NCBI RefSeq assembly: GCF_025699255.1
Contig: NZ_JAILWA010000003.1
Coordinates: 124,001-188,000 of the forward strand
Source: Nitrosopumilus sp.
GTDB taxonomy: Archaea > Thermoproteota > Nitrososphaeria > Nitrososphaerales > Nitrosopumilaceae
Length of the DNA stretch: 64,000 nt
Direction of reading: 5' to 3'
The notes beneath the pieces are model-generated. The model was not told the origin of the DNA. It did not search any database and worked only from the letters and a program-made list of their open reading frames with translations. The number at the start of each line of letters is the position of its first letter. Position 1 is the stretch's first letter. Positions 1-64,000 of this stretch are shown in pieces. The position numbers and the translations under genes were made by a program.

Positions 1-320
1 TTGTTTCTTCACCAAGTTCAGCTAGCCTCATTACTAATTCAGGAGCAGTTGATCTATTCCAATTTAAGAATGGAATTATTGGATCTGGTCCATTAGGATT
101 TCAACCAGGAATTGCCGCAGCCGCTCTTGGTGATGAAAACTATAGTCCTATGTGGAGAATTTATCTGGTTGAATGGAATAATCCCGATTCTGCAAAAATT
201 CTAGAAACAAAATCTGATATTGATTCATTTCGTTCAGATCAATTACTATCTGTAAGCATTGCACGACCAACAAACAGTGATCATATTGTTAATTGTCCAT
301 TCATAGATCCATTCCAATAG
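1..320 (+). CDS. C-terminal part of an unidentified conserved protein (5' end outside window)
   Basis: An open frame (codons beginning at position 3) runs in from the left edge and stops at TAG 318-320, giving about 105 C-terminal residues. They include a GPLGFQPG stretch, the segment MWRIYLVEW, and end in CPFIDPFQ. The composition suggests a beta-rich, probably extracytoplasmic domain. I do not recognise the family with certainty, and nothing catalytic is visible. The next gene, cobJ, starts 44 nt downstream on the same strand. Seen: the frame and its stop. Inferred: only that it is the end of a real gene. Confidence 0.6.
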   Translation, partial: VSSPSSASLITNSGAVDLFQFKNGIIGSGPLGFQPGIAAAALGDENYSPMWRIYLVEWNNPDSAKILETKSDIDSFRSDQLLSVSIARPTNSDHIVNCPFIDPFQ

Positions 321-364
321 TTCTCTAAAGGGATAAATTACTTGATAAAAAATTTCTTTTCAAA

Positions 365-1159
365 TTGACTGGTAAACTGTACATTGTTGGTGTTGGACCA
401 GGTCATCATGACCATATGACATTTCGAGCCAAAGAGGTAATTGGAGAAAGTGATACGATTGTAGGATATGAAACTTATGTAAACTTGGTTCAGGATCTAA
501 TTGAAGGCAAAACTGTTCATCGCTATGCAATGACACAAGAAGTAGAAAGAGCTCATCAATGTATTGATCTTGCTAAATCTGGAAAAATAGTTTCACTTGT
601 TTCAAGCGGTGATCCTGGAATTTATGGAATGGCTGGCTTAATTTATGAAACACTTGCTGAATCTGGATGGAGTCCAAAAGATGATCTACAAGTTGAAATT
701 GTCCCTGGTGTGTCTGCTCTAAATTCTTGTGCATCAATCATCGGCTCTCCTCTAATGACAGATTTTGCTGTAGTTAGTATGAGTGATTTACTAGTACCAT
801 GGGAAATTATTTCAAAGAGAGTAGAATCTGCAGCACAAGGTGATTTTGTAATTGTAATTTACAATCCTGCAAGTAAGAAAAGAATTCATCAATTACAAGA
901 TACAAGAAAAGTTCTTTTAAAATATAGAAAACCTACTACTCCTGTTGCAATTATTAAAGGTGCATTTAGAGAGTCTGAAACTATTGTAATGACTGATTTA
1001 GAAAATTTACCTAACTATTCAGAACAATTAGGAATGATTAGTACAGTAATTATAGGAAATTCTTCTACATATACTTACAAAGATTTAATGATTAATCCAC
1101 GTGGATACAAATCAAAATATAATTTAGAAGAACAAACAAATCCTAATCTTAAAGTTTAG
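365..1159 (+). CDS. cobJ: precorrin-3B / cobalt-precorrin-3 C17-methyltransferase
   Basis: This is the ring-contracting SAM-dependent methyltransferase of corrin (vitamin B12) synthesis, in the cytoplasm. The 264-aa product has the tetrapyrrole methylase layout: an N-terminal VGVGPG loop (residues 8-13), the SSGDPGIYGMA motif (80-90) and an EIVPGVSALN segment. Length fits CobJ/CbiH. The start is TTG at 365, since the frame closes just upstream. Its end overlaps the convergent tyrS by 4 nt. The rest of the cob operon is not in this window, but bluB (11.3-12.0 kb) supports cobalamin synthesis in this organism. Whether it acts in an anaerobic (CbiH) or aerobic (CobJ) order cannot be told from sequence. 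Confidence 0.9.
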   Translation: MTGKLYIVGVGPGHHDHMTFRAKEVIGESDTIVGYETYVNLVQDLIEGKTVHRYAMTQEVERAHQCIDLAKSGKIVSLVSSGDPGIYGMAGLIYETLAESGWSPKDDLQVEIVPGVSALNSCASIIGSPLMTDFAVVSMSDLLVPWEIISKRVESAAQGDFVIVIYNPASKKRIHQLQDTRKVLLKYRKPTTPVAIIKGAFRESETIVMTDLENLPNYSEQLGMISTVIIGNSSTYTYKDLMINPRGYKSKYNLEEQTNPNLKV

Positions 1160-2241
1160 AAACTTTTCTTTATTGCATCGTTTAATTCTTCACTAAGATT
1201 CAACTTGTCTCTAACTGGAGAAACTATTTTTACCAAATAATTTCCAACTGTCTGTTTCAAATCTCCTGGATGTAATTTTCTTTCAGCAAAATCTTTTTCC
1301 AATTGAATATAATCTGTATATGAGATATTTCCTCCAAATTTTTCAGGTCGTTCTACTCTCATTTCTTTAAATTCATGAAAGATTACTGATTTTGATATCT
1401 CCAAAAGTGGATTATTTTCTATGTTAGCTTCTTCACACCATGCTTTACTGATTTTCTTCTTAATTTCATCATCAGTATTGTGAATAAATATCCCTGAGTT
1501 TGGATCTGATTTACTCATTTTCCCTATTATTTTATCACTAGAATCTGCAGGTTTTGAAAGTCCTGGTAATAGTTTGTGATGAACTGCAACTGGAACTTTC
1601 CATTTCATTTTTGGAAATATTTCTCTTACAAGCATGTGTATTTTTCTTTGATCCATTCCAGCATGTGTAATATCAACATCTAATGAATGAATATCAACTG
1701 CTTGCATCGCAGGATAAAGTAATTTTGCCACATCAATTTTTTTATCATCTTCTGATCTACCCATTATAGTTAATGTTCTCATTGTTCTTGCAATTGACAT
1801 GTGTTTGGTAAATTTAACAAGCTCAGACCAATATTCTGCTTTTTCTTCATATAATTTAGATCCAAGAATTATTTCAGCATCAGGACAAACTAATTTGAAT
1901 GCATCTTGATAATATTTTGAAACTTTTGCAATTGTTTCCCAATCACCGCCGAGTTTGTCATTAATCAAAGTATGCCAATCTGCAAGAAATATTTTACATT
2001 TTACTCCAGCTCTTACAAAATCATTAATCTTGAAACCAGTACTGATTAAACTACCAAGATGTAGAAATCCAGAAATTTCTAATCCTATGTAATGATTTGG
2101 TGATGAATTTGTTTTAAATAATTCAATTAATTCCTCATTTGTTACGATTTCTTCTGTCGGTGGCCTTTGAATCAAGTCTACTTTTTCAGTAATGTCCAAA
2201 TCAAAACAACTTTCGAGTGGTAAACGTATAAAGTTATTCAA
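1156..2241 (-). CDS. tyrS: tyrosyl-tRNA synthetase
   Basis: This class I aminoacyl-tRNA synthetase charges tRNA-Tyr. The 361-aa protein carries the HIGH-equivalent SGFLHLG (residues 57-63), the central MDQRKIHML segment typical of archaeal TyrRS, and a KMSKS loop (241-245). It has the compact archaeal/eukaryotic length without a bacterial S4 domain. The archaeal RPEKFGG segment also matches TyrRS rather than TrpRS. Start is TTG at 2241. It is convergent with cobJ (4-nt overlap), and a small unrelated gene starts about 50 nt away in the opposite direction. Confidence 0.93.
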   Translation of the reverse strand: MNNFIRLPLESCFDLDITEKVDLIQRPPTEEIVTNEELIELFKTNSSPNHYIGLEISGFLHLGSLISTGFKINDFVRAGVKCKIFLADWHTLINDKLGGDWETIAKVSKYYQDAFKLVCPDAEIILGSKLYEEKAEYWSELVKFTKHMSIARTMRTLTIMGRSEDDKKIDVAKLLYPAMQAVDIHSLDVDITHAGMDQRKIHMLVREIFPKMKWKVPVAVHHKLLPGLSKPADSSDKIIGKMSKSDPNSGIFIHNTDDEIKKKISKAWCEEANIENNPLLEISKSVIFHEFKEMRVERPEKFGGNISYTDYIQLEKDFAERKLHPGDLKQTVGNYLVKIVSPVRDKLNLSEELNDAIKKSF

Positions 2242-2293
2242 AAATTTGGTTTTAATTTAGAAGGTTTGAATATGAGATAAATTAAAACTCTTC

Positions 2294-2503
2294 ATGACAC
2301 TTGAAGAAGGATTAGAATTAATTGAAAACTATAGAAAAGCCCTAGAAAAATTTCTAGAAACATTGCCAGAACAATCGGTGCAATTGGGCTCAGAAATGGT
2401 CAAAACTTTAACAATGAATTCTAAAAATGAAATATCTAACCTTAACTCTATAGAGAAAGCCTTGAAAAGACAGCCAAAATATGAATCTGGGTTATCTGAA
2501 TAA
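2294..2503 (+). CDS. small acidic helical protein, unknown function
   Basis: A 69-aa product (ATG start) rich in Glu, Leu and Lys, predicted to be mostly helical: a first helix over roughly residues 3-22, then a helical Met/Asn/Lys segment. There is no signal peptide, Cys or membrane span. It lies divergently from tyrS (52 nt between starts) and ends 4 nt before the convergent zinc-finger gene. I do not recognise a family. The clean fit between two real genes, with an ATG start, supports it being genuine. Confidence 0.6.
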   Translation: MTLEEGLELIENYRKALEKFLETLPEQSVQLGSEMVKTLTMNSKNEISNLNSIEKALKRQPKYESGLSE

Positions 2504-2506
2504 TTT

Positions 2507-2710
2507 TTATTTACAATTCTTTTTGTGTTTTCTTAAATCCTCTGAATAATCAAATTCAGCACCACATGCTCTGCATTTTTCTTTTTTCTTATTGTGAGCT
2601 TTTTCTTGATGTTTCTTTAATCTATCAGAATCAGGAAGAACTGTTCCACATTTTTTACATTTCAAATCATTTTTGTTAGAACCAAATAATCCCACGTTAT
2701 TATTATTCAA
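2507..2710 (-). CDS. small protein with two C2H2 zinc fingers
   Basis: A 67-aa basic protein with two zinc-finger units: C-x2-C-x12-H-x4-H in the first (CKKCG...KKHQEKAH) and a similar CRACG...RKHKKNC unit in the second, where the last ligand is Cys. After a low-complexity Asn-rich N-terminus, nearly the whole protein is zinc-binding. Start is TTG at 2710. Such microproteins are common in archaea and probably bind nucleic acid, but no target can be deduced here. Confidence 0.75.
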   Translation of the reverse strand: MNNNNVGLFGSNKNDLKCKKCGTVLPDSDRLKKHQEKAHNKKKEKCRACGAEFDYSEDLRKHKKNCK

Positions 2711-2770
2711 ACAAAGTAGAAATAGTTTTTAGAAAAATTTAACTAAAAATCTATAATTTTTTCATATTTC

Positions 2771-3349
2771 TTATTCATCTAAGCTTTTTCTGGGTTTTAT
2801 ACTGAGATAAAATGCATGAGTACTGATGATAAATGCTGCAAGGAATACTTTGGTTGCAAATACTAAATTCCATGGTCTTTCAGGATCAGGATAAGCTATT
2901 GACAGCTTGTCAATATCTGGAACAATTCCATCTATTATTCCAGCAGTAATTTGTGCATTCAATACTGTGAAATTGTATAATACTTCGTATAACGTAATTA
3001 TTGAAAAACCTAACAACATTAATTGTAATAAAGCCATCTTAGTACCAACAATTTTGTTTCCAGCTGTTCTTCTCCATCCAATTCTTGAAACACAGTACCA
3101 GCCAATTATGGTGGAGAAAAATATCCACGTGGATACTCTGGCAAAATTTTCAAATGGAATTGTTGTATTATGAATAGCTTCACCCATTACATAGGTCCCA
3201 TTTTCCATCCATTCTATCATGGTAACATAAACTCCAAAAACTAAAGATGCTAACATTATGAATCCGCAAATATAGAAAATGTATAGATAGACTTTGTAAC
3301 CTGAATCTGATTTTTCTAAATGACGGGGTTTCATGATGCCGTTTGCCAA
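2771..3349 (-). CDS. four-helix integral membrane protein, unknown function
   Basis: A 192-aa protein with four hydrophobic segments: about residues 22-46, 72-92, 104-128 and 162-184. A polar extracytoplasmic loop between the last two contains YPDPERPW. No Cys pairs or His clusters suggest a metal centre. TTG at 3349 gives MANGIMKP; an in-frame ATG five codons later is an alternative start. I do not recognise the family. The topology is loosely like small subunits of membrane oxidoreductases, but it does not match archaeal AmoC as I know it. Confidence 0.7.
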   Translation of the reverse strand: MANGIMKPRHLEKSDSGYKVYLYIFYICGFIMLASLVFGVYVTMIEWMENGTYVMGEAIHNTTIPFENFARVSTWIFFSTIIGWYCVSRIGWRRTAGNKIVGTKMALLQLMLLGFSIITLYEVLYNFTVLNAQITAGIIDGIVPDIDKLSIAYPDPERPWNLVFATKVFLAAFIISTHAFYLSIKPRKSLDE

Positions 3350-3416
3350 ATTTTGAAATATAAAAATTCATGTGTAGTTCTGACACCTTTAAACAGTAGT
3401 AATAAAGACAAAATTT

Positions 3417-4499
3417 GTGAAAATTCCAATTAATATGCCTATTTTAGGCAAAGAAGAACTTTCAGCTGTTACTTCTGTAGTTAAATCTGGAGGATTAACT
3501 TCTGCCTCAAAGGATGGAGGAAAAAATGTCCAAGAATTTGAAAAACTTTTTAGAACTTTTGTTAAATCAAAATATGCTATTTCTGTAAATTCTGGAACAT
3601 CTGCACTACAGGCATCAATTCTTGCATTAGACATCAAAAGAGGTGATGAAGTAATTGTACCGTCATTTACATTTGTTGCAAGTGCAAACGCAATTGCATC
3701 TACTGGTGCAAAACCTGTATTTGCAGATATTCTAAAAGAAAATTATACAATTGACCCTAAATCTATAGAAAAAAAAATTACTAAAAAAACAAAAGCAATA
3801 ATGCCTGTTCATTTGTATGGAAATTTATCAAATTTAGATCAAATTGGTGAAATTGCAAAAAAACATAATATATCAATTGTAGAAGATGCTGCACAATCTC
3901 TTGGTTCTACTTTGAAAGGTAAACATTCTGGAACATTTTTTGAACTTGGATGTTATAGTTTGTATCCTGGAAAAGTAATGACATCCGGAGAGGGGGGTGT
4001 TATAGTTACACATAACAAAAAACTTCATGAGAAATTACTTATGATAAGAAATCATGGAATGATAAAAGGTTATGATTCGCAAATATTTGGATTAAATCTA
4101 AGACTTCCAGAAATCAATGCTGCAATTGCCAAAATTCAAATTAAAAAATTACCAAAGTTTATCGAAACTAGAAGAAAAAATGCAAAATTGTTATCAGAAC
4201 TATTATCAAATCTTAAAATACAAATCCCATTAGAAAGAAAAAATGAAAAACTGAATTGGGCACTTTATACTATTGCTACAAAAAATAGAGACATGATTCT
4301 TAAAAAATTAAATTCCAAAGGAATTGGTGCAGCTGTTTATTACCCAATACCCATTCACAAAATTCCTTTTTATCAAACTAAACTAAAATTATCAAATACT
4401 GATTGGGCATCAAAACATGTTTTGTCTTTACCTGTACATCCAAAAGTTTCTCTAAAGAATATTGAATATATTGCAAAAATTATGCGTGAATTGCTTTGA
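3417..4499 (+). CDS. DegT/DnrJ/EryC1/StrS-family PLP aminotransferase
   Basis: The predicted role is PLP-dependent transamination of a nucleotide-linked keto-sugar, for cell-surface glycans or S-layer glycosylation. The 360-aa protein has the substrate/PLP loop NSGTSAL (58-64), VPSFTFVASANAI, the cofactor Asp in EDAAQSLGS (D157) and the Schiff-base lysine in YPGKVMTSGEGG (K186). Start is GTG at 3417. Its stop codon overlaps the start of the MtrA-like gene (TTGA at 4496-4499), implying co-translation. The exact sugar substrate is not deducible, and no other sugar-nucleotide enzyme is adjacent. Confidence 0.88.
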   Translation: MKIPINMPILGKEELSAVTSVVKSGGLTSASKDGGKNVQEFEKLFRTFVKSKYAISVNSGTSALQASILALDIKRGDEVIVPSFTFVASANAIASTGAKPVFADILKENYTIDPKSIEKKITKKTKAIMPVHLYGNLSNLDQIGEIAKKHNISIVEDAAQSLGSTLKGKHSGTFFELGCYSLYPGKVMTSGEGGVIVTHNKKLHEKLLMIRNHGMIKGYDSQIFGLNLRLPEINAAIAKIQIKKLPKFIETRRKNAKLLSELLSNLKIQIPLERKNEKLNWALYTIATKNRDMILKKLNSKGIGAAVYYPIPIHKIPFYQTKLKLSNTDWASKHVLSLPVHPKVSLKNIEYIAKIMRELL

Positions 4500-4963
4500 A
4501 TACAATAGGTGAGGCAATTGGTGAATTATGTAAGGTAATTTTACCTATACCTGAAGAATTTTACGTTGGAAATTCAAGCTCTTCTGTAGCTATATGCACA
4601 CTTTCAAGCATGGATTTGTTGAAAAATATAGCAAAATCTGAAATGATGGAAAAAGTATCGATTGCAGGACGTTTATTGTCTGAAAATAAAGGAATTGATT
4701 CTATTATCAAATATGTAAATAGAAATCCTCAAGTTAGAATTATCATTGTTTGTGGAAAAGAGGTTTGGGGACATAAATCTGGACATTCTTTGTTTGAATT
4801 ACACAAAAATGGAATTGATCAAAATAACAGAATCATAAATTCTAAAAGTCCAGATCCTTTTCTTACAGTAACAAAATCTGAAATTAAATATTTTCAAGAA
4901 AATATTAGTCTAGTAAATATGATAAATGAAACTAATTTTGAATTAATTTCAAAACAGATCTGA
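4496..4963 (+). CDS. MtrA-like corrinoid-binding domain protein (tetrahydromethanopterin S-methyltransferase subunit A homologue)
   Basis: The 155-aa soluble protein resembles the cytoplasmic domain of MtrA, the corrinoid subunit of the methanogen methyltransferase. It has YVGNSSSSVAICTLSS near the N-terminus, IAGRLLSENKGID in the middle, then RIIIVCGKEVWGHKSGHS and LHKNGID. His93 in the EVWGH segment lines up with the histidine that I recall as the cobalt ligand of MtrA (around residue 84 there). The C-terminal membrane anchor is missing and no other Mtr subunits are nearby. It is translationally coupled to the DegT aminotransferase. Ammonia oxidisers are not methanogens, so the role is unknown; corrinoid carriage is an inference. 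Confidence 0.75.
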   Translation: MNTIGEAIGELCKVILPIPEEFYVGNSSSSVAICTLSSMDLLKNIAKSEMMEKVSIAGRLLSENKGIDSIIKYVNRNPQVRIIIVCGKEVWGHKSGHSLFELHKNGIDQNNRIINSKSPDPFLTVTKSEIKYFQENISLVNMINETNFELISKQI

Positions 4964-4967
4964 ATAT

Positions 4968-5318
4968 TTAATATCCATTTAGCTGTCTTTGACGATTTAT
5001 CTCATTTTTCTTCTTGTATTCATCTAAAATATCATCAGGAGTAAGTTTTAGTTCTAGTGATGCTTGTACTACAAAATGCCAAATGTCAATCAATTCTTCT
5101 CTTGCTTCTGATTCATTAAATTCAACTGGAGTTTTCCACCATTTCCAATTTGTAGTTCTTTGTAATTCCACTGCTTCATGCATGATTGCTGTACACAATG
5201 CAGAAACTCTTCCTTCGGTATCTTTTGGATATCTATCCAACTTCATCATGTCTGATAGACCTTGTTGCAACTTGAAAATTGTATCTAATCGATCTTTTTC
5301 AGATGTTTCTTGTGACAA
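4968..5318 (-). CDS. MazG/dUTPase-like all-alpha NTP pyrophosphohydrolase
   Basis: This predicted house-cleaning nucleotide pyrophosphatase (dUTP or a related NTP to NMP plus PPi) is 116 aa long. It shows the all-alpha NTP-PPase metal-binding pattern: HEAVEL (E48, E51) followed by EELIDIWHF (E74/E75, D78), plus a WKWWK segment seen in dimeric dUTPase-like members. The C-terminus is polar and helical. Start is TTG at 5318. It is convergent with the MtrA-like gene with a 4-nt gap. MazG versus dUTPase specificity is not resolved. Confidence 0.8.
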   Translation of the reverse strand: MSQETSEKDRLDTIFKLQQGLSDMMKLDRYPKDTEGRVSALCTAIMHEAVELQRTTNWKWWKTPVEFNESEAREELIDIWHFVVQASLELKLTPDDILDEYKKKNEINRQRQLNGY

Positions 5319-5357
5319 TGATAAATTGATTTGAGAAATTATTGAACTTAAGTCTTT

Positions 5358-6251
5358 TTAGAAACGAATCATTTTTTCGTACATCTTTACACGTTTTGTA
5401 ATATCACCATTTTTTATTTTTAACAAACCCTCTAATCCATATCGTTCAACTGCAAAGGAACCTAAAACATTTCCATATACAACAGCTTTTTTAATATCTG
5501 ATAATTTAGTGGATCTTTTGCTTGCTAGATAACCTATCATTGCACCTGCAAAAGAATCCCCGGCACCAGTAGGATCAACCACATCCTCTAATGAAAATCC
5601 TGCTGTTGGAAAAATTACATCGTCATAAAACATCAAAGAACCATGCTCGCCTTTTTTAATTATTACATATTTGGCTCCCCATTGCATCATTTTTTTTGCA
5701 CATTTTATCAGATTGAATTCTTTGGTTAGAAGTTTAGCTTCTTCATCATTTATGACTACTGCATCAACAGCTTTTATCATTTTAATAACAGCCTCACGTT
5801 TTGTAGAGATCCAAAAATCTATTGTATCACACATTGAAAATTTTACTTTATCAAATTCTTTAATTAATGAAGTATTTTGTTCTGGATCATTGTTTGCAAG
5901 ATATACAAACTGAGATTTTTTATAAGCCTCAGGAACACCTGCTTTAAAATCACCTAATACATTTAATTCCGTTTTTAATGTTGATCTAGTACTTAATGTA
6001 TCATCATATTTTCCATCATAACGAAATGTTTTTCCCTTTTTGATTGTTAGTCCCTCTAAATCAAGATATTTTGATAAAATTTTATGATGTTCTTTAGGAA
6101 AATCATTTCCTACTACTGCAATAAGTCCTGTATCAACAAAATTACTAGCTGAAATGGCCGCAAAGGTTGCTGCACCTCCTAAAACATTCTTTAATGTTTT
6201 TTTTGGAGTTCTAATTGTATCTAATGCTGTAGATCCAAAAACAGTAAGCAT
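5358..6251 (-). CDS. PfkB/ribokinase-family carbohydrate or nucleoside kinase
   Basis: This ATP-dependent kinase of a sugar, nucleoside or related alcohol has 297 aa. The N-terminal GGAATFAAISASNF and GLIAVVGNDFP segments form the substrate side. The C-terminal signature DPTGAGDSFAG (226-236) supplies the catalytic Asp (D232) and the anion hole. Start is ATG at 6251. The minus-strand neighbour upstream (a secreted LEA-like gene) ends 11 nt before it, so the two may be co-transcribed, with no obvious functional link. Substrate specificity cannot be read from the sequence. Confidence 0.85.
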   Translation of the reverse strand: MLTVFGSTALDTIRTPKKTLKNVLGGAATFAAISASNFVDTGLIAVVGNDFPKEHHKILSKYLDLEGLTIKKGKTFRYDGKYDDTLSTRSTLKTELNVLGDFKAGVPEAYKKSQFVYLANNDPEQNTSLIKEFDKVKFSMCDTIDFWISTKREAVIKMIKAVDAVVINDEEAKLLTKEFNLIKCAKKMMQWGAKYVIIKKGEHGSLMFYDDVIFPTAGFSLEDVVDPTGAGDSFAGAMIGYLASKRSTKLSDIKKAVVYGNVLGSFAVERYGLEGLLKIKNGDITKRVKMYEKMIRF

Positions 6252-6262
6252 CAGATGAGAAA

Positions 6263-6712
6263 TTAATTTTGATGTATAAATTCTCTTGCTTGTTCATCTG
6301 TTGGATAGTATACAAATGGAACATCTATTGATGTAATTAACATATCATATTTTGTTATACCTGAAATCTTTATTGATTGTATTTCATCCGAATTAATATC
6401 TGTGTGAAAAGTTCCTTTTACAAAACTACTGTCTAATGGTTGTAAAGTAAATGATTCTAGAGCCCCTTTCCCAACAATTTCATCATTAGAAATTACAAAG
6501 AATTCAGTTTCACCAGCTGATAATATTAACAATGAAGGGTTTTCAAATTTCAATTCCACATTATAGTTTGAACCTTCATCATTCTCATCTAATAATTCAC
6601 TCTGACTGATACTGACACCAATTTGGGAAGCAGAAGCATATTGTGAATAACCAAAGATACTCATGCCTAGTACAAATAAAACAATCAGACCTGCCTTTTT
6701 AGATGATTTCAT
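6263..6712 (-). CDS. membrane-anchored, extracytoplasmic LEA14/WHy-like protein
   Basis: A 149-aa protein with a basic N-terminus, one hydrophobic anchor or signal segment (about residues 7-26) and a beta-rich outer domain. The pattern NVELKFENPS...LSAGETEFFVISNDEIVGKG is typical of LEA14/WHy beta-sandwich domains. Two other genes here (12177-12695 and 40345-40896) have the same architecture. WHy domains are known from desiccation and stress proteins; the function in this cell is unknown. It is probably transcribed with the downstream PfkB kinase. Confidence 0.65.
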   Translation of the reverse strand: MKSSKKAGLIVLFVLGMSIFGYSQYASASQIGVSISQSELLDENDEGSNYNVELKFENPSLLILSAGETEFFVISNDEIVGKGALESFTLQPLDSSFVKGTFHTDINSDEIQSIKISGITKYDMLITSIDVPFVYYPTDEQAREFIHQN

Positions 6713-6836
6713 GACTAGTTTTTACAAATTTACATTTAACCTATCAAGAAAAAAATCACTATAAATTGTGTAAAAGTTTTGATCTACTCTTAAAGCTCCT
6801 TAGAGCTAACAGAATAAATCAAAATTAAATGATAAT

Positions 6837-7328
6837 TTGTCAATGGCTAGAATTAAACTCAAAATAGGAGAAAACGAAATTGAGGTTGACTCTAGAGATT
6901 TTTATGTTGATAATCAAACATTAGGTGAAATTATAGATGATCTTTCTAATCATTTACCTGAAAACCAAGCAAAAATAGTATATGAAACCGACAATAATCA
7001 AACTCCAACTCAAATTGAGCAGCCGGCACAGTTTGGGTTAGAATATTTAGATGACGCTGAAGCATATGAACCAGAATTTAATGAACCAAAATACATTGCT
7101 ACACATGAAATTAAATCAAAATTAAGAATTTTAGAGACAAGCAGATTTTTTGATTCACCAAGAACTGTTACTGAAACTGTTCAACAACTAAGGGAATATG
7201 GTTGGGCAGCAAGTCCTTTGGATGTCTCAAAAGCCTTGGCAAAAATGGCATCAAATAAAGAAATTATGAAAAATTCTGAAGATAATAGAACACACTATTT
7301 TATTCACGAACAATTAGTTGCTAACTAG
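6837..7328 (+). CDS. conserved-looking protein with possible C-terminal winged helix, unknown function
   Basis: A 163-aa cytoplasmic protein. The first 35 residues form a ubiquitin-like or RHH-like beta start (MARIKLKIGENEIEVDS), residues 50-85 are an acidic linker, and residues 90-160 look helical. That helical part has an RTVTETVQQLREYGW...DVSKALAKMASNKEI pattern reminiscent of a winged-helix repeat. Translation may start at TTG 6837 or at the in-frame ATG 6843. A short dyad, AGCTC-4-GAGCT, lies at 6794-6807 in the upstream region. It overlaps the convergent zinc-ribbon gene by 8 nt. Confidence 0.7.
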   Translation: MSMARIKLKIGENEIEVDSRDFYVDNQTLGEIIDDLSNHLPENQAKIVYETDNNQTPTQIEQPAQFGLEYLDDAEAYEPEFNEPKYIATHEIKSKLRILETSRFFDSPRTVTETVQQLREYGWAASPLDVSKALAKMASNKEIMKNSEDNRTHYFIHEQLVAN

Positions 7329-7512
7329 AAAAATAATCACATTTTTCACAATCTGAAAATATCTCTCCATCTAAATGATCAAAATGTGTTTTGCATTGAT
7401 TGCATGTATGATGCATGTCAAAATATCCATCTTTTTCAATTTCTCCAATTCTACTTGATTCTAGATCTGTGCTTTTACATTTTATACAATGGCAACCGCA
7501 TTCAATTTTCAT
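7321..7512 (-). CDS. small zinc-ribbon/rubredoxin-like protein
   Basis: Read from the ATG at 7512, this is a 63-aa protein beginning MKIECGCHCIKC. It has further Cys pairs in CNQC and CEKC and a His-rich middle (DMHHTC), suggesting one or two structural zinc sites. A longer frame upstream (to 7584) exists, but its extra residues are hydrophobic and would overlap the divergent small gene at 7560, so I prefer the ATG. No function is evident. It is one of several Cys-rich microproteins in this window. Confidence 0.6.
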   Translation of the reverse strand: MKIECGCHCIKCKSTDLESSRIGEIEKDGYFDMHHTCNQCKTHFDHLDGEIFSDCEKCDYFSS

Positions 7513-7559
7513 GATTATACTCGACAATGTATGTATAGTTGCAATGACTATACAAATCA

Positions 7560-7715
7560 TTGGGAAAGAAAAGAGAGATTCCAATAGAAATTGATGATCA
7601 TTTTAAGATGTTTGGAAAGGAACCTTGGGAAGTGGATTATGGAGAAAAATGTGCAGTTTGTAATGTTCGTATAGATGAATATGGTTTTTGTTCTTGTGGA
7701 TCTAGTGGAGATTAA
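7560..7715 (+). CDS. 51-aa protein with a C-terminal CxxC/CxC zinc knuckle
   Basis: The frame from TTG 7560 to TAA 7713-7715 encodes 51 residues. A basic/acidic N-terminus (GKKREIPIEIDDHF) is followed by FGKEPWEVDYG, then CAVC and CSCG, a compact four-Cys metal site. It is divergent from the zinc-ribbon gene ending at 7512, and its last 14 nt overlap the convergent gene 7702-8595. The codon pattern is coherent throughout, and the spaced Cys residues argue for a real microprotein. The function is unknown. Confidence 0.6.
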   Translation: MGKKREIPIEIDDHFKMFGKEPWEVDYGEKCAVCNVRIDEYGFCSCGSSGD

Positions 7716-8595
7716 TTCTTTTCATTAGTGGAACCATCATAATTATCAAAAATCCAATAGCCAATGGAGCAATTATTGGAAATTCAGGTACAACTGTAGT
7801 CCCAATAATTGAAATTTTACCTATAGTATCTGGTTTCATATCAATCCAAACATGAGTTCCATTATTGAAGTAATCATAAAAAACAACTTTTTCATCATTC
7901 AAAAATATTGCATATGGTCCCCATAGTAATTCTAAAGGTATTACAGTTGTAACAAACTGATTATTGTTATTCATATCAAAAGTGATTTCTTTTGTTGGTT
8001 GATTAAATTCAAAATTTTCTATCTCTGCAAAAGTTTTGAACTCTACAAAAAATTCTTTTTCTTCCCAATTCACATTTACAATATTTGTTGGTTGATCAAG
8101 CATATATTCTAAAATCATTTGACATCCATGACAAGTAAATCCTTTTTTCTCTTCTAGGTATACTGGTCTTTCATTTACAAAAACCATGTTGAGTTTTTCT
8201 GGTAGTATAAAATTTGTTGTTTCTAAATATCGAAAATCTAATGTCCAAATATTATCTTTTAATAAAATAATGTCTTTCAAGTCATATTCTATTATAGAAT
8301 CTTTATCTGTTGGAAGAATTAAAACTCCGTCATTTTCACCTATTATTGATGGTAGTTGTTCTTCACCATCTTCATCAGTAATTATTAGATTTTCAACTGT
8401 ACCGTCTATTAGATCTAATTGTTGTGGTAAATGAGACGAACTTACAATATGTTTTACATGCAAATCTCCACCATTGACTTCTACTAAAACTAATTTTTGA
8501 TTTGCTTTATCTCCAAAAGTAAATTCTTGAGCGTATCCATAAGGAATTACAAGTGTTAATGAAATAATTATAAAAATGAAAATTTTACTACTCAT
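7702..8595 (-). CDS. secreted protein with C-terminal PEF-type membrane anchor
   Basis: A 297-aa exported protein: signal peptide (about 1-22, ending ...YGYAQ), a beta-rich outer domain, and a C-terminal VPEFP motif followed by a hydrophobic helix and a basic tail (about 268-297). This resembles the PEFG-type archaeosortase sorting signal of Thaumarchaeota, with Pro in place of Gly. A CHGC motif lies mid-protein (about residues 153-156) and could be redox active or metal-binding. The ATG abuts the cyclophilin stop codon with no gap, so the two form an operon. The function is unknown. Confidence 0.75.
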   Translation of the reverse strand: MSSKIFIFIIISLTLVIPYGYAQEFTFGDKANQKLVLVEVNGGDLHVKHIVSSSHLPQQLDLIDGTVENLIITDEDGEEQLPSIIGENDGVLILPTDKDSIIEYDLKDIILLKDNIWTLDFRYLETTNFILPEKLNMVFVNERPVYLEEKKGFTCHGCQMILEYMLDQPTNIVNVNWEEKEFFVEFKTFAEIENFEFNQPTKEITFDMNNNNQFVTTVIPLELLWGPYAIFLNDEKVVFYDYFNNGTHVWIDMKPDTIGKISIIGTTVVPEFPIIAPLAIGFLIIMMVPLMKRINLH

Positions 8596-9072
8596 TTATT
8601 CCACAGTAACACGAGTCATTTGTGCTTTTTCTAATGGACAATCATTACCATCTCTATCAAGATTTACAATTTTATCTGCAACATCCATTCCTTCAGAAAC
8701 TTCGCCAAATACAGTATACTGTCTATCTAAAAATGGACTATCAGAGGTAACAATGAAAAATTGTGAACCTGCACTGTCAGGATCTTGTGATCTAGCCATA
8801 GAAACTATGCCTCGTAAATGAGATCTGGAGTTAAATTCAGCCTTTATGTTATAACCCGGTCCTCCCATTCCCCATGAACCTTTATTGTCAGTTTTTGTAT
8901 TTGGATCGCCGCCCTGAATCATAAATCCTGGAATCACTCTGTGAAAAAGAGTTCCATCATAAAATCCATCTTTTGCTAGTTTTTCAAAATTTCTTACAGT
9001 TTCTGGAGCTAATTCAGGTAGGAGATTAAATGAAATTTTCCCTAGATTAGTTTCAATATTTACTGTAGTCAA
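8596..9072 (-). CDS. cyclophilin-type peptidyl-prolyl cis-trans isomerase
   Basis: This protein-folding catalyst (cis-trans isomerisation of Xaa-Pro bonds) is predicted to be cytoplasmic. The 158-aa single-domain cyclophilin has the FHRVIPGFMIQGGDP signature (43-57, catalytic Arg45), GSQFFIVTSDSPFLD and VFGEVSEGMDV. No signal peptide is visible, although the next gene in the operon encodes an exported protein. Start is TTG at 9072. A 241-nt region separates it from the divergent HTH gene. Confidence 0.95.
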   Translation of the reverse strand: MTTVNIETNLGKISFNLLPELAPETVRNFEKLAKDGFYDGTLFHRVIPGFMIQGGDPNTKTDNKGSWGMGGPGYNIKAEFNSRSHLRGIVSMARSQDPDSAGSQFFIVTSDSPFLDRQYTVFGEVSEGMDVADKIVNLDRDGNDCPLEKAQMTRVTVE

Positions 9073-9282
9073 TAGGTTGAATCTACAAATACATCTTAAT
9101 AGTCTTTTGTGAAAATCAATCAGAGAATTCCTATAGATATTTTAACAATATTGAAAAATTCATAATGTTCAGTACGTTATTCGTTAGAAATTTTATCTTG
9201 TAGACTTTGTAATTTTTTATTTTACCATAACTCAATCTGAAATTATACGATATGACAATTTTAGAATTCCAAAAGTTATAGT

Positions 9283-9290
9283 CTTATATA
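9283..9290 (+). promoter_or_regulatory. TATA box of the small HTH gene
   Basis: The sequence CTTATATA lies 24-31 nt before the TTG start codon at 9314. This is the spacing expected for an archaeal TATA box driving a leaderless or nearly leaderless transcript. The rest of the 241-nt region between the divergent genes (9073-9313) is A/T-rich, and I see no other gene in it. Confidence 0.6.
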
Positions 9291-9313
9291 GAACAATTAA
9301 AATTTAGAATTCG

Positions 9314-9544
9314 TTGAATCGTACAAACCAAAGCACGATAATTAAAGAAGCGATTAATTCTTATCTTGACAAAGGGGTTACCGACAAACAGGATATCTAC
9401 ACCAAAGTAGTTGATGAACTTGGTGTTCCAAGACCAACTGTAAGAAGAGTTGCAAGAGATCTACGAACTGAACTATTGCAAAAAATTCAGATCTTACAAT
9501 CCGACATGCCAAAAGCAACTACTACCTCTGAAGAAGACGAATAA
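9314..9544 (+). CDS. small helix-turn-helix DNA-binding protein
   Basis: A 76-aa acidic-tailed protein. Residues 8-50 form three helices ending in VDELGVPRPTVRRVARDLRTEL, a typical HTH recognition pattern. Residues 50-76 are a charged tail. It is likely a chromatin-associated or transcriptional regulator. Start is TTG at 9314 with a well-placed TATA box. A T-rich terminator follows the stop codon, so it appears to be a single-gene unit. Its target is unknown. Confidence 0.8.
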   Translation: MNRTNQSTIIKEAINSYLDKGVTDKQDIYTKVVDELGVPRPTVRRVARDLRTELLQKIQILQSDMPKATTTSEEDE

Positions 9545-9550
9545 ACTCGG

Positions 9551-9568
9551 CTCTTTTTTCTTTTTAAT
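9551..9568 (+). terminator. T-rich terminator after the HTH gene
   Basis: Directly after the stop codon at 9542-9544 come two T-runs on the coding strand (CTCTTTTTTCTTTTTAATT). Intrinsic archaeal termination, assisted by aCPSF1, typically uses such U-tracts without a hairpin. Position and sense fit the end of a single-gene transcript. Confidence 0.5.
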
Positions 9569-9626
9569 TATATTATTTTGTGATTTTTAGCATTACTGTT
9601 ATAAATAATGAAATTTTCAAACAATT

Positions 9627-10100
9627 ATGGGATATCTTGGTAACCATTTAGCCACTATAGTAACCGGAGTTTTTGCAGCCGTCTTGACTGGACTTTGGCC
9701 TTACTTTGTTGACTTTGCACCAATTTTGAACTTTGTCTTCATAATGGCAGTTCCAATTACTTGGTTCTTAACATTCACATGTTGGATTTCACAAAAAAGT
9801 ACTGATTACATGCATAATCATGCACCAACTCACAGTGAAAAAAAAAGCTTGAGTAGTACACAAACTGTTCAAGTAACTACAGGTTCACAAGTGAGTCTTT
9901 CAGAAATTAAACAAGTACAAAATGAACTAAGTCTTGAACTAAGTAATCTAAAAGAATCTGTTAAACTAAAAGATAGTGAAATTGAAAGATTAAATCAAGA
10001 AATTTCAAATCTAGAAACTCTTGTTCAAATTGAATCATTAAAAACTGAATTAGCTAATCTCAAAATGTTAGCATCTAAAAGTAAAACTAAGAAAAAATAG
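9627..10100 (+). CDS. membrane protein with two N-terminal helices and a cytoplasmic coiled coil
   Basis: The 157-aa product has two hydrophobic helices (about residues 8-28 and 33-55), a polar linker rich in Ser/Thr/Gln, and a long heptad-patterned helix (about 88-147). It ends in a Lys-rich tail (KSKTKKK). The topology suggests membrane attachment of a coiled-coil oligomerisation module. No enzyme motif is visible and I do not recognise the family. Start is ATG at 9627; a TATA-like TTATAAATAATG context lies just upstream. Confidence 0.7.
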   Translation: MGYLGNHLATIVTGVFAAVLTGLWPYFVDFAPILNFVFIMAVPITWFLTFTCWISQKSTDYMHNHAPTHSEKKSLSSTQTVQVTTGSQVSLSEIKQVQNELSLELSNLKESVKLKDSEIERLNQEISNLETLVQIESLKTELANLKMLASKSKTKKK

Positions 10101-10102
10101 AT

Positions 10103-10222
10103 TCAATCATTACAATGGCAGCATATTTCACCATGATTTTCTTTACAACTTGGACAACTAACTGCCCCCCCAAAATGACATTTACATGAACACAATTCAG
10201 TAGGATCTTTTTTCAAACTCAT
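10103..10222 (-). CDS. 39-aa Cys/His-rich zinc-binding microprotein
   Basis: Minus-strand frame from ATG 10222 to TGA 10105-10103: 39 residues with CSCKCH near the N-terminus, CPSC in the middle and CCHC near the end. Eight Cys and three His in so short a frame are unlikely by chance and indicate one or two metal sites (ferredoxin-, metallothionein- or zinc-ribbon-like). It ends 2 nt from the convergent stop of the coiled-coil gene. The function is unknown. Confidence 0.6.
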   Translation of the reverse strand: MSLKKDPTELCSCKCHFGGAVSCPSCKENHGEICCHCND

Positions 10223-10615
10223 AATTATCGTTTCTAGAATATAGTACTATTTGATTTTTACATTTTCAACATTGTCAAAACCATCTCTGTTGTTCTAAAT
10301 TTGAAGAAATGAACAAACATGTAATTTTATAATTTATTAAAAATTTTTTACTCATTTTGGAATCATCTACACGATGAAATAAATTTATTTTAAAGAAACC
10401 CAAAAATTTTTCATAATAAATGATTTGTTTGAATTATTCACAAAACATCAAGTCTTGTGATTTTTAATTTCATAAAAAATTTAATTTTTACTTATTTAGC
10501 AATTCAAATTTCTTTTTCCAAAATCTGATTGTAAAATTACCTTGTTTTAACTAAGGTTAATTATTCTAATTATTTTTAATTCAAATTAAAAATTTAATTA
10601 ATGATAATTTTGAGG
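10223..10615. other. A/T-rich intergenic region of about 390 nt without a recognised gene
   Basis: No convincing frame, tRNA or repeat array is visible. The region contains an imperfect inverted repeat around 10538-10560 (ACCTT...AAGGT with an intervening GTTTTAACT), which lies 3' of the FMN-reductase gene and 5' of the 39-aa gene. The upstream sequence of that small gene should include its promoter. A small RNA cannot be excluded but nothing supports one. Confidence 0.5.
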
Positions 10616-11146
10616 CTAATTTTGTTGTACTTTAGAAGCAAGTTCTAAAGTTTCATCAACCATTTCTTTTAGTCTATTTTTGGCATTCTCATCTATTATG
10701 GAATTCTCTGATATCGATTCTGTGGTTAAAAATACAGCTTTTGGATTTGTAATAACCCTGAAATATGACATTAATTGTGTGATTAGGGTTTGTACATTTA
10801 CAAAGCTAATATTTCCTGCTCCCAAAATTGTTATTCCTGCAACTTTACCCGGCGTTTTTTTATAATTTACATATTCAAACAGATTTTTTAGTGCTGAACT
10901 AAAAAATGAATTGTAAATTGGTGAACCAATTAACCATACATCTGCTTCCATGATATCATTGGCAGCAGTTTTCGTTGTTTCATCATAGTCTATATCTGGA
11001 CCTCTATAGTACTCTATTTCATTATTAGAAAGATTGATCAATTTTGTTTCTTGATTTTTTGTTTTTGTATATTCAAAAACATATTTCATCAAAATTTGTG
11101 TATTTGCATTTTTTCTTGGACTTCCAGAAATTATAACAACTTTCAT
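10616..11146 (-). CDS. NADPH-dependent FMN reductase / flavodoxin-fold oxidoreductase
   Basis: Predicted flavin-binding NAD(P)H oxidoreductase of the flavodoxin-like fold, cytoplasmic. The 176-aa protein starts KVVIISGSPRKNANT (phosphate-binding loop, residues 2-16). ADVWLIGSPIYNSFFSSALKNLFEY is the conserved flavin loop, and GKVAGITILGAGN is the third flavin-contact segment. Start is ATG at 11146. A TTTAAATA box lies about 25 nt upstream on the minus strand, consistent with a very short leader. The substrate (flavin, quinone or metal) is unknown. Confidence 0.85.
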   Translation of the reverse strand: MKVVIISGSPRKNANTQILMKYVFEYTKTKNQETKLINLSNNEIEYYRGPDIDYDETTKTAANDIMEADVWLIGSPIYNSFFSSALKNLFEYVNYKKTPGKVAGITILGAGNISFVNVQTLITQLMSYFRVITNPKAVFLTTESISENSIIDENAKNRLKEMVDETLELASKVQQN

Positions 11147-11197
11147 GTCTTCAACCCTTTGTCTTTGTATTTAAATTTCCGTTCATCTAAAATTAAA

Positions 11198-11290
11198 CGG
11201 GCTTGGAGGGCTTCGATCCCTCGACCTGTAACTTAGGAGGCTACTGCGCTATCCATGTTGCGCGTCAAATTGACTCTGCGCTACAAGCCC
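11198..11290 (-). tRNA. tRNA-Arg (anticodon CCT) with an 18-nt insertion in the D-loop
   Basis: Read on the minus strand: acceptor GGGCTTG pairs with CAAGCCC, with discriminator G. The anticodon stem GTAGC/GTTAC encloses loop CTCCTAA (anticodon CCT). The T-arm is GAGGG-ATCGAAG-CCCTC. The D-stem GCGC/GCGC encloses 28 nt instead of about 10. Removing 18 nt would restore a normal D-loop with the GG pair (AACATGGATA). The insertion is bounded by a GCGCA direct repeat, so its exact ends (within about 11257-11281) are ambiguous. It may be a non-canonical tRNA intron. CCA is not encoded. Confidence 0.85.
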
Positions 11291-11314
11291 AGCAAAAAAA
11301 ACATTCTTAATTAT

Positions 11315-12025
11315 TTAAGCGTAATCAAGATTATCTTTGATTAGTTTTTGAATTTTTTCCCAATTTTTATTTTCTTTATTATTCCATTTTTCAAAATAAA
11401 TTACATCTTTCAATTCAAGTCTTGGCAACCAGCCTTTAGTTTCAAGATCTGGTTTTTCTGCAAAATCATCTACATACCCTAAGCATAGATATGCAACAGG
11501 AACGACATGTTCAGGCAAATCTAAAGTTTCTTTTAATGTTTCATTAGACAGAATACTTACCCATCCTAAACCTATTCCTTCAGTTCGTGCAGATAACCAT
11601 AAGTTTTGGATTGCACAACAAACACTGTAAAGCCCTGCTTCAGGAATACTAGATCTTCCAATTACAAATGGACCAAATTTTGTAGGATCATATGTTACAC
11701 AAAGATTTACTGGCGATTCTAGAATTCCTTCAAGTTTGAATGAAAGATATTTTGATTTCTTTGGCTCTTCAATTAATTGTGATGAACGATTTTTTTCTTC
11801 CTCGAAACTTTCTTTAATTTTCTTTTTTGTATTGATATCTTTTATTAAAATAAAATTCCATGGTTGAGAAAATCCTACAGATGGTGCATGATGTGCAGCA
11901 TGAAGAATTTTTGATAAAATATCATCTTCTATGGGCCTTGAAGTAAAATGAGAACGTACATCTCTTCTTGAATATATTGCCTTATAGAACCCTCTTTTTT
12001 CTTCATCAGTAAAATTTTCTGTCAT
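11315..12025 (-). CDS. bluB: 5,6-dimethylbenzimidazole synthase (BluB-type nitroreductase fold)
   Basis: BluB cannibalises reduced FMN with O2 to make dimethylbenzimidazole, the lower ligand of cobalamin. The motifs match BluB rather than generic nitroreductases: SRRDVRSHF, AAHHAPSVGFSQPWNF, GLYSVCCAIQNLWLSARTEGIGLGWVS and VAYLCLGYVDDF. I chose the ATG at 12025 (236 aa) because GGAGGT lies 9 nt upstream. An upstream TTG at 12073 in the same frame would add 16 residues but lacks homologous character. Together with cobJ it supports autonomous cobalamin production. It sits between two tRNA genes. Confidence 0.88.
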   Translation of the reverse strand: MTENFTDEEKRGFYKAIYSRRDVRSHFTSRPIEDDILSKILHAAHHAPSVGFSQPWNFILIKDINTKKKIKESFEEEKNRSSQLIEEPKKSKYLSFKLEGILESPVNLCVTYDPTKFGPFVIGRSSIPEAGLYSVCCAIQNLWLSARTEGIGLGWVSILSNETLKETLDLPEHVVPVAYLCLGYVDDFAEKPDLETKGWLPRLELKDVIYFEKWNNKENKNWEKIQKLIKDNLDYA

Positions 12026-12094
12026 CTCTTTTGTACCTCCATTCTTTCTTTTGTTAAACGTTAATAATGTCAATTATTTGATTTATTTTTCAAT

Positions 12095-12168
12095 GGGCCT
12101 GTAGTCTAGCTGGTTAGGATACCGCCTCGACATGGCGGTGATCATGAGTTCGAATCTCATTAGGCCCA
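12095..12168 (+). tRNA. tRNA-Val (anticodon GAC)
   Basis: A 74-nt cloverleaf without intron. Acceptor GGGCCTG pairs with TAGGCCC (one G-T at the base), discriminator A. The D-loop contains GCTGGTTAGG. The anticodon stem CCGCC/GGCGG holds loop TCGACAT (anticodon GAC). The T-arm is ATGAG-TTCGAAT-CTCAT. It lies divergently from bluB and immediately before the 3' end of the convergent LEA-like gene. CCA is not encoded. Confidence 0.95.
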
Positions 12169-12176
12169 CTTTTCAA

Positions 12177-12695
12177 TTAATATCCTGTTTTGAAATCTTT
12201 TTCAGATTCGCTCCAAGATGTTTGAGTAATAATAGTTCCTTCAGCAGAAAAACTAGAAAATCTTTCATTTATCGCATCCTCGTAAATCTCTGAATTAATT
12301 TCAGATTTACTCAGAATAAACGTATTTTTTAATGGAATCTCTGCTCCAGAATAAAATAAAGCTCTTCCAGGTAATGCAATATCTGCTGTAGAGTACAATC
12401 CTGAACCTAATAATTTGTTATCAGCATAGAGTTGAAAATCAATTTGAGATACTGTTAATGTTTTATCACTTGGATTCTTTACTAGAAATGTAACTTCAAA
12501 TTTTGCTTGATCATTCACATTGTTTACATCTGTTAATTCAACATTAGTTAATTCAATTTCAATTTGATCTAGTTCATCATTATCTAAACTAGCATAGAAA
12601 ACAATTCCTCCCATTAAGGCAAAAACTCCGGCCACTGCAATATATACAGTCATCTTACTTTGAAGAGCCATTTCATTGATTTCAGATTCGTACAA
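12177..12695 (-). CDS. membrane-anchored LEA14/WHy-like protein
   Basis: N-terminal hydrophobic anchor (about residues 16-36) followed by an extracytoplasmic beta domain. The pattern ELTNVELTDV...FEVTFLVKNPSDKTLTVSQIDFQLYADNKLLGSG is the characteristic LEA14/WHy alternation. TTG at 12695 gives 172 aa; the in-frame ATG at 12671 (MALQSK) is equally plausible and gives a more usual short cytoplasmic tail. It has the same architecture as 6263-6712 and 40345-40896. The function is unknown, perhaps envelope stability. Confidence 0.7.
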   Translation of the reverse strand: MYESEINEMALQSKMTVYIAVAGVFALMGGIVFYASLDNDELDQIEIELTNVELTDVNNVNDQAKFEVTFLVKNPSDKTLTVSQIDFQLYADNKLLGSGLYSTADIALPGRALFYSGAEIPLKNTFILSKSEINSEIYEDAINERFSSFSAEGTIITQTSWSESEKDFKTGY

Positions 12696-12752
12696 CTAAA
12701 AAAGGTTGTCAAGATCCAAATACATAATATTTGATTTAAAATATTCTAAATT

Positions 12753-13250
12753 ATGAGTGCAATCGAACAAGCTATTATTACTTGGATTCATCTTGTTGCT
12801 GCAGCAATTTGGGTTGGTGGTTCTTTGTTCATTGGAATTGTTTTTTCTCCACTTTTGAAAACCATGACAAATTCTATAGAAGAACGAATGCAAATAATGA
12901 TTCGTGTTGGTAGACGCTTTAACAAAATTGCTGTTCCTTCATTGATTATTTTAATGGTAACAGGTTTGTATACTTCACATGTATTACTTAGTAAACCAGA
13001 TCTTTTAGTATCTACAAGCTATGGAACATATCTAATTATAAAAATAATTCTGGTAATTGCATTAATTATTACATATGCAATTCATGTCAGAGTAATTCGT
13101 AAAGATATTGAAGAAAAAATTATGTCTAATCAAATGCCAGAACATGAAATACAAAAACTAAGAAAAAAAATTATCATTCTTGGAGAAATTACAGTAGTTT
13201 TATCAGTATCTATTCTATTTTTTGCATCCTTACTTGATGCTGGTGTTTGA
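12753..13250 (+). CDS. CopD-like four-helix membrane protein
   Basis: A 165-aa integral membrane protein with four hydrophobic helices (about 7-32, 57-77, 90-110 and 138-160). The first carries IHLVAAAIWVGGSLF, matching the first helix of CopD/YcnJ-type copper-resistance or copper-import membrane domains, where this His is conserved. Ammonia oxidation depends heavily on copper, so a role in copper handling is plausible, but only by family resemblance. Start is ATG at 12753. It overlaps the convergent rtcA by 21 nt. Confidence 0.7.
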   Translation: MSAIEQAIITWIHLVAAAIWVGGSLFIGIVFSPLLKTMTNSIEERMQIMIRVGRRFNKIAVPSLIILMVTGLYTSHVLLSKPDLLVSTSYGTYLIIKIILVIALIITYAIHVRVIRKDIEEKIMSNQMPEHEIQKLRKKIIILGEITVVLSVSILFFASLLDAGV

Positions 13251-14252
13251 GATTCCTTCAATTATGATATCAAATCCATAATTAGTTTTTCCAATTCCAT
13301 ATTTGCAACCAGTAATTTTTGATGTTACAAACAAATTTGTCTCTAAATGTTTTGTAATTTCTTTTACCTGAAAAATTGTTTTTCCTGTACCCAAACTTGC
13401 TGGAACTACAAGCATGTCTGCTAAATTATCATCAATTGAATAACTTTGAACAAATCTATCTATATCTAGATCAAATTCTTGTGTTTTTTTATTATAAAGT
13501 CCATCAATTCCTATTATTGAATTTTCATCCACACTAAAAATCAATAATGTTGCTCCTGAATCAATTGCTTCTTCTGATTCTACTTTTACATTGACTATGA
13601 AATTTTTATTTGAAAGTTTTATTTTTATTTCATTAATTTTTTTCTGAATTTCTTTATTTGGTAATTTTGAAAATGAACAAATTAATTCTACTTTTTTTGT
13701 TTTTCTTTTAGAAAATGCTATTGATTTAATTTCTGATTTTGTTGTTTGTAATTTTATTTTCCCTCCTCCTTTAGGATAATAACCTCGTTTACATAGTTCT
13801 AGTGAAAAGTTAATTCCCATTCTGGAATATGCTTCTTTTAGTACATGTTGAGTATAATCAATAGATGGACTCCAAAGTACATCAGTGCCTCCTTTAATTT
13901 CTAAATTAAGATGATTTTGAGAAATAGCCATTACAGGAATTATAACTTGTAAAATTAATGGAATACTTCCTGCAGTTCCAACATCTTCAACTAAATCTAA
14001 ATCTTTGATCTCATCTGGAGTAAATTTTAATTCTGTTGAACCTATTTCTGCACCAATTACTTTTGCATTTGTAATTTTTTGAAGAATTGAAATTGCAGTA
14101 AGATGTTGTGGACGTAAACCTGGAATTTTTCTATTTTTTCTAATGTTTTCTAAATGAATTGGTTTTTTTGTAATGCATGAAAGTGTAATAGCTGAGCGAA
14201 TAATTTGTCCTCCTCCTTCTCCATAAGCACCATTGATTTTTAGAAATTCCAC
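13230..14252 (-). CDS. rtcA: RNA 3'-terminal phosphate cyclase
   Basis: It converts RNA 3'-phosphates to 2',3'-cyclic phosphates using ATP, through an enzyme-AMP intermediate. The 340-aa protein begins INGAYGEGGGQIIRSAITLSC and continues with IRKNRKIPGLRPQHLTAI, both hallmark RtcA segments; LVPASLGTGKT and ITKHLETNL follow near the C-terminus. Start is GTG at 14252. It is divergent from the NMN adenylyltransferase gene. RtcB is not in the window. The family assignment is firm; the physiological substrate is not. Confidence 0.93.
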   Translation of the reverse strand: MEFLKINGAYGEGGGQIIRSAITLSCITKKPIHLENIRKNRKIPGLRPQHLTAISILQKITNAKVIGAEIGSTELKFTPDEIKDLDLVEDVGTAGSIPLILQVIIPVMAISQNHLNLEIKGGTDVLWSPSIDYTQHVLKEAYSRMGINFSLELCKRGYYPKGGGKIKLQTTKSEIKSIAFSKRKTKKVELICSFSKLPNKEIQKKINEIKIKLSNKNFIVNVKVESEEAIDSGATLLIFSVDENSIIGIDGLYNKKTQEFDLDIDRFVQSYSIDDNLADMLVVPASLGTGKTIFQVKEITKHLETNLFVTSKITGCKYGIGKTNYGFDIIIEGISNTSIK

Positions 14253-14313
14253 ATTTTGTTCAAATATTTACTCTTTATGATAGTTTTTTAAAAAGAAATT
14301 TTCTATAAATTGT

Positions 14314-14808
14314 ATGAATGGTTTGTTAATAGGTAGATTCCAACCTTTTCATCTCGGTCATCTTGAAGCTTTACGATTCGCATTATCCAAAGTTGATAAA
14401 TTATGGGTAGGTTTGGGAAGTTCAAATAAACCAATTGAAAAAAACAATCCGTTTACTGCAGAACAACGAAAGGAAATGATCCTTTCATCTATTGATGATT
14501 CAATGAAAGACAAAATTTCTATTTACTTTATACCTGATTTAGATAATCATATGAAATGGATTGAAAAAATAGATACTATTGTCCCAAAATTTGATATAAT
14601 TTTTTCAAATGATGATTTGACAAAACATCTGTATTCTAAAAGAAATGTCCAAGTTGTATCTATTCCATTTCTAAATAGGGGATCATTGTCAGGAACAAAT
14701 ATCCGAGATCTCATAATTAGCGATCAGAAATGGGAAGATCTTGTTCCTAATGGGACTAGAAATTTTTTGAAAAACACTAATGCTAAAGATCATTTGAAAA
14801 ATCTCTAA
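14314..14808 (+). CDS. nicotinamide-nucleotide adenylyltransferase (archaeal NadM type)
   Basis: It transfers AMP from ATP to nicotinamide mononucleotide to make NAD+. The 164-aa nucleotidyltransferase has GRFQPFHLGH (7-16, the HxGH ATP site) and the C-terminal SGTNIR motif (126-131). The compact size and PFTAEQRKEMI segment fit archaeal NadM. FMN adenylyltransferase is less likely. Start is ATG at 14314, 61 nt from the divergent rtcA. A class V aminotransferase follows after 40 nt, perhaps in the same unit. Confidence 0.88.
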   Translation: MNGLLIGRFQPFHLGHLEALRFALSKVDKLWVGLGSSNKPIEKNNPFTAEQRKEMILSSIDDSMKDKISIYFIPDLDNHMKWIEKIDTIVPKFDIIFSNDDLTKHLYSKRNVQVVSIPFLNRGSLSGTNIRDLIISDQKWEDLVPNGTRNFLKNTNAKDHLKNL

Positions 14809-14848
14809 TTATAAATAAACCCCATTATACATTGCTGGTAGATAACAC

Positions 14849-15994
14849 ATGGAATATCTTTCAATGCTTCCAGGTCCAACGAATGTACCTAACAGAGTAA
14901 TGAGAGCAATGCTTGCACCAATTATTAATCACAGAAGTGATGATTTTGTTGAATTATACACTGATGTTGTCGCAAAAACTCAACAAGTATTTGAAACACA
15001 AAATGACATTGTAGCATTATCTGCATCTGGAACTGGTGCTGTGGAAGCTGGTGTTGTTAATGTAGTTAAAAAAGGTGACAAAGTCATCATTCCTGTAAAT
15101 GGAGAGTTTAGTAATAGATTATCACAATTAATTGAAGGTCAAGGAGCTAATGTTGTAAAACTTGAAACTCCACCCGGCCAAAATGCAACTTTTGATCAGG
15201 TTAAAGAAGCATTTGATAACAATAAGGATGTTAAAGCATTCTATGTTGTTCACAATGAAACTTCAACTGGAACAATGGTAAATTATCTTGACAAAGTATC
15301 TGATTTGACATCAAGAAATGATGCATTCTATGTTGTAGATTCAGTTTCACTTCTTGGAGGCGCTCAGTTACCTGTTGATAAATGGAATATTGATGTTTGT
15401 ATGACTGGTGCACAAAAAGCAATCGCTGCTCCACCAGGAATTTCCCCAATTTCAGTTAGTGCAAAAGCCAAAAAATACATGATTGAGAATCCACCACCTA
15501 CAATGTATTTCAATTTGGCACGTTATTTCAAATATTATGATGAGGAAAAACATACTCCTTTCACTCCTGCATTACCGTTACTTTATGCATATAGAGAAGC
15601 ACTATCAGTAATGTTGGAAGAAGGATTACAAAATGTCTTTAATCGTCACAAGGTATGTTCAGATGCATTATACTCTGGACTAAGTGCAATGGGACTTTCT
15701 CCATTTGCTAAAGAAGAAGATCGTTCAATCTCTATTGTTGCATTAAATTATTTGGATGGACTGGAAGACAAAACTTTCAGAAGTACATTAGCTAATAAAT
15801 TCAAAGTCTTAGTTGCTGGAGGATTTGGTAATCTTAAAGGCAAAGTGTTCAGAGTTGGATGTATGGGAGAAGTTAGTCCATACCATGTAATGAGAACTAT
15901 TTCTGCAATTTCATCTACACTGGCAATGATGGGATATGATATTGATGCTCAAGCAGGACTCAAAACTGCAGAAGAAAAACTAAAAACTCTCTAA
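14849..15994 (+). CDS. class V PLP aminotransferase (alanine/serine-glyoxylate or phosphoserine type)
   Basis: PLP-dependent transaminase of small amino acids, 381 aa. It starts with the family hallmark LPGPTNVP (7-14). SASGTGAVEAG (58-68) binds the cofactor phosphate, VVDSVSLLGG carries the PLP Asp (D164), and TGAQKAIAAPPG carries Schiff-base K190. The C-terminal FRVGCMGEV is typical of serine/alanine-glyoxylate aminotransferases. In thaumarchaea this could serve glycine/serine synthesis, but the true donor and acceptor are not deducible. Start is ATG at 14849. Confidence 0.87.
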   Translation: MEYLSMLPGPTNVPNRVMRAMLAPIINHRSDDFVELYTDVVAKTQQVFETQNDIVALSASGTGAVEAGVVNVVKKGDKVIIPVNGEFSNRLSQLIEGQGANVVKLETPPGQNATFDQVKEAFDNNKDVKAFYVVHNETSTGTMVNYLDKVSDLTSRNDAFYVVDSVSLLGGAQLPVDKWNIDVCMTGAQKAIAAPPGISPISVSAKAKKYMIENPPPTMYFNLARYFKYYDEEKHTPFTPALPLLYAYREALSVMLEEGLQNVFNRHKVCSDALYSGLSAMGLSPFAKEEDRSISIVALNYLDGLEDKTFRSTLANKFKVLVAGGFGNLKGKVFRVGCMGEVSPYHVMRTISAISSTLAMMGYDIDAQAGLKTAEEKLKTL

Positions 15995-16035
15995 ACCCTG
16001 TTAACTTAATATAAGGAAATTCGAGACCGATCACA

Positions 16036-16782
16036 TTGACATTTGCTAAAGGATCATTAATTCTAGTTGATTATACTGCAAAAGTAAAAGATACTGAAGA
16101 AATTTTTGATACCACAATTGAAGAAGATGCAAAAAAACATTCTATCCATGAACAAAATGTCAAATATCAACCAAAACTAGTTTCTATTGGCGAAGTTTCT
16201 TATCCTGTTCTAAAAGGACTTGATGAAGCTCTTGCAAAAACATCTGTTGGTGATAAACTTACAGTAGAAGTAACACCTGACAAAGGTTTTGGTGAAAGAG
16301 ATTCTGGTAAAGTAAGAATGATTCCTATAAGAAAATTAGGTGAAGATGCTGAAAAAGTATCAGTAGGAGACACAATTGAAGTTGACAATAAAAGAGGAAT
16401 AATTCGTTTTATAGGTTCTGGTAGAGTTCAAGTGGATTACAACCACAGATACGCTGGAAAAACAATCCTATTTGATGTTAATGTAATTAAATCGTTAGAT
16501 TCTCCAAGTGATAAAGTAGATGGAATTCTAAAAAATAGATTACCTGTTGAGGATTCAAAAATTTCATTTGATTTGAAGGATAAGGAAGTAAATATTACAA
16601 TTCCTGAAGAAATTTTGCGAGCAGATGGATTACAAATAATGAAACACTTTATCCAACTTGATATATTCAAATTTGTTCCTGCATTAGAAAAAGTTAGTTT
16701 TGTTGAAACACATATCAACAAACAATCTCAAGAAAAGAAACCTGAAACAAAAGAAAAAACTCCTGAACAAAAAACTGCTTAA
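16036..16782 (+). CDS. FKBP-type peptidyl-prolyl isomerase, long archaeal form
   Basis: Folding catalyst/chaperone. The 248-aa protein has an N-terminal FKBP domain (about 1-90: LILVDYTAKVKDTEEIFDTT...GLDEAL...TPDKGFGERD). An inserted IF chaperone-flap (about 90-155) is followed by a C-terminal extension (155-225) and a Lys/Glu/Pro-rich low-complexity tail (230-248). This is the SlyD-like long form common in archaea. Start is TTG at 16036. It overlaps the convergent egsA by 4 nt at the stop codons. Confidence 0.9.
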   Translation: MTFAKGSLILVDYTAKVKDTEEIFDTTIEEDAKKHSIHEQNVKYQPKLVSIGEVSYPVLKGLDEALAKTSVGDKLTVEVTPDKGFGERDSGKVRMIPIRKLGEDAEKVSVGDTIEVDNKRGIIRFIGSGRVQVDYNHRYAGKTILFDVNVIKSLDSPSDKVDGILKNRLPVEDSKISFDLKDKEVNITIPEEILRADGLQIMKHFIQLDIFKFVPALEKVSFVETHINKQSQEKKPETKEKTPEQKTA

Positions 16783-17843
16783 ATTACATTAGTGCTTTTA
16801 GCAAGATTTTTAGCTCTTCTTTCTGTCATCTCAATTTCTTTCAGAATTGTATATCTTTCTGGTCTCAAATCTTGTGCAATCATTAATGCATCAATCACTT
16901 GATCTTCGTTCAAACCAATTTGTTTTGCGCTAGTTGGAGCTCCGACATTTTTCAATGTTTTTACAATCTCTTTCCAATTTTGTCCTTGCAGTTTTGTAAT
17001 CATTATTGCACCTAAACCACATTTTTCACCATGGAGTCCTTTACCTGGAGCAATCTTATCTAGTGCATGTGAAAAAAGATGTTCAGCACCAGAACATGGT
17101 CTACTACTTCCAGCAATACATGATGCAACTCCTGCACTAATTAGAGCTTCAACTATTACTCTAGCATCTAGACCTTTCTTAGCATATTGACTAGATTTTT
17201 CCATTACTATTTCTGCACTCATTATTGCTAAATTCGCTGAATATCTTCCATAATATTCCCCAGTTTTATCTCGACCTAATTTCCAATCTTTAACTGCACT
17301 GATATTTGCCACTAAATCCCCACATCCACTTGCAAGTAATCTTGATGGTGCTTTTTTTATGATATCTATATCTACAAAAACACCAAGAGGTGCAGTAGCA
17401 ACAATTGAATGTGGTTTATCGCTTTTTATTGAAACAAATGGACTAGCTATTCCATCATGTGATGCTGCTGTAGGCACACTAACAAATGGAATTTCTAAAT
17501 TAAAAGCAACCATCTTTGCTGCATCCACAGAACGACCGCCTCCTATCCCTGCAATTATATCGCTATGATCTTTTTTTACATCAACTTGAATTTTTTTAAG
17601 ATTGATAAACTGATTATCTTTTGATGTATGCCAAGCAAATTTAATTTTTTTATTTTTCAATGATTTTTCAATTTTCTCTTTGAGAATTTTCTTAACATGA
17701 ATTCCTGAAATTAATGATACTTTCTTAGGTTTAGTCAAACTTTGAAGAAATCCTGCAAATTCATTGATATTTTTTTCACCTACAACAATTTGTCTTGGTA
17801 ATTCCATTGTGTGTGATTGCATGCGATCCTGATTTTTTGTCAT
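16779..17843 (-). CDS. egsA: sn-glycerol-1-phosphate dehydrogenase
   Basis: It reduces dihydroxyacetone phosphate to sn-glycerol-1-phosphate, the committed step for archaeal membrane ether lipids. The 354-aa protein shows GIGGGRSVDAAK (99-110, NAD(P)H site) and SVPTAASHDGIASPFVS, with metal ligands expected at D176 (GCGDLVAN), H255 (GAEHLFSHAL) and H271 (GLHGEKCG). Start is ATG at 17843; in-frame ATGs at residues 8 and 13 are possible alternatives. It is divergent from psmB. Confidence 0.95.
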   Translation of the reverse strand: MTKNQDRMQSHTMELPRQIVVGEKNINEFAGFLQSLTKPKKVSLISGIHVKKILKEKIEKSLKNKKIKFAWHTSKDNQFINLKKIQVDVKKDHSDIIAGIGGGRSVDAAKMVAFNLEIPFVSVPTAASHDGIASPFVSIKSDKPHSIVATAPLGVFVDIDIIKKAPSRLLASGCGDLVANISAVKDWKLGRDKTGEYYGRYSANLAIMSAEIVMEKSSQYAKKGLDARVIVEALISAGVASCIAGSSRPCSGAEHLFSHALDKIAPGKGLHGEKCGLGAIMITKLQGQNWKEIVKTLKNVGAPTSAKQIGLNEDQVIDALMIAQDLRPERYTILKEIEMTERRAKNLAKSTNVI

Positions 17844-17911
17844 TATTTATGATTTCAAGGGATCAAAAAGTTATTTAAAAGGGTGAGATGCCACTTATTT
17901 TATAATCATAG

Positions 17912-18553
17912 GTGTATTTTTTGTCGAATAATGTTGAAGAAAAAATTTTGCATGGGACTACCACTGTAGGTATTAAGGCTAAAGATGGTGTCGTATTATG
18001 TGCTGATATGAGAGCCAGTGCAGGTTATTTTATTGCAAATAACAATACTATGAAAATTCAACAAATCGATTTACATGCAGGATTAACATTGGCAGGTGGT
18101 GTTGCTGATGCACAAAATATTGTAGATATTTTACGCTATCATTCTAATCTTCATAGAGTTGAAAAACAAGATGGAATTTCAATTCATTCTCTTGCAAGAT
18201 TATGTTCATTGATATTTCACCAAAATAGAGGATATCCCTTCATGGCTGACATATTGCTTGGTGGATACGATTCTAGTGGTCCTTCATTGTTTAATGTAGA
18301 TATGTTTGGTTCAGTTGAAGAAAAATCATATGTTACAACTGGTAGCGGTTCTCCAGTAGCTTATGGTTTACTAGAAGAAGAATATAGGGAAGACCTTACA
18401 GTTGAAGAGGCAAAACAAATAGCTCTCAGAGCTGTTAAAGCCGCAATAGTTAGAAACATTGGTACAGGCGATGGAATTAACATCGCAATTATGGACAAAG
18501 ACGGTTTCCGTCTATTAACCGATGAACAAAAGAAAGCCGTCATCGAACTTTAG
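17912..18553 (+). CDS. psmB: proteasome subunit beta (catalytic)
   Basis: Catalytic subunit of the 20S proteasome. The 213-aa precursor has a 15-residue propeptide ending in HG, exposing T16 as the N-terminal nucleophile. The catalytic partners D32 and K48 sit at the expected +16 and +32 positions. GSGSPVAYGLLEE and RNIGTGDGINI are further hallmarks. The start is GTG 17912 or TTG 17924. Its 3' end overlaps the aCPSF1 start region by 32 nt, so a protease subunit and the transcription-termination nuclease share one transcript. Confidence 0.95.
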   Translation: MYFLSNNVEEKILHGTTTVGIKAKDGVVLCADMRASAGYFIANNNTMKIQQIDLHAGLTLAGGVADAQNIVDILRYHSNLHRVEKQDGISIHSLARLCSLIFHQNRGYPFMADILLGGYDSSGPSLFNVDMFGSVEEKSYVTTGSGSPVAYGLLEEEYREDLTVEEAKQIALRAVKAAIVRNIGTGDGINIAIMDKDGFRLLTDEQKKAVIEL

Positions 18554-20501
18554 TGATTTAATGCAAAGAAAATATCAAGAAAAAGAATTACCTCCTAGTA
18601 GCCAGAATATAATGGCAACCATACTGCAAAGTATACCAAAAGAAGCAAGTGTAACAAAAATTGAGTATGAAGGACCAAGAATTGCTCTTTATACAAATTC
18701 TCCACGTTATTTGATGGAACACAATGATACTATTTCTAATCTTGTCAACATTATCAAAAAAAGAATAGTTGTTAGAACTGATGAATCAATAAGAAAACCT
18801 GAAGAAGAAGCTAGAAAAATTTTAGCAGAATGTGTTCCAAAAGAAGCAAATCTTCAAGGAACTATCTTTGATACTGCAACTGGTGAAGTATCTGTTGAAG
18901 CAAAAAGGCCTTGGTTATTACAAAGAGATGCAAAAGAGTTCAATCATGCTGAAGTTACTGAAAAAATTGGATGGAGATTACGCGTAAGAAAAGCTACCAC
19001 AATACCATCACGTACTATTCAAACAATTAATGCTACCCTGAAACAAGCATCTTCTGAACGAAGTAAACAACTCAAACAAGTTGGTGATGAAATTTTCAGA
19101 CCTAGACTATCTCAAAGAACAGAAGTATCCCTTTACACATTAGGGGGATTTGGTCAGGTAGGACGTTCTTCATTATTATTGGCTACTCCTGAAAGTAAAA
19201 TCCTAATTGATTGCGGAATAAATCCTGGTGCTCGTTCTCCCATGGATGCATTTCCAAGATTAGATTCACTGAATATTACTTTAGATGAACTTGATGCAGT
19301 TGTAATTGGACATGCACACTTAGATCATACCGGATTCTTACCTACATTATGTAAATATGGATACAAAGGTCCAATCTATTGTACCGAACCAACACTTCCA
19401 ATGATGAATTTAATCCAATTAGATGCCATCAAAGTTGCATCTGCTCAAGGTAGAACACCAATCTATTCTGAAAGAGATGTTAAACAAATCATGAGACAAA
19501 CAATCACTTTGCCATATGGAACAGTAACTGATATTTCTCCAGACATAAAACTTGTACTTGCAAATGCAGGCCACATCCTTGGTTCTGCATTATGTCATTT
19601 TCATATTGGAAATGGTGATCATAACTTTGTTTATTCTGGTGATATTAAATTTGGAAAAAGTATTTTGTTTGAAGCTGCTAGTTGGAATTTCCCAAGAGTA
19701 GAAACATTATTGATAGAAAGTACATATGGTCTTAAAGAAGATATCCAACCAACTCGACAAGAAGTTGAATCTTCTTTCATTAATGCGGTAAACAACACAT
19801 TAGCAGATGGAGGAAAAGTTTTGATTCCAATACCTGCAGTTGGTCGTGCACAAGAAATTATGATGGTAATTGATCATTACATGAAATCAGGAGAAATGAT
19901 TGAAGCTCCTGTATTTACAGAAGGTATGATATCTGAAGCATCAGCAATACATGAATCATATCCTGAGTATCTTGCAAGAGAGTTAAAACAAAAGATTCTA
20001 GAGACTGATGATAACCCATTTGATTCTGAATACTTTACCAACATTGAACATGCGGATGCTAGAGAAGAACCTATGAGAGACGATTCACCATGTATTATCT
20101 TGGCTACATCTGGAATGTTGGAAGGTGGGCCTGTATTGGAATATTTTAAAAATATTGCACCTGATAAAAAGAACAAAGTATTGTTTGTTTCATATCAAGT
20201 CAATGGAACTTTAGGACGAAGAGTTCTAGATGGTTCAAAACAAGCTACTATGTTGGGCAAAGAAGGTAAAGTAGAAGTTGTTTCAATTAATTGTGGTGTT
20301 GAAAAACTAGATGGCTTCAGTGGACATAGTGATTATAATCAATTAATGTCATTTGTTCAAAGATTAAGACCAAAGCTTCGCCGTGTATTAGTTAATCACG
20401 GAGAACGAAAGAAATCAGAAAACCTTGCAATGAATATTAGACGAATGTATAAGGTACCTGCACATTATCCACAAGTTCAAGAAGCAATCAAATTATTTTA
20501 A
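18522..20501 (+). CDS. aCPSF1 (FttA): KH-domain beta-CASP ribonuclease / transcription termination factor
   Basis: Archaeal CPSF73 homologue that cleaves nascent RNA at U-rich sites and terminates transcription. The 659-aa protein has N-terminal KH-like domains (about 30-170) and a metallo-beta-lactamase core with GHAHLDHTG (HxHxDH 264-269). FVYSGDIKFG and the beta-CASP region come next, followed by C-terminal FSGHSDYNQL and VNHGE ligands. ATG 18522 is used here; a later in-frame ATG at 18561 would avoid the psmB overlap but still keep the KH domains. The T-rich ends seen after several genes in this window match its known cutting preference. Confidence 0.93.
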   Translation: MNKRKPSSNFSDLMQRKYQEKELPPSSQNIMATILQSIPKEASVTKIEYEGPRIALYTNSPRYLMEHNDTISNLVNIIKKRIVVRTDESIRKPEEEARKILAECVPKEANLQGTIFDTATGEVSVEAKRPWLLQRDAKEFNHAEVTEKIGWRLRVRKATTIPSRTIQTINATLKQASSERSKQLKQVGDEIFRPRLSQRTEVSLYTLGGFGQVGRSSLLLATPESKILIDCGINPGARSPMDAFPRLDSLNITLDELDAVVIGHAHLDHTGFLPTLCKYGYKGPIYCTEPTLPMMNLIQLDAIKVASAQGRTPIYSERDVKQIMRQTITLPYGTVTDISPDIKLVLANAGHILGSALCHFHIGNGDHNFVYSGDIKFGKSILFEAASWNFPRVETLLIESTYGLKEDIQPTRQEVESSFINAVNNTLADGGKVLIPIPAVGRAQEIMMVIDHYMKSGEMIEAPVFTEGMISEASAIHESYPEYLARELKQKILETDDNPFDSEYFTNIEHADAREEPMRDDSPCIILATSGMLEGGPVLEYFKNIAPDKKNKVLFVSYQVNGTLGRRVLDGSKQATMLGKEGKVEVVSINCGVEKLDGFSGHSDYNQLMSFVQRLRPKLRRVLVNHGERKKSENLAMNIRRMYKVPAHYPQVQEAIKLF

Positions 20502-20771
20502 ATCGTATTCTGGTTTCCAGATCTTTATACTAGCAGGAGCAACAATAATTCTTTCTTCACCCAGTCTTGCAATTTCTGCATCTTCTGCCTTTGCAATAGA
20601 ATACAACTCTTCAACCACTTTGCGTAGTTGTTCTACATCTTTTTGTGCTAGTGGTGTAACTCTAAGAATCAAAATCATATCTTTTTTGATATCTTCTTTG
20701 ATAGAATGAACATCACTGATGTCTCTAATGGTTATAGCTTTCAAATATGTGGGATTTTCTTGTTTTTGCAT
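20493..20771 (-). CDS. sepF: SepF-like cell-division protein
   Basis: The 92-aa protein is a single SepF (DUF552) domain: YLKAITIRDISDVHSIKEDI, then DMILILRVTPLAQKDVEQLRKVVEEL, then DAEIARLGEERIIVAPASIKIWK. Archaeal SepF anchors FtsZ to the membrane; an amphipathic N-terminal helix would be needed, and here only 8 residues precede the domain. Start is ATG at 20771. It is convergent with aCPSF1 (9-nt overlap). No ftsZ or cdv genes are in the window. Confidence 0.8.
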   Translation of the reverse strand: MQKQENPTYLKAITIRDISDVHSIKEDIKKDMILILRVTPLAQKDVEQLRKVVEELYSIAKAEDAEIARLGEERIIVAPASIKIWKPEYDLK

Positions 20772-20844
20772 CCTTGTTGAAAATGAGATCTACTTCCTCA
20801 AAAACTCTTCCTTAGTTTTAACTAATTTTTTAAAAATTTCACGC

Positions 20845-21858
20845 CTACATTCTAAATTTAATGTAGGACTGTTCTTCTGCACATTTTGTACTAACTTCTT
20901 GTGTTGAATCACCATTTTTAACAGAAACAATACTGCTTTCAGTTTTTGGTGCATCTGAATATCTTAGAGTAACTGATGATGCAAATTCTATATGATATTT
21001 TGCATTATCACCACGTAAAATTGAGACTGGACCTACATAATCTCTAGCTTCAAGTAAAATATCTCCTGGTAATGCTAAAGCTTTGATCATTTCATTTTCA
21101 TCTTTGTTTCTTCCAACTACAAATTTAGTTTTTTCATCTAATCTAAAATGTCTACCAATTTTTAGCAAATCAATTTCATTTATTGTTGGAGTTTCAACAT
21201 GATCAAACAAATCTTTAGCTTTAATTCCAAACTGTGGTTCAGTTAACAAACAACCTCCTCCTGCATTTGGTGGATTTTCAATTCCGTATTCTTTAGCCAT
21301 TTTCATCTGAATTTTTCTTTGTCTTCCTCTAATCATTCCAAGATTTTCTCTTTTGATCAAACCCTCTTTTTCCGCATCTGATGGTGGTAACAATCCAGCA
21401 GATAATGGTCTAACAATTTTTCCTTTCAAGTCTGATTCATTTTCAATGATATGTAATGATGGTGCATGTTGACTCATAGGACGTTGACCTAATACTTCTC
21501 CTGAAATAATAAATTCTGCACCAATTTCTTCCATGTGTTTTTTTGCAGCATCAAACATCATAGTTCTACAATCAACACACGGATTAAATCCAGCACCAAT
21601 TCCGTGTTTAGGATTTTTCAACATCTCAATGTATTCATCACCAAGATAAACTGTCTTTAAATTCACATTAAGATCATCTGCTCTTTCTCTAATTTCAAAA
21701 CCACATCCTCTACCACAATCAAAATCACAAAATGGAGTTTTAATTGCAACAGCAGAAACATCAAAACCTTGTTCTTGCATCATTCTTACTGCAAGCTGAC
21801 TATCTAACCCTCCTGATAACAAAGCAACAACTTTCTTTTTTTCTTTCTCTTCAGTCAC
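20845..21858 (-). CDS. PP-loop ATP-pyrophosphatase, tRNA thiolation (MnmA/ThiI-like)
   Basis: Predicted to adenylate and thiolate a tRNA base. The 337-aa protein has the PP-loop LLSGGLDSQLA (13-23) and Cys-rich DCGRGCGFE. NPCVDCRTMMFDAAK carries a CxxC typical of catalytic or Fe-S sites in tRNA-thiouridylases, and LGQRPMSQ is the downstream conserved loop. GGGCLLTEPQF closes the catalytic half. The C-terminal 110 residues form a separate beta domain resembling that of DUF814-type relatives. Which uridine is modified cannot be told. Start is ATG at 21858. Confidence 0.82.
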   Translation of the reverse strand: MTEEKEKKKVVALLSGGLDSQLAVRMMQEQGFDVSAVAIKTPFCDFDCGRGCGFEIRERADDLNVNLKTVYLGDEYIEMLKNPKHGIGAGFNPCVDCRTMMFDAAKKHMEEIGAEFIISGEVLGQRPMSQHAPSLHIIENESDLKGKIVRPLSAGLLPPSDAEKEGLIKRENLGMIRGRQRKIQMKMAKEYGIENPPNAGGGCLLTEPQFGIKAKDLFDHVETPTINEIDLLKIGRHFRLDEKTKFVVGRNKDENEMIKALALPGDILLEARDYVGPVSILRGDNAKYHIEFASSVTLRYSDAPKTESSIVSVKNGDSTQEVSTKCAEEQSYIKFRM

Positions 21859-21929
21859 AGCGATCTAACTCTATTTTCCATATACAAACTTTACATCATA
21901 CATAAATTGAGAAATAGAGATGTTTCTGT

Positions 21930-22994
21930 ATGAGACAGCGAAGAAGAAATCTTCTCAAATTTGCTCAAAAGATTGATTGTGATACTCTGGTAACATTTGA
22001 GCCTGAAAATCTCTTTTACATGACTGGATTTTGGGGCGAGGCAATAGGATTACTAGAAAAAAATGGGAAAACTACTATTATTGCACCTGAACTTGAAGTC
22101 GGAAGAGCAAGAGAAGAATCTGAAGATTGTGATGTAATTACAGCTGAAAGAGGAGAAGGTCTAATTACATCATTAGTTAAGAAAATAAAAAAAAATTCTG
22201 TTTGTACTGATTGCCAAAACTATTCAGTAATGATGTCATTAAAAAAATCAATCCCAAAAATCAAATCTACAACTGAACCATTTTACAATGCTCGTATTAT
22301 CAAAGATGAGAAAGAAATTAGAATTCTCAAAAAAGCTTCAAGAATCATTGATGAAATGTTTGAAATTTGTTCAAAAAAGATGAAAATAGGTCAAAAAGAG
22401 TCTGAATTACAAACAATTCTAATGACATATGCAATGGAGCAAGAAATGTTTGATACAGGTTACAAATCTACATTAAATCCATTAATTATTGCTGGAGGTC
22501 CAAATGGAGCACTACCACATGCTCAAGTGACAAATAGAAAATTCAAAAAAGGTGAACTTGTAGTTACTGATCTTACTTTAAGATACAAAGGATATGTTTC
22601 TGACGCAACCAGAACTTTTGCACTAGGAAAAATCTCTACTCAAGCTAATGAAGCATATGAAATTGTTAAAGAATCTCAAAAGCTTGGTCTAAAAACTGTT
22701 AAACCAAACATTGATTGTAAAGATATTGATTCCGCATGCAGAAACTATATTGAAGAAAAAAATTTTGGACAATATTTTATTCATTCAACAGGTCATGGAA
22801 TTGGATTAGAAGTTCATGAACTCCCAACTATATCTTACAGAAGCACAACGAAACTAAAGGAAAACATGGCAATTACTGTTGAACCTGGAATCTATATCCA
22901 AAATAAATTTGGAATACGAATAGAAGATTCATTGATTGTAAAACAACGACCAATAATCATGCACAAATTCACTAAAGATTTAGTCACTGTTTGA
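21930..22994 (+). CDS. M24-family metallopeptidase (Xaa-Pro dipeptidase type)
   Basis: Peptidase of the creatinase/prolidase fold. The 354-aa product has an N-terminal creatinase-like domain (about 1-115) and a C-terminal pita-bread domain (120-354). The metal ligands appear in order: D in VTDLTLRYKG, D in VSDATRTF, H in STGHGIGLEVHE, E in VEPGIY and E in RIEDS. All five are present, so it should be active. Start is ATG at 21930, divergent from the PP-loop gene by 71 nt. It is convergent with the next gene (2-nt gap). Confidence 0.9.
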   Translation: MRQRRRNLLKFAQKIDCDTLVTFEPENLFYMTGFWGEAIGLLEKNGKTTIIAPELEVGRAREESEDCDVITAERGEGLITSLVKKIKKNSVCTDCQNYSVMMSLKKSIPKIKSTTEPFYNARIIKDEKEIRILKKASRIIDEMFEICSKKMKIGQKESELQTILMTYAMEQEMFDTGYKSTLNPLIIAGGPNGALPHAQVTNRKFKKGELVVTDLTLRYKGYVSDATRTFALGKISTQANEAYEIVKESQKLGLKTVKPNIDCKDIDSACRNYIEEKNFGQYFIHSTGHGIGLEVHELPTISYRSTTKLKENMAITVEPGIYIQNKFGIRIEDSLIVKQRPIIMHKFTKDLVTV

Positions 22995-22996
22995 GC

Positions 22997-23479
22997 CTAA
23001 TCATAATAATTAACTAAATCAATAATGTATTTTGATTCAGAATTATTTGAAGTAATTTCTTTAGAGATTATATTAACATTCCAGTTATAATTTATTTCTC
23101 CCTTATGCGATTTAAAATCAAAAACAACATTATATTCATCAGAATCTATATTTGTTACAACTAAATCAACTGTAGTTTTTTTATGATCATAAATTTTTTC
23201 ATCAGGATACTCTTCATTGATTTTATTCTCTAATGCTTCAAAGACAGTGAGCCCATCATTGTTTGGGCCATCATAGTTCATCAGAATATCTATTACTTGT
23301 TGATCTTCAGCTGATAATTCTGGCAAACTTTTCTCTAGAGTACCTTTAGTTATCTCTGGAATAACAAAGACTACCAACATTGCGATCAAAGCAAGGTAAA
23401 TTGGAGCTCTTTTCTTTAGAAATGACTTGAAATCATTTTTTTTTGGTTTTTCTTCTTTCTTTTTCTTGTCTTTGGCCAT
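22997..23479 (-). CDS. single-pass membrane protein, unknown function
   Basis: A 160-aa protein with a strongly basic cytoplasmic N-terminus (Lys-rich 1-24), one hydrophobic helix (about 27-45) and an acidic extracytoplasmic domain (46-160) of mixed alpha/beta character. No enzyme motif. It lies 12 nt downstream of the methyltransferase on the same strand, suggesting co-transcription. I do not recognise the family. Confidence 0.7.
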   Translation of the reverse strand: MAKDKKKKEEKPKKNDFKSFLKKRAPIYLALIAMLVVFVIPEITKGTLEKSLPELSAEDQQVIDILMNYDGPNNDGLTVFEALENKINEEYPDEKIYDHKKTTVDLVVTNIDSDEYNVVFDFKSHKGEINYNWNVNIISKEITSNNSESKYIIDLVNYYD

Positions 23480-23491
23480 TTCTCTTAATTC

Positions 23492-24328
23492 CTAGTATTT
23501 TGCTGTTAAAATTAAAACTTCCCAAGGAAATTCAATCATTCCATTTCTTTTTGTGTGTAATTTTGTATTTTCTTTAATCATTTCTTTGAGTTCCCTTCTT
23601 TGAGGTTTTGATAATGAATTTAATTTTTCTTTAATGGGTTTTGCAACATATTTTAGATAATTTTTCCAATAATCATCAAAAGTACCTGGACTGTACTTGA
23701 AAGTGTAATCTTTAACTTTAACATTGGAAAATCCTGCCCTTATTACTTCATCTCTAAATGATTTTTTTGTACCATATCTATCCAAATCTGGAGTTCCTGG
23801 TGGCACATATTCTGGAATAAATTGAGTTACCGCATCTAGAATATTTCCAAAATATGGTACTTTGTCTTTATGTCCATGTACTGACATACCTAATTTGCCT
23901 GATTTTTTGAGAGATTTTCTCATATTTTTAAGAGCTTTTGAGGCATTTGGAAAAAAAAATAATGCGTATTGACATGTAATAATATCAAACTTTTCAGAAA
24001 ATGTGAAATTTTCAGCGTCTGCATTTACAAATAACAAGTTGGAACTATTTTCATTCCATTTTTTTGCTATTTTTATTGCAGTAACAGATGTATCCGCACC
24101 AACTACATATCCTGTTTTACCGACTTTTTGTGTTATTTTTTTGGTTACAACACCAGTACCACATGCAACATCAAGCACTTTGTTTCCTTTTTTGATACCA
24201 ATTGAATTTACCAATTTTTTCGTACTTGCAAATGGTCCTATATCTTCAGATGCCCATCTTTTATGATATCTGGGAGCAACCTCATTCCAGATTGCCATGT
24301 TGCGTTTTTTGTAATCTGATTGTTTCAA
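23492..24328 (-). CDS. class I SAM-dependent methyltransferase (UbiE-like)
   Basis: The 278-aa enzyme has the Rossmann SAM motif I VLDVACGTGVVTKKI (about 48-62), an acidic motif II in GADTS, and FDIITCQYALFFFPN at motif IV. The N-terminal NEVAPRYHKRW helix is typical of UbiE/COQ5-like enzymes. The acceptor is unknown: a quinone, lipid or small molecule. It lies 29 nt downstream of the 48-aa ORF at the tail of the CoA operon, so it may be a distal member of that transcript. Confidence 0.85.
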   Translation of the reverse strand: MKQSDYKKRNMAIWNEVAPRYHKRWASEDIGPFASTKKLVNSIGIKKGNKVLDVACGTGVVTKKITQKVGKTGYVVGADTSVTAIKIAKKWNENSSNLLFVNADAENFTFSEKFDIITCQYALFFFPNASKALKNMRKSLKKSGKLGMSVHGHKDKVPYFGNILDAVTQFIPEYVPPGTPDLDRYGTKKSFRDEVIRAGFSNVKVKDYTFKYSPGTFDDYWKNYLKYVAKPIKEKLNSLSKPQRRELKEMIKENTKLHTKRNGMIEFPWEVLILTAKY

Positions 24329-24357
24329 TCTTTTTTCAAATCTTTCAAATCAGATTT

Positions 24358-24504
24358 TAATGTTCGTCCTGTTTCATGATAATATCTATGTTCAATTTCT
24401 TTAAGTTTTTCAGATAATCTAAAACTATTCAAATTTTTCTTTTTTTGTTTCTTAACAGTTTCTTTGTATTGTGAAATTAATTTTTTTATTTCTGAATTTT
24501 TCAT
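24358..24504 (-). CDS. 48-aa basic helical microprotein coupled to coaBC
   Basis: The frame from ATG 24504 to TAA 24360-24358 encodes 48 residues. A very Lys-rich first half is followed by LSEKLKEIEHRYYHETGRT. The ATG overlaps the coaBC stop codon in an ATGA, the same coupling style used by the rest of the CoA operon. It is predicted to be a charged helical peptide, possibly RNA- or protein-binding. No family is recognised; the coupling is the main evidence that it is translated. Confidence 0.55.
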
Positions 24505-25754
24505 TTTATTTTTTTTTCAATTTCTTTTCTGATAAATTTAACAACTTTTTCTTTCTTTTTCCATCCAGATGTAGTTATTTTTTTATCATCTACAAAAAAT
24601 ACTTGATTATAGTTTGGATTTTTTTGATATTTTTTTCCAATATCATTTGCAATAATTACATCTGCACCTGAATCTTTTATTTTCTTTTGAGCTGATTTGA
24701 TTAATGCATTTTTTGTCATATCGGTTTCAGCCTTGAATCCAATTAGAAGAGCAGCATCTTTTTGTAATTTTTTTACTTGATCAATGATTTTTGGAGCTTT
24801 TTTGAGCCTGATTTCAAGTGATTTTTTGTCACTTTTTATTTTGGATTTTGATGTTTTTTCTGGGGTATAGTCTGAAGCAGCTGCAGCCATAATTACAATA
24901 TCAAATTTTTTCTTTAGTTCTTTTTTTGTCATATCAAACATTTCTTTACCTGTAGTAACATTGATGATTTTTGCACCCTTTGGTGGTTTTTCATTTGCAG
25001 GACCATACACTAATGTTACTTTAGCTCCTGCAGAAATTAATTCAGATGCTAAAAGTGTTCCAGTTTTTCCTGAGCTTAAATTTGTTATTACTCTAACAGG
25101 ATCAACGTATTCTATTGTAGGCCCTGCAGTCATTAACACTTTTTTATTTTTTAATACAGATGAAAATCCAAATTTCTTTAATACATGTTCTAAAACATCT
25201 TCTGGTTCAGGAGATTTTGCTTTACCTTCTATCATTTGAGGGGAAAGAAATTCAATTTTATTTTTTAAAAAACTAATATTTTTTTTCACTGCAGCATTTT
25301 CATACATAGATGCATGCATTGCTAAACACATCAAAATTGGAATTTTTGAGCCAAATCCCACTGTAAGAACTGTTGAAACAGGCGTATCATCAATTCCATT
25401 AGCTAATTTTCCTAATGTATTAGCTGTTGCAGGATATACTATTACTAAATCTGATTGATTATAATCTGCTAATCTAATATGCTCTAGTTCTCCTGTGAGT
25501 TTTGTAGTTACTTCATTCCCTGTAGCCCATTTGAAATATTCTGGTTGAATTAATTTTGTTACTGCATTACTTGTTACACATTTTACATCAGCACCATGTC
25601 TCATTAGTAATCGTGCAAGCTCTATTGATTTGTATGCTGCAACACTACCAGATATACAAAGTACAATTTTCTTTCCAGATAATTCTACTCCATGTGAATT
25701 TACTATATCTAAAGAGGGATGATCATTTTTTAGAATTTTCTTCTTAACTGCCAA
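24501..25754 (-). CDS. coaBC: bifunctional phosphopantothenoylcysteine decarboxylase / phosphopantothenate-cysteine ligase
   Basis: It joins cysteine to 4'-phosphopantothenate and decarboxylates the product to 4'-phosphopantetheine. In the 417-aa protein the N-terminal FMN-dependent CoaC half has ISGSVAAYKSIELARLL, PATANTLGKLANGI and CLAMHASMYEN. The CoaB half has MTAGPTIEYVDPVRVITNLSSG, AAAASDYTP and IGFKAET. Its start overlaps panB by 11 nt. It belongs to a complete minus-strand archaeal CoA operon (24.3-28.3 kb). Confidence 0.95.
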   Translation of the reverse strand: MAVKKKILKNDHPSLDIVNSHGVELSGKKIVLCISGSVAAYKSIELARLLMRHGADVKCVTSNAVTKLIQPEYFKWATGNEVTTKLTGELEHIRLADYNQSDLVIVYPATANTLGKLANGIDDTPVSTVLTVGFGSKIPILMCLAMHASMYENAAVKKNISFLKNKIEFLSPQMIEGKAKSPEPEDVLEHVLKKFGFSSVLKNKKVLMTAGPTIEYVDPVRVITNLSSGKTGTLLASELISAGAKVTLVYGPANEKPPKGAKIINVTTGKEMFDMTKKELKKKFDIVIMAAAASDYTPEKTSKSKIKSDKKSLEIRLKKAPKIIDQVKKLQKDAALLIGFKAETDMTKNALIKSAQKKIKDSGADVIIANDIGKKYQKNPNYNQVFFVDDKKITTSGWKKKEKVVKFIRKEIEKKIK

Positions 25755-26583
25755 TTTCTTTCCTTAATTTTTCTAATTCTTCTTGATTCATTGAAAATGA
25801 ATTTTCTTTTGTAGGAAATTTACTTGATTCCACATCGATGCGATAATTCTCAAGCGATTTTACAATATCCTCAGACAAATTCATGTATCTTTTAGCAAAT
25901 TTTGGTTTAATTTTGTCATACATGCCTAGTAGATCTTGAACCACAAGCACTTGACCATCACAATTTACTCCTGAGCCTATTCCTATGACTGGGACACTGA
26001 CTGTTTCAGAAATAATTTGAGCAACTTCATGGCTAACCATTTCTATTGCAATGCTGAAAACTCCTGCTTCTTCTAACTCTTTGGCATCTTCAATTAACTT
26101 CAAAGCAGAATCTTTTGTTTTTCCTTGAACTTTGTATCCTTCTGAAAGCATTGTAGTTTGTGGCTGTAATCCTATATGACCCATAACAGGAATTCCTACA
26201 TCTACTATTGCACTAATTGTTTCTGCCATTATAGAACCACCTTCTAGCTTTACTGCATCCGCACCTGCTTTGATTAATTTTCCTGAATTGTTTATTGCAT
26301 CTTCGATACTTGCTTGATATGACATAAAAGGTAAATCTGATACTAATAGAGAATCTTTCCTTGCTCTACTAACTGCCTCAGTAAACATACACATTTGATT
26401 CATTGTTACAGGAATTGTATTCTCATAACCCAACATTACCATTCCAGCACTATCTCCAACTAACAAAACATCAATTCCAGCTTTATCACACAAAGATGCT
26501 AATGTGTAATCATAACTTGTAATTACAGAAATTTTCTTCTTTTTTGTTTTCATTTCAATTATATCTTGAACAGTTTTATGCAA
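25744..26583 (-). CDS. panB: 3-methyl-2-oxobutanoate (ketopantoate) hydroxymethyltransferase
   Basis: It adds a hydroxymethyl group from methylene-tetrahydropterin to 2-oxoisovalerate, the first step toward pantoate. The 279-aa TIM barrel has VITSYDYTLASLCDKAGID, LLVGDSAGMVMLGY (metal-binding Asp), DLPFMSYQ, KLEGG and GHIGLQPQ, all PanB hallmarks. In archaea the one-carbon donor would be a tetrahydromethanopterin-type cofactor (inference). The start overlaps the preceding gene by 8 nt. Ketopantoate reductase is not in the window. Confidence 0.95.
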   Translation of the reverse strand: MHKTVQDIIEMKTKKKKISVITSYDYTLASLCDKAGIDVLLVGDSAGMVMLGYENTIPVTMNQMCMFTEAVSRARKDSLLVSDLPFMSYQASIEDAINNSGKLIKAGADAVKLEGGSIMAETISAIVDVGIPVMGHIGLQPQTTMLSEGYKVQGKTKDSALKLIEDAKELEEAGVFSIAIEMVSHEVAQIISETVSVPVIGIGSGVNCDGQVLVVQDLLGMYDKIKPKFAKRYMNLSEDIVKSLENYRIDVESSKFPTKENSFSMNQEELEKLRKEIGS

Positions 26584-27352
26584 TTTTTGCTCTCCTTGTT
26601 AAATTATTTTTTATTTGAATAATATTCTCTTTTAGATTTTCCTTATTATCAAATTCATCAATAATTTTTAATAGGCTTTTTTGATTTTTTTTTGAAAGCT
26701 TTTTTGTTTCAATAATTAACAAATCAATCGCTCTTGTCACATTATCTACAATTGTAATGTTTGCAGTTTGTGAAGTTCTTGAAAGTGGATTAAGATCAAA
26801 TGTAATTACTGTTTTTCCTGCATTTCTGAGCGCCATAGTTCTATCACCATCTTCCAATGGTACAACTACCACGTCTGCAACAAAAATTCCATCTTTATCT
26901 ACAATTCTTCTTGCTGAATCAATTCCTGAAAGTTTTTTAGATGAAGTTTTTTTTGTGCCTAAAACTTGTTCTGCTCCATTTTTCTTTAGAGTTTTAATTA
27001 TTGCATTTTTTCTTTTTTTGTTGGTATAGAATAGATTTACCTCAAGCTTTGCTTTAGTCTGCTTAGATAGAAGTACAATTTGTTCGGGGCATAATGCTGC
27101 AATGTTTCCATTAACTGAGATAACAGGCATTTTTGCCACTAATAATTGGGCAGCTGCGGCTTTGATTGCTCGTTTAGATGCTTTACCTGTTTTTTCTCCT
27201 AAGAGATAGTCAAAAGCCTCTCCTCTGCCTTGAGCTAATAGACCCTCTCTTGCAACTAGTCCTTTATCAAATCCCTCTACTAGTTTTTCACGAATTAATA
27301 ATGATTTAGCTCTTGGATGAGATTTAGGAATTAATGACATATTTTTTATCAA
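26576..27352 (-). CDS. 4-phosphopantoate-beta-alanine ligase (archaeal phosphopantothenate synthetase)
   Basis: It condenses 4-phosphopantoate with beta-alanine using ATP. With pantoate kinase it replaces bacterial PanC and CoaA. The 258-aa protein matches the archaeal family (COG1701 type): IPKSHPRAKSLLIREKLVEG, GRGEAFDYLLGE, VNGNIAALCPE, VVPLEDGDRTMALRNAGK and DLNPLSRTSQTANITIVDN. TTG 27352 or the ATG five codons on (MSLIPK) could start it. It overlaps pantoate kinase by 4 nt and panB by 8 nt. Confidence 0.93.
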   Translation of the reverse strand: MIKNMSLIPKSHPRAKSLLIREKLVEGFDKGLVAREGLLAQGRGEAFDYLLGEKTGKASKRAIKAAAAQLLVAKMPVISVNGNIAALCPEQIVLLSKQTKAKLEVNLFYTNKKRKNAIIKTLKKNGAEQVLGTKKTSSKKLSGIDSARRIVDKDGIFVADVVVVPLEDGDRTMALRNAGKTVITFDLNPLSRTSQTANITIVDNVTRAIDLLIIETKKLSKKNQKSLLKIIDEFDNKENLKENIIQIKNNLTRRAKIA

Positions 27353-28260
27353 TTATTAAGAACTCTAGCTCCAACATCATCTAATTCTGATTTAATTATT
27401 ATCCCTTCTTGATATTTTTTCAAAATTTCCATTACTTTATTTTCTTCTTTTTGTGGTATCATTGAAAAAATTGTCTCACCAAAAAGAGCTATTCCACATT
27501 TAATCTCATTTTTTGATAATTCTTTAACTATCTTCTGCATTCTAGGAGTCATTACATCTACGTATTTAGCAAATTCTAATGACATATCTTGAAAATGATA
27601 ATAGTCTTTTGATTCCAATAATCTATTTACCATTTTTCCACCTAATCCATTTATTTTTGATAATTGCTCTTTGATGAATTTGTTTGTAGATATTGGAGAA
27701 AAACAAATCATAATAATAGATATTTTTTCTGTTAAAATTTTTTCAACATGACCAATTCCTGGCGCACCTGGTTTAACACGTATTTCAAATCCTCCATGAT
27801 ATGATGCTAATACATCACCTAGTCCTGTTTTACAATTAACTTCAGCATTATGTGCAATTTTTCCAATTATTGTTTTCTCTAAGTTTGTTTGGAGAGCTTG
27901 ATCTAATGCATATGATAATGATAATGCAACTGCACTACTAGATCCTAAACCATATCCTACTGGAATTGATATTTCATGTTCAATTTCGAAAAAGTATTTT
28001 GAAAATTCCCCAAGTTTTAAAAATTCATTTAATACAAATTCAGAAACATCAGTTTTATCAGATTGATATCCATTTGTTTTAATTTTAAAATTAGATTTTT
28101 GGTTTTCTTTTGTATGAATTTTTACTTTAGTTGTTACCCCTTGTTTGATTGAAAATCCTGCTCCCATCGAACCTAAATTTTCTAGATTTTTTTGTCCATC
28201 ATCTAAATGGGCTTTAAAAAATCCTGTAATATGTGCCGGACAAAATGCTTTTGCCTCCAT
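27349..28260 (-). CDS. pantoate kinase (GHMP superfamily)
   Basis: It phosphorylates pantoate at the 4-position, the archaea-specific first kinase step of CoA synthesis. The 303-aa GHMP-fold protein begins AFCPAHITGFF, has GSMGAGFSIKQG, and carries the ATP loop PVGYGLGSSSAVALS. It is the first gene of the CoA operon. Starting at ATG 28260, it is divergent from the PhoU-like gene 66 nt away. The family was defined biochemically in Thermococcus; the assignment here rests on motifs plus operon context, which agree. Confidence 0.93.
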   Translation of the reverse strand: MEAKAFCPAHITGFFKAHLDDGQKNLENLGSMGAGFSIKQGVTTKVKIHTKENQKSNFKIKTNGYQSDKTDVSEFVLNEFLKLGEFSKYFFEIEHEISIPVGYGLGSSSAVALSLSYALDQALQTNLEKTIIGKIAHNAEVNCKTGLGDVLASYHGGFEIRVKPGAPGIGHVEKILTEKISIIMICFSPISTNKFIKEQLSKINGLGGKMVNRLLESKDYYHFQDMSLEFAKYVDVMTPRMQKIVKELSKNEIKCGIALFGETIFSMIPQKEENKVMEILKKYQEGIIIKSELDDVGARVLNN

Positions 28261-28325
28261 TGATCTGAGTTTAAATTTTACACAAAATATAAGAATATGG
28301 ATTAAATTAATTAAATTAGTATAAA

Positions 28326-29306
28326 TTGACTAAATTTGTTAGACGCCTACAAAGAATCGGAAGTAGTATTCTAGTATCCTTGCCAAAAGAATGGGTCGAT
28401 GCGAATAATCTTGATAAAAGTAGTCAAGTTGAACTAGAAACTGGTCAGGATAGTATTTCGATTTCCGCAAATAAAGAGATCAGACCAACAAAAGAACTCA
28501 TAATTTCTTATCCTTTGGCTAAAGAAGAAAATATTGTTGCAAACATTACTGGTGCTTACTTATTGGGTTATGATGTAATTGAAATCAATTCCAAATCAGT
28601 CATTCCTGGTAAAGATAGAGAAGAAATTCGTAATTCAATGAGAAGATTAGTGGGCATGGAAATAATTGAAGAAGACTCTTCTCATATTAACATGCAATTT
28701 CTTTTGGATGCAACAACTCTTAATCCTCCAAAAATTCTCAAACGAATGAGTTCTATTTCACTAGGAATGTATGATGATGTATTAACTGGACTAATTTCTG
28801 ATGACAAATCTAATCTTCAAACTTTAGCAAAACGTGATGTTGAAGTAAACAGACAATATTTTCTACTTGTAAGATTAATTCGAAGTACTCTTGTTGATAA
28901 AAGATTAGCTAATGCATTCAATCTAGAAAATATAGATGTTTTAGATTATAGAGTTGCAGCAAATGTACTTGAGAATGCAGGTGATTCGATTGTTGAATTA
29001 TCAAATTTTATTTTTAATTTTTCTTTATCAAAAGAATATTCACAAAAAATTTATGATGTGGTTAGAGATTTTAATAAACTTGCAGAAAAATCTATTGATG
29101 CATTTACAAAACCTGATAGATTTTTAGCAATTGAAGCTATATCAATGCATAAACAATATCAAGATAAACTTAGTTTACTTAGAACAACAATAGGATCTAA
29201 AAAACAAATTCCATTAGATTTTCTTGATTTAATATACATGTTTGAAAGAATTGCACAATCTTGGGCTGATGTTGCAGATCTAGTTCAGCCCATTTATAGT
29301 GAATAA
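28326..29306 (+). CDS. phosphate-uptake regulator: AbrB-type DNA-binding domain fused to PhoU-like helices
   Basis: The 326-aa protein has an N-terminal swapped-hairpin AbrB/SpoVT domain (about 1-48: RRLQRIGSSILVSLPKEWVDAN). A linker domain and PhoU-like three-helix bundles follow (about 120-320). This archaeal fusion is annotated as a phosphate uptake regulator and probably senses phosphate-transport status. Start is TTG at 28326. No pst transporter is adjacent. It ends directly beside the convergent Nudix gene. Confidence 0.87.
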   Translation: MTKFVRRLQRIGSSILVSLPKEWVDANNLDKSSQVELETGQDSISISANKEIRPTKELIISYPLAKEENIVANITGAYLLGYDVIEINSKSVIPGKDREEIRNSMRRLVGMEIIEEDSSHINMQFLLDATTLNPPKILKRMSSISLGMYDDVLTGLISDDKSNLQTLAKRDVEVNRQYFLLVRLIRSTLVDKRLANAFNLENIDVLDYRVAANVLENAGDSIVELSNFIFNFSLSKEYSQKIYDVVRDFNKLAEKSIDAFTKPDRFLAIEAISMHKQYQDKLSLLRTTIGSKKQIPLDFLDLIYMFERIAQSWADVADLVQPIYSE

Positions 29307-29822
29307 CTAATACAATTTTTTCTTTGCAGCATATGTCAAGATTGCACAAATTGTTTTTGAATCCTGAATTTTCCCTGTTTTTATCATCGATAGAACTTTT
29401 TTAAAATCAATTTTTACTACTGATAAAATCTCATCTTCATCTAATTTCAAATCAGCAATTTTCTTTAATCCTGAGGCTAAAAAACAATGAATTACCTCAG
29501 CATTATAGCCAATTGAAGGATAATATGTTATCAAAGGAGTCATTTTTTTTGCTCTATATCCTGTTTCTTCTTCTAACTCTCTAAATGCACATTTTATTGG
29601 TTCTTCTTTTTTTTCTAATGTTCCAGCAGGAATTTCTAAAATATATCCATGTGGATATCTATGTTGTTTAACTAGAATGACTTTTTTATCTTCATCAAAA
29701 GCAAGCATTGCAGCAGCTCCCCTATGTTTAATATATTCTCGTTTAACTTTTCTTCCTTCTATTTTTCCATCATAAACACTAAGACCTAAAATTTTTCCTT
29801 CATAAATTTTAGTTTCTTTCAT
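29307..29822 (-). CDS. Nudix hydrolase, ADP-ribose pyrophosphatase type
   Basis: It hydrolyses a nucleoside diphosphate linked to another group, probably ADP-ribose. The 171-aa protein has a complete Nudix box at residues 67-89 (G67, E73, R81-E82, E85-E86, G88). The preceding LEIPAGTLE and the downstream [17 protein letters not shown] segments are typical of the ADPRase subfamily. Start is ATG at 29822. It is convergent with the PhoU-like gene, with no gap. Confidence 0.92.
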
Positions 29823-29847
29823 AGATTATATCAAAAATTATTCGTAT

Positions 29848-30798
29848 TTAATTTGTTTGATACGATAAATGTAATTTAGGTGATTTCTTAAAATCATTGA
29901 TTGCTTTTTCTATCCATTTAGTATAAAATGAAATAGTTTTTGGAATAAACAAATCAGCTGATTTTACATTTTTAACATTTCTTACTTTTTGTGTTAGTTC
30001 ATCCATTTCAAAAATACTTTCACTATACATGAATAAAACAATCTGATTTTTTGCAATAAAAGGAATTTGTAAATATGAATTAGAAAATAAACCATTTAGT
30101 GTTTCTAACGTTTCTTTTAAATCTCCTTCTATCCAAGTTAAAATTACATGAGGGATAAAACTCTCAATTTTTTTTGGATTATATACTAATGTAAATTGAA
30201 TTCCATCATTGTTATGTATTTTTTCTAGACATCTCGTTATTGTTTTAGTTGACATTTTTGTATTTTTTGCAACTTGTTCAATTTTTTGTCTAGGATCTTT
30301 GATCAACTCTTCTAAAATCTCTAAATCTGTTTTTGTTAGATTTGCATTGAATCCTGGGTTTTCAGCTTCAAAAATACTTAAAACTCTAACATCTTTCATC
30401 AATTTTTTTGCAAGTTCAATTTTTTGACTCATATTATCTTTTACAGAAATTCCACAAACTGTGATTCCTCCAACACATGGAACTACAAAATATGGTTCAC
30501 CCACAAGACTTGCTTGTTCTAAGATTTCTGAAATATTTTGACCTGATACAACAAAGTACAAAACTCCATAACCCAAAACTGGAGGTTCAACTTTTACAAG
30601 GAATTCTTCAATAATCTTATTTTCTTGCATCTTTCTAATTCTGGCTCTAACTGCTCCTCCAGAAATTCCCAATTCTATGCCTATTTGCCTATCTGATTCC
30701 CTACAATTATTCAGTAGTCTGTTAAGAATTTGCATATCTAAATTGTCCATTATATCACTTATTGAGACTCCATAAAGTTTAGAACTAGCTAATATCAT
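29848..30798 (-). CDS. Lrp/AsnC-related transcriptional regulator with two HTH domains
   Basis: The first HTH (about residues 22-62: MQILNRLLNNCRESDRQIG...GGAVRARIRKM) is of AsnC type and is followed by a beta domain. A second HTH-like segment (about 157-200: KTDLEILEELIKD...TKTITRCLEKI) precedes a C-terminal domain that resembles a second ligand-sensing fold. The natural start may be M17 (ATG at 30750) rather than 30798. It is divergent from a MacB-type ABC operon 69 nt away and is a natural candidate for its regulator (inference). Confidence 0.8.
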   Translation of the reverse strand: MILASSKLYGVSISDIMDNLDMQILNRLLNNCRESDRQIGIELGISGGAVRARIRKMQENKIIEEFLVKVEPPVLGYGVLYFVVSGQNISEILEQASLVGEPYFVVPCVGGITVCGISVKDNMSQKIELAKKLMKDVRVLSIFEAENPGFNANLTKTDLEILEELIKDPRQKIEQVAKNTKMSTKTITRCLEKIHNNDGIQFTLVYNPKKIESFIPHVILTWIEGDLKETLETLNGLFSNSYLQIPFIAKNQIVLFMYSESIFEMDELTQKVRNVKNVKSADLFIPKTISFYTKWIEKAINDFKKSPKLHLSYQTN

Positions 30799-30867
30799 AT
30801 AAAATTGTCTATACTGTTAGCACTATATGTCATAGACATTAAATATTAGACTATTTTACATCTTTTT

Positions 30868-32055
30868 GTGGAATATCGATTAAAACTAGCAAAAAGAATG
30901 CTGTTTAATAAAAAAGGAAGTTTGATTGGTGCTGTTTTAGCAGTAACTATAGGAATTTTAGTGATTCATGTAAACTTCGTAATTTTTCAAGGATTATTTG
31001 ATGCAATTGTTAGAGATATCAGTGATTATAGAAATGGAGACATTCTTGTAACTGATGATGCTGATTATATTGACAAATCTGATTTGTCAATTGTAAATTG
31101 GTTTGAGAGGATCCCTTATGTTGAAGCGGCTACTCCGCGGCTTTCATCAACAGCTGAAATGAATATGACTAAAAATGGAAAACTAATTGAAGAAACTAGG
31201 GTTCCTCTAGTTGGGGTTGATCCATTTCGTGATATTAGAGCATCAACAGTTCATGAAACAATTGCAGATGGAAGTTATGTTTTCTCAAGAAATTCAATTG
31301 TTTTAGGTTCTAATGTTGCTGAAGATCTGGGAGGAGCTCAAGTTGGAGATAGTGTCAAAGTTCTTGTTGTTGATAGATTTGGTGCAGATCAAATTAGACG
31401 ATTTACTGTTTCTGGAATTGCAAAATCACCCGGAGGTCAAGGATTTGATTATACTGCTGTAGTACATATTGATACATTACGCGATATGATGAAAAGACCT
31501 GGAGACACAGGTTCATTTATGGTAAAATTAAATGATCCATCAAAAGCATTTGAGGTTAAAGAATTTTTCTTGCGTTCTTTCCCTAATGATGATTTCCTTG
31601 CAGAAACAATTGAAGAATCTGCAGAGGAACAACTTGCAGGTTTTAGATCTGGTATTGCAATGATTAACATGATTGGATATTTTGGAATGATGTCATCAGC
31701 ATTTGCAATAGTTACAATTCAGATGATGTTGGTTAATGGAAAAACTAGAGAAATTGGTGTAATGAGAGCAATTGGAGCTAAAAGAAAAGACATTCTCATA
31801 ATTTTTATTTTTCAAGGAATGATTATTGGTGCAATTGGGGCTGGAGTAGGAACAGCTGCAGGATTAGGTTATACTGTATATGCAAAGGAGACAAAAATGT
31901 CGTTTAATAACAGCCTCCCATTAGAAGTATCTTACAACTGGGAAAAAATAATTCAAACTGCACTAACTTCATTCGTTCTGGCGATTATTGCATCGCTATA
32001 TCCTTCGTATAGGGCTACAAAGCTATTACCAGTGGAGGCGATGAGAACTGTCTAA
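30868..32055 (+). CDS. MacB/FtsX-type ABC transporter permease
   Basis: A 395-aa membrane protein with the MacB/LolC layout: one N-terminal helix (about 17-40), a large extracytoplasmic MacB-PCD domain (about 45-265), and three C-terminal helices (about 268-292, 312-340, 360-382). Its FtsX-type cytoplasmic loop is TREIGVMRAIGAKRKDI. Such permeases move lipoproteins, peptides or drugs from the membrane by mechanotransmission. Start is GTG at 30868, with an ATTAAATATT box 20-29 nt upstream. It overlaps the ATPase gene by 8 nt. Confidence 0.88.
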   Translation: MEYRLKLAKRMLFNKKGSLIGAVLAVTIGILVIHVNFVIFQGLFDAIVRDISDYRNGDILVTDDADYIDKSDLSIVNWFERIPYVEAATPRLSSTAEMNMTKNGKLIEETRVPLVGVDPFRDIRASTVHETIADGSYVFSRNSIVLGSNVAEDLGGAQVGDSVKVLVVDRFGADQIRRFTVSGIAKSPGGQGFDYTAVVHIDTLRDMMKRPGDTGSFMVKLNDPSKAFEVKEFFLRSFPNDDFLAETIEESAEEQLAGFRSGIAMINMIGYFGMMSSAFAIVTIQMMLVNGKTREIGVMRAIGAKRKDILIIFIFQGMIIGAIGAGVGTAAGLGYTVYAKETKMSFNNSLPLEVSYNWEKIIQTALTSFVLAIIASLYPSYRATKLLPVEAMRTV

Positions 32056-32752
32056 CGTACTTGAAATTAATAATCTCAGCAAAATTTATGGCGAAGGAGA
32101 TAATCAGGTAAAAGCTCTTGATAATGTAACCTTTTCAATTAAACAAGGAGAATTTGTTTTAATTGTTGGTAGTTCTGGCTCTGGAAAATCCACCTTATTA
32201 AACATGATTGGATTACTAGACAGTCCCACAAATGGACAAATATTCATTGATGGAACAAATACCACAACTCTCATCGATGATGAAATTTCTTCTTTTAGAA
32301 ATAAAAAATTAGGATTTATCTTCCAATTCTCAAATCTGTTAACTGATCTTAGTGTTTTAGAAAATATTTTGTTACCCAGACAAATTGCTGGTACTGATGG
32401 TGCAGCTGAGAAAGATGCTATAGAATTACTAAAAGCAGTAGGTCTTGAGGATCAAATGGATAAACGTGCAAATAAAATTTCTGGTGGTCAAGCTCAAAGA
32501 GTAGCTATAGCAAGAGGATTGATCAATAAACCATCAATTGTTTTAGCAGATGAACCTACTGGTAATCTTGATTCAGTTACTTCTGAGACTATAGTACAAT
32601 TGATGAAATCAATGGCAAAAAAACTTAATCAAACATTTATCATTGTAACACACGATAGACAACATTTTGGAGAAGTTGATAGAGTTATTACAATTAAAGA
32701 TGGCAAAGCCTTTGAAGGTGATCAACCATCAGAAATGGAGATTATTGCATAA
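32048..32752 (+). CDS. ABC transporter ATP-binding protein (MacB/LolD type), apparent CTG start
   Basis: ATPase partner of the upstream permease. The frame encodes SNVLEINNLSKIYG at its N-terminus, Walker A GSSGSGKST (41-49 if numbered from CTG), the Q-loop, signature KISGGQAQR and Walker B IVLADEPTG. The first ATG in frame (32204) lies after Walker A and cannot be the start. Between the in-frame TGA at 32042-32044 and that ATG there is no ATG, GTG or TTG. CTG at 32048 gives a full-length 234-aa protein. The stop codon overlaps the next ATG (TAATG). Confidence 0.87.
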   Translation: MSNVLEINNLSKIYGEGDNQVKALDNVTFSIKQGEFVLIVGSSGSGKSTLLNMIGLLDSPTNGQIFIDGTNTTTLIDDEISSFRNKKLGFIFQFSNLLTDLSVLENILLPRQIAGTDGAAEKDAIELLKAVGLEDQMDKRANKISGGQAQRVAIARGLINKPSIVLADEPTGNLDSVTSETIVQLMKSMAKKLNQTFIIVTHDRQHFGEVDRVITIKDGKAFEGDQPSEMEIIA

Positions 32753-34053
32753 TGAATAAAATTATTTTAATATTATTTGTAATTGGGCTTGTGCCAATTA
32801 TTTTCAGTAATTCTTATGCTCAGATAACTTCTGGAGGATTTGGACAATCTCCATTTGAAAGAGACTTTGGTGATGTAAAATTTTTGGATGCATACTTTGG
32901 TACAATAAATGAAAAAATTGAAGTTGAAGCAGGAGATAGTAATGTTCCATTTACAGTTGTGTTTGCAAATGTCGGTACTCAGGATATTACTGGAATAAGA
33001 GGACAATTATCATTACCATTTGGTTTTTCACCATCTGATGGTCCAGGTTCAATAATTCGTGCTGATAGTGATTCCAATTCCTTGGCTGGAGATAATTTTT
33101 ACCTTACATTTTTTGTAAACATAGGTGAAAATACACCAATTCAACAATATCCTGGAACAGTTAAAGTAGATTATTCAAGATTAAGAGAATCTGGGATTAG
33201 AACAGCATTTGCTGATTTTGATTTTAAGGTTACAGGAGATAGTGTAATCAATGTAAAAGCATTGGATCCTTTTCTTACATCTTTAAAATCAAATGATGTA
33301 GTAATTGAAATTGCAAACGATGGTACTGCTCCTATTTCTGGTGTGGACATTATAGCAACTAATACTCAAACAGAACTTGCTTCTACTACATCCTCAACTA
33401 CTAATGTTGAAAATGTTGTAATTTTAGAATCAAGCTGGGATGTTGGAAATATAGCTCCTAAATCAGCTAGATATCTAACCGCAACAGTATATGTTCCTGA
33501 AACATTGAAAGGGGACACATTAAGAATCCCATTATCCATTTCATACTATAACACTCATGGAGATTTACATGAAATTTCAAAAATTGTTGATTTTTATATT
33601 AAAGGATTAATTGATTTAACAATTTTCAATGTTGATGTAATTGAATTGTCTGGAACGCAAATGGTAATTGGAGAAATTATCAATGAAGGAAATCAAGATG
33701 GATTATTTGGATTTGTTAGTATTGAGCCTACTGGTAATTCAAACATCAAACCATCCACTCAATTTATTGATGAAATTGAAGTTGACGCACCTGTACCATT
33801 TAATGTCCCCATTGAATTTGAAGGTGAACCTAGATATGGTGAACATGACATTACTATTACTGTAAGATACAAAGATAGTACTAGAGATGAGATTTTCTTA
33901 ACTCAAGATCAAACCATCATTGTTAGTAAACCATCAAATGATAATGATGATAGTATTGATCCTATAATGATAATTGTTCCAATCATATTGGTAGCAGCTG
34001 GAACATATTATGTAATTCGTAGGCGTAAAAAGGTAGAAATTAAGACTAGTTGA
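32752..34053 (+). CDS. exported, C-terminally anchored CARDB/S-layer-like protein
   Basis: A 433-aa protein with a signal peptide (about 1-24, ...SNSYAQ). It has several beta-sandwich repeats (about 40-390) containing FTVVFANVGTQDITGIRG and VVIEIANDGTAPISGV patterns of COG1361/CARDB domains. A C-terminal helix (about 402-421) with basic RRRKK tail follows. It is translationally coupled to the ABC ATPase (TAATG). It probably takes the role that periplasmic adaptors play in MacAB-like systems, or is the transported or surface substrate; this is inference. Confidence 0.78.
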   Translation: MNKIILILFVIGLVPIIFSNSYAQITSGGFGQSPFERDFGDVKFLDAYFGTINEKIEVEAGDSNVPFTVVFANVGTQDITGIRGQLSLPFGFSPSDGPGSIIRADSDSNSLAGDNFYLTFFVNIGENTPIQQYPGTVKVDYSRLRESGIRTAFADFDFKVTGDSVINVKALDPFLTSLKSNDVVIEIANDGTAPISGVDIIATNTQTELASTTSSTTNVENVVILESSWDVGNIAPKSARYLTATVYVPETLKGDTLRIPLSISYYNTHGDLHEISKIVDFYIKGLIDLTIFNVDVIELSGTQMVIGEIINEGNQDGLFGFVSIEPTGNSNIKPSTQFIDEIEVDAPVPFNVPIEFEGEPRYGEHDITITVRYKDSTRDEIFLTQDQTIIVSKPSNDNDDSIDPIMIIVPIILVAAGTYYVIRRRKKVEIKTS

Positions 34054-34096
34054 GATATAATTTTAAATCTGAAATGAGGACATTAGGATCGTAAAA

Positions 34097-34429
34097 TTGA
34101 GATTAACAATTATCATTCTCATTGCAGTTTTATCTATTGGAAGTATTGTGATTTCTTTAGGTTTTTTAACTTCTGAAAAATATCTGGATATTCCTGAAGT
34201 TACTAGCCAATATGAAAAATTAGAGAAATACAAAAATGAATTAGAAAAAATAAATCAACATAATCAAAAAGTTCTAGAAGATTTAGAATATCAAATCAAA
34301 AATTCTGATGATGTACATCTAGATCAAATTAATGAAGAGATCAAAGTAATCAAACAAGTGATTAAAGAAAATAAAGCGGAATTAGAACAAGTAATAACAA
34401 AATTGTCTCAAATGAAACCTGATCCCTAA
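34097..34429 (+). CDS. single-pass membrane protein with long coiled coil
   Basis: The 110-aa product has one N-terminal hydrophobic helix (about 3-26) followed by an uninterrupted heptad-like helix (about 36-105) rich in Glu, Lys, Ile and Leu. Start is TTG at 34097, 43 nt after the CARDB-like gene, so it is probably the fourth member of the ABC operon. A coiled-coil membrane protein beside a MacB-type exporter is reminiscent of adaptor subunits, but it has no HlyD/MacA motifs. Confidence 0.65.
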   Translation: MRLTIIILIAVLSIGSIVISLGFLTSEKYLDIPEVTSQYEKLEKYKNELEKINQHNQKVLEDLEYQIKNSDDVHLDQINEEIKVIKQVIKENKAELEQVITKLSQMKPDP

Positions 34430-34500
34430 ACAAAACTAATTTCCATTTTTGGGAAATTTACATTATAATTATATCACATCTTAAGGAAGTAATATTGGGT

Positions 34501-34569
34501 ATGGCAAAGGGCTTATTTCTATTTCTAGCAGGTAGCATAGTAGGTTTTATTACAACACCATTATTGTAA
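34501..34569 (+). CDS. 22-aa hydrophobic membrane peptide
   Basis: ATG 34501 to TAA 34567-34569 encodes 22 residues with a Lys near the start and an otherwise continuous hydrophobic helix (GLFLFLAGSIVGF) ending TTPLL. An in-frame TTG two codons earlier is a possible alternative start. An AAGGAAG purine tract precedes it at a plausible ribosome-binding distance. It sits alone between two small membrane-protein genes. Translation is plausible but unproven; such small frames occur by chance. Confidence 0.35.
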   Translation: MAKGLFLFLAGSIVGFITTPLL

Positions 34570-34610
34570 ACATAACAATTTTCTAAATTCATATAGTTAT
34601 TGAGAATTTT

Positions 34611-34808
34611 ATGTATGTGGAAGTACATCAAAAATTAACGATTGCGGGAGTTATCTTGCTTGTTGTGACATTTTTGATTAACTATTATCATCAAGAAACT
34701 CATCCTGGTATTGGATTTAATTATGCATATGTTACAGGAGTTTTGATGTTAGTATCATTCTCAATCAGTTTTATTATGTTTACAAAAAACCAAATAACAA
34801 AATCTTAG
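34611..34808 (+). CDS. small two-helix membrane protein, unknown function
   Basis: A 65-aa protein with two hydrophobic helices (about 7-25 and 37-58) joined by a polar His-containing loop (YYHQETHPGIGFNYAY). ATG start. It has no recognised family or motif. The following 225 nt before the next gene (34809-35033) hold no gene that I can see, only promoter-like elements and one dyad. Confidence 0.55.
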   Translation: MYVEVHQKLTIAGVILLVVTFLINYYHQETHPGIGFNYAYVTGVLMLVSFSISFIMFTKNQITKS

Positions 34809-34952
34809 TTTGAATAGATGGTGTAAGGTCAATTTTGAATCAAGCCTTCAGCCTATCTATCTAAAACTAACGTATATTATTTGAATAAAAGACACTCGTA
34901 GAAATTATCAGTGAGATCTAAATACTAATTCACAATATTTTGTTTAGTCGTC

Positions 34953-34976
34953 ACCAAAATACAATACGTTTTTGGT
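34953..34976. promoter_or_regulatory. inverted repeat upstream of the UbiB gene pair
   Basis: ACCAAAA (34953-34959) and TTTTGGT (34970-34976) form a perfect 7-bp dyad with a 10-nt spacer, in the 225-nt gap before the 35034 gene. A TATA-like ATTATAAAC follows at about 35005-35012, some 22-29 nt before the ATG at 35034. The dyad therefore lies just upstream of the promoter and may be an operator. No bound regulator is known from the sequence. Confidence 0.4.
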
Positions 34977-35033
34977 CTTAGACATTCATACTTTATACCG
35001 TAAGATTATAAACAATTACCAGATCTTGCGATT

Positions 35034-35417
35034 ATGCCTGGGGATGAAATTGAAGTCCCAAAGGAATTGAGAGAATTTATGCTTGAAGGAGCTGAAGAAA
35101 CATTCCTTGGACAAAAAAATGGTGCAGAAAAACAATATCGATATGGAAATTTACACATAAGAGAATATCATGATAAATTTTTAGTCCATAATGATAGAAT
35201 TGATCCAAGAAAAGATCCAATAGGACATTTAGTTTACGATGCACCAGAAGTTTTAATTGGTTTAGCTTGTGCAGTTTTTGGAGGTTCACAAATTGCAAAA
35301 AAAATAAAAAATAAAAATACAAAAAATTCTATTCTTACATCTAGATTATTGTCTTCAATAATATCCGGCTACATAGGATATTTAGCTACTAAAAAAATTA
35401 AAACTTATTTGGAGTAA
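35034..35417 (+). CDS. conserved-looking membrane-associated protein, partner of UbiB-like kinase
   Basis: The 127-aa protein has an acidic soluble N-terminal half (1-75, including GNLHIREYHDKFLVHNDRIDP). Its C-terminal half has two short hydrophobic stretches (about 73-88 and 103-118) around a KKIKNKNTKN loop, suggesting membrane insertion. It is 3 nt upstream of the UbiB-like gene and almost certainly co-transcribed. I do not recognise the family; a role with the kinase is inferred from the arrangement only. Confidence 0.65.
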   Translation: MPGDEIEVPKELREFMLEGAEETFLGQKNGAEKQYRYGNLHIREYHDKFLVHNDRIDPRKDPIGHLVYDAPEVLIGLACAVFGGSQIAKKIKNKNTKNSILTSRLLSSIISGYIGYLATKKIKTYLE

Positions 35418-35420
35418 AGT

Positions 35421-36965
35421 ATGTCTGCGCTAAGAACGATTCAAGTGCTTGTAAAACTTTTACCATCAATTCTTGCATTACGAAAGGATAGAAAACAATG
35501 GATTAATCAAGAAAAAAATCAGATTGATTCAGAACAATTTAGAAAAAATGCTAGAAAGGTACTTGCTACTTTTATTTCACTAGGTCCTGTATACATCAAA
35601 TTAGGTCAGTGGCTTTCTTCAAGAGCAGATATTTTACCACAACCATATTTAGAAGAACTTTCTAAACTTCAAGATAGTGTTCCTTCTGCCCCTTTTGATC
35701 AAGTTAAACCAATAATTGAAAATGAAATTGGAGCAATTGGTGATAAATTTGATCAAATAGATCCAAATTCAATTTCTGGTGCATCATTAGGTCAAGTTTA
35801 TCGTGGAACTGTATCTGGACAACAAATTGTTGTAAAAGTAAAAAGACCCGGAATTGAAAAAATTGTTGCAGAGGATCTCAAAGTTCTAAAAAAAGTTCTT
35901 CCCTTTGCATTAAGATTTGTTGATCCAAATTTACGATATTCTGCAAAAGCAATGCTGTCCCAATTTATTGAAACAATTTATGAAGAAATGGACTATACTA
36001 ACGAATCAAAAAATCTGAAAACTATCAAAAAAGATATGGAAAATTCTACCAAAGTAGTTGTACCTACTGTTTATGATGAATTATCCTCAAAAAATGTACT
36101 TACTATGGAATATTTGCCTGGAATTAAGGTAACAAATGTCAAGGAATTAGATGAAAAGGGAATCGACAGAGAACAACTAGTTATTGATGTTCACAAGGTT
36201 TTCTTTACGATGCTTCTAAAGCATTCAGTTTTTCACGCAGATCCTCACCCAGGAAATATTTCAGTGACTGATGAGGGGAAACTCATTTTGTATGATTATG
36301 GAATGGTTGGTAGAATAAATAATGAAACTAGATTCAAGCTAATCAGACTGTATCTTGCTTTGGTTGAACGAAATCCTCCTCGAGTAGTAAATGCTATGCA
36401 TGATCTTTCAATGCTAACTCCTGGATACAATAGAGAAGTAATTGAAAAAGGAATTGAACTTTCTATTCGTGCAATGCATGGAAACAAACCTGATGAGATG
36501 GAAGTCCAAAGTTTGATGGAACTCGCTAACCAAACAATGAGTAAATTCCCATTTGTACTACCAAAAAATTTAGCATTGTATATGAGAATGGCATCCATTA
36601 TTGAAGGAATTTACAAAACACATAATGTTGATTTTAAATTTGTCAAAGTTCTTAGAAATATACTTCAAGAGGAAAACCTAATTCCAAGAGCGTATGTTGA
36701 AGAACTAAAGATTTCATTTGATAATTTTTCAAAATCAATAGATTCTGCACTAAAAATGGGACCTGAAATGAAAAAGCTAATGGATGAAGTTCAAGTTTAC
36801 ATGAAGAAAGGAAAACCTATGGTCTTAGTAAGTGGAAGTATATTTGCATCTGCAACTTTTATTGGATCTGTATTTTTGTATCAATCAAATGAAATACTTG
36901 GTTTTATTGGGATGATAAGTTCTGGTTTGATAATGGCAGCATCAGGATTTTTTAGAAAATACTAG
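35421..36965 (+). CDS. UbiB/ABC1/ADCK-family atypical kinase
   Basis: Membrane-associated kinase-like ATPase linked in other organisms to quinone synthesis or lipid handling. The 514-aa protein has the family-specific KxGQ motif (YIKLGQWLSSRADILP) and a Gly/Ala-rich loop SGASLGQVYRG. The catalytic Lys is in VVKVKRPG, EMDYTNE follows, and the active-site motifs are HADPHPGN and DYGMVG. Two helices at the C-terminus (about 468-512) anchor it. Thaumarchaea use menaquinone-like quinones, but no quinone genes are adjacent. Confidence 0.9.
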   Translation: MSALRTIQVLVKLLPSILALRKDRKQWINQEKNQIDSEQFRKNARKVLATFISLGPVYIKLGQWLSSRADILPQPYLEELSKLQDSVPSAPFDQVKPIIENEIGAIGDKFDQIDPNSISGASLGQVYRGTVSGQQIVVKVKRPGIEKIVAEDLKVLKKVLPFALRFVDPNLRYSAKAMLSQFIETIYEEMDYTNESKNLKTIKKDMENSTKVVVPTVYDELSSKNVLTMEYLPGIKVTNVKELDEKGIDREQLVIDVHKVFFTMLLKHSVFHADPHPGNISVTDEGKLILYDYGMVGRINNETRFKLIRLYLALVERNPPRVVNAMHDLSMLTPGYNREVIEKGIELSIRAMHGNKPDEMEVQSLMELANQTMSKFPFVLPKNLALYMRMASIIEGIYKTHNVDFKFVKVLRNILQEENLIPRAYVEELKISFDNFSKSIDSALKMGPEMKKLMDEVQVYMKKGKPMVLVSGSIFASATFIGSVFLYQSNEILGFIGMISSGLIMAASGFFRKY

Positions 36966-36966
36966 A

Positions 36967-37347
36967 TTATTCAATTGAGATATCTTTACCCTTTTTTATT
37001 ATAGGGATTATTAATGTAAGAATTCCATTTTCATATTTTGCAGATTCAATTTTCTCTTCACCTTCTTTAATTTCAATTGGTAATCTGATTTTTTTATCAA
37101 TTATGTTGGGCCTTTGATTTGAAATAAGTGTATTAGATTCTTTATCATCAATTGTTTTTCTAGCATTAATAGAAAGGATATCTCCACATAGCGTTAATTC
37201 GATTTCTTTTTTTGTAAATCCTGGAATATCAATTACAATTTTTAGATTATTGTCATTAAGATACATGTCAATTGGTGGCAAAACAAATTCATAAAATTCT
37301 CTTGATTTGTTTCCAATTTCTTTGATAACTTCTTTGACTAGTCCCAT
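36967..37347 (-). CDS. small heat-shock protein, Hsp20/alpha-crystallin family
   Basis: ATP-independent holdase chaperone. The 126-aa product has an alpha-crystallin domain (about 30-126) with NNLKIVIDIPGFTKKEIELTLCGDILSINA, RLPIEI and the near-C-terminal YENGILTLIIP strand. The C-terminal I-x-I motif appears as ISIE. Its N-terminal arm is short. Convergent with the UbiB gene (gap of 1 nt) and divergent from tmk. Confidence 0.88.
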   Translation of the reverse strand: MGLVKEVIKEIGNKSREFYEFVLPPIDMYLNDNNLKIVIDIPGFTKKEIELTLCGDILSINARKTIDDKESNTLISNQRPNIIDKKIRLPIEIKEGEEKIESAKYENGILTLIIPIIKKGKDISIE

Positions 37348-37424
37348 TTTGTGTTATATGCTCAATTTTTGGTTATAAACCTTGATAGATTTTTAATCAA
37401 TAAATTTCTCTGATTTGATAACTA

Positions 37425-38006
37425 ATGATTATTGTAATTGAAGGTGGAGATCAAGCAGGCAAACTTACACAATCAACATTATTAGAAAAAGCCCTGAAAA
37501 AACGTAAAATCAAGACTAAATTATTTCATTTTCCGGACTATGGCACACCTATTGGTAAAGAAATTAGAAAATATTTGGATGGAAAAAGAAAGTTTCCTCC
37601 ACAGGTAATTCATTGTCTTTTGGCTGCTAATAGATGGGAAAAACTTAATGAGATCTTGGCAGCAGAAGAAAAAAACTCTGTTTTGATTATGAATAGATAT
37701 TATCATTCCAATTTAGTATATGGATTGGCAAATGGTTTGAAACAGAAATGGTTAGAAAGTCTTGATGAAGGTTTACCTAAAGCAGATCTTGTAATATTAC
37801 TTGATGTTACACAAAAAGAATCATTTCGTAGACAAAAAACCCATAGAGACAAATTTGAAAAGAATGAAGAATTTTTAAGAAAAATTTCTAAACTTTATCG
37901 TACTACAGCAAAGAAAAAACATTGGAAAATAATTGATGCGTCAAAACCAAAAGATGAAGTTCATGAAGAAATTTTAAAGACATTTTCTAAAAAACTTGGA
38001 TTATGA
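37425..38006 (+). CDS. tmk: thymidylate kinase
   Basis: It phosphorylates dTMP to dTDP. The 193-aa protein has the P-loop EGGDQAGKLTQ (6-16), HFPDYGTPIGKEIRKYL, LLAANRWEK and RRQKTHRDKFE. Two deviations: the P-loop has Leu14 where Ser/Thr is usual after Lys13 (T15 remains), and the DR(Y/F/H) motif reads N90-R91-Y92, with Asn in place of Asp. Both are seen directly; whether activity is altered is unknown. Its stop overlaps the next start by 4 nt (ATGA) in a three-gene run with an HD hydrolase and pyrH. Confidence 0.87.
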   Translation: MIIVIEGGDQAGKLTQSTLLEKALKKRKIKTKLFHFPDYGTPIGKEIRKYLDGKRKFPPQVIHCLLAANRWEKLNEILAAEEKNSVLIMNRYYHSNLVYGLANGLKQKWLESLDEGLPKADLVILLDVTQKESFRRQKTHRDKFEKNEEFLRKISKLYRTTAKKKHWKIIDASKPKDEVHEEILKTFSKKLGL

Positions 38007-39238
38007 AAAAAAATTATTTGGATATTATAGATCCTATTCATGACTTTATTCGTGTATATGATTACGAGCTTCCAATTATTGATAGTCCTATCTTTCAAAG
38101 ATTAAGACGAATTAAACAACTATCTGGTGCACATTTAACCTATCCTGCAGCTCAACATAGTCGATTTGAGCATTCTTTAGGAGTAATGCACATTGCTAGT
38201 CAAGCTGGTTTTGCATTAAATGAAAAAGGATTGCTAAATTCTGATGATGTTCAAATATTACGTATTGCTGGCTTGTTACATGATATTGGTCATGGACCTT
38301 TTTCTCACTTATTTGAAGAAATAATTCAAGAGAAAAAAATCTCACATGAAGATTATGGAAAAAAAATTATTCTAAACTCAGAAATCGGTGATATATTGTC
38401 AAAAACTGGTTTTGATAAAAAACTAATAACAAAAATTGCTTTTGGAGAATCAAGGTTTCAATATCTTAATGAAATTGTTTCAGGAGCTTTAAGTGCTGAT
38501 ATGATGGATTACTTACTTCGAGATGGTTACTTTACAGGAGCTGAGCATGCTAAAGTTGATCATAAACGAATTACACAATCATTGGATATTCATAAAAATA
38601 AACTTGCTTTAGAGCGTTCAGCATTATACTCTTTTGAATCCATGATGCACTCTCGATATCAAATGTTTAAAGCTGTATATTTTCATAAAACTGTACGAGC
38701 TGCAGAAGTAATGTTGATTGAAGCTTTACGTTTATCTGATGATGAATTTGGTTTTACATCTTTTAATCTAAATGAATTTGTTAAATTAACTGACGAATAC
38801 GTTTTATCATCATTAATCTCTTCAAAATCTACTAAACTAAAACAAGCAAGACAATTTGCAGAAGACTATCAGAATAGGAAATTAATAAAATGTGTTTTTG
38901 AGAGAATTCTTACAAGTCAAAATAATTTGAAAAAAACTAGAACTAATGAACTTAGAATTGAATTGTCCAAAAAATCTAAAGTTGATGAGAATGAAATATT
39001 TGTTGATAGTTCTGTAACTCCTTCAATCCCACTTGCACCATCTAAAAATGAGTCAAAATCCATTGTTTTGATTTCTAATGAGAATGGAAAATCATCTGCC
39101 AAAGAAATGCCTATTTCTCAAATACCTGTGGTTTCAGCAATTTCTGGGTTTATGAACATACTTAGAATCTATACACACCAAAAGAACAGAAAAAAAGTTG
39201 AAATTGCCGCAAAATCAATCCTTGGTGACTTAAAATGA
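38003..39238 (+). CDS. HD-domain phosphohydrolase (COG1078-like, possible dNTPase)
   Basis: Metal-dependent phosphohydrolase, 411 aa. The HD ligands are in [12 protein letters not shown] (H57) and [12 protein letters not shown] (H93-D94), and the later Asp in [16 protein letters not shown]. This matches the SAMHD1-like COG1078 group, whose members often act on deoxynucleotides. Its placement between thymidylate kinase and UMP kinase, with ATGA-type overlaps on both sides, supports a role in nucleotide pools (inference). The C-terminal 120 residues are less conserved and charged. Confidence 0.85.
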
Positions 39239-39918
39239 AAAAACGAATTGTAATCAAATTATCTGGAAGAGTATTTGGTATGGATAATGTCAAAGTTCTA
39301 AAGGATTATGCTGCATTTCTAGTAAAAATCAGTAAAGTATGTCAACCCATAGTTATTGCTGGAGGTGGAAATATTGCTAGACATTATATTTCTCATGCAA
39401 GAACCTCAGGAGCTGATGAATCTACATTAGATGAATTAGGAATTGAAATTTCAAGACTTAATGCAAAGTTGCTAATCTATGCTCTAAAAAACAAAGCATA
39501 TTCACACCCTCCAACTTCATTACAAGAAGTTAGACATGCAGTTGATGATGGATTAATTGTAGTTGCAGGTGGTCTTCACCCTGGTCAAAGTACTAATGGT
39601 ACTGCTGCATTGATTGCTGAAAAAGTAAAAGCTGAACAATTTCTTAATGCTACAGATGTTGATGGTGTTTACGATATGGATCCTAACAAATTCAAAAAAG
39701 CAAAAAAATTTAAACGAATTGAAATGAAAAATTTGAAAAATATGTTGGTTCATGAAGATTCTGTTGCAGGTGGTTATGATTTGATGGATATTGTTGCTCT
39801 AAAAATAATTGAGCGCTCAAAAATTAAAACAAGAATTCTAAAAGCAGATCCAAAAATTATTGAAAAAGCAATCAAAGGTGGCGATGTAGGCACTGAAATT
39901 ATTCTTCCTTCAAAATAA
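39235..39918 (+). CDS. pyrH: UMP kinase (archaeal PyrH)
   Basis: It phosphorylates UMP to UDP. The 227-aa amino-acid-kinase-fold protein begins [11 protein letters not shown] and has [21 protein letters not shown], the archaeal UMP-kinase form of the substrate loop. [19 protein letters not shown] and [15 protein letters not shown] complete it. It overlaps the HD gene by 4 nt (ATGA). Together with tmk and the downstream pyrI/pyrB pair at 56 kb it is part of pyrimidine metabolism. Confidence 0.94.
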
Positions 39919-40293
39919 TTACACAGAATCTTCGTTTTGGATTGTAGGTTTTGTTTCAGACCATATCTGAATCTCTTTTTTAGGATATTCTGAAATTCCT
40001 GTATCTCTTAGTTTTTTGTAAATTAATAATGCTTCGTCTTTTTCCACAGCCTTAGATTGTGCTTTTGTGAAACCATCTTTATCTACAATTACTGCAACAT
40101 GTCCATCTGGAGATTCGATTACTGCAGTAAATTCTTCTTCTCCGACAGGATGAAATTTTCCATCAATTTTCTTTGTAGTTAATGTTAGCATTCCAAATCC
40201 TGCCACTTCAAACATTTTCATTTGTGATTTACTAGCTCTTTGCTTTCCTTGTTGTACTGCTTGAAAATACTGCATAATTTTTTCTTCCTGCAA
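39919..40293 (-). CDS. hypothetical soluble protein
   Basis: A 124-aa protein with a helical N-terminus (MQEEKIMQYFQAVQQGKQ) and a beta-rich centre (FEVAGFGMLTLTTKKIDGKFHPVGEEEFTAVIESPDGHVAVIVDKDG). A helical stretch and a polar tail end it. No membrane span, Cys or known motif. It abuts the pyrH stop convergently. I do not recognise the family; its coherent composition and the length of the frame support it as a gene. Confidence 0.7.
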   Translation of the reverse strand: MQEEKIMQYFQAVQQGKQRASKSQMKMFEVAGFGMLTLTTKKIDGKFHPVGEEEFTAVIESPDGHVAVIVDKDGFTKAQSKAVEKDEALLIYKKLRDTGISEYPKKEIQIWSETKPTIQNEDSV

Positions 40294-40344
40294 TGGTATA
40301 ATAACTATCTCAACATTTAAGATATCAAGAGGAAATGCAAAAAT

Positions 40345-40896
40345 ATGAATCCTAAAATTTTTGTTGGCGCTGCTGTTGCAGCACTTGCCGTAATTTTAGG
40401 TGGAATTCTTTTAATAGGACCTACAATGATTGTTCCTACTTCAGAAAATGCCAATAATCAAAACATACCACAAGCAAAACCTTTGCAAATTGAATTAGAA
40501 GATATTTCAATTGCAAAAATATCAGAACGTTCAGTAACTATCGATGTGGCATTCAAACTATCAAATCCAAATCCACGTGCAATGATTGTACAAACTATGG
40601 ATTATCAATTATTTGAAACAAACTATTCTGAGACTGAACAAATTACAGGCGGTCAGATTGGTAGTAGGCCTGAGGGAATGGTTGAATTTGGCTCAAATTA
40701 CTACACTCTTCTTGGTGAAAACTCAATAATTCTTAGAGATTCTCAGACACTAAAAAACACTGGAACAACTGCCGATTTGTGGCAAGCATTTGAAGAAGAT
40801 ACTGCATCTTGGAGAGTGTCTGGTGATGTATTTTTCAATCTTAGCTCAATGACTAGTGGTCAAGAAAATGAACTTCATTTTGAATTCACAAAATAA
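40345..40896 (+). CDS. membrane-anchored LEA14/WHy-like protein
   Basis: The 183-aa protein has an N-terminal anchor helix (about 6-28) and a Pro/Asn linker. Its outer beta domain has QIELEDISIAKISERSVTIDVAFKLSNPNPRAMIVQTMDYQLF. The NPNPRAM turn followed by a YQLF strand is the LEA14/WHy pattern. It is the third such protein in the window, here in its own plus-strand unit before a strongly promoted microprotein. Function unknown. Confidence 0.7.
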   Translation: MNPKIFVGAAVAALAVILGGILLIGPTMIVPTSENANNQNIPQAKPLQIELEDISIAKISERSVTIDVAFKLSNPNPRAMIVQTMDYQLFETNYSETEQITGGQIGSRPEGMVEFGSNYYTLLGENSIILRDSQTLKNTGTTADLWQAFEEDTASWRVSGDVFFNLSSMTSGQENELHFEFTK

Positions 40897-40963
40897 AGAT
40901 CTAATGTATCATAAAATCTTAGAATTATGATAATATGTTTTTAGAGAAAAAATATTGGCAAAG

Positions 40964-40972
40964 TTATAAAAG
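40964..40972 (+). promoter_or_regulatory. TATA box for the 36-aa membrane peptide
   Basis: TTATAAAAG, a near-consensus archaeal TATA box, lies 24-32 nt before ATG 40996, preceded by purines that could serve as a BRE. The spacing predicts a transcript starting within a few nucleotides of the ATG (leaderless). Confidence 0.65.
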
Positions 40973-40995
40973 CCCGTTTCATTGTTTTTTATCAA

Positions 40996-41106
40996 ATGGC
41001 AGAAGCAGGTATGGCCGCATTTGGCGCAGCAGCAGGAGTCGCAATTGCACTCGCAGTAGTGTGTTTCGCTCTTCGTGGTAAAGGACATCCAGAACCACTA
41101 GATTAA
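40996..41106 (+). CDS. 36-aa single-span membrane microprotein, apparently well expressed
   Basis: ATG 40996 to TAA 41104-41106 encodes 36 residues. A small-residue-rich helix (MAAFGAAAGVAIALAVVCFAL) spans the membrane, followed by the polar tail RGKGHPEPLD. Its codon choice (GGC, GCC, GTC, CTC) is much more C-ending than most neighbours and resembles the amt gene, a sign of high expression. A near-consensus TATA box precedes it. It resembles small accessory subunits of membrane complexes, but the partner is unknown. Confidence 0.65.
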   Translation: MAEAGMAAFGAAAGVAIALAVVCFALRGKGHPEPLD

Positions 41107-41147
41107 CCAAAGGAATTTTTCCTTTACAATATTTTTATAATTTTTCA

Positions 41148-41798
41148 CTAATCTTTCTTTTTGCCAAATCCTAGCATTTCTGCCAGGTCTAATTGTTTTG
41201 TATTCTTCTTTTTCATAAAACATCTTTCAAAATATTGGCATTCAGTACATTCAGTTGATGGTTCTAAAATTGGTGTTTTTTGTTCTTTGAGAAGATCATT
41301 TAACACTCTAACTCGTCTGATTACTTCTTCAAACATTTTCTTACTACGTGAGATAGAAAATGTTGTTTCTTTCCTATCTCCAGAAATATAGACAATTATT
41401 CCATCTGGTTTATCATAAATCCACATACACGCATTAAGATAAAGAATATCACTAGCATGAGGATTTTCTAATTCATTTGTTGCTCCTCTAAATAAGAAAA
41501 TAGAATCATCAATTAGCATGTCAACTTGACCCTTCAATTTGATATTATCAACATCAAATTCTTTTGGATCACTTCCATATTGTAATTTTCTTAGTAATCC
41601 TGAAAGAAGCTCATTGAATCCTCTTCTCTGAACTTCTTGAGGATCAATCCTGTCATAATATGAGCGCCTAAGACACTGTACAACCTCATGTAGATGTATG
41701 GTTTGAATATCTGCAGAATCAATGTCGATTTTTAACTCTTTTCCAATAGAATCTAGTGCATTTTCAACAATACTTCTAAAATCCCTATCTCCCATCAT
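41148..41798 (-). CDS. Cas4-like Fe-S PD-(D/E)XK-fold protein with a degenerate active site
   Basis: The 216-aa protein has the Cas4/RecB-like frame. One Cys follows the first helices (C42 in VVQCLRRSYYDR) and a C-terminal trio C184-x2-C187-x5-C193 matches the 4Fe-4S spacing of Cas4. The active-site Asp is present in KGQVDMLID (D93). The following ExK motif is absent, with FRGATNE at the expected place. No cas genes or CRISPR repeats are near, so I read it as a solitary Fe-S nuclease relative, perhaps only DNA-binding. TTG or ATG upstream starts are not resolved. Confidence 0.7.
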   Translation of the reverse strand: MMGDRDFRSIVENALDSIGKELKIDIDSADIQTIHLHEVVQCLRRSYYDRIDPQEVQRRGFNELLSGLLRKLQYGSDPKEFDVDNIKLKGQVDMLIDDSIFLFRGATNELENPHASDILYLNACMWIYDKPDGIIVYISGDRKETTFSISRSKKMFEEVIRRVRVLNDLLKEQKTPILEPSTECTECQYFERCFMKKKNTKQLDLAEMLGFGKKKD

Positions 41799-41831
41799 AA
41801 TACATCATTCTCTCAATTTGACTTCTTATAC

Positions 41832-42068
41832 TTAGCTGACAAGTTTGGTGATTGTTTTTGAAATTCTTCCTGAAAAGGCTAGAATTACAAAATGAAGGCC
41901 AAAACCAATGATTGCCCCAACGATTAGTTGACCTGTAAGAAAATAGATCCCTAAGAATACTGCTAAAGGAGGTAGGGCAAAAATCATGGCTAAAAATGAA
42001 CTAACCCAGATTAATTTGATTAAAACTTCTGTAGAAATTTCAGTTTTTTTCTTTGGAAAATTGAACAT
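41832..42068 (-). CDS. small two-helix membrane protein beside ATPase subunit C
   Basis: A 78-aa protein with a basic N-terminus and two hydrophobic helices (about 17-42 and 47-68), ending in a polar ISKTITKLVS. ATG start at 42068, only 10 nt downstream of the subunit C gene on the same strand, so co-transcribed. It could be an assembly factor like bacterial AtpI/UncI, which are also small two-helix proteins, but this is only an analogy. Confidence 0.65.
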   Translation of the reverse strand: MFNFPKKKTEISTEVLIKLIWVSSFLAMIFALPPLAVFLGIYFLTGQLIVGAIIGFGLHFVILAFSGRISKTITKLVS

Positions 42069-42078
42069 TTCAAAAATC

Positions 42079-43116
42079 TTATTCTTCTTCTAGAATTAAT
42101 TTTGACATTGTAGTTTCAGTTGGAATTTTTTGTTCTACTGCAAAAGCAATGGCTGCTAGATTTCTAATTTCAAACGCTGTTAATTTTGTAATTCCCACAA
42201 TTGTTGCAAAACTAAACATCTTTGTGAATGATCTTAATGATGAAGTATAGATTGATATCTCAAATGCACGTTCAAATTCTGCAATAGCATCTAATTCGTT
42301 TTCAACTTGTGGTACTAAATCCTTGTATTTCGTACTTGATAATTCGTTAAATGCATCTCTAACCGTACCTGCGGCCATCATTCTTCCAAGTAACTCTTTA
42401 GCAGGTGGACTGGTTGTGATAATCAAATCTTGAATTTGTTCTTCTTGCAATCCCCAAAACTTTCCTCTAATCACACTCAAGATATTGTAAAAATCAATAT
42501 CCATAGAAACAATTTTAGTTGCTTCTTTATCTGCATAATTTTTCATTGCACCTGCTAATTGTTGGAACAATATTTTGTCAAAATATGTATCTAGGATTTG
42601 GAGATTTTTCTTTTCATTGTATAATGCTGCAGCTTTTGTAATTTCATCTGCAAATTCGACTGAATTCAAACTTGCAACAGCTTCTTCAAAGTCTTTTGAA
42701 ACAAGTGCTTTTACAACAACATCTCTTTGTTTGATTAATTCTTCGGCATGTAGATTGACATGTGATTCAATCTCTTCTTGTGGTTTTCCTAAGATTTTGC
42801 CTTTTAAGATTTGTTTTAGATTCGAAATAATGAATTTCATATAGTATGCATCAAGAACACCTGAATTTCCTGATGTCTTTGCTATGGAATAATGAATATC
42901 TGCTAATTTACTTCTGAGTGCTGATTCTATACTTTGTGAAGTATATGGTTTTTGAACATCTGCTACGGCATCTCCGTAAACTGTATTTTTAATTCTAGTC
43001 ATTAATTCCTCCAAATCTCTAGATTCAGCAAGTGTTTGAAAATCTGCCCTGGTAAGTAACTTGCCTCGTTTACTGTATGCTTTCACAGAAGCATAGACAT
43101 TCTTAGAGCCACCCAT
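42079..43116 (-). CDS. atpC: A/V-type ATP synthase subunit C
   Basis: Central socket subunit linking the rotor stalk to the membrane ring. The protein is helical throughout and matches the three-fold-repeat C subunit (d in eukaryotes): YASVKAYSKRGKLLTRADFQTLAE at the start and MDIDFYNILSVIRGKFWGL in the middle. I place the start at ATG 43116 (345 aa) because GGAG lies 10 nt upstream; a TTG at 43125 would leave no space for it. The gene is over 5 kb from the main ATPase cluster (48.7-55.8 kb). Confidence 0.88.
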   Translation of the reverse strand: MGGSKNVYASVKAYSKRGKLLTRADFQTLAESRDLEELMTRIKNTVYGDAVADVQKPYTSQSIESALRSKLADIHYSIAKTSGNSGVLDAYYMKFIISNLKQILKGKILGKPQEEIESHVNLHAEELIKQRDVVVKALVSKDFEEAVASLNSVEFADEITKAAALYNEKKNLQILDTYFDKILFQQLAGAMKNYADKEATKIVSMDIDFYNILSVIRGKFWGLQEEQIQDLIITTSPPAKELLGRMMAAGTVRDAFNELSSTKYKDLVPQVENELDAIAEFERAFEISIYTSSLRSFTKMFSFATIVGITKLTAFEIRNLAAIAFAVEQKIPTETTMSKLILEEE

Positions 43117-43178
43117 TTCGATCAATCTCCTTTAGGCAACTAATTTAATGTTTGGCGATCCTATTCTAGGAACAAATT

Positions 43179-43847
43179 CTAGGTAATTTTATCTAAAAAT
43201 GTGATGGCTTCTTCTTTTTCCTGTTTTGTTAGATTTGCAAAGGCTGAAAGAATCTCTTTTTGAATAATCAAAGATTCATCAGAGATATCTTGTAATTTTG
43301 ATAGATCAAATGGCAACAATTCTTTGATCTTATTTTCACAAAAAGCCTTGACATATTTTTGAAAAATCGAGTATGTGAAAATTGGACTAGTTTTTAAAAG
43401 ACTAGAAAGAATCTTCTCAAATTCCTTTTCTTTAGGTTCAGACTTTGCAAAAAACTCGATCAAAAGATTTTCTCTGTTTTTGCATTCGTCAATTGACAAT
43501 GCAACCAAAATCCCTTTTTTGGTCAAATGATAATATGGAATTCCTTTCTCTTGCAATGCTTTGGGTCCTCTTTTCAAAGGCAATCTACCATCTTCTTCTG
43601 CTATTCCCATAGGAAGTAAAATTTCATCAAGATCTCGAAATATTCCTGAATAGATGTTCTTCCATGCAATTTCATGCTTTTTAGCTATCCTTTGAGAAAT
43701 TCCTGTTCTGGTCCTCTCTGCAGGATTTGCATTACTTCCAAGAATGGCGATGATCGCTCTTTGTCTATTAGCCTCCCCGGTAAGATCATTCCCTTTTGTT
43801 TTGAATGTATCAAAAATTGCTAATTTCGTATCTGATTTTATCTTCAT
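43179..43847 (-). CDS. probable DNA-binding protein divergent from amt
   Basis: A 222-aa soluble, mostly helical protein. Residues 20-70 (RQRAIIAILGSNANPAERTRTGISQRIAKKHEIAW) look like an HTH. YYHLTKKGILVALSIDE (about 105-121) has the winged-helix pattern common in archaeal regulators. A helical C-terminal half follows. It is transcribed away from the ammonium transporter with 127 nt between starts, making it a candidate amt regulator (inference). Family not recognised by name. Confidence 0.65.
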   Translation of the reverse strand: MKIKSDTKLAIFDTFKTKGNDLTGEANRQRAIIAILGSNANPAERTRTGISQRIAKKHEIAWKNIYSGIFRDLDEILLPMGIAEEDGRLPLKRGPKALQEKGIPYYHLTKKGILVALSIDECKNRENLLIEFFAKSEPKEKEFEKILSSLLKTSPIFTYSIFQKYVKAFCENKIKELLPFDLSKLQDISDESLIIQKEILSAFANLTKQEKEEAITFLDKIT

Positions 43848-43945
43848 TTACTCACCTTTATCATAATATTCATTTTTTATGTTACTATCAGAATATAGTA
43901 AAATATAACAATTTACTTTTTTGAATGGTTTCTAGTCTTCAATGC

Positions 43946-43953
43946 TTAAATAA
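43946..43953 (+). promoter_or_regulatory. TATA box of amt
   Basis: TTAAATAA lies 22-29 nt upstream of the amt ATG (43975). The 127-nt divergent region also contains the T-rich sequence of the opposite gene's promoter. No clear dyad was found between the two genes. Confidence 0.55.
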
Positions 43954-43974
43954 TTTTCAATTTCGATTAATTTA

Positions 43975-45537
43975 ATGAATTCTAGGAACTACAAGTATGC
44001 TCTATTACTTGTAGCCGCAGTATCTATCACAGCAACTGGTGCTATGTCTCAGGCATATGCACAAAGTGTTGAAGATGGTATGGACGGATATGTAAAAGGA
44101 ACCAGTGGAATTTACACTGGTAACCCTAACGAATGTTGGTATGATGATGGCGAAGGCGGCATGCTACCTTGTCTTATAGACACAGGTGATACAGCATGGA
44201 TGCTTACAGCAACATCATTAGTACTCTTCATGTCTCCAGGAGTCGGTTTCTTTTATGGCGGTTTAGCCAGATCAAAGAACATCGTCAATGTACTTGGTAT
44301 GACCTTAATTGTAATGGGTCTTATGTCAGTACAATGGGTTCTATGGGGATACTCACTAGCATTTGGCGGAATAGATTCTGATGCAAATATGTTCATGGGT
44401 AACCTGGATTATGTTGGATTTAACATGGTATCAGCTTGGGCACCATTAGGTGAAGTTGGTCCTTGTCACGATACATGGTCAGCAGCTTACCAGATGAATG
44501 AATTTAAGGAAGGCGACATGTGTAGCCAAGGATGGCCAGGTACAGTACCTCACCAACTCTTTGCTATGTTCCAAGCAACCTTCGCAATCATTACACCAGT
44601 TCTAATTATTGGTGGTTTGATTGACAGAATCAAATTCAGCGCAGTTATCATATTCGTACTCTTATGGGGTACCTTCGTTTACGATCCAATTGCACACTGG
44701 GTCTGGGGAGGAGGCTACATAGGAGGAGGTTCAATTGACCTCGATCCAGACTTATCGCCATCTTATGCATTAGACTTTGCAGGTGGTACTGTAGTACACA
44801 TATCTTCAGGATTCGCTGCATTGGCAGGAGCCTTAGTCCTTGGCAGAAGACTTGGATATGGCAAAGTGCCAATGGAACCACACAATATCCCAATGGTAGT
44901 CCTCGGAGCAGGAATACTCTGGTTTGGATGGTTTGGTTTCAATGCAGGAAGTGAAGTTATGGTAGACGGCATTACCGTCAGCGCATGGACTGTTACAAAT
45001 ACAGCAACTGGTATGGCTGCAGTCACTTGGGTGCTCATGTCTTGGGCACACACTGGAAAACCAAGTGTTGTAGGAGCTGCATCAGGAGCAGTAGCAGGAT
45101 TGGTAGCAATCACACCAGCCTCAGGTTGGGTAGGTCCAATGGCTGCGATTATAATCGGTATTGCAGCTGGTACAATTTGTTATGGATGTATCGCATTCAA
45201 GAGTGCCCGTAAATGGGATGACGCATTAGATGTATGGGGAGTACACGGAATGGGTGGTCTTACAGGTGCAATTTTGACTGGTACACTCGCTAGTCCTCAC
45301 GTTTGGGATACTGGAGACGGTATCGGAGCATGGACTGGTACAGCAGAAGGTATGGAACAGCAAGCAATCAGCATCATTGGTGCTGCAATATCAATAGGCT
45401 ATGCCTTTGGTGTTACAATTGTAATCCTCAAAGTAATGGATGCCGTATGGCCTGGCGGAATCAGAGTCACTCCTAAAGAAGAGGAGATTGGTCTCGATTT
45501 GGCACAGCATGGCGAAAGAGCATACGTTAACGAATAG
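43975..45537 (+). CDS. amt: ammonium transporter Amt
   Basis: Membrane transporter for ammonium, the energy substrate of this organism. The 520-aa product has a signal peptide ending AYA-Q (29/30) and about 11 membrane helices. FMSPGVGFFYGGLARSKN, the conserved pore histidine pair (H275 in GGTVVHISSG, H424 in WGVHGMGGLTG) and WFGWFGFNAGS are present. A Cys-containing loop (about 163-185) sits between helices. Codon use is C-ending and strongly biased, indicating high expression. A T-rich terminator follows. A putative regulator is divergent. Confidence 0.97.
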   Translation: MNSRNYKYALLLVAAVSITATGAMSQAYAQSVEDGMDGYVKGTSGIYTGNPNECWYDDGEGGMLPCLIDTGDTAWMLTATSLVLFMSPGVGFFYGGLARSKNIVNVLGMTLIVMGLMSVQWVLWGYSLAFGGIDSDANMFMGNLDYVGFNMVSAWAPLGEVGPCHDTWSAAYQMNEFKEGDMCSQGWPGTVPHQLFAMFQATFAIITPVLIIGGLIDRIKFSAVIIFVLLWGTFVYDPIAHWVWGGGYIGGGSIDLDPDLSPSYALDFAGGTVVHISSGFAALAGALVLGRRLGYGKVPMEPHNIPMVVLGAGILWFGWFGFNAGSEVMVDGITVSAWTVTNTATGMAAVTWVLMSWAHTGKPSVVGAASGAVAGLVAITPASGWVGPMAAIIIGIAAGTICYGCIAFKSARKWDDALDVWGVHGMGGLTGAILTGTLASPHVWDTGDGIGAWTGTAEGMEQQAISIIGAAISIGYAFGVTIVILKVMDAVWPGGIRVTPKEEEIGLDLAQHGERAYVNE

Positions 45538-45543
45538 AAAAAC

Positions 45544-45568
45544 CCTTTTCTTTTCTTCTTTTTATTTA
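45544..45568 (+). terminator. T-rich terminator after amt
   Basis: Starting 6 nt after the amt stop codon is a pyrimidine-rich tract with several T-runs (CTTTTCTTTTCTTCTTTTTA). It matches U-rich archaeal termination sites and is well placed for a monocistronic, highly expressed amt mRNA. Confidence 0.55.
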
Positions 45569-45606
45569 ATCCAAATAAATTTACATTTGATCATTTTATC
45601 TAAATC

Positions 45607-46383
45607 ATGTTAATTTCTACAAGTGAATTAAATTCACAACTTAATGATTTAGATATCATAATAGCTGATACTCGTTCCTTCAAAGAATATTCAGAGGGAC
45701 ATGTACCAGGTGCAGTACATCTTGATCTATTTGCATTTCATTGGATTGATACTACAAAAGAGGGAATTGAAAATTTCAATAAACAAACACAAAATTTACT
45801 TTCATTTCTTGGAGTAACTCCTGAGAAAAAAGTTATCTTTTATGATTCAGTTTCTGGAATGCTTGCAGCTAGAGGTGTCTGGATGTTGATGTATTTTTCA
45901 CATCAAAATGTTTCAATGCTAGATGGAGGAATTTCTAAATGGAAAAATGAAAATTTACCGTTAGAGAATAAACCAAATGGATTCAAACCATCTAAATTTG
46001 CAGGAAAAATTAATCCAGATATCATTACAGGATTTGAACATATTCGAGATAATCTAGATAATTTGAAAATACTTGATGCTCGTTCTATTGGAGAATATGA
46101 TGGAAGTACGGTTAGAGCAGCACAATCTGGACACATACCAAATTCAATCAATATCGATTGGAATCAAAATCTCTCTGATGATGGTACTTTCAAAAATGAT
46201 TCAGAATTATTACAAATGTATGATATTCCAAAAGATACTGAAATTGTTACATATTGTCAAGGAGCATATCGTGCTGCCAATTCCTTTTTGGTTCTGAAAA
46301 AACTTGGATTTACCAATGTCAAAGTCTATCTTGGTTCTTGGGGAGAATGGGGAAATCGATTAGATTTGCCAATTGAGAAATAG
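45607..46383 (+). CDS. two-domain rhodanese sulfurtransferase
   Basis: It transfers sulfur from thiosulfate or 3-mercaptopyruvate. The 258-aa protein has an N-terminal inactive rhodanese domain (about 1-115, SEGHVPGAVHLD) and a C-terminal catalytic domain (about 135-258). Its active-site loop CQGAYRA (C217) is followed by VYLGSWGEWGN. The Cys-loop with one Arg fits thiosulfate sulfurtransferase-like enzymes. Start is ATG at 45607, about 70 nt after amt. The role may be sulfur supply for tRNA or Fe-S work; this is not determinable here. Confidence 0.9.
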   Translation: MLISTSELNSQLNDLDIIIADTRSFKEYSEGHVPGAVHLDLFAFHWIDTTKEGIENFNKQTQNLLSFLGVTPEKKVIFYDSVSGMLAARGVWMLMYFSHQNVSMLDGGISKWKNENLPLENKPNGFKPSKFAGKINPDIITGFEHIRDNLDNLKILDARSIGEYDGSTVRAAQSGHIPNSINIDWNQNLSDDGTFKNDSELLQMYDIPKDTEIVTYCQGAYRAANSFLVLKKLGFTNVKVYLGSWGEWGNRLDLPIEK

Positions 46384-46417
46384 ATTTCTTTAGTGACTAA
46401 ATTTCTTGAAACAAACA

Positions 46418-47410
46418 TTACTCTGAAAGAAAGTCTTTAGCCTCAAAAAATCCGGTTAATTCCTTTGAAAGCTGCTCAGAAAATAGTCCAAATAATTCAA
46501 AATCATGATGATTCATTTTTTTCTTACTAAACATAGCAACAACAGCAACTGCCTTTCCTTTGTAAGATAGTGGATATCCAATAAATGATTTGAGCTTTTC
46601 TTTTTTTGCCCAATTATGTATTTTGATTCTTGGGTCATTTACAACATCATTTGAAACCACGGGTTTGTTGGTTTTTGCAATATGTCCAATTTTTAGTGAA
46701 TTAATTGGTACTTTGGAAAAATTTCCATCAATCCGTGTATATTTTCCAGCACTAAATTTTAAAATCAACATTTTTCTCTGCTTGTCTACTAACCAAATCC
46801 GGGCAAAAGATGCATCAAAATATTTTACTATGTATTCAACAATTTCTTGAAATCTGTCATTAATATTATCATATTTTTTTAGTGATTCTATAATTTCATA
46901 AATTCTTCTTTTTCTTTCTTTCATTTCCTGATCTTCATAAATCATATAAGGAGATGATTTTATGGTGTTTGATTCATAAGATCTAAAATCTGAAATTAAT
47001 TTACCAAAACTATTTAGGAAATTATTTATTTCAAGATCATATTGCTCAATTGAATCAAAAACAAAATGACAGATCCAATTATAATCCCCACTTAATCTAC
47101 TAGAAAATGTACAAAATTGAGAATCAATAACATATTCTGCTAACCTATCAATTAATTCAGATGTGTCTTTTGAAAATTTGAATTTCAAAATTATAGTTCG
47201 ATTAATTTTTTTAGACAAAATATTTGGATTTAAAATTACAGAGTATCCAAGTATGACATTATTTTTTTCTAATTTTTGTAACCTATGTCTAATTCCTCTA
47301 CCTGTAATTGTATGTCCTAAATCATCAAGAATTTTTTGTAATTCTTGTGAAGACATTCTTGCATTTTTACCTAGATGAGATAAAATGATTCTATCTACTT
47401 CGTCAACCAA
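46418..47410 (-). CDS. Lrp/AsnC-type HTH regulator with C-terminal GAF domain
   Basis: The 330-aa protein has an N-terminal winged HTH (about 1-60: DRIILSHLGKNARMSSQELQ...GIRHRLQKLEKNN). An Lrp-like middle part (about 60-150) precedes a linker and a GAF domain (about 180-325: ASFARIWLVDKQRKMLILKFSAG...SFIGYPLSYKGKAVAVVAMFSKK). GAF domains bind small ligands or sense redox state; no heme Cys or His is obvious. Start is TTG at 47410. A perfect dyad lies in the divergent intergenic region and is a likely binding site. Confidence 0.82.
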   Translation of the reverse strand: MVDEVDRIILSHLGKNARMSSQELQKILDDLGHTITGRGIRHRLQKLEKNNVILGYSVILNPNILSKKINRTIILKFKFSKDTSELIDRLAEYVIDSQFCTFSSRLSGDYNWICHFVFDSIEQYDLEINNFLNSFGKLISDFRSYESNTIKSSPYMIYEDQEMKERKRRIYEIIESLKKYDNINDRFQEIVEYIVKYFDASFARIWLVDKQRKMLILKFSAGKYTRIDGNFSKVPINSLKIGHIAKTNKPVVSNDVVNDPRIKIHNWAKKEKLKSFIGYPLSYKGKAVAVVAMFSKKKMNHHDFELFGLFSEQLSKELTGFFEAKDFLSE

Positions 47411-47446
47411 CTAATTTTATTAATAGGACAATCTATTATTGATTTC

Positions 47447-47516
47447 CGATCTGGACAATTTTTATTAAAATTTTTATTTTTAGCCTATATGCATGTCCAA
47501 TCTGGACAATTTTATA
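47447..47516. promoter_or_regulatory. operator candidate: perfect dyad and repeated ATCTGGACAATTTT motif
   Basis: TGTCCA-ATC-TGGACA (47495-47509) is a perfect inverted repeat with 6-bp arms and 3-nt spacer. The 14-mer ATCTGGACAATTTT occurs at 47449-47462 and again at 47500-47513, 51 nt apart. A further GGACAAT lies at about 47427. All are between the Lrp-GAF regulator start (47410) and the divergent zinc-ribbon gene start (47566). The spacing of about five helical turns suits two regulator units on one face. Confidence 0.65.
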
Positions 47517-47565
47517 TGATAATTATTCCATCCAACATATGTACTATTTTTCATTATAATAAATC

Positions 47566-47691
47566 ATGACTGAGTTAATTGAAAGTAAGGAATGTCCAAA
47601 ATGTGGTTCTGAAAAAATTAATTTTAAAGATGATAAATTTTCATGCAAATCATGTGGTTTGCATTTTAGCTATTTTGGAGATACAAAATGA
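47566..47691 (+). CDS. 41-aa zinc-ribbon protein
   Basis: ATG 47566 to TGA 47689-47691 encodes 41 residues with two CxxC knuckles: CPKCGSEKINF and CKSCGLHFSYF. This is the classic zinc-ribbon spacing. The stop codon overlaps the ATG of the next gene in ATGA, indicating coupled translation with the exported protein. It lies downstream of the dyad described at 47447-47516. Probably regulatory or an adaptor; the function is unknown. Confidence 0.72.
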   Translation: MTELIESKECPKCGSEKINFKDDKFSCKSCGLHFSYFGDTK

Positions 47692-48482
47692 ATAAAAGTC
47701 TATATGTGATTATTCCAATTCTTGCTTTTTCTATAATTTTTGTAAATGCATTTTATGGCCACTTAATTTTTGCATCAGACACTCAAGAAGTAATAAACAA
47801 ATATTCTGTTTATGTTCATTTACTTCCAGAATGGAATAGTGATTCAAAAAATATTATTTTCGATGTTACAAACACTTGGTACAAATCTGATAAAATTAGT
47901 AGTGTGAATCATGTTTTTGATGCTGAATCAAAAGAGTATAATACAAATCAACTTCAAACTCTGAACAACAAATCTTACGTTGAGCTAAAACATGAATTCA
48001 GTGATTGTCAAGAAGAATGGCAACCAATGTTGTATAGAAAGGCAATAGATACTGTAAGACATGAAATAGAATATGTTCAAGGACAGCAGTTGAATACAAA
48101 TCCAGATGTTTCTGTTTATCCTGATATTGAGAATCTAAATTATGAAAATTTTGAACAGCAATTAAAAATTAAAAATGGATTTGCACAATTTTTTCCAATT
48201 TGTTCCTCCAAAAATACAACATCATATGACTATAGTGTAAAAACTGATAACAAAGATTTGGGTTTTGATGTATATTTTATATCTTCAATTAAACAACGTG
48301 AAAATTTTGTAATGGATGATTTTGATTATTACAAAGAATCAGGATGTTATGCACAAAACAAACAAAGCTATAGCGGCACATGTACAAATATCACAAAAGA
48401 TAGTGGTCTACTTGTAATATTTCCTGATAATCTCAAACCATGGACTACCAAGGTTACAGTAAATCTTTATGAGAATAATTAA
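47688..48482 (+). CDS. exported protein, unknown function
   Basis: A 264-aa protein with a signal peptide or anchor (about 6-30, ending FAS) and a soluble outer domain containing EWQPMLYRKAIDTVRHEIEYVQG. Four Cys residues in the mature part (about positions 107, 172, 219 and 231) could form two disulfides. There is no C-terminal anchor. ATGA coupling ties it to the zinc-ribbon gene, and both are downstream of the Lrp-GAF operator candidate, so they may be induced together. Confidence 0.72.
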   Translation: MNKSLYVIIPILAFSIIFVNAFYGHLIFASDTQEVINKYSVYVHLLPEWNSDSKNIIFDVTNTWYKSDKISSVNHVFDAESKEYNTNQLQTLNNKSYVELKHEFSDCQEEWQPMLYRKAIDTVRHEIEYVQGQQLNTNPDVSVYPDIENLNYENFEQQLKIKNGFAQFFPICSSKNTTSYDYSVKTDNKDLGFDVYFISSIKQRENFVMDDFDYYKESGCYAQNKQSYSGTCTNITKDSGLLVIFPDNLKPWTTKVTVNLYENN

Positions 48483-48514
48483 ATCATTTATTTATAATCA
48501 TACTAATTCTTTTC

Positions 48515-48679
48515 ATGGGATTTCTAAAAAAACTCAAAGATACTACAGAAAAAGGTATTGAGAAAGGAACTGATCTCGGCAAACAAAGTATCGAAAAAGG
48601 TGCTGAATTAGGCACAAAAGGTTATGATACAACAAAGGATGCTGCCAAAAAAGGATACGATAAAGCTAAGAAAGATTAG
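48515..48679 (+). CDS. 54-aa repetitive LEA-like helical protein
   Basis: ATG 48515 to TAG 48677-48679 encodes 54 residues made largely of a degenerate repeat: EKGIEKGTDLGKQSIEKGAE, then LGTKGYDTTKDAAKKGYDK. Lys, Gly, Thr, Asp and Ala dominate, hydrophobics are few and there is no Cys. This is like group 3 LEA or apolipoprotein-type amphipathic repeats that fold on drying or on membranes. It stands alone, with a TTTATAAT box about 25 nt before the ATG. Stress protection is inference. Confidence 0.62.
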   Translation: MGFLKKLKDTTEKGIEKGTDLGKQSIEKGAELGTKGYDTTKDAAKKGYDKAKKD

Positions 48680-48692
48680 ATTTCTTTAAATT

Positions 48693-50792
48693 TTATTTTC
48701 TTTTCCAAATGAATTGGTTGTAAATCAATTCTGGTCTAATTTGTCTAAATGGCTGTGCTCCACCAACATACCATTTTGTAAAGAATTCATACAAGTGCAA
48801 TCTGAGAGACTGAATGTATACAATTAACCCTTCAATCATCATAATACCCAAGTTTCCGCCAATGATCATTGCCATTGCACCACCAGATTCAGAACCTCCT
48901 AATGATGTAAATGCATTGTTTACCGTCATAAGCAGAGCTGCATGCACGAGTAACATAATTCCAAGTCGAGCATAACTGATTGTATGAGCTAAACTCTCTA
49001 CCGTTTTACCTAGAAGAACTTCCATAATGACACTTGCAGGATCTGCTCCATCTTCAGGATGTTTCTTTGCATGCATTACACCTCCAACCATCATAATAAC
49101 CATTGATGCAATTACAATAATTACTGAAATTCTTGTAACAATCCAAACTTGTGCCCAATCTCCAAGGAACATTGTTACCCAAGGAACAGCTTCTGTATGG
49201 ACTTTTGAATACATATTCATTACATCATACTGTGAACCAATTGCACACATCATGATAACCACAATTCCTCCATAGAGTGTAATGTTTGGAATTGCTTCAG
49301 TAAAGACTACCATTTTGTGTCCTTCCTTTAACAATCTAATTACACGAAGAACCATTGCCCAAACCAAATGAACAATTCCAATGAATAATGAAACTTTGAG
49401 AATGTTGATTACTTGTTCAAATGTTAATTCAGCAACACTGAGTATTCCTACAATCCAACTAACTGAATGTAAGGCACCGCCTTCTTCAAGTAATCCTTCA
49501 AATGGACCCATATGATCAAGATGGAAACCAAATGCTTCACCTGCCGCCACACCCGCAATTGCAGCTGATGCACCAGAAATTGCTATGAGCATTCCCCACT
49601 TTGATAGTTCTCCTTGTCCTTTGAATTTGAAGAGCAAACCTAATGCCATGAGTAACAAACCATGGCCCATATCTGCAAACATCAATCCGTAGAAGATTGG
49701 CCACATTAGAGCAATCATTGGAGTTGGATCTGGTTCTCCAGCCTTTGGTATTCCTTGACTCTTTGTGATTACTTCAAAAGTTCTTACAAATCGTTTATTG
49801 TCAAATAAGGTTGGTATCTCTTCTTTAAGTTTAGGATCAGTAATATCTTCAACAACTGACATCCATTGCTTTGTTGATTCCGTAAATTTTGAAGCCATCT
49901 TTGTTGGAATAAAACCTTGAATTACTGCAAAGTTTTTGGTTCCTCCTGGTTTTCTCAAAGTCTCAAGAACATCTTTTGCGACTTGTGCTTTTTCATGTAG
50001 TGATAAAATATCTCGTCTGATTTTCTTTGTAATCCCTGCTAATTCTTTTTTGATTGTAGCTTGTTTTGCAGTTAATTCTTTAATTTTAGATTCTGCGAGT
50101 GCATATGCCTCACTAGGAATTTGAGGAAACCCTTCTGGGATTTTAAAAGTATTAGAGTTGAAACTACGTAAAACCTTGAGAACTTTTTCAGAATCTTTGG
50201 AATCAGAAATTACTAGAATTGCGGATTTCTCTTTATTATCCAAGTCATATTTGTAAATTGTAATTCCTTCTAGAGAGCGACTAATCTCATCATAATCTTC
50301 AGAATTGATAACAAAGAGATTTGTAAAAAAGTGTCTCATTAAACCAAATCCAGAAATATCCATCTTCATCTTTTTTATTACTTCCAAAGTGTCTTTGAGA
50401 GAATTGTATTCTTCAATGGACACTCTAGCTGTTGCTGCTTCTTCTAGGAGTTTTGCAGGCTTTTCAATTATAGTTGGAGCATCTTTACTAAGTTGCTCAA
50501 CCATATCTTCAATTTCATTAATCTCATAATCTTTTTTCTTGATTACAGTTCCTTTGAATAAAATCTCCATAATCCCTACTTCTAAGGGGATGCCCATTCC
50601 TTTGATAACATCATCAATGGATTGGTAAGTTTGCTGTGCCTTTAGTAACAAATCATCGATTTCAGGCGTTACAAGGTCATTTGCAGAATCAATTTTGTGA
50701 TACCACTCAAACTCTGTCAATCTTGAAATTGCTTTTGGAGACTCACTTCTTGGTAAAATTACGGTTCCAAGTTTTAGATCGGCTGTTCCCAA
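48693..50792 (-). CDS. atpI: A/V-type ATP synthase subunit I (membrane subunit a)
   Basis: Membrane stator carrying the ion half-channels. The 699-aa protein has a long cytoplasmic N-terminal part with coiled coils (1-340), followed by about eight membrane helices (345-690). These include MIALMWPIFYGLMFADMGHGLLLM, GEAFGFH and the conserved HTISYARLGIMLLVHAAL, with the essential Arg. It is divergent from the E-A-B-D-K genes with 87 nt between starts, so the two halves are driven from one intergenic region. Confidence 0.93.
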   Translation of the reverse strand: MGTADLKLGTVILPRSESPKAISRLTEFEWYHKIDSANDLVTPEIDDLLLKAQQTYQSIDDVIKGMGIPLEVGIMEILFKGTVIKKKDYEINEIEDMVEQLSKDAPTIIEKPAKLLEEAATARVSIEEYNSLKDTLEVIKKMKMDISGFGLMRHFFTNLFVINSEDYDEISRSLEGITIYKYDLDNKEKSAILVISDSKDSEKVLKVLRSFNSNTFKIPEGFPQIPSEAYALAESKIKELTAKQATIKKELAGITKKIRRDILSLHEKAQVAKDVLETLRKPGGTKNFAVIQGFIPTKMASKFTESTKQWMSVVEDITDPKLKEEIPTLFDNKRFVRTFEVITKSQGIPKAGEPDPTPMIALMWPIFYGLMFADMGHGLLLMALGLLFKFKGQGELSKWGMLIAISGASAAIAGVAAGEAFGFHLDHMGPFEGLLEEGGALHSVSWIVGILSVAELTFEQVINILKVSLFIGIVHLVWAMVLRVIRLLKEGHKMVVFTEAIPNITLYGGIVVIMMCAIGSQYDVMNMYSKVHTEAVPWVTMFLGDWAQVWIVTRISVIIVIASMVIMMVGGVMHAKKHPEDGADPASVIMEVLLGKTVESLAHTISYARLGIMLLVHAALLMTVNNAFTSLGGSESGGAMAMIIGGNLGIMMIEGLIVYIQSLRLHLYEFFTKWYVGGAQPFRQIRPELIYNQFIWKRK

Positions 50793-50879
50793 GACAAATT
50801 TTGGGTATTTTCATTGAGTTTAATATCTTTCTGATTCCATTCCCAAACATTAAAATCCATTACGAGTCAACGGCTCCCA

Positions 50880-51479
50880 TTGGCATCTAATTCGGCATTA
50901 GAAAGTACAATTGACAAAATTTTGAAAAATACCGAACAAGACATTTTGGCAAATATTAAATCTGGATTAGAAGAATCTCAACAAAATCTAGACAATGCTA
51001 TTCCTAGATTAGAGAGTGAATATGATAAAATTATCTCTGATGGCAAAAAAGAGGCAGATAAGATTGAAAAACAAATTACGGGAAGTTCTGACATTGAGGC
51101 CAGAAACCAACAACTGATGATATTAGAAGAAGCAGTAGATAAGGTATTTTCAACAGCATTAGACCAAATTGCAAATGCTGATCGTAGTGGTGATTATTCC
51201 AATTTCATTAAGACTTTGATCGAAGAAGCAACCAAAATTTTGGGCACTTCAGAAATTATCATTTCAACAAATGCAAAGGACAGAGATATTGTCCAATCAA
51301 CCCTATCTCAATTTACAGGAGCAGAACTATCTCCTGAGACAATTGATTGTCTTGGAGGAATTAAAGTAAAATCCAAAGATGGTGCAATGACATTTGATAA
51401 TACAATCGATGCAAGAATTGAACGTATGAAGCCTTTAATAAGGAAAGATATTGCAGCAAAATTCGGAGTGGGAAATTAG
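50880..51479 (+). CDS. atpE: A/V-type ATP synthase subunit E (peripheral stalk)
   Basis: The 199-aa protein has a long N-terminal helix (about 5-85) rich in charged residues and a C-terminal globular domain (about 100-199), the layout of the E subunit that links the catalytic head to the stator. ALESTIDKILKNTEQDILANIKSGLEE is typical of the start. TTG at 50880 is the first codon of the frame. It begins the plus-strand ATPase operon, 3 nt before subunit A. No separate H/G subunit gene is recognised here except possibly the 43-aa ORF at 55277. Confidence 0.85.
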   Translation: MASNSALESTIDKILKNTEQDILANIKSGLEESQQNLDNAIPRLESEYDKIISDGKKEADKIEKQITGSSDIEARNQQLMILEEAVDKVFSTALDQIANADRSGDYSNFIKTLIEEATKILGTSEIIISTNAKDRDIVQSTLSQFTGAELSPETIDCLGGIKVKSKDGAMTFDNTIDARIERMKPLIRKDIAAKFGVGN

Positions 51480-51482
51480 AAA

Positions 51483-53261
51483 ATGGCAGCTCAAGGTAGA
51501 ATTGTTTGGGTAAGTGGCCCAGCTGTAAAAGCAGACGGAATGTCTGACGCAAAAATGTATGAAACTGTTACTGTAGGAAATTCAAAATTAGTAGGTGAAG
51601 TAATTAGATTAACTGGCGATGTGGCCTTTATTCAGGTATACGAATCAACAAGTGGTCTTAAACCAGGTGAGCCTGTAGTAGGTACTGGTAACCCACTAAG
51701 TGTATTATTAGGTCCTGGAATTATAGGACAACTTTATGATGGAATTCAAAGACCGCTAAGAGAATTATCTAAAGCATCTGGTTCCTTCATTGGAAGAGGT
51801 ATCACAACATCTGCTGTTGATATGACAAAAAAATACCACTTTGTTCCAACTGTAAATAATGGTGACGATGTTGCTGCAGGAAATATTATCGGAACTGTAC
51901 AAGAGACTGATCTTATTGAACATTCTATTATGCTTCCACCAGATCATGCAGGCGGAAAAATTTCAAACATTGTATCTGAAGGAGATTATGATTTAGAAAC
52001 TATACTAGCTACAACTGAAAAAGACGGACAATCTATTCCAGTCAAAATGTATCATAGATGGCCTGTACGAAAACCACGTCCATATCATAAGAGATACGAT
52101 CCTACTGTACCACTCTTAACCGGACAACGTGTTATTGACACATTCTTCCCTATTGCAAAAGGAGGAACCGGTTCAATTCCTGGAGCATTTGGAACAGGAA
52201 AAACTGTAACATTACACCAAATTGCAAAATGGGCTGATTCTCAAGTTGTTGTTTACATTGGTTGTGGTGAAAGAGGAAATGAAATGACTGAAGTATTAGT
52301 TGAATTCCCACATCTTAAAGATCCACGTAGTGGAAAACCTTTGATGGATAGAACTGTCCTTGTAGCAAACACTAGTAACATGCCAGTAGCAGCAAGGGAA
52401 GCAAGTATCTACACTGGTGTCACAATTGCAGAATATTACAGAGATATGGGTAAAGACGTTGTACTTGTAGCAGATTCAACAAGTAGATGGGCTGAATCAC
52501 TCAGAGAAATGAGTGGTAGATTAGAAGAGATGCCTGCAGAAGAAGGATATCCATCATATTTAGCATCAAGATTAGCAGAATTTTATGAAAGAGCAGGTCG
52601 TGTTCAAGCAGCTGGTAGTCCAGAACGTGATGGTTCAGTTACATTGATTGGTGCTGTATCTCCATCTGGTGGTGACTTTACAGAACCAGTTACAACTCAC
52701 ACAATGAGATTTATCAAAACTTTTTGGGCTTTGGATGCAAAACTTGCATACTCTAGACACTATCCATCCATTAACTGGATGAATAGTTATTCTGGTTATC
52801 TTGCAGACATTGCAAAATGGTGGAGTGAGAACATCAGTGAAGATTGGTTTAACATTAGAAGTGAAACCTATGGTGTCTTACAAAGAGAGGATACACTAAA
52901 AGAAATTGTTAGACTCTTAGGTCCAGAAGCATTACCTGATGAAGAAAAATTAATTCTTGAAGTTGCAAGAATGGTAAAGATTGCTTTGCTACAACAAAAC
53001 TCATTTGATGATGTTGATACTTATTGTAGTCCCGAAAAACAATTCAAACTAATGAAATTATGTGTTGACTTTTACAACAAAGGACAACAAGCACTCAAAG
53101 AAGGTGCAGCACTCTCTGACATCCGTGAATTAGGTGTAGTAAGCAGTTTACTTAAAGCAAGAATGGATGTTAAAGATGATGAGATGCCAAAACTTGATCA
53201 ATTAGATAAAGATATGCAAGAACAATTCAAATCAATTTCAGGAGTGAAAGTATCAAATTGA
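51483..53261 (+). CDS. atpA: A/V-type ATP synthase catalytic subunit A
   Basis: Catalytic nucleotide-binding subunit, 592 aa, with the A-specific non-homologous insertion (about 115-205). The P-loop is GAFGTGKT (234-241), where most archaeal A subunits I recall have GPFG. Other hallmarks are [43 protein letters not shown] and [14 protein letters not shown]. Start is ATG at 51483. Its stop overlaps the subunit B start (TTGA). Codon use is biased, fitting high expression. Confidence 0.97.
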
Positions 53262-54643
53262 CAGCAGAAGGCGGAGTTCAATACAGTAAGATTGCAGAAA
53301 TCAAAGGCCCTCTAGTTGTTGTAGACGATGTTGAAAATGCAGCATTTGATGAACTCGTTGAAATTGAAACTACTGAGGGTGAAAGAAGATTAGGTAAAGT
53401 TCTCGAAGTAGGAAACGGTAAAGCAATCGTCCAAGTCTTTGAGGGAACAACTGGATTATCAATCTCTGGAACTAATGCAAAATTTGTAGGTAAAGTTATG
53501 GAAATGCCAGTATCAAAAGAGGTACTTGGTAGAGTATTTGATGGACTAGGAAGACCAAAAGATGGACTCCCAGATCCAATTGCTGATAAATTTGTAGATA
53601 TTAACGGAGAACCAATGAATCCTGAACAACGTGAATATCCAAAGGATTTCATTCAAACTGGTGTATCTGTAATTGATGGATTAATGACACTAGTTAGAGG
53701 ACAAAAACTTCCAATCTTCTCTGGTTCTGGTATGTCTCACAATCTTTTAGCAGCACAAATCGCAAGACAAGCAAGTGTTGTTGGAACCACCGATGATTTT
53801 GCCGTGGTATTTGCAGCAATTGGTGTGCAATACAGTGAAGCAGAATATTTCAGAAGAAGTCTTGAAGAATCTGGTGCATTGAAAAGAAGTGTTCTATTTC
53901 TAAATACAGCAGACGATCCTGCAATTGAAAGAATCATTACTCCTCGTGTAGCTTTAACCGTAGCAGAATATTTGGCATTTGAGTTAGGAATGCACGTACT
54001 AGTTGTAATTACTGATATGACAAACTATGCAGAAGCATTAAGAGAAATTAGTGCAGCAAGAGAAGAAGTTCCTGGAAGAAAAGGATATCCTGGTTATCTT
54101 TACACTGACCTTTCAACACTTTATGAAAGAGCAGGAAAACTCAATGGAAGAAAAGGTAGTGTTACACAAGTTCCAATTTTGTCAATGCCTTCTGATGATA
54201 TTACTCACCCAATTCCTGACCTTACTGGTTACATTACTGAGGGACAAATAGTAGTTGGTAGAGATTTATTCAGACAAGGAGTTTATCCACCAATCAATAT
54301 TTTGATGAGTCTTAGTAGATTGATGAAAGACGGTATTGGTGAAGGAAGTACTAGAGAAGATCACGGTGAGATTTCTAACCAGGTTTATGATGCATATTCT
54401 CGAGCTCAAGAAGTAAGAGCACTAGCTGGTATTGTAGGAAAAGCAGGTTTAACTGAAATTGATCTCAAATATTTGGATCTTGGAGATACGTTTGAAAAAG
54501 AATTCCTTACACAAGCAACTGATGAAAACAGAACAATTGAAGAAACCCTTGCTCTCATGTGGAAGATTGTCTCAAAATTACCAAAGAATGAGATTACTAA
54601 AATCAAAGACAAGTACGTAGAACAATATTACAAGGAAGAGTAA
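53258..54643 (+). CDS. atpB: A/V-type ATP synthase subunit B
   Basis: Non-catalytic nucleotide-binding subunit alternating with A in the head. The 461-aa protein has [25 protein letters not shown] and the degenerate P-loop region [17 protein letters not shown], characteristic of [48 protein letters not shown] and [11 protein letters not shown](S)TREDH follow. TTG start at 53258 overlaps the subunit A stop. It is followed after 4 nt by subunit D. Confidence 0.97.
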
Positions 54644-54647
54644 CTAA

Positions 54648-55277
54648 ATGTCATTTGGACAAAACGTTGCAGCAACAAAGATTGAACTTTTCAAATACAA
54701 AAAATCCAGTCAAATAGCCGTAATGGTTCAGCAAATTCTAGATGATAAACGTAAAGTTCTATTAAAAAATATTGAAGAGATGATCCAAGAAGCATCTAAA
54801 GCAAGAGGTGGTATTTGGGAACCTTTGCAAGATATTTACAAATCAGTAAATGAAGCTTATCTTGCATTAGGAACAAACACTGTTGACTCTGTAGCAGAAT
54901 CTACTCCACCCGTAATGGAAGTAGACGTTCATGTTAGAAGAGTTGTTGATGTTAAAATTCCAGCACTTACCGTAACTGAAAAAGATACTAAATCAATGCC
55001 TTATGGATTTGCAGATACAAACTCTTCCATCGATAGAGCAGCAAAGCAAATCAAAGAGTTGATGCCAAAAATTTGTAAAGCAGCAGAATATGAAAATTCT
55101 ATTTTTAGTCTTGCAAAAGCATTGGAAAAAACACAAAAATTGTTAAACGCACTTGAAAATGTCATTATTCCTCAATACAAAGATAATATTCGATTTATTC
55201 TCTCTACTCTTGAAGAGAGAGAACGAGAAGAATTCGCAAAGTTAAAAAAAGTGAAAGAAAAGATGGAAAGCACATAA
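54648..55277 (+). CDS. atpD: A/V-type ATP synthase subunit D (central rotor shaft)
   Basis: The 209-aa protein is two long helices (about 5-80 and 130-200) with a short beta segment between, the antiparallel coiled-coil of the rotor shaft. ALEKTQKLLNALENVIIPQYKDNIRFILSTLEEREREEFAKLKKVKEK is highly characteristic of the C-terminal helix (quoted in part). ATG at 54648. Its stop codon overlaps the ATG of the 43-aa ORF (TAATG). Subunit F, usually near D, was not found in the window. Confidence 0.9.
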   Translation: MSFGQNVAATKIELFKYKKSSQIAVMVQQILDDKRKVLLKNIEEMIQEASKARGGIWEPLQDIYKSVNEAYLALGTNTVDSVAESTPPVMEVDVHVRRVVDVKIPALTVTEKDTKSMPYGFADTNSSIDRAAKQIKELMPKICKAAEYENSIFSLAKALEKTQKLLNALENVIIPQYKDNIRFILSTLEEREREEFAKLKKVKEKMEST

Positions 55278-55408
55278 TGGCAAAAGAAGAAATTAAAAAA
55301 TTACTTGAAAACTCAAAGAAGGAATTAGATGGAAATTATGATAATTTTGTAAAATCCATCCAAGACGATCTTTCATCATTCAAAAAGAAAACTTTAGATC
55401 GAATTTGA
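55277..55408 (+). CDS. 43-aa helical protein inside the ATP synthase operon
   Basis: ATG 55277 overlaps the subunit D stop (TAATG), and the frame runs to TGA 55406-55408: 43 residues, charged and helical (KEEIKKLLENSKKELDGNY, then SIQDDLSSFKKKTLDRI). The coupling and position before subunit K make chance unlikely. It could be a reduced peripheral-stalk (H/G-like) subunit or an assembly peptide. It is too short to be subunit F, which has about 100 residues. The function is unknown. Confidence 0.65.
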   Translation: MAKEEIKKLLENSKKELDGNYDNFVKSIQDDLSSFKKKTLDRI

Positions 55409-55427
55409 GCTTCACATCTCATCATGA

Positions 55428-55436
55428 TTTAAATAT
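55428..55436 (+). promoter_or_regulatory. internal promoter for ATP synthase subunit K
   Basis: TTTAAATAT sits 25-33 nt before the ATG of the K gene (55461), the canonical archaeal TATA position. The 52-nt gap before K is the longest in this operon, which is otherwise overlapping or nearly so. This suggests separate, stronger transcription of the ring subunit needed in many copies. Confidence 0.6.
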
Positions 55437-55460
55437 GGATATCATGGAGCCTGATCGTAA

Positions 55461-55766
55461 ATGAAATCTATCGTCATGTTACTTTTGGCAGCATCAGCAA
55501 TTTCAATTCTAGGATCAACTGGAGTTGCATTTGCTCAAGAAGATGGTGCATCTAGTGGCGACTCTATGAAACTCTTAGGTGCTGGTTTAGCCTTTGGTAT
55601 TGCAGCCGGTGGAGCAGGAATAGGTCTTGGTCAAGTAGGTGCAGCAGGTCTTGCAGTCATTAGTGAGAACCCAGCTTTACAGTCAAAGGTATTCATCTTC
55701 GTAGGTATGGTCGAATCAATCGCAATCTACGGTATAGTTATGATGTTTATCATCTTAGGACAATAG
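55461..55766 (+). CDS. atpK: A/V-type ATP synthase subunit K (ion-translocating ring, c subunit)
   Basis: The 101-aa precursor has a signal peptide (about 1-25, ...GVAFAQ) and an acidic linker. Its two helices are GLAFGIAAGGAGIGLGQVGAAGLAV (first) and VFIFVGMVESIAIYGIVMMFIIL (second), quoted only by motif. The ion-binding carboxylate is E85. Q58 in the first helix and S86 and Y90 in the second are also present, residues that contribute to sodium coordination in known sodium rings. Thr at the +2 position is replaced by Ile, so sodium use is unproven. Confidence 0.93.
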   Translation: MKSIVMLLLAASAISILGSTGVAFAQEDGASSGDSMKLLGAGLAFGIAAGGAGIGLGQVGAAGLAVISENPALQSKVFIFVGMVESIAIYGIVMMFIILGQ

Positions 55767-55804
55767 TCCAAACTACATCTTTTTCAAATTTTTAGATTTT
55801 TTCT

Positions 55805-56287
55805 TTAATTGTATTTTAGCTTAGTAACATCTAGAACTCTAGCACAATACCTACACTTGAGAACTCTCCCATCTTTGTTAATTACATCCATCACAGATTC
55901 AATGTATTCTGTACTGTTTGTAATGCAATCAGGATTTGAGCATCTAAAAATTCTATCAATCTCGTTTGGTAATGCTACCCTTCTCTTTTCAACTAACTTG
56001 TATTCTTTAATCATGTTAATTGTTGCTGTTGGGGCAATAACTGCTAACTTGTTAGTGTCATCATCTTTTAGAAACTTGTTTTCTACTTTGATGATATCTT
56101 TTTTCTTAAATTTTCCGCTTGGTACATTCAAGGCTATGGTGATTAAACTGCCATCTTTCCCATCAATTCTTAAAGCATTGAGAACCTGAAGACCTTTACC
56201 TTCATCTATATGGTCAATTACAGTACCTTCCTTAATTCGTCGAACCATAAGGTCGGACTGTTCCATCAGAATACTTTGTATAGTCAC
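55805..56287 (-). CDS. pyrI: aspartate carbamoyltransferase regulatory subunit
   Basis: It binds nucleotide effectors and zinc, and holds the catalytic trimers together. In the 160-aa frame, the family core starts at VRRIKEGTVIDHIDEGKGLQVL, the allosteric domain. The C-terminal zinc domain has CSNPDC and CRYC (C-x4-C, C-x2-C). The frame opens at TTG/ATG-type codons from 56287, but homology begins near M14; M8 (ATG 56266) is a plausible start and fits a TATA-like GTATATATTA 24-33 nt upstream. It is head-to-head with pyrB. Confidence 0.92.
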   Translation of the reverse strand: MTIQSILMEQSDLMVRRIKEGTVIDHIDEGKGLQVLNALRIDGKDGSLITIALNVPSGKFKKKDIIKVENKFLKDDDTNKLAVIAPTATINMIKEYKLVEKRRVALPNEIDRIFRCSNPDCITNSTEYIESVMDVINKDGRVLKCRYCARVLDVTKLKYN

Positions 56288-56307
56288 CTGTATATATTAT
56301 TGAAAGA

Positions 56308-57237
56308 ATGAACGAATTCTACCAAAAAGACATTATCTCAATTAAGGATTATACCAAAGATCAACTGGAAACTATCTTTACATCTACTGATAAAATAATG
56401 CAACTTAGCCTTTCAGAAAGAAGAGAAATTTGTAAAGGCAAAACTTTGGGCTATCTGTTCTATGAACCAAGCACTAGAACCCGTCTAAGTTTTGAATCTG
56501 CCATAGCCTCAATCGGTGGAAATTCTCTTGGAATCTCTGATATTACTTCATCATCAACTCAGAAAGGAGAGAGTCTTGCAGATACTGTTAGAATCATGTC
56601 AATTTATTCAGATGTTCTAGTATTGCGTCATCCTCTAGATGGTTCAAGTAGATTTGCAGCTGAAATTTCTGATAAACCAATAATTAATGCAGGTAGTGGA
56701 ACCGAAGAACATCCCACTCAGGCAATTCAAGATTTGTTTACAATCAAAAAAGAAAAGAGAAAGATTGATGGTTTGAAAATTGGAATTGTGGGTGATCTAA
56801 AGTATGGACGAACTGTTTACTCTCTATTGCATGGTTTAGGAAATTATGATGTTGATGTTAGTCTTATTTCTCCTGAATCTCTAAGAATTAGATCTGACTC
56901 TACTTATGAAATAAAAAAGAAATTAGACTATACTGAAACTACTGACATTGAAGAACATCTAGATGATCTTGATGTTCTTTATGTTACAAGAATTCAAAAA
57001 GAAAGATTCCCTGATGAGGAAGAGTATCTCAAAGTAAAAGGAAGTTATGTTGTTGGATTAGACATGCTAAAAAGAATGAAAGATGATGCAATAATTTTAC
57101 ATCCATTACCTAGAATAGATGAAATTTCAGCTGATGTAGATAAAACAAAAAATGCTAAATACTTTGAACAAGCTGAATATGGAAAATACACTCGTTCTGC
57201 TTTGTTAGGTATGATTCTCAACGAGAACGGATTTTAA
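56308..57237 (+). CDS. pyrB: aspartate carbamoyltransferase catalytic subunit
   Basis: It condenses carbamoyl phosphate with aspartate, the committed step of pyrimidine synthesis. The 309-aa protein has the carbamoyl-phosphate motif EPSTRTRLSFE (STRTR 55-59) and the SSSTQKGESLADT loop. HPTQAIQDLFTI and HPLPRIDEI, an aspartate-site segment, follow. Start is ATG at 56308. It is divergent from pyrI with only 20 nt (or about 41 nt, with the M8 start of pyrI) between them, rather than the more familiar pyrBI operon. Confidence 0.96.
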   Translation: MNEFYQKDIISIKDYTKDQLETIFTSTDKIMQLSLSERREICKGKTLGYLFYEPSTRTRLSFESAIASIGGNSLGISDITSSSTQKGESLADTVRIMSIYSDVLVLRHPLDGSSRFAAEISDKPIINAGSGTEEHPTQAIQDLFTIKKEKRKIDGLKIGIVGDLKYGRTVYSLLHGLGNYDVDVSLISPESLRIRSDSTYEIKKKLDYTETTDIEEHLDDLDVLYVTRIQKERFPDEEEYLKVKGSYVVGLDMLKRMKDDAIILHPLPRIDEISADVDKTKNAKYFEQAEYGKYTRSALLGMILNENGF

Positions 57238-57289
57238 TTTTTTAGAAAATCCGTATTCCATATATCTAGAGACATTTCAATATGACTAG

Positions 57290-58000
57290 TTGACTGAAAC
57301 AAAAATTATTCCGATATTTCCATTAGACTTGGTATTATTCCCACGACAAGAGCTACCTCTTCGAATTTTTGAGCCTAGATACAAACAACTAGTTGATGAT
57401 TGCATGATTGGTGATGGTCAATTTGGAGTATGCCTAATTGATGAAAGTAATTCCATCAATGGTTGGAATTCACCAAAATTAGTTGGGACAATTGCCAAAA
57501 TCTCAAAATGTGAAGATGTGGAATTAGATGGATTACAACTACACATTGAAACCATTGGAAGAAATTCCTTTAAAATTAAAAGAATCATCCCACCATCTAT
57601 TAAACAGCCTGAAAACTATGATCCTTTATCTGTAGAGGGACACCAGGAAATTTCTGAATTACATGAACAAATTGGAACAGAAGAAAAAATGTACATACAA
57701 GCTGAAGTTGAAATGATTCCAGAAATTGATGAAAGTATTTCTCTTGAGAAATGGGAATCTCTAGTTGAACTATGGAAAAAGAAAATTATCAAACAAGCTT
57801 TACCACAAGTTGTTGATTCACATTCATTGGATCATGTTTTAGAACAGTATTATCTTAACACTGACACTCCTACAATTGATTACATTTACTCATTATCTGC
57901 ACTTGGTGCAAAGGATCCAAACGAACTTCAGCCTATTTTGGAGGCAACATCTATGGATGAATTAATTAAACGAATAGAAGAATTGTTAACAGTAAAATGA
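57290..58000 (+). CDS. LON substrate-binding-domain protein
   Basis: A 236-aa soluble protein with an N-terminal LON (PUA-like) domain: IPIFPLDLVLFPRQELPLRIFEPRYKQLVDDCM and FGVCLI (quoted by segments). It is helical in the C-terminal half. There is no ATPase or protease domain, so it is a stand-alone LonN-like protein (COG2802 type) of unknown role, often assumed to bind substrate or cofactor proteins. Start is TTG at 57290. It is translationally coupled (ATGA at 57997) to the PEFG-anchored protein. Confidence 0.85.
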   Translation: MTETKIIPIFPLDLVLFPRQELPLRIFEPRYKQLVDDCMIGDGQFGVCLIDESNSINGWNSPKLVGTIAKISKCEDVELDGLQLHIETIGRNSFKIKRIIPPSIKQPENYDPLSVEGHQEISELHEQIGTEEKMYIQAEVEMIPEIDESISLEKWESLVELWKKKIIKQALPQVVDSHSLDHVLEQYYLNTDTPTIDYIYSLSALGAKDPNELQPILEATSMDELIKRIEELLTVK

Positions 58001-59352
58001 TGTCATTGAAACACTCTGCAATTTTTGCAATCATAGGGTGTTTATTATTTCCTGCCAGTGCTTACGGACATGGATTTGGAATCGATACAATATCTTCTGT
58101 TGATGTACAGGGAAAAAAGATTTCAATTTCAGTAGAAATGCCTATGTATTTTGAAAATCAACAAGATCAAATTACAATTACAGTAACTGAAGACGAAACA
58201 AAAGAAACTGCAAAAAATGTCACTTTTCTGATTGGTCTATTTTATAAAGATGAAATGATCTTCAGAAACTATTTCTTTGCAGAAAATGGTATTTTGCCCA
58301 TAACAGTTACACCTACTGAAGATCCAAAAATAATCATTCATGGTGAGCAAGATTCTTTGCTTGGAGCTTGGCATGGAACCGAATCTAATCCAATAGAGAT
58401 TACTGGACCTCTGTTTAACTCAGGTGGGCTGTATAATTTTGAGATTGAAGTCAGAACAATTGATGAACCTACAAACATCATAGAAAATTCTGATGTTTAT
58501 AATGCAGATTTGAGCCTAATTGAGACTGTATCTTTCATTCAAGAGGATTCTGAAAATAATGATGTAGAGTTTCGCTCAAAATCGTATTTTGACACAATTT
58601 CTAATTTTAAGTATAATCCTGATGTAAAAGAGGTTACTTTTGAAATGCCTTTTGACTGGAGTGAAAAACAAATGTCTCATGTTCCAGTTGTACATGTAGA
58701 AACACATTTTCCAAAAGATTTTGTAGAATTCTTATCTCCTAGTTACACTGGATATGTAAATGGAATTGAATTATTCAAATCATCTGTTGCAGTTGATGAT
58801 TATTCAGAAGATCATGAAAGAGTAGTTCATCTTGTTTTACTGCAAGACCATTTACGATATATGAAAAATGAAATGAAAAAGTCTGAAGAACCTTTGCCAG
58901 AAAATATGTCATTTAGATTATCTGTTAGTGAGGATGCTGCATTTCCACTAGAAGCATATACAAAAAGTGAAGACTTTAAGGTAAACCTTGCATGGGATCC
59001 AATAGAAGTAGAGCCAAACATTGATACTAATTTTATTTTTACAATCAGAGATGGAAAAACAAATGAACCATTAAGAAGTTCTGATTATACATTTGTAATA
59101 ATTCAAAATGGAAAAGAAATACATCGTGTTTCTGGAACCGCACAAATTGGAGGCGAATTTGAAAAATTTACATTCTCTGAAGATCAAACAGGTCCTACAG
59201 TAATCAAATTTGAAAATATTAGAAACACTGGACAAGAAACTGAATTTGCTCTAGTTGTGATTCCTGAATTTGGAAGTATTGCAATTTTTGTATTAGTAAT
59301 TTCTATAATTAGTATAATTTTTGTAACAAGAAAAAATTCATTGGTAATCTAA
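57997..59352 (+). CDS. secreted protein with PEFG-CTERM sorting signal
   Basis: The 451-aa protein has a signal peptide (about 1-24, ...SAYG) and a long beta-rich extracytoplasmic region. The C-terminus carries VIPEFGSIAIFVLVIS, a PEFG motif followed by a hydrophobic helix and a basic end (about 421-451). PEFG-CTERM proteins are recognised by thaumarchaeal archaeosortases and anchored on the cell surface. Function otherwise unknown. It overlaps the LON-domain gene by 4 nt and the convergent NikR-like gene by 4 nt. Confidence 0.83.
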   Translation: MMSLKHSAIFAIIGCLLFPASAYGHGFGIDTISSVDVQGKKISISVEMPMYFENQQDQITITVTEDETKETAKNVTFLIGLFYKDEMIFRNYFFAENGILPITVTPTEDPKIIIHGEQDSLLGAWHGTESNPIEITGPLFNSGGLYNFEIEVRTIDEPTNIIENSDVYNADLSLIETVSFIQEDSENNDVEFRSKSYFDTISNFKYNPDVKEVTFEMPFDWSEKQMSHVPVVHVETHFPKDFVEFLSPSYTGYVNGIELFKSSVAVDDYSEDHERVVHLVLLQDHLRYMKNEMKKSEEPLPENMSFRLSVSEDAAFPLEAYTKSEDFKVNLAWDPIEVEPNIDTNFIFTIRDGKTNEPLRSSDYTFVIIQNGKEIHRVSGTAQIGGEFEKFTFSEDQTGPTVIKFENIRNTGQETEFALVVIPEFGSIAIFVLVISIISIIFVTRKNSLVI

Positions 59353-59732
59353 AGGGCTACCAACTTTACGGTATCCATGTTTTTGTTTGTCTGAAAGTCT
59401 TTTGTCATTGTAGATACCTTTTCTGCATCTCCATCAATTAAGAACAGTTCCATGCATTTTTCTTTCTCTATTTTACTATGAAGATGTGTCGTAATCAGAT
59501 CTTCAAAATTATGTGTTATTCCAGAAACAACATGATCAAATTCGTCATTATGTACCACCAAAAGAATTGCATGAATATTTCCCGATAGATCTGCTTTTTG
59601 TTTTTCTTCTGAAACAAATGCCCTGATTCCTGCTCTAATGGCCTCAGATCTTCCTGAAAATCCCATTGAAGATTGGAGCTTGTCTAATTCAGAGAGGATT
59701 TCATCATTTAATGAGATTGAAACTATTGGCAT
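59349..59732 (-). CDS. nikR: NikR-like ribbon-helix-helix metal-responsive regulator
   Basis: The 127-aa protein has a CopG-type ribbon-helix-helix (about 1-45: ISLNDEILSELDKLQSSMGFSGRSEAIRAGIR) and an ACT-like metal-sensing domain (50-127). Candidate ligands are H74, H83, H85 (HLH) and C93, in the order of NikR's site, with slightly different spacing. NikR senses nickel; here it is divergent from a ZnuABC-type importer, so zinc, manganese or nickel are all possible. A palindrome in the shared promoter suggests it represses that importer. GGCATATGCC spans its own start codon. Confidence 0.85.
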   Translation of the reverse strand: MPIVSISLNDEILSELDKLQSSMGFSGRSEAIRAGIRAFVSEEKQKADLSGNIHAILLVVHNDEFDHVVSGITHNFEDLITTHLHSKIEKEKCMELFLIDGDAEKVSTMTKDFQTNKNMDTVKLVAL

Positions 59733-59771
59733 ATGCCTAATGTTATTAATTATCTTATAAGTTTAGCAATT

Positions 59772-59786
59772 AATCTTATTAAGATT
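59772..59786. promoter_or_regulatory. perfect 15-nt palindrome, probable NikR-like operator
   Basis: AATCTTA-T-TAAGATT is a perfect inverted repeat with 7-bp arms, located in the 78-nt divergent region between the NikR-like regulator and the metal-importer operon. It abuts the TATA-like TTTATAAATT (about 59785-59794) of the importer genes, so binding there would block transcription. A second, shorter dyad, GGCATATGCC, lies at 59728-59737 over the regulator's start. Confidence 0.7.
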
Positions 59787-59810
59787 TTATAAATTTATTA
59801 ATAATCTACA

Positions 59811-60755
59811 TTGAACTGCTGCGTGAATACTCAAACCAAGATGGCAATTGTGGCAATAGTAATAGTGATTCCATTAGCATCTGTATTCGTTTATGGAACA
59901 AATGCTAGTCAACAATTTGCAAGTAATGATAATTCTAAACTTGTTGTAATCTCATCATTTAATCCTCTTCATGAGTTTTCACAAATAGTAGGTCAAGAGA
60001 AAATTGATGCCACATTATTGGTTCCTGTTGGTGTTGAACCTCATGATTGGGAACCGACAATCAAAGATGTGCAGCAAATGCAAAAATCTAATTTAATTGT
60101 AATTAATGGAATAGGTTTTGAAAATTGGGTTGATAATTTAATTGAAAATGAATATGCTGGAATCATCGTTGATACTAGCAAAGGAATATTGGTAACAAAA
60201 TCAATAGTTGAGGAACATGGAGATGAGGAACACGATGTTCACCAACATCTAGAAGGAGATCCACATATTTGGCTAAACCCAGTGTTTGCAATTAAACAGG
60301 TTGAAAATATTGCATTAGCATTTTCTAATTCAGATCCTGAAAATAGGGAATTCTATATGACAAATGCTGTAAAATATAATAAAGAATTGCATGAACTTGA
60401 TTCAAAAATTAGAGATGAATTATCTACATGTAATCAAGATTTCATTGCATTTCATGATGCTTTTTCATATTTTGCAGAAGAATATAATTTGAATCAGCAT
60501 ACTATCATCCAAACGACTAATTCTCACGGAGAAGTAACTGCACAAACACTAGAGAATGTAATTTCCAAAGCTAGAGAACTTAACATTAAAGTAATTTTTA
60601 GTGAAGAAACAGTTAACAGAAAAACTTCACAAATAATTGCAAATGAAATTGGAGGAAAAGTTTTGGTTCTCTCACCCCTTGAAACTGCATCTGATGATAA
60701 TTATATTTCAAAAATGACTCAAAATCTTGAAAATCTCAAGGAGGCACTATGTTGA
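59811..60755 (+). CDS. znuA: zinc/manganese-type ABC substrate-binding protein
   Basis: Extracytoplasmic metal-binding protein with N-terminal anchor/signal (about 11-30). The 314-aa protein has H78 in PVGVEPHDWEP, a His-rich loop EEHGDEEHDVHQH (about 134-146) and H152 in GDPHIWLNP. The later FIAFHDAFSYFAEEY His and SEETV acidic residue match the four-ligand metal site of the A-1 cluster. The start is uncertain: TTG 59811, GTG 59823 or ATG 59841. The His loop is typical of zinc-binding ZnuA. It overlaps the ATPase gene by 7 nt. Confidence 0.88.
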   Translation: MNCCVNTQTKMAIVAIVIVIPLASVFVYGTNASQQFASNDNSKLVVISSFNPLHEFSQIVGQEKIDATLLVPVGVEPHDWEPTIKDVQQMQKSNLIVINGIGFENWVDNLIENEYAGIIVDTSKGILVTKSIVEEHGDEEHDVHQHLEGDPHIWLNPVFAIKQVENIALAFSNSDPENREFYMTNAVKYNKELHELDSKIRDELSTCNQDFIAFHDAFSYFAEEYNLNQHTIIQTTNSHGEVTAQTLENVISKARELNIKVIFSEETVNRKTSQIIANEIGGKVLVLSPLETASDDNYISKMTQNLENLKEALC

Positions 60756-61471
60756 AAGTAGTAGAAATCAAAAACTTGACGGTTCACTACCCTGATGTAA
60801 AAGCACTTGATGATGTTAGCCTAGTTGTAAATCAAGGTGATTTTCTAGGCATAATTGGACCTAATGGTGCAGGAAAATCTACACTTTTTTCATCAATGCT
60901 AGGCCTAAATACAAAATACAAAGGCACAATCAAATTTTTTGATCAAGATATAAAAAAATCAAAAAATTATCTGAAAGAACTTGGATACGTACCACAAAAA
61001 CCAATCTTTGAAAAAAATTTCCCAGTAACGGTAAACGATGTAGTCCGAATGGGATTAAGAAATGAATTAGATGAAAATAAAATTGATGAGATTTTACAAC
61101 AACTATGGATACACGAATTACGCAATAGAAGAATTGGAGAGTTGTCTGGCGGTCAACAACAACGTGTTTTCATTGCAAAAGCTCTTGTAAATAATCCAAA
61201 AATTTTGATCCTGGATGAACCAGTTACTGGAATTGATCAACAAAGTATTGAATTGTTTTACAGTATTCTTCGTGAATTAAATTCCAAACAAAAAATTACT
61301 ATTATTTGGTCCTCTCATGATTTAGATGCTGTAAATAAACTCGCAAATCATGTTGCATGTTTGAATAGAACTTTATTCTTTCATGGAGAGTCTGAAGAAT
61401 TCTTTTCTGATGATGAATTAGTAAAACAATATTCTGAAGCTTCGATGCAGGAACACATGCATCATCATTAA
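60749..61471 (+). CDS. znuC: metal ABC transporter ATP-binding protein
   Basis: ATPase of the metal importer. The 240-aa product has Walker A GPNGAGKST, then ELGYVPQKP, the signature RRIGELSGGQQQRVFIAK and Walker B ILILDEPVTGID, followed by the H-loop SSHD. Its C-terminus ends in HMHHH, which may bind metal as well. ATG at 60749 overlaps the ZnuA gene; it is followed after 2 nt by the permease gene. ZnuC type is inferred from the neighbours. Confidence 0.92.
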   Translation: MLKVVEIKNLTVHYPDVKALDDVSLVVNQGDFLGIIGPNGAGKSTLFSSMLGLNTKYKGTIKFFDQDIKKSKNYLKELGYVPQKPIFEKNFPVTVNDVVRMGLRNELDENKIDEILQQLWIHELRNRRIGELSGGQQQRVFIAKALVNNPKILILDEPVTGIDQQSIELFYSILRELNSKQKITIIWSSHDLDAVNKLANHVACLNRTLFFHGESEEFFSDDELVKQYSEASMQEHMHHH

Positions 61472-61473
61472 TC

Positions 61474-62292
61474 ATGTCTTTTGAAATTCTCACTTTTAGT
61501 TTTATGCACAGAGCATTAATTTCTGGTATTGCAATAGCAATCCTTTGTTCTGTAGTTGGATTGTTCTTAGTTTTACGACGATATTCATTGTTTGGTGATG
61601 CAATTGCACATTCATCATTTGGTGGAATTGCATTAGGATTACTTGCAGGTGTTTATCCACTATGGACAGCATATGGAGTTTCTATTGCTAGTGCACTAAT
61701 TATTACAAAAATCAAAGACCGATACAACATATCTGGAGATGCATCAATTGCAGTTTTATTGTCTTCAGGCATAGCAGTTGGGCTTGTAATTATTGGACTA
61801 TCTGGAGGTTTTACAATAGATATCTTTAGTTTTCTATTCGGAAGTATTCTTCTTGTTAGTGTTGATGATACTGTTCTAATCTTAGCTTTGACCGGAATTA
61901 TTCTAATTGTAATTTTAAGTCTCTATAGACAAATTCTATATTCTACATTTAACGAAGAGCAAGCTAAAGTTAGTGGAATTCCTGTAGAAAAAATAAATTA
62001 TTTGATAGTGTTTATGGCCGGAATTACTGTCGTCACATCAATTCAATTAGTAGGTGTGTTGTTAATCTCTGCTCTGTTTGTAATTCCAAATGTAACTGCA
62101 ATTATGTATGGAAAAGGATTCAAACAAACTGCAATAATATCGATGAGCTTTTCAATCTTTTCAGTTGTTTCAGGAATTTTAATTTCCTATATTTTTGATA
62201 TTACTCCTGCAGGAACAATTGTTTTGATGGCAATAGGTCTGCTTGCAGGAACAATGGGAATAAAGTCTGCGGGATTGTTATCTAAGAATTAA
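61474..62292 (+). CDS. znuB: metal ABC transporter permease
   Basis: The 272-aa integral membrane protein has 8-9 helices and the ABC-3 family segments ALISGIAIAILCSVVGLFLVLRRYSLFGDAIAHSSFGGIALG and VGVLLISALFVIPNVTA (quoted in part). It forms the channel for the ZnuAC-type metal importer. It is the last gene of the three-gene operon and overlaps the 3' end of the convergent beta-propeller gene by 11 nt. Confidence 0.93.
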   Translation: MSFEILTFSFMHRALISGIAIAILCSVVGLFLVLRRYSLFGDAIAHSSFGGIALGLLAGVYPLWTAYGVSIASALIITKIKDRYNISGDASIAVLLSSGIAVGLVIIGLSGGFTIDIFSFLFGSILLVSVDDTVLILALTGIILIVILSLYRQILYSTFNEEQAKVSGIPVEKINYLIVFMAGITVVTSIQLVGVLLISALFVIPNVTAIMYGKGFKQTAIISMSFSIFSVVSGILISYIFDITPAGTIVLMAIGLLAGTMGIKSAGLLSKN

Positions 62293-64000
62293 TCAAAGAA
62301 TTTAATCTTCTTTTATCTTTGATGCTTTTGACATAAAATAACGAGGTTGCAATTATTCCTAAAGCAATTAGTGGCGATGCAATTTCTGTGTATTTGATTT
62401 CTACTTTCTTTGTTTCTTGAATTTGTGATACACTTACTGGAATTTCTGTTATCTTTACTGTTCCAATTTTATTTGATTGTTGTTCAACAAACCAAACATT
62501 GTCATTTTCATCTGAAGTCATAAATTGTACAAATGAAGTTTCAGTTGGAATTGGAATCTCTATCAAGTCATTATTATCAGGATCATAAGCTCCTAGATTG
62601 TCTACCGTATGTTGTGCAAACCAAATATTCCCATATCTGTCAAAAGTCATACCAAATGGTAGTGCTTCTTCATCAGGTACAGTTACTTTACTAAATGTCT
62701 CTAAAACTGGATTGAATTTAGTGATAGCCAAGCCTGTATGCTCTGCAATCCAGAGATTTCCGTCATCATCAAACATCAAAGCTTCTGGTCCCTGCAAAAT
62801 TGTATCAGTAGAGATTTGAGTTAATTTGTTATTTTGTGGATCTATGAATCCTATTTTTCCAACTCCTGTTGCTGAATACCACACTTTTCCATCTTGATCA
62901 ATTTCTAATGCAAATGGTAAAGATTGCTTGTCTGGTAGTACAATCTCTTCGAAAGTGTCTTTTTCTGGCTGATATTTTATAATCCTGTCTTTGTTAACTA
63001 CTGTAATCCAAATATTGTCATCAAAGTCTGCTTTGATAAATAATGGTGTATTTTCTGAAATTACTGGATCTAGTTTTGGAAGAGTTTTGAGTGTGATTGC
63101 TTTAGTCTCAATATTGATATATCCAATTTGGTTTCTTGGTGTGTCAGTAAACCAAATGTTTCCTTTGTTATCTTTAGTTAGAAAAGTTGTAACTAAACCA
63201 TCAAATGAATAGGAAGTAAATGTATTTGATTCAAGCGAAAATTCCCATAATCTGGGAGCAGAAGCATCACTAATCCATAAAGAATTTTTTCCATCATATA
63301 CTGCATACAATGGTTTTGCATCTTCAGGAAGATCATATTCTATAATTTCTGTTTGAATATCTGACAGTCTGGGTTTTACAAGTAAATTCAACATTATTGA
63401 TTCATTTGCATTCTCAGTTCTTTTAGCTTCTATCTCAATTAACCATTCTCCTGAGAAACCAAATGTTAGTTCTCCTTTGAATTGAATTGGATCTGAGAGA
63501 TTTTTAACTGACATTGGAACCTCGATTGGAGAAATATTTTTTGATGGATTAGATATTTTTACATGAATTTCATCTGAATCATAAAGTTGAGTTCCTTCAA
63601 AATCACTTACTTTGACAAGAATAGTGTTTGTTCCACTAGTAAATGGTGAAATATCAATATCGAATTTTGCACTTTCTGAAAATTCAATTGTTTTGAATCC
63701 ATAGACAATCTCTTGAGCATCAACTTTTTGGATTTCACCTGCAGGCAACGTTCCATTTGTCAGTAATGCTACAACTCCTAAAAGAATTATTCCTAATGCA
63801 GCATCAAACTTTAATGATTTTTTCAGTTTTTTGAACACCAAAATCTTTCCTGATGAAAAATTACTTTCTGCATTTTTTTGCACTCTTAACTGGAAATATC
63901 CTCCCAAGCCTACCATAATTACTGCAATTGCAATTTTGAGTATGATTAACTGGCCAAATACTGATTCAGTGATTAGTCCAACATCAGTTTCTAAGAACCA
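62282..64000 (-). CDS. CopD-type membrane domain fused to a Vgb-like beta-propeller (partial, N-terminus outside window)
   Basis: No stop codon is found upstream to the right edge, so the gene is cut by the window; ATG 63916 is internal. The visible part starts with LITESVFGQLIILKIAIAVIMVG and a second helix (AALGIILLGVVALLTNG), matching the end of a CopD copper domain. A YcnJ/CopC-like beta region follows (about 65-185 counting from the ATG). About six or seven NxWF/xWI blade repeats then form a virginiamycin B-lyase-like propeller. A final helix (about 515-535) is followed by a basic tail. It probably links copper handling to surface sensing; this is inference. Confidence 0.82.
   Translation of the reverse strand, partial: WFLETDVGLITESVFGQLIILKIAIAVIMVGLGGYFQLRVQKNAESNFSSGKILVFKKLKKSLKFDAALGIILLGVVALLTNGTLPAGEIQKVDAQEIVYGFKTIEFSESAKFDIDISPFTSGTNTILVKVSDFEGTQLYDSDEIHVKISNPSKNISPIEVPMSVKNLSDPIQFKGELTFGFSGEWLIEIEAKRTENANESIMLNLLVKPRLSDIQTEIIEYDLPEDAKPLYAVYDGKNSLWISDASAPRLWEFSLESNTFTSYSFDGLVTTFLTKDNKGNIWFTDTPRNQIGYINIETKAITLKTLPKLDPVISENTPLFIKADFDDNIWITVVNKDRIIKYQPEKDTFEEIVLPDKQSLPFALEIDQDGKVWYSATGVGKIGFIDPQNNKLTQISTDTILQGPEALMFDDDGNLWIAEHTGLAITKFNPVLETFSKVTVPDEEALPFGMTFDRYGNIWFAQHTVDNLGAYDPDNNDLIEIPIPTETSFVQFMTSDENDNVWFVEQQSNKIGTVKITEIPVSVSQIQETKKVEIKYTEIASPLIALGIIATSLFYVKSIKDKRRLNSLINS

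Follow-up and report, generated by a model that had tools for sequence, protein, structure and literature searches.

A probable non-canonical intron at position 15/16 of tRNA-Arg(CCT) in Nitrosopumilus, with a relaxed bulge-helix-bulge splice motif

Introns of archaeal tRNAs are between 11 and 129 nt long, most medians falling at 12-25 nt, and the non-canonical introns of Thermoproteales and other Crenarchaeota include D-arm sites at positions 20/21, 22/23, and 25/26 (PMC4090602). For Thaumarchaeota, the tRNAscan-SE 2.0 survey gives 107 non-canonical introns in the genomes that it searched, with a search model for bulge-helix-bulge (BHB) motifs that is specific to this clade (PMC8450103). Endonucleases of the alpha2-beta2 type have likewise been reported for Thaumarchaeota (PMC4090602). 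In solved endonuclease-RNA complexes, the nucleophile is the 2'-OH of base 2 of the bulge and its target the phosphate of base 3 (PMC12397907), and a crenarchaea-specific loop (CSL) of the enzyme has been linked to the cleavage of relaxed motifs (PMC6379350, PMC12397907).

The gene considered here lies at positions 11198 to 11290 of the window, that is, the whole 64,000-nt stretch of Nitrosopumilus sp. DNA that was analyzed. It is a tRNA-Arg(CCT) gene of 93 nt including the putative intron and, like all features of the window located below, it is on the minus strand. It is a full-length match to the Rfam tRNA model (50.2 bits with Infernal), whereas ARAGORN run with bacterial settings did not report a tRNA-Arg(CCT) at 11290-11198. 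Three arms (acceptor, anticodon, and T) have a regular form, the anticodon CCT (11235 to 11237), which reads AGG, sits in a loop CTCCTAA, the discriminator is G73, and the gene does not encode CCA. The D-loop measures 28 nt versus 10 nt after removal of an 18-nt insert. Sequence, fold, and the Rfam model thus bear out the sequence-only reading of this locus, which had described a tRNA that is regular except for its D-loop. Upstream, a TATA-like A+T-rich element around CTTAAATAATTAAG (11304 to 11320) is a putative promoter, and its CTTAAAT is also found upstream of the gene in relatives. The T-loop (within 11204-11223) reads ATCGAAG rather than TTCRAAT; relatives share this variant, as does tRNA-Arg(TCG) of the source genome (L035), which marks it as a trait of the lineage rather than damage. 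About 2 kb from the tRNA, an ORF at 13230-14252 resembles, by eye, the RNA 3'-terminal phosphate cyclase RtcA, a proximity that is probably a coincidence.

Comparative sequence evidence makes it very probable that the 18 nt, AGTCAATTTGACGCGCAA (11258 to 11275), are a non-canonical pre-tRNA intron at tRNA positions 15/16 that is spliced according to a relaxed BHB motif of the HBh' type. The motif reads GCGC-AGA-GTCA-ATT-TGAC-GCGC-AAC. Helix H would have 4 bp (GCGC:GCGC) between the 5' strand of the D-stem (positions 10-13; 11278 to 11281) and an intronic strand (11260 to 11263) that matches the 3' strand of the D-stem. It is flanked by two 3-nt bulges, AGA (11275 to 11277) at the 5' and AAC (11257 to 11259) at the 3' splice site, and by a hairpin, GTCA-ATT-TGAC (11264 to 11274), with the 4-bp helix h' (GTCA:TGAC). 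The motif scan found no outer helix h (h = 0, with no exon-side pair next to H), so that the strict hBHBh' definition does not apply and the assignment is to the relaxed class only; nor is the site the canonical 37/38, as the insert sits in the D-loop. When this tRNA was scanned strictly for HBh', the motif described was the single match, with a 75-nt mature tRNA as output, and only 0.03% of random 18-nt inserts at the site gave a 4-bp H and a 4-bp h' in register. The hairpin had been listed before as a mere competitor of the D-stem, with no convincing BHB motif placed. The fold is indeed present, but it is better read as the splice motif itself, as the relaxed HBh' form fits it.

In the mechanism that we propose, D-stem bases 10-13 of the precursor would pair with the intronic GCGC instead of with bases 22-25, and the intron hairpin together with helix H would build the HBh' motif. 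Because cleavage in the crystal structures follows the second bulge base (PMC12397907), the predicted cuts are AG/A and AA/C, presumably made by an (alpha-beta)2 endonuclease. RtcB would then ligate G15 to C16, and bases 22-25 (GCGC, 11246 to 11249) would close a normal D-stem around AGCATGGATA. Position 16 corresponds to the last base (C/T) of the 3' bulge. Removal of AGTCAATTTGACGCGCAA leaves this D-loop with G15 facing C48, and the spliced form is predicted as a 75-nt body, G73 counted, with GCGCAGCATGGATAGCGC. G15 and C48 form the standard Levitt pair, and G15 is the archaeosine-bearing position of tRNA. We infer that transcription, cleavage, and ligation take place in the cell.

The source genome encodes what such a mechanism would need. 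Of its two PF01974 (splicing endonuclease subunit) genes, the first specifies a protein closest to crenarchaeal catalytic subunits (Aeropyrum pernix 3p1z_B, E value 1.3e-41), which keeps the catalytic Tyr, His, and Lys and shows K-P-K in alignment with K44-P45-R46 of A. pernix, so that the CSL Lys is conserved. The second matches the Methanocaldococcus jannaschii endonuclease (1a79, 2e-22) and lacks the catalytic His in the alignment. An RtcB ligase gene is also present. Hence, the host has candidate genes for the broad-specificity (alpha-beta)2 or epsilon2 endonuclease and for the RtcB that such introns call for. The genome also has a gene of the TGT family.

The comparison across related genomes that the sequence-only reading had recommended shows both retention and clean absence of the insert. 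Of the 81 genomes of the same genus that yielded the gene, 80 retain the insert (counted from search tables), and the tRNA-Arg(CCT) sequence is identical in eight fetched genomes, the source genome counted; this excludes the sequencing error at the repeat that had been considered. In G024, a metagenome-assembled Nitrosopumilaceae genome, the syntenic locus (L136; 85% DNA identity over 1.7 kb) carries the tRNA without exactly AGTCAATTTGACGCGCAA and with nothing further missing there. That G024 was assembled from a metagenome is a weak point, although intronless genes occur in several members of genus g38 as well. G009 retains an intron, AGTCAACATGACGCGCAA, and splicing its gene by the same rule yields the G024 gene in 75 of 75 bases. 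The junction GCGCAG-YATGG recurs in intronless genes of genus g38 and of families f2, f10, f14, and f15, and intronless genes in other lineages read GCGC-AGYATGGAYA-GCGC/T. Every intronless orthologue has G15, with C48 available as its partner. The intronless relative thereby fixes the insert as AGTCAATTTGACGCGCAA, one base off the repeat-bounded choices. The GCGCA repeat is real, but the ambiguity of the ends once attached to it is not. As sequence-based proofs of intron boundaries go, we consider this one unusually good.

The precise absences extend to L190, L191, L194, L196, L197, L199, L200, and L201, the only cases from genus g38 that were kept as intronless, in addition to G024 (L136/L076). 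Apparent intronless matches to the reverse-strand pattern at L192, L193, and L198 were rejected as inner matches within introns. Taken together, the absences in g38 and G024 indicate that the intron was lost more than once or is unevenly spread. The tRNA-Arg(CCT) genes of family f8 (L086-L088, L090, L091, and L094) also have an insert at this position, 16-29 nt long, which suggests either that the intron is old and has been lost elsewhere or that it was gained in parallel. A tRNA-Arg with anticodon CCG (L078, G020:C73:2288-2382) has an insert of the form GCGC-AGT-hairpin-GCGG-AAC at the same D-loop site, and the tRNA-Arg(CCT) of family f17 (L195, G105:C34) is without the D-loop intron and has an insert just 3' of the anticodon. 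In family f3, the D-loop of a tRNA-Arg(TCT) of G107 (L089, region C21:61161-61218) is enlarged by an insert, several tens of bases long and bounded by a repeat (CTCAGTTTGG), in which no clean BHB motif was found. We regard it as a rather unlikely speculation that an intron placed after G15 ties the folding of the D-arm or the modification of G15 to splicing, and that the precise losses reflect copying back of the spliced tRNA.

Covariation was assessed in 56 sequences comprising 50 distinct introns, which vary in length from 16 to 29 nt and keep the frame of the motif. The 5' bulge is AGA in 54 of them and the 3' bulge is ARY or ANA in all 56. Helix h' shows double-sided changes in its first three pairs (GC/CG/AT in pair 1, TA/CG in pair 2, and CG/TA/GC in pair 3). 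In helix H, pairs 2 to 4 hold in 56/56 sequences, and G022 (L117) has a compensatory change in which C13 of the D-stem is replaced by T and the opposing intronic G by A. The outermost H pair, between G10 and the last intronic H base, is G-A in 28/56 sequences (G-A or G-G in 29/56) and therefore draws no support from covariation. Overall pairing amounts to 92%, versus 85% (maximum, 87%) with permuted partners and 65% after a one-base slide, controls that are indicative only, given that the sequences are related.

These data bear on the possibility that the 18 nt are retained in the mature tRNA as an extended, structured D-loop, the fallback of the sequence-only reading. Conservation throughout the genus would be compatible with retention, as would the finding that a D-stem can still form around the insert at a predicted -29.1 kcal/mol. 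The motif form of the precursor is predicted at -31.0 kcal/mol when the remaining arms are held constant, with pair probabilities of about 0.67 for the motif versus 0.02 for the D-stem form, a thermodynamic preference that is modest. Against retention, D-stem and intron would compete in an unspliced molecule, close relatives have the same tRNA without the insert and with the junction at the predicted splice sites, the length of the insert is free while its bulges and pairing are kept, and a matching endonuclease is encoded. We therefore give retention very little chance. The non-canonical D-loop intron that the sequence-only reading had raised is, by comparison, strongly supported by the motif, the covariation, the exact absence in relatives, and the enzyme genes.

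The direct repeat of GCGCA at the ends of the insert could also be taken as the trace of a recent tandem duplication or an assembly error that has left a pseudogene. This idea can practically be set aside, since several independent genomes share the identical sequence, nearly all same-genus genomes with the gene have the insert, half of the compared sequences read GCGA in place of GCGC, and in G022 the repeat is lost but the pairing retained; in addition, the 42 tRNA matches in the genome include no other tRNA-Arg(CCT). The repeat is rather accounted for by the intron itself, the 3' arm of which must imitate the D-stem strand that it replaces. Finally, a cut one base earlier (A/GA ... A/AC), equivalent to the repeat-bounded 18-nt deletion of the sequence-only reading, would likewise leave a foldable tRNA with a restored D-arm, but it would place A15 in the loop (AACATGGATA) where the intronless relatives have G15 (AGCATGGATA), forgo the Levitt pair, and depart from the crystal-structure rule, and it is extremely unlikely.

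How, then, does the proposed intron at 15/16 compare with known systems? It shares with the Thaumarchaeota introns of the tRNAscan-SE 2.0 survey the phylum, a BHB-type motif, and a site away from 37/38; the excerpted survey text does not name the tRNA-Arg(CCT) 15/16 locus, and this intron family may already be listed in its supplementary tables or in GtRNAdb (PMC8450103). With the non-canonical introns of Crenarchaeota it has in common a short length, a relaxed motif (hBH or HBh'), and an (alpha-beta)2 endonuclease, whereas the phylum is another one and the present host is mesophilic; the positions spelled out for Crenarchaeota, in a list that ends in "etc.", do not include 15/16 (PMC4090602). 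Its 18 nt, once held to be unusually short, are an ordinary length for an archaeal tRNA intron (PMC4090602). A description of this very intron was not found in the literature searched.

The closest parallel in the same genome, outside the window, is a second non-canonical intron in tRNA-Val(CAC) (L034, G000:C9:40263-40357), with the motif TGCG-TAA-GGAAATTTTTTCC-CGCA-AAG. Its H helix of 4 bp, its pair of 3-nt bulges, and its hairpin likewise make it HBh', and cuts after the second bulge base again give a canonical tRNA. It differs in its length of 20 nt and in its 44/45 junction beside the anticodon stem. Introns at the canonical position in the Tyr, Met, Leu, Ser, and Gln tRNAs of this genome gave no clean motif in the same strict HBh' scan and were left out of the evidence. 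The f8 inserts resemble the tRNA-Arg(CCT) intron of the source genome in their GCGC-AGA ... GYGY/GCGA-ANA frame and in their tRNA position, and differ in their range of lengths and in an unrelated hairpin sequence; a common origin is likely but not proven.

Correct boundaries matter for the annotation of ammonia-oxidizing archaea, given that ARAGORN in bacterial mode misses the gene and that mis-splicing by eye is easy. Close relatives carry this tRNA with and without the intron at a single syntenic locus, a natural test case for the prediction of splice sites and for the way in which tRNA introns are lost. In conclusion, the probable tRNA-Arg(CCT) intron belongs to a documented kind, the non-canonical introns of Thaumarchaeota, to which it contributes as new details its site, 15/16, next to the archaeosine position, its conservation throughout the genus, and its clean losses.
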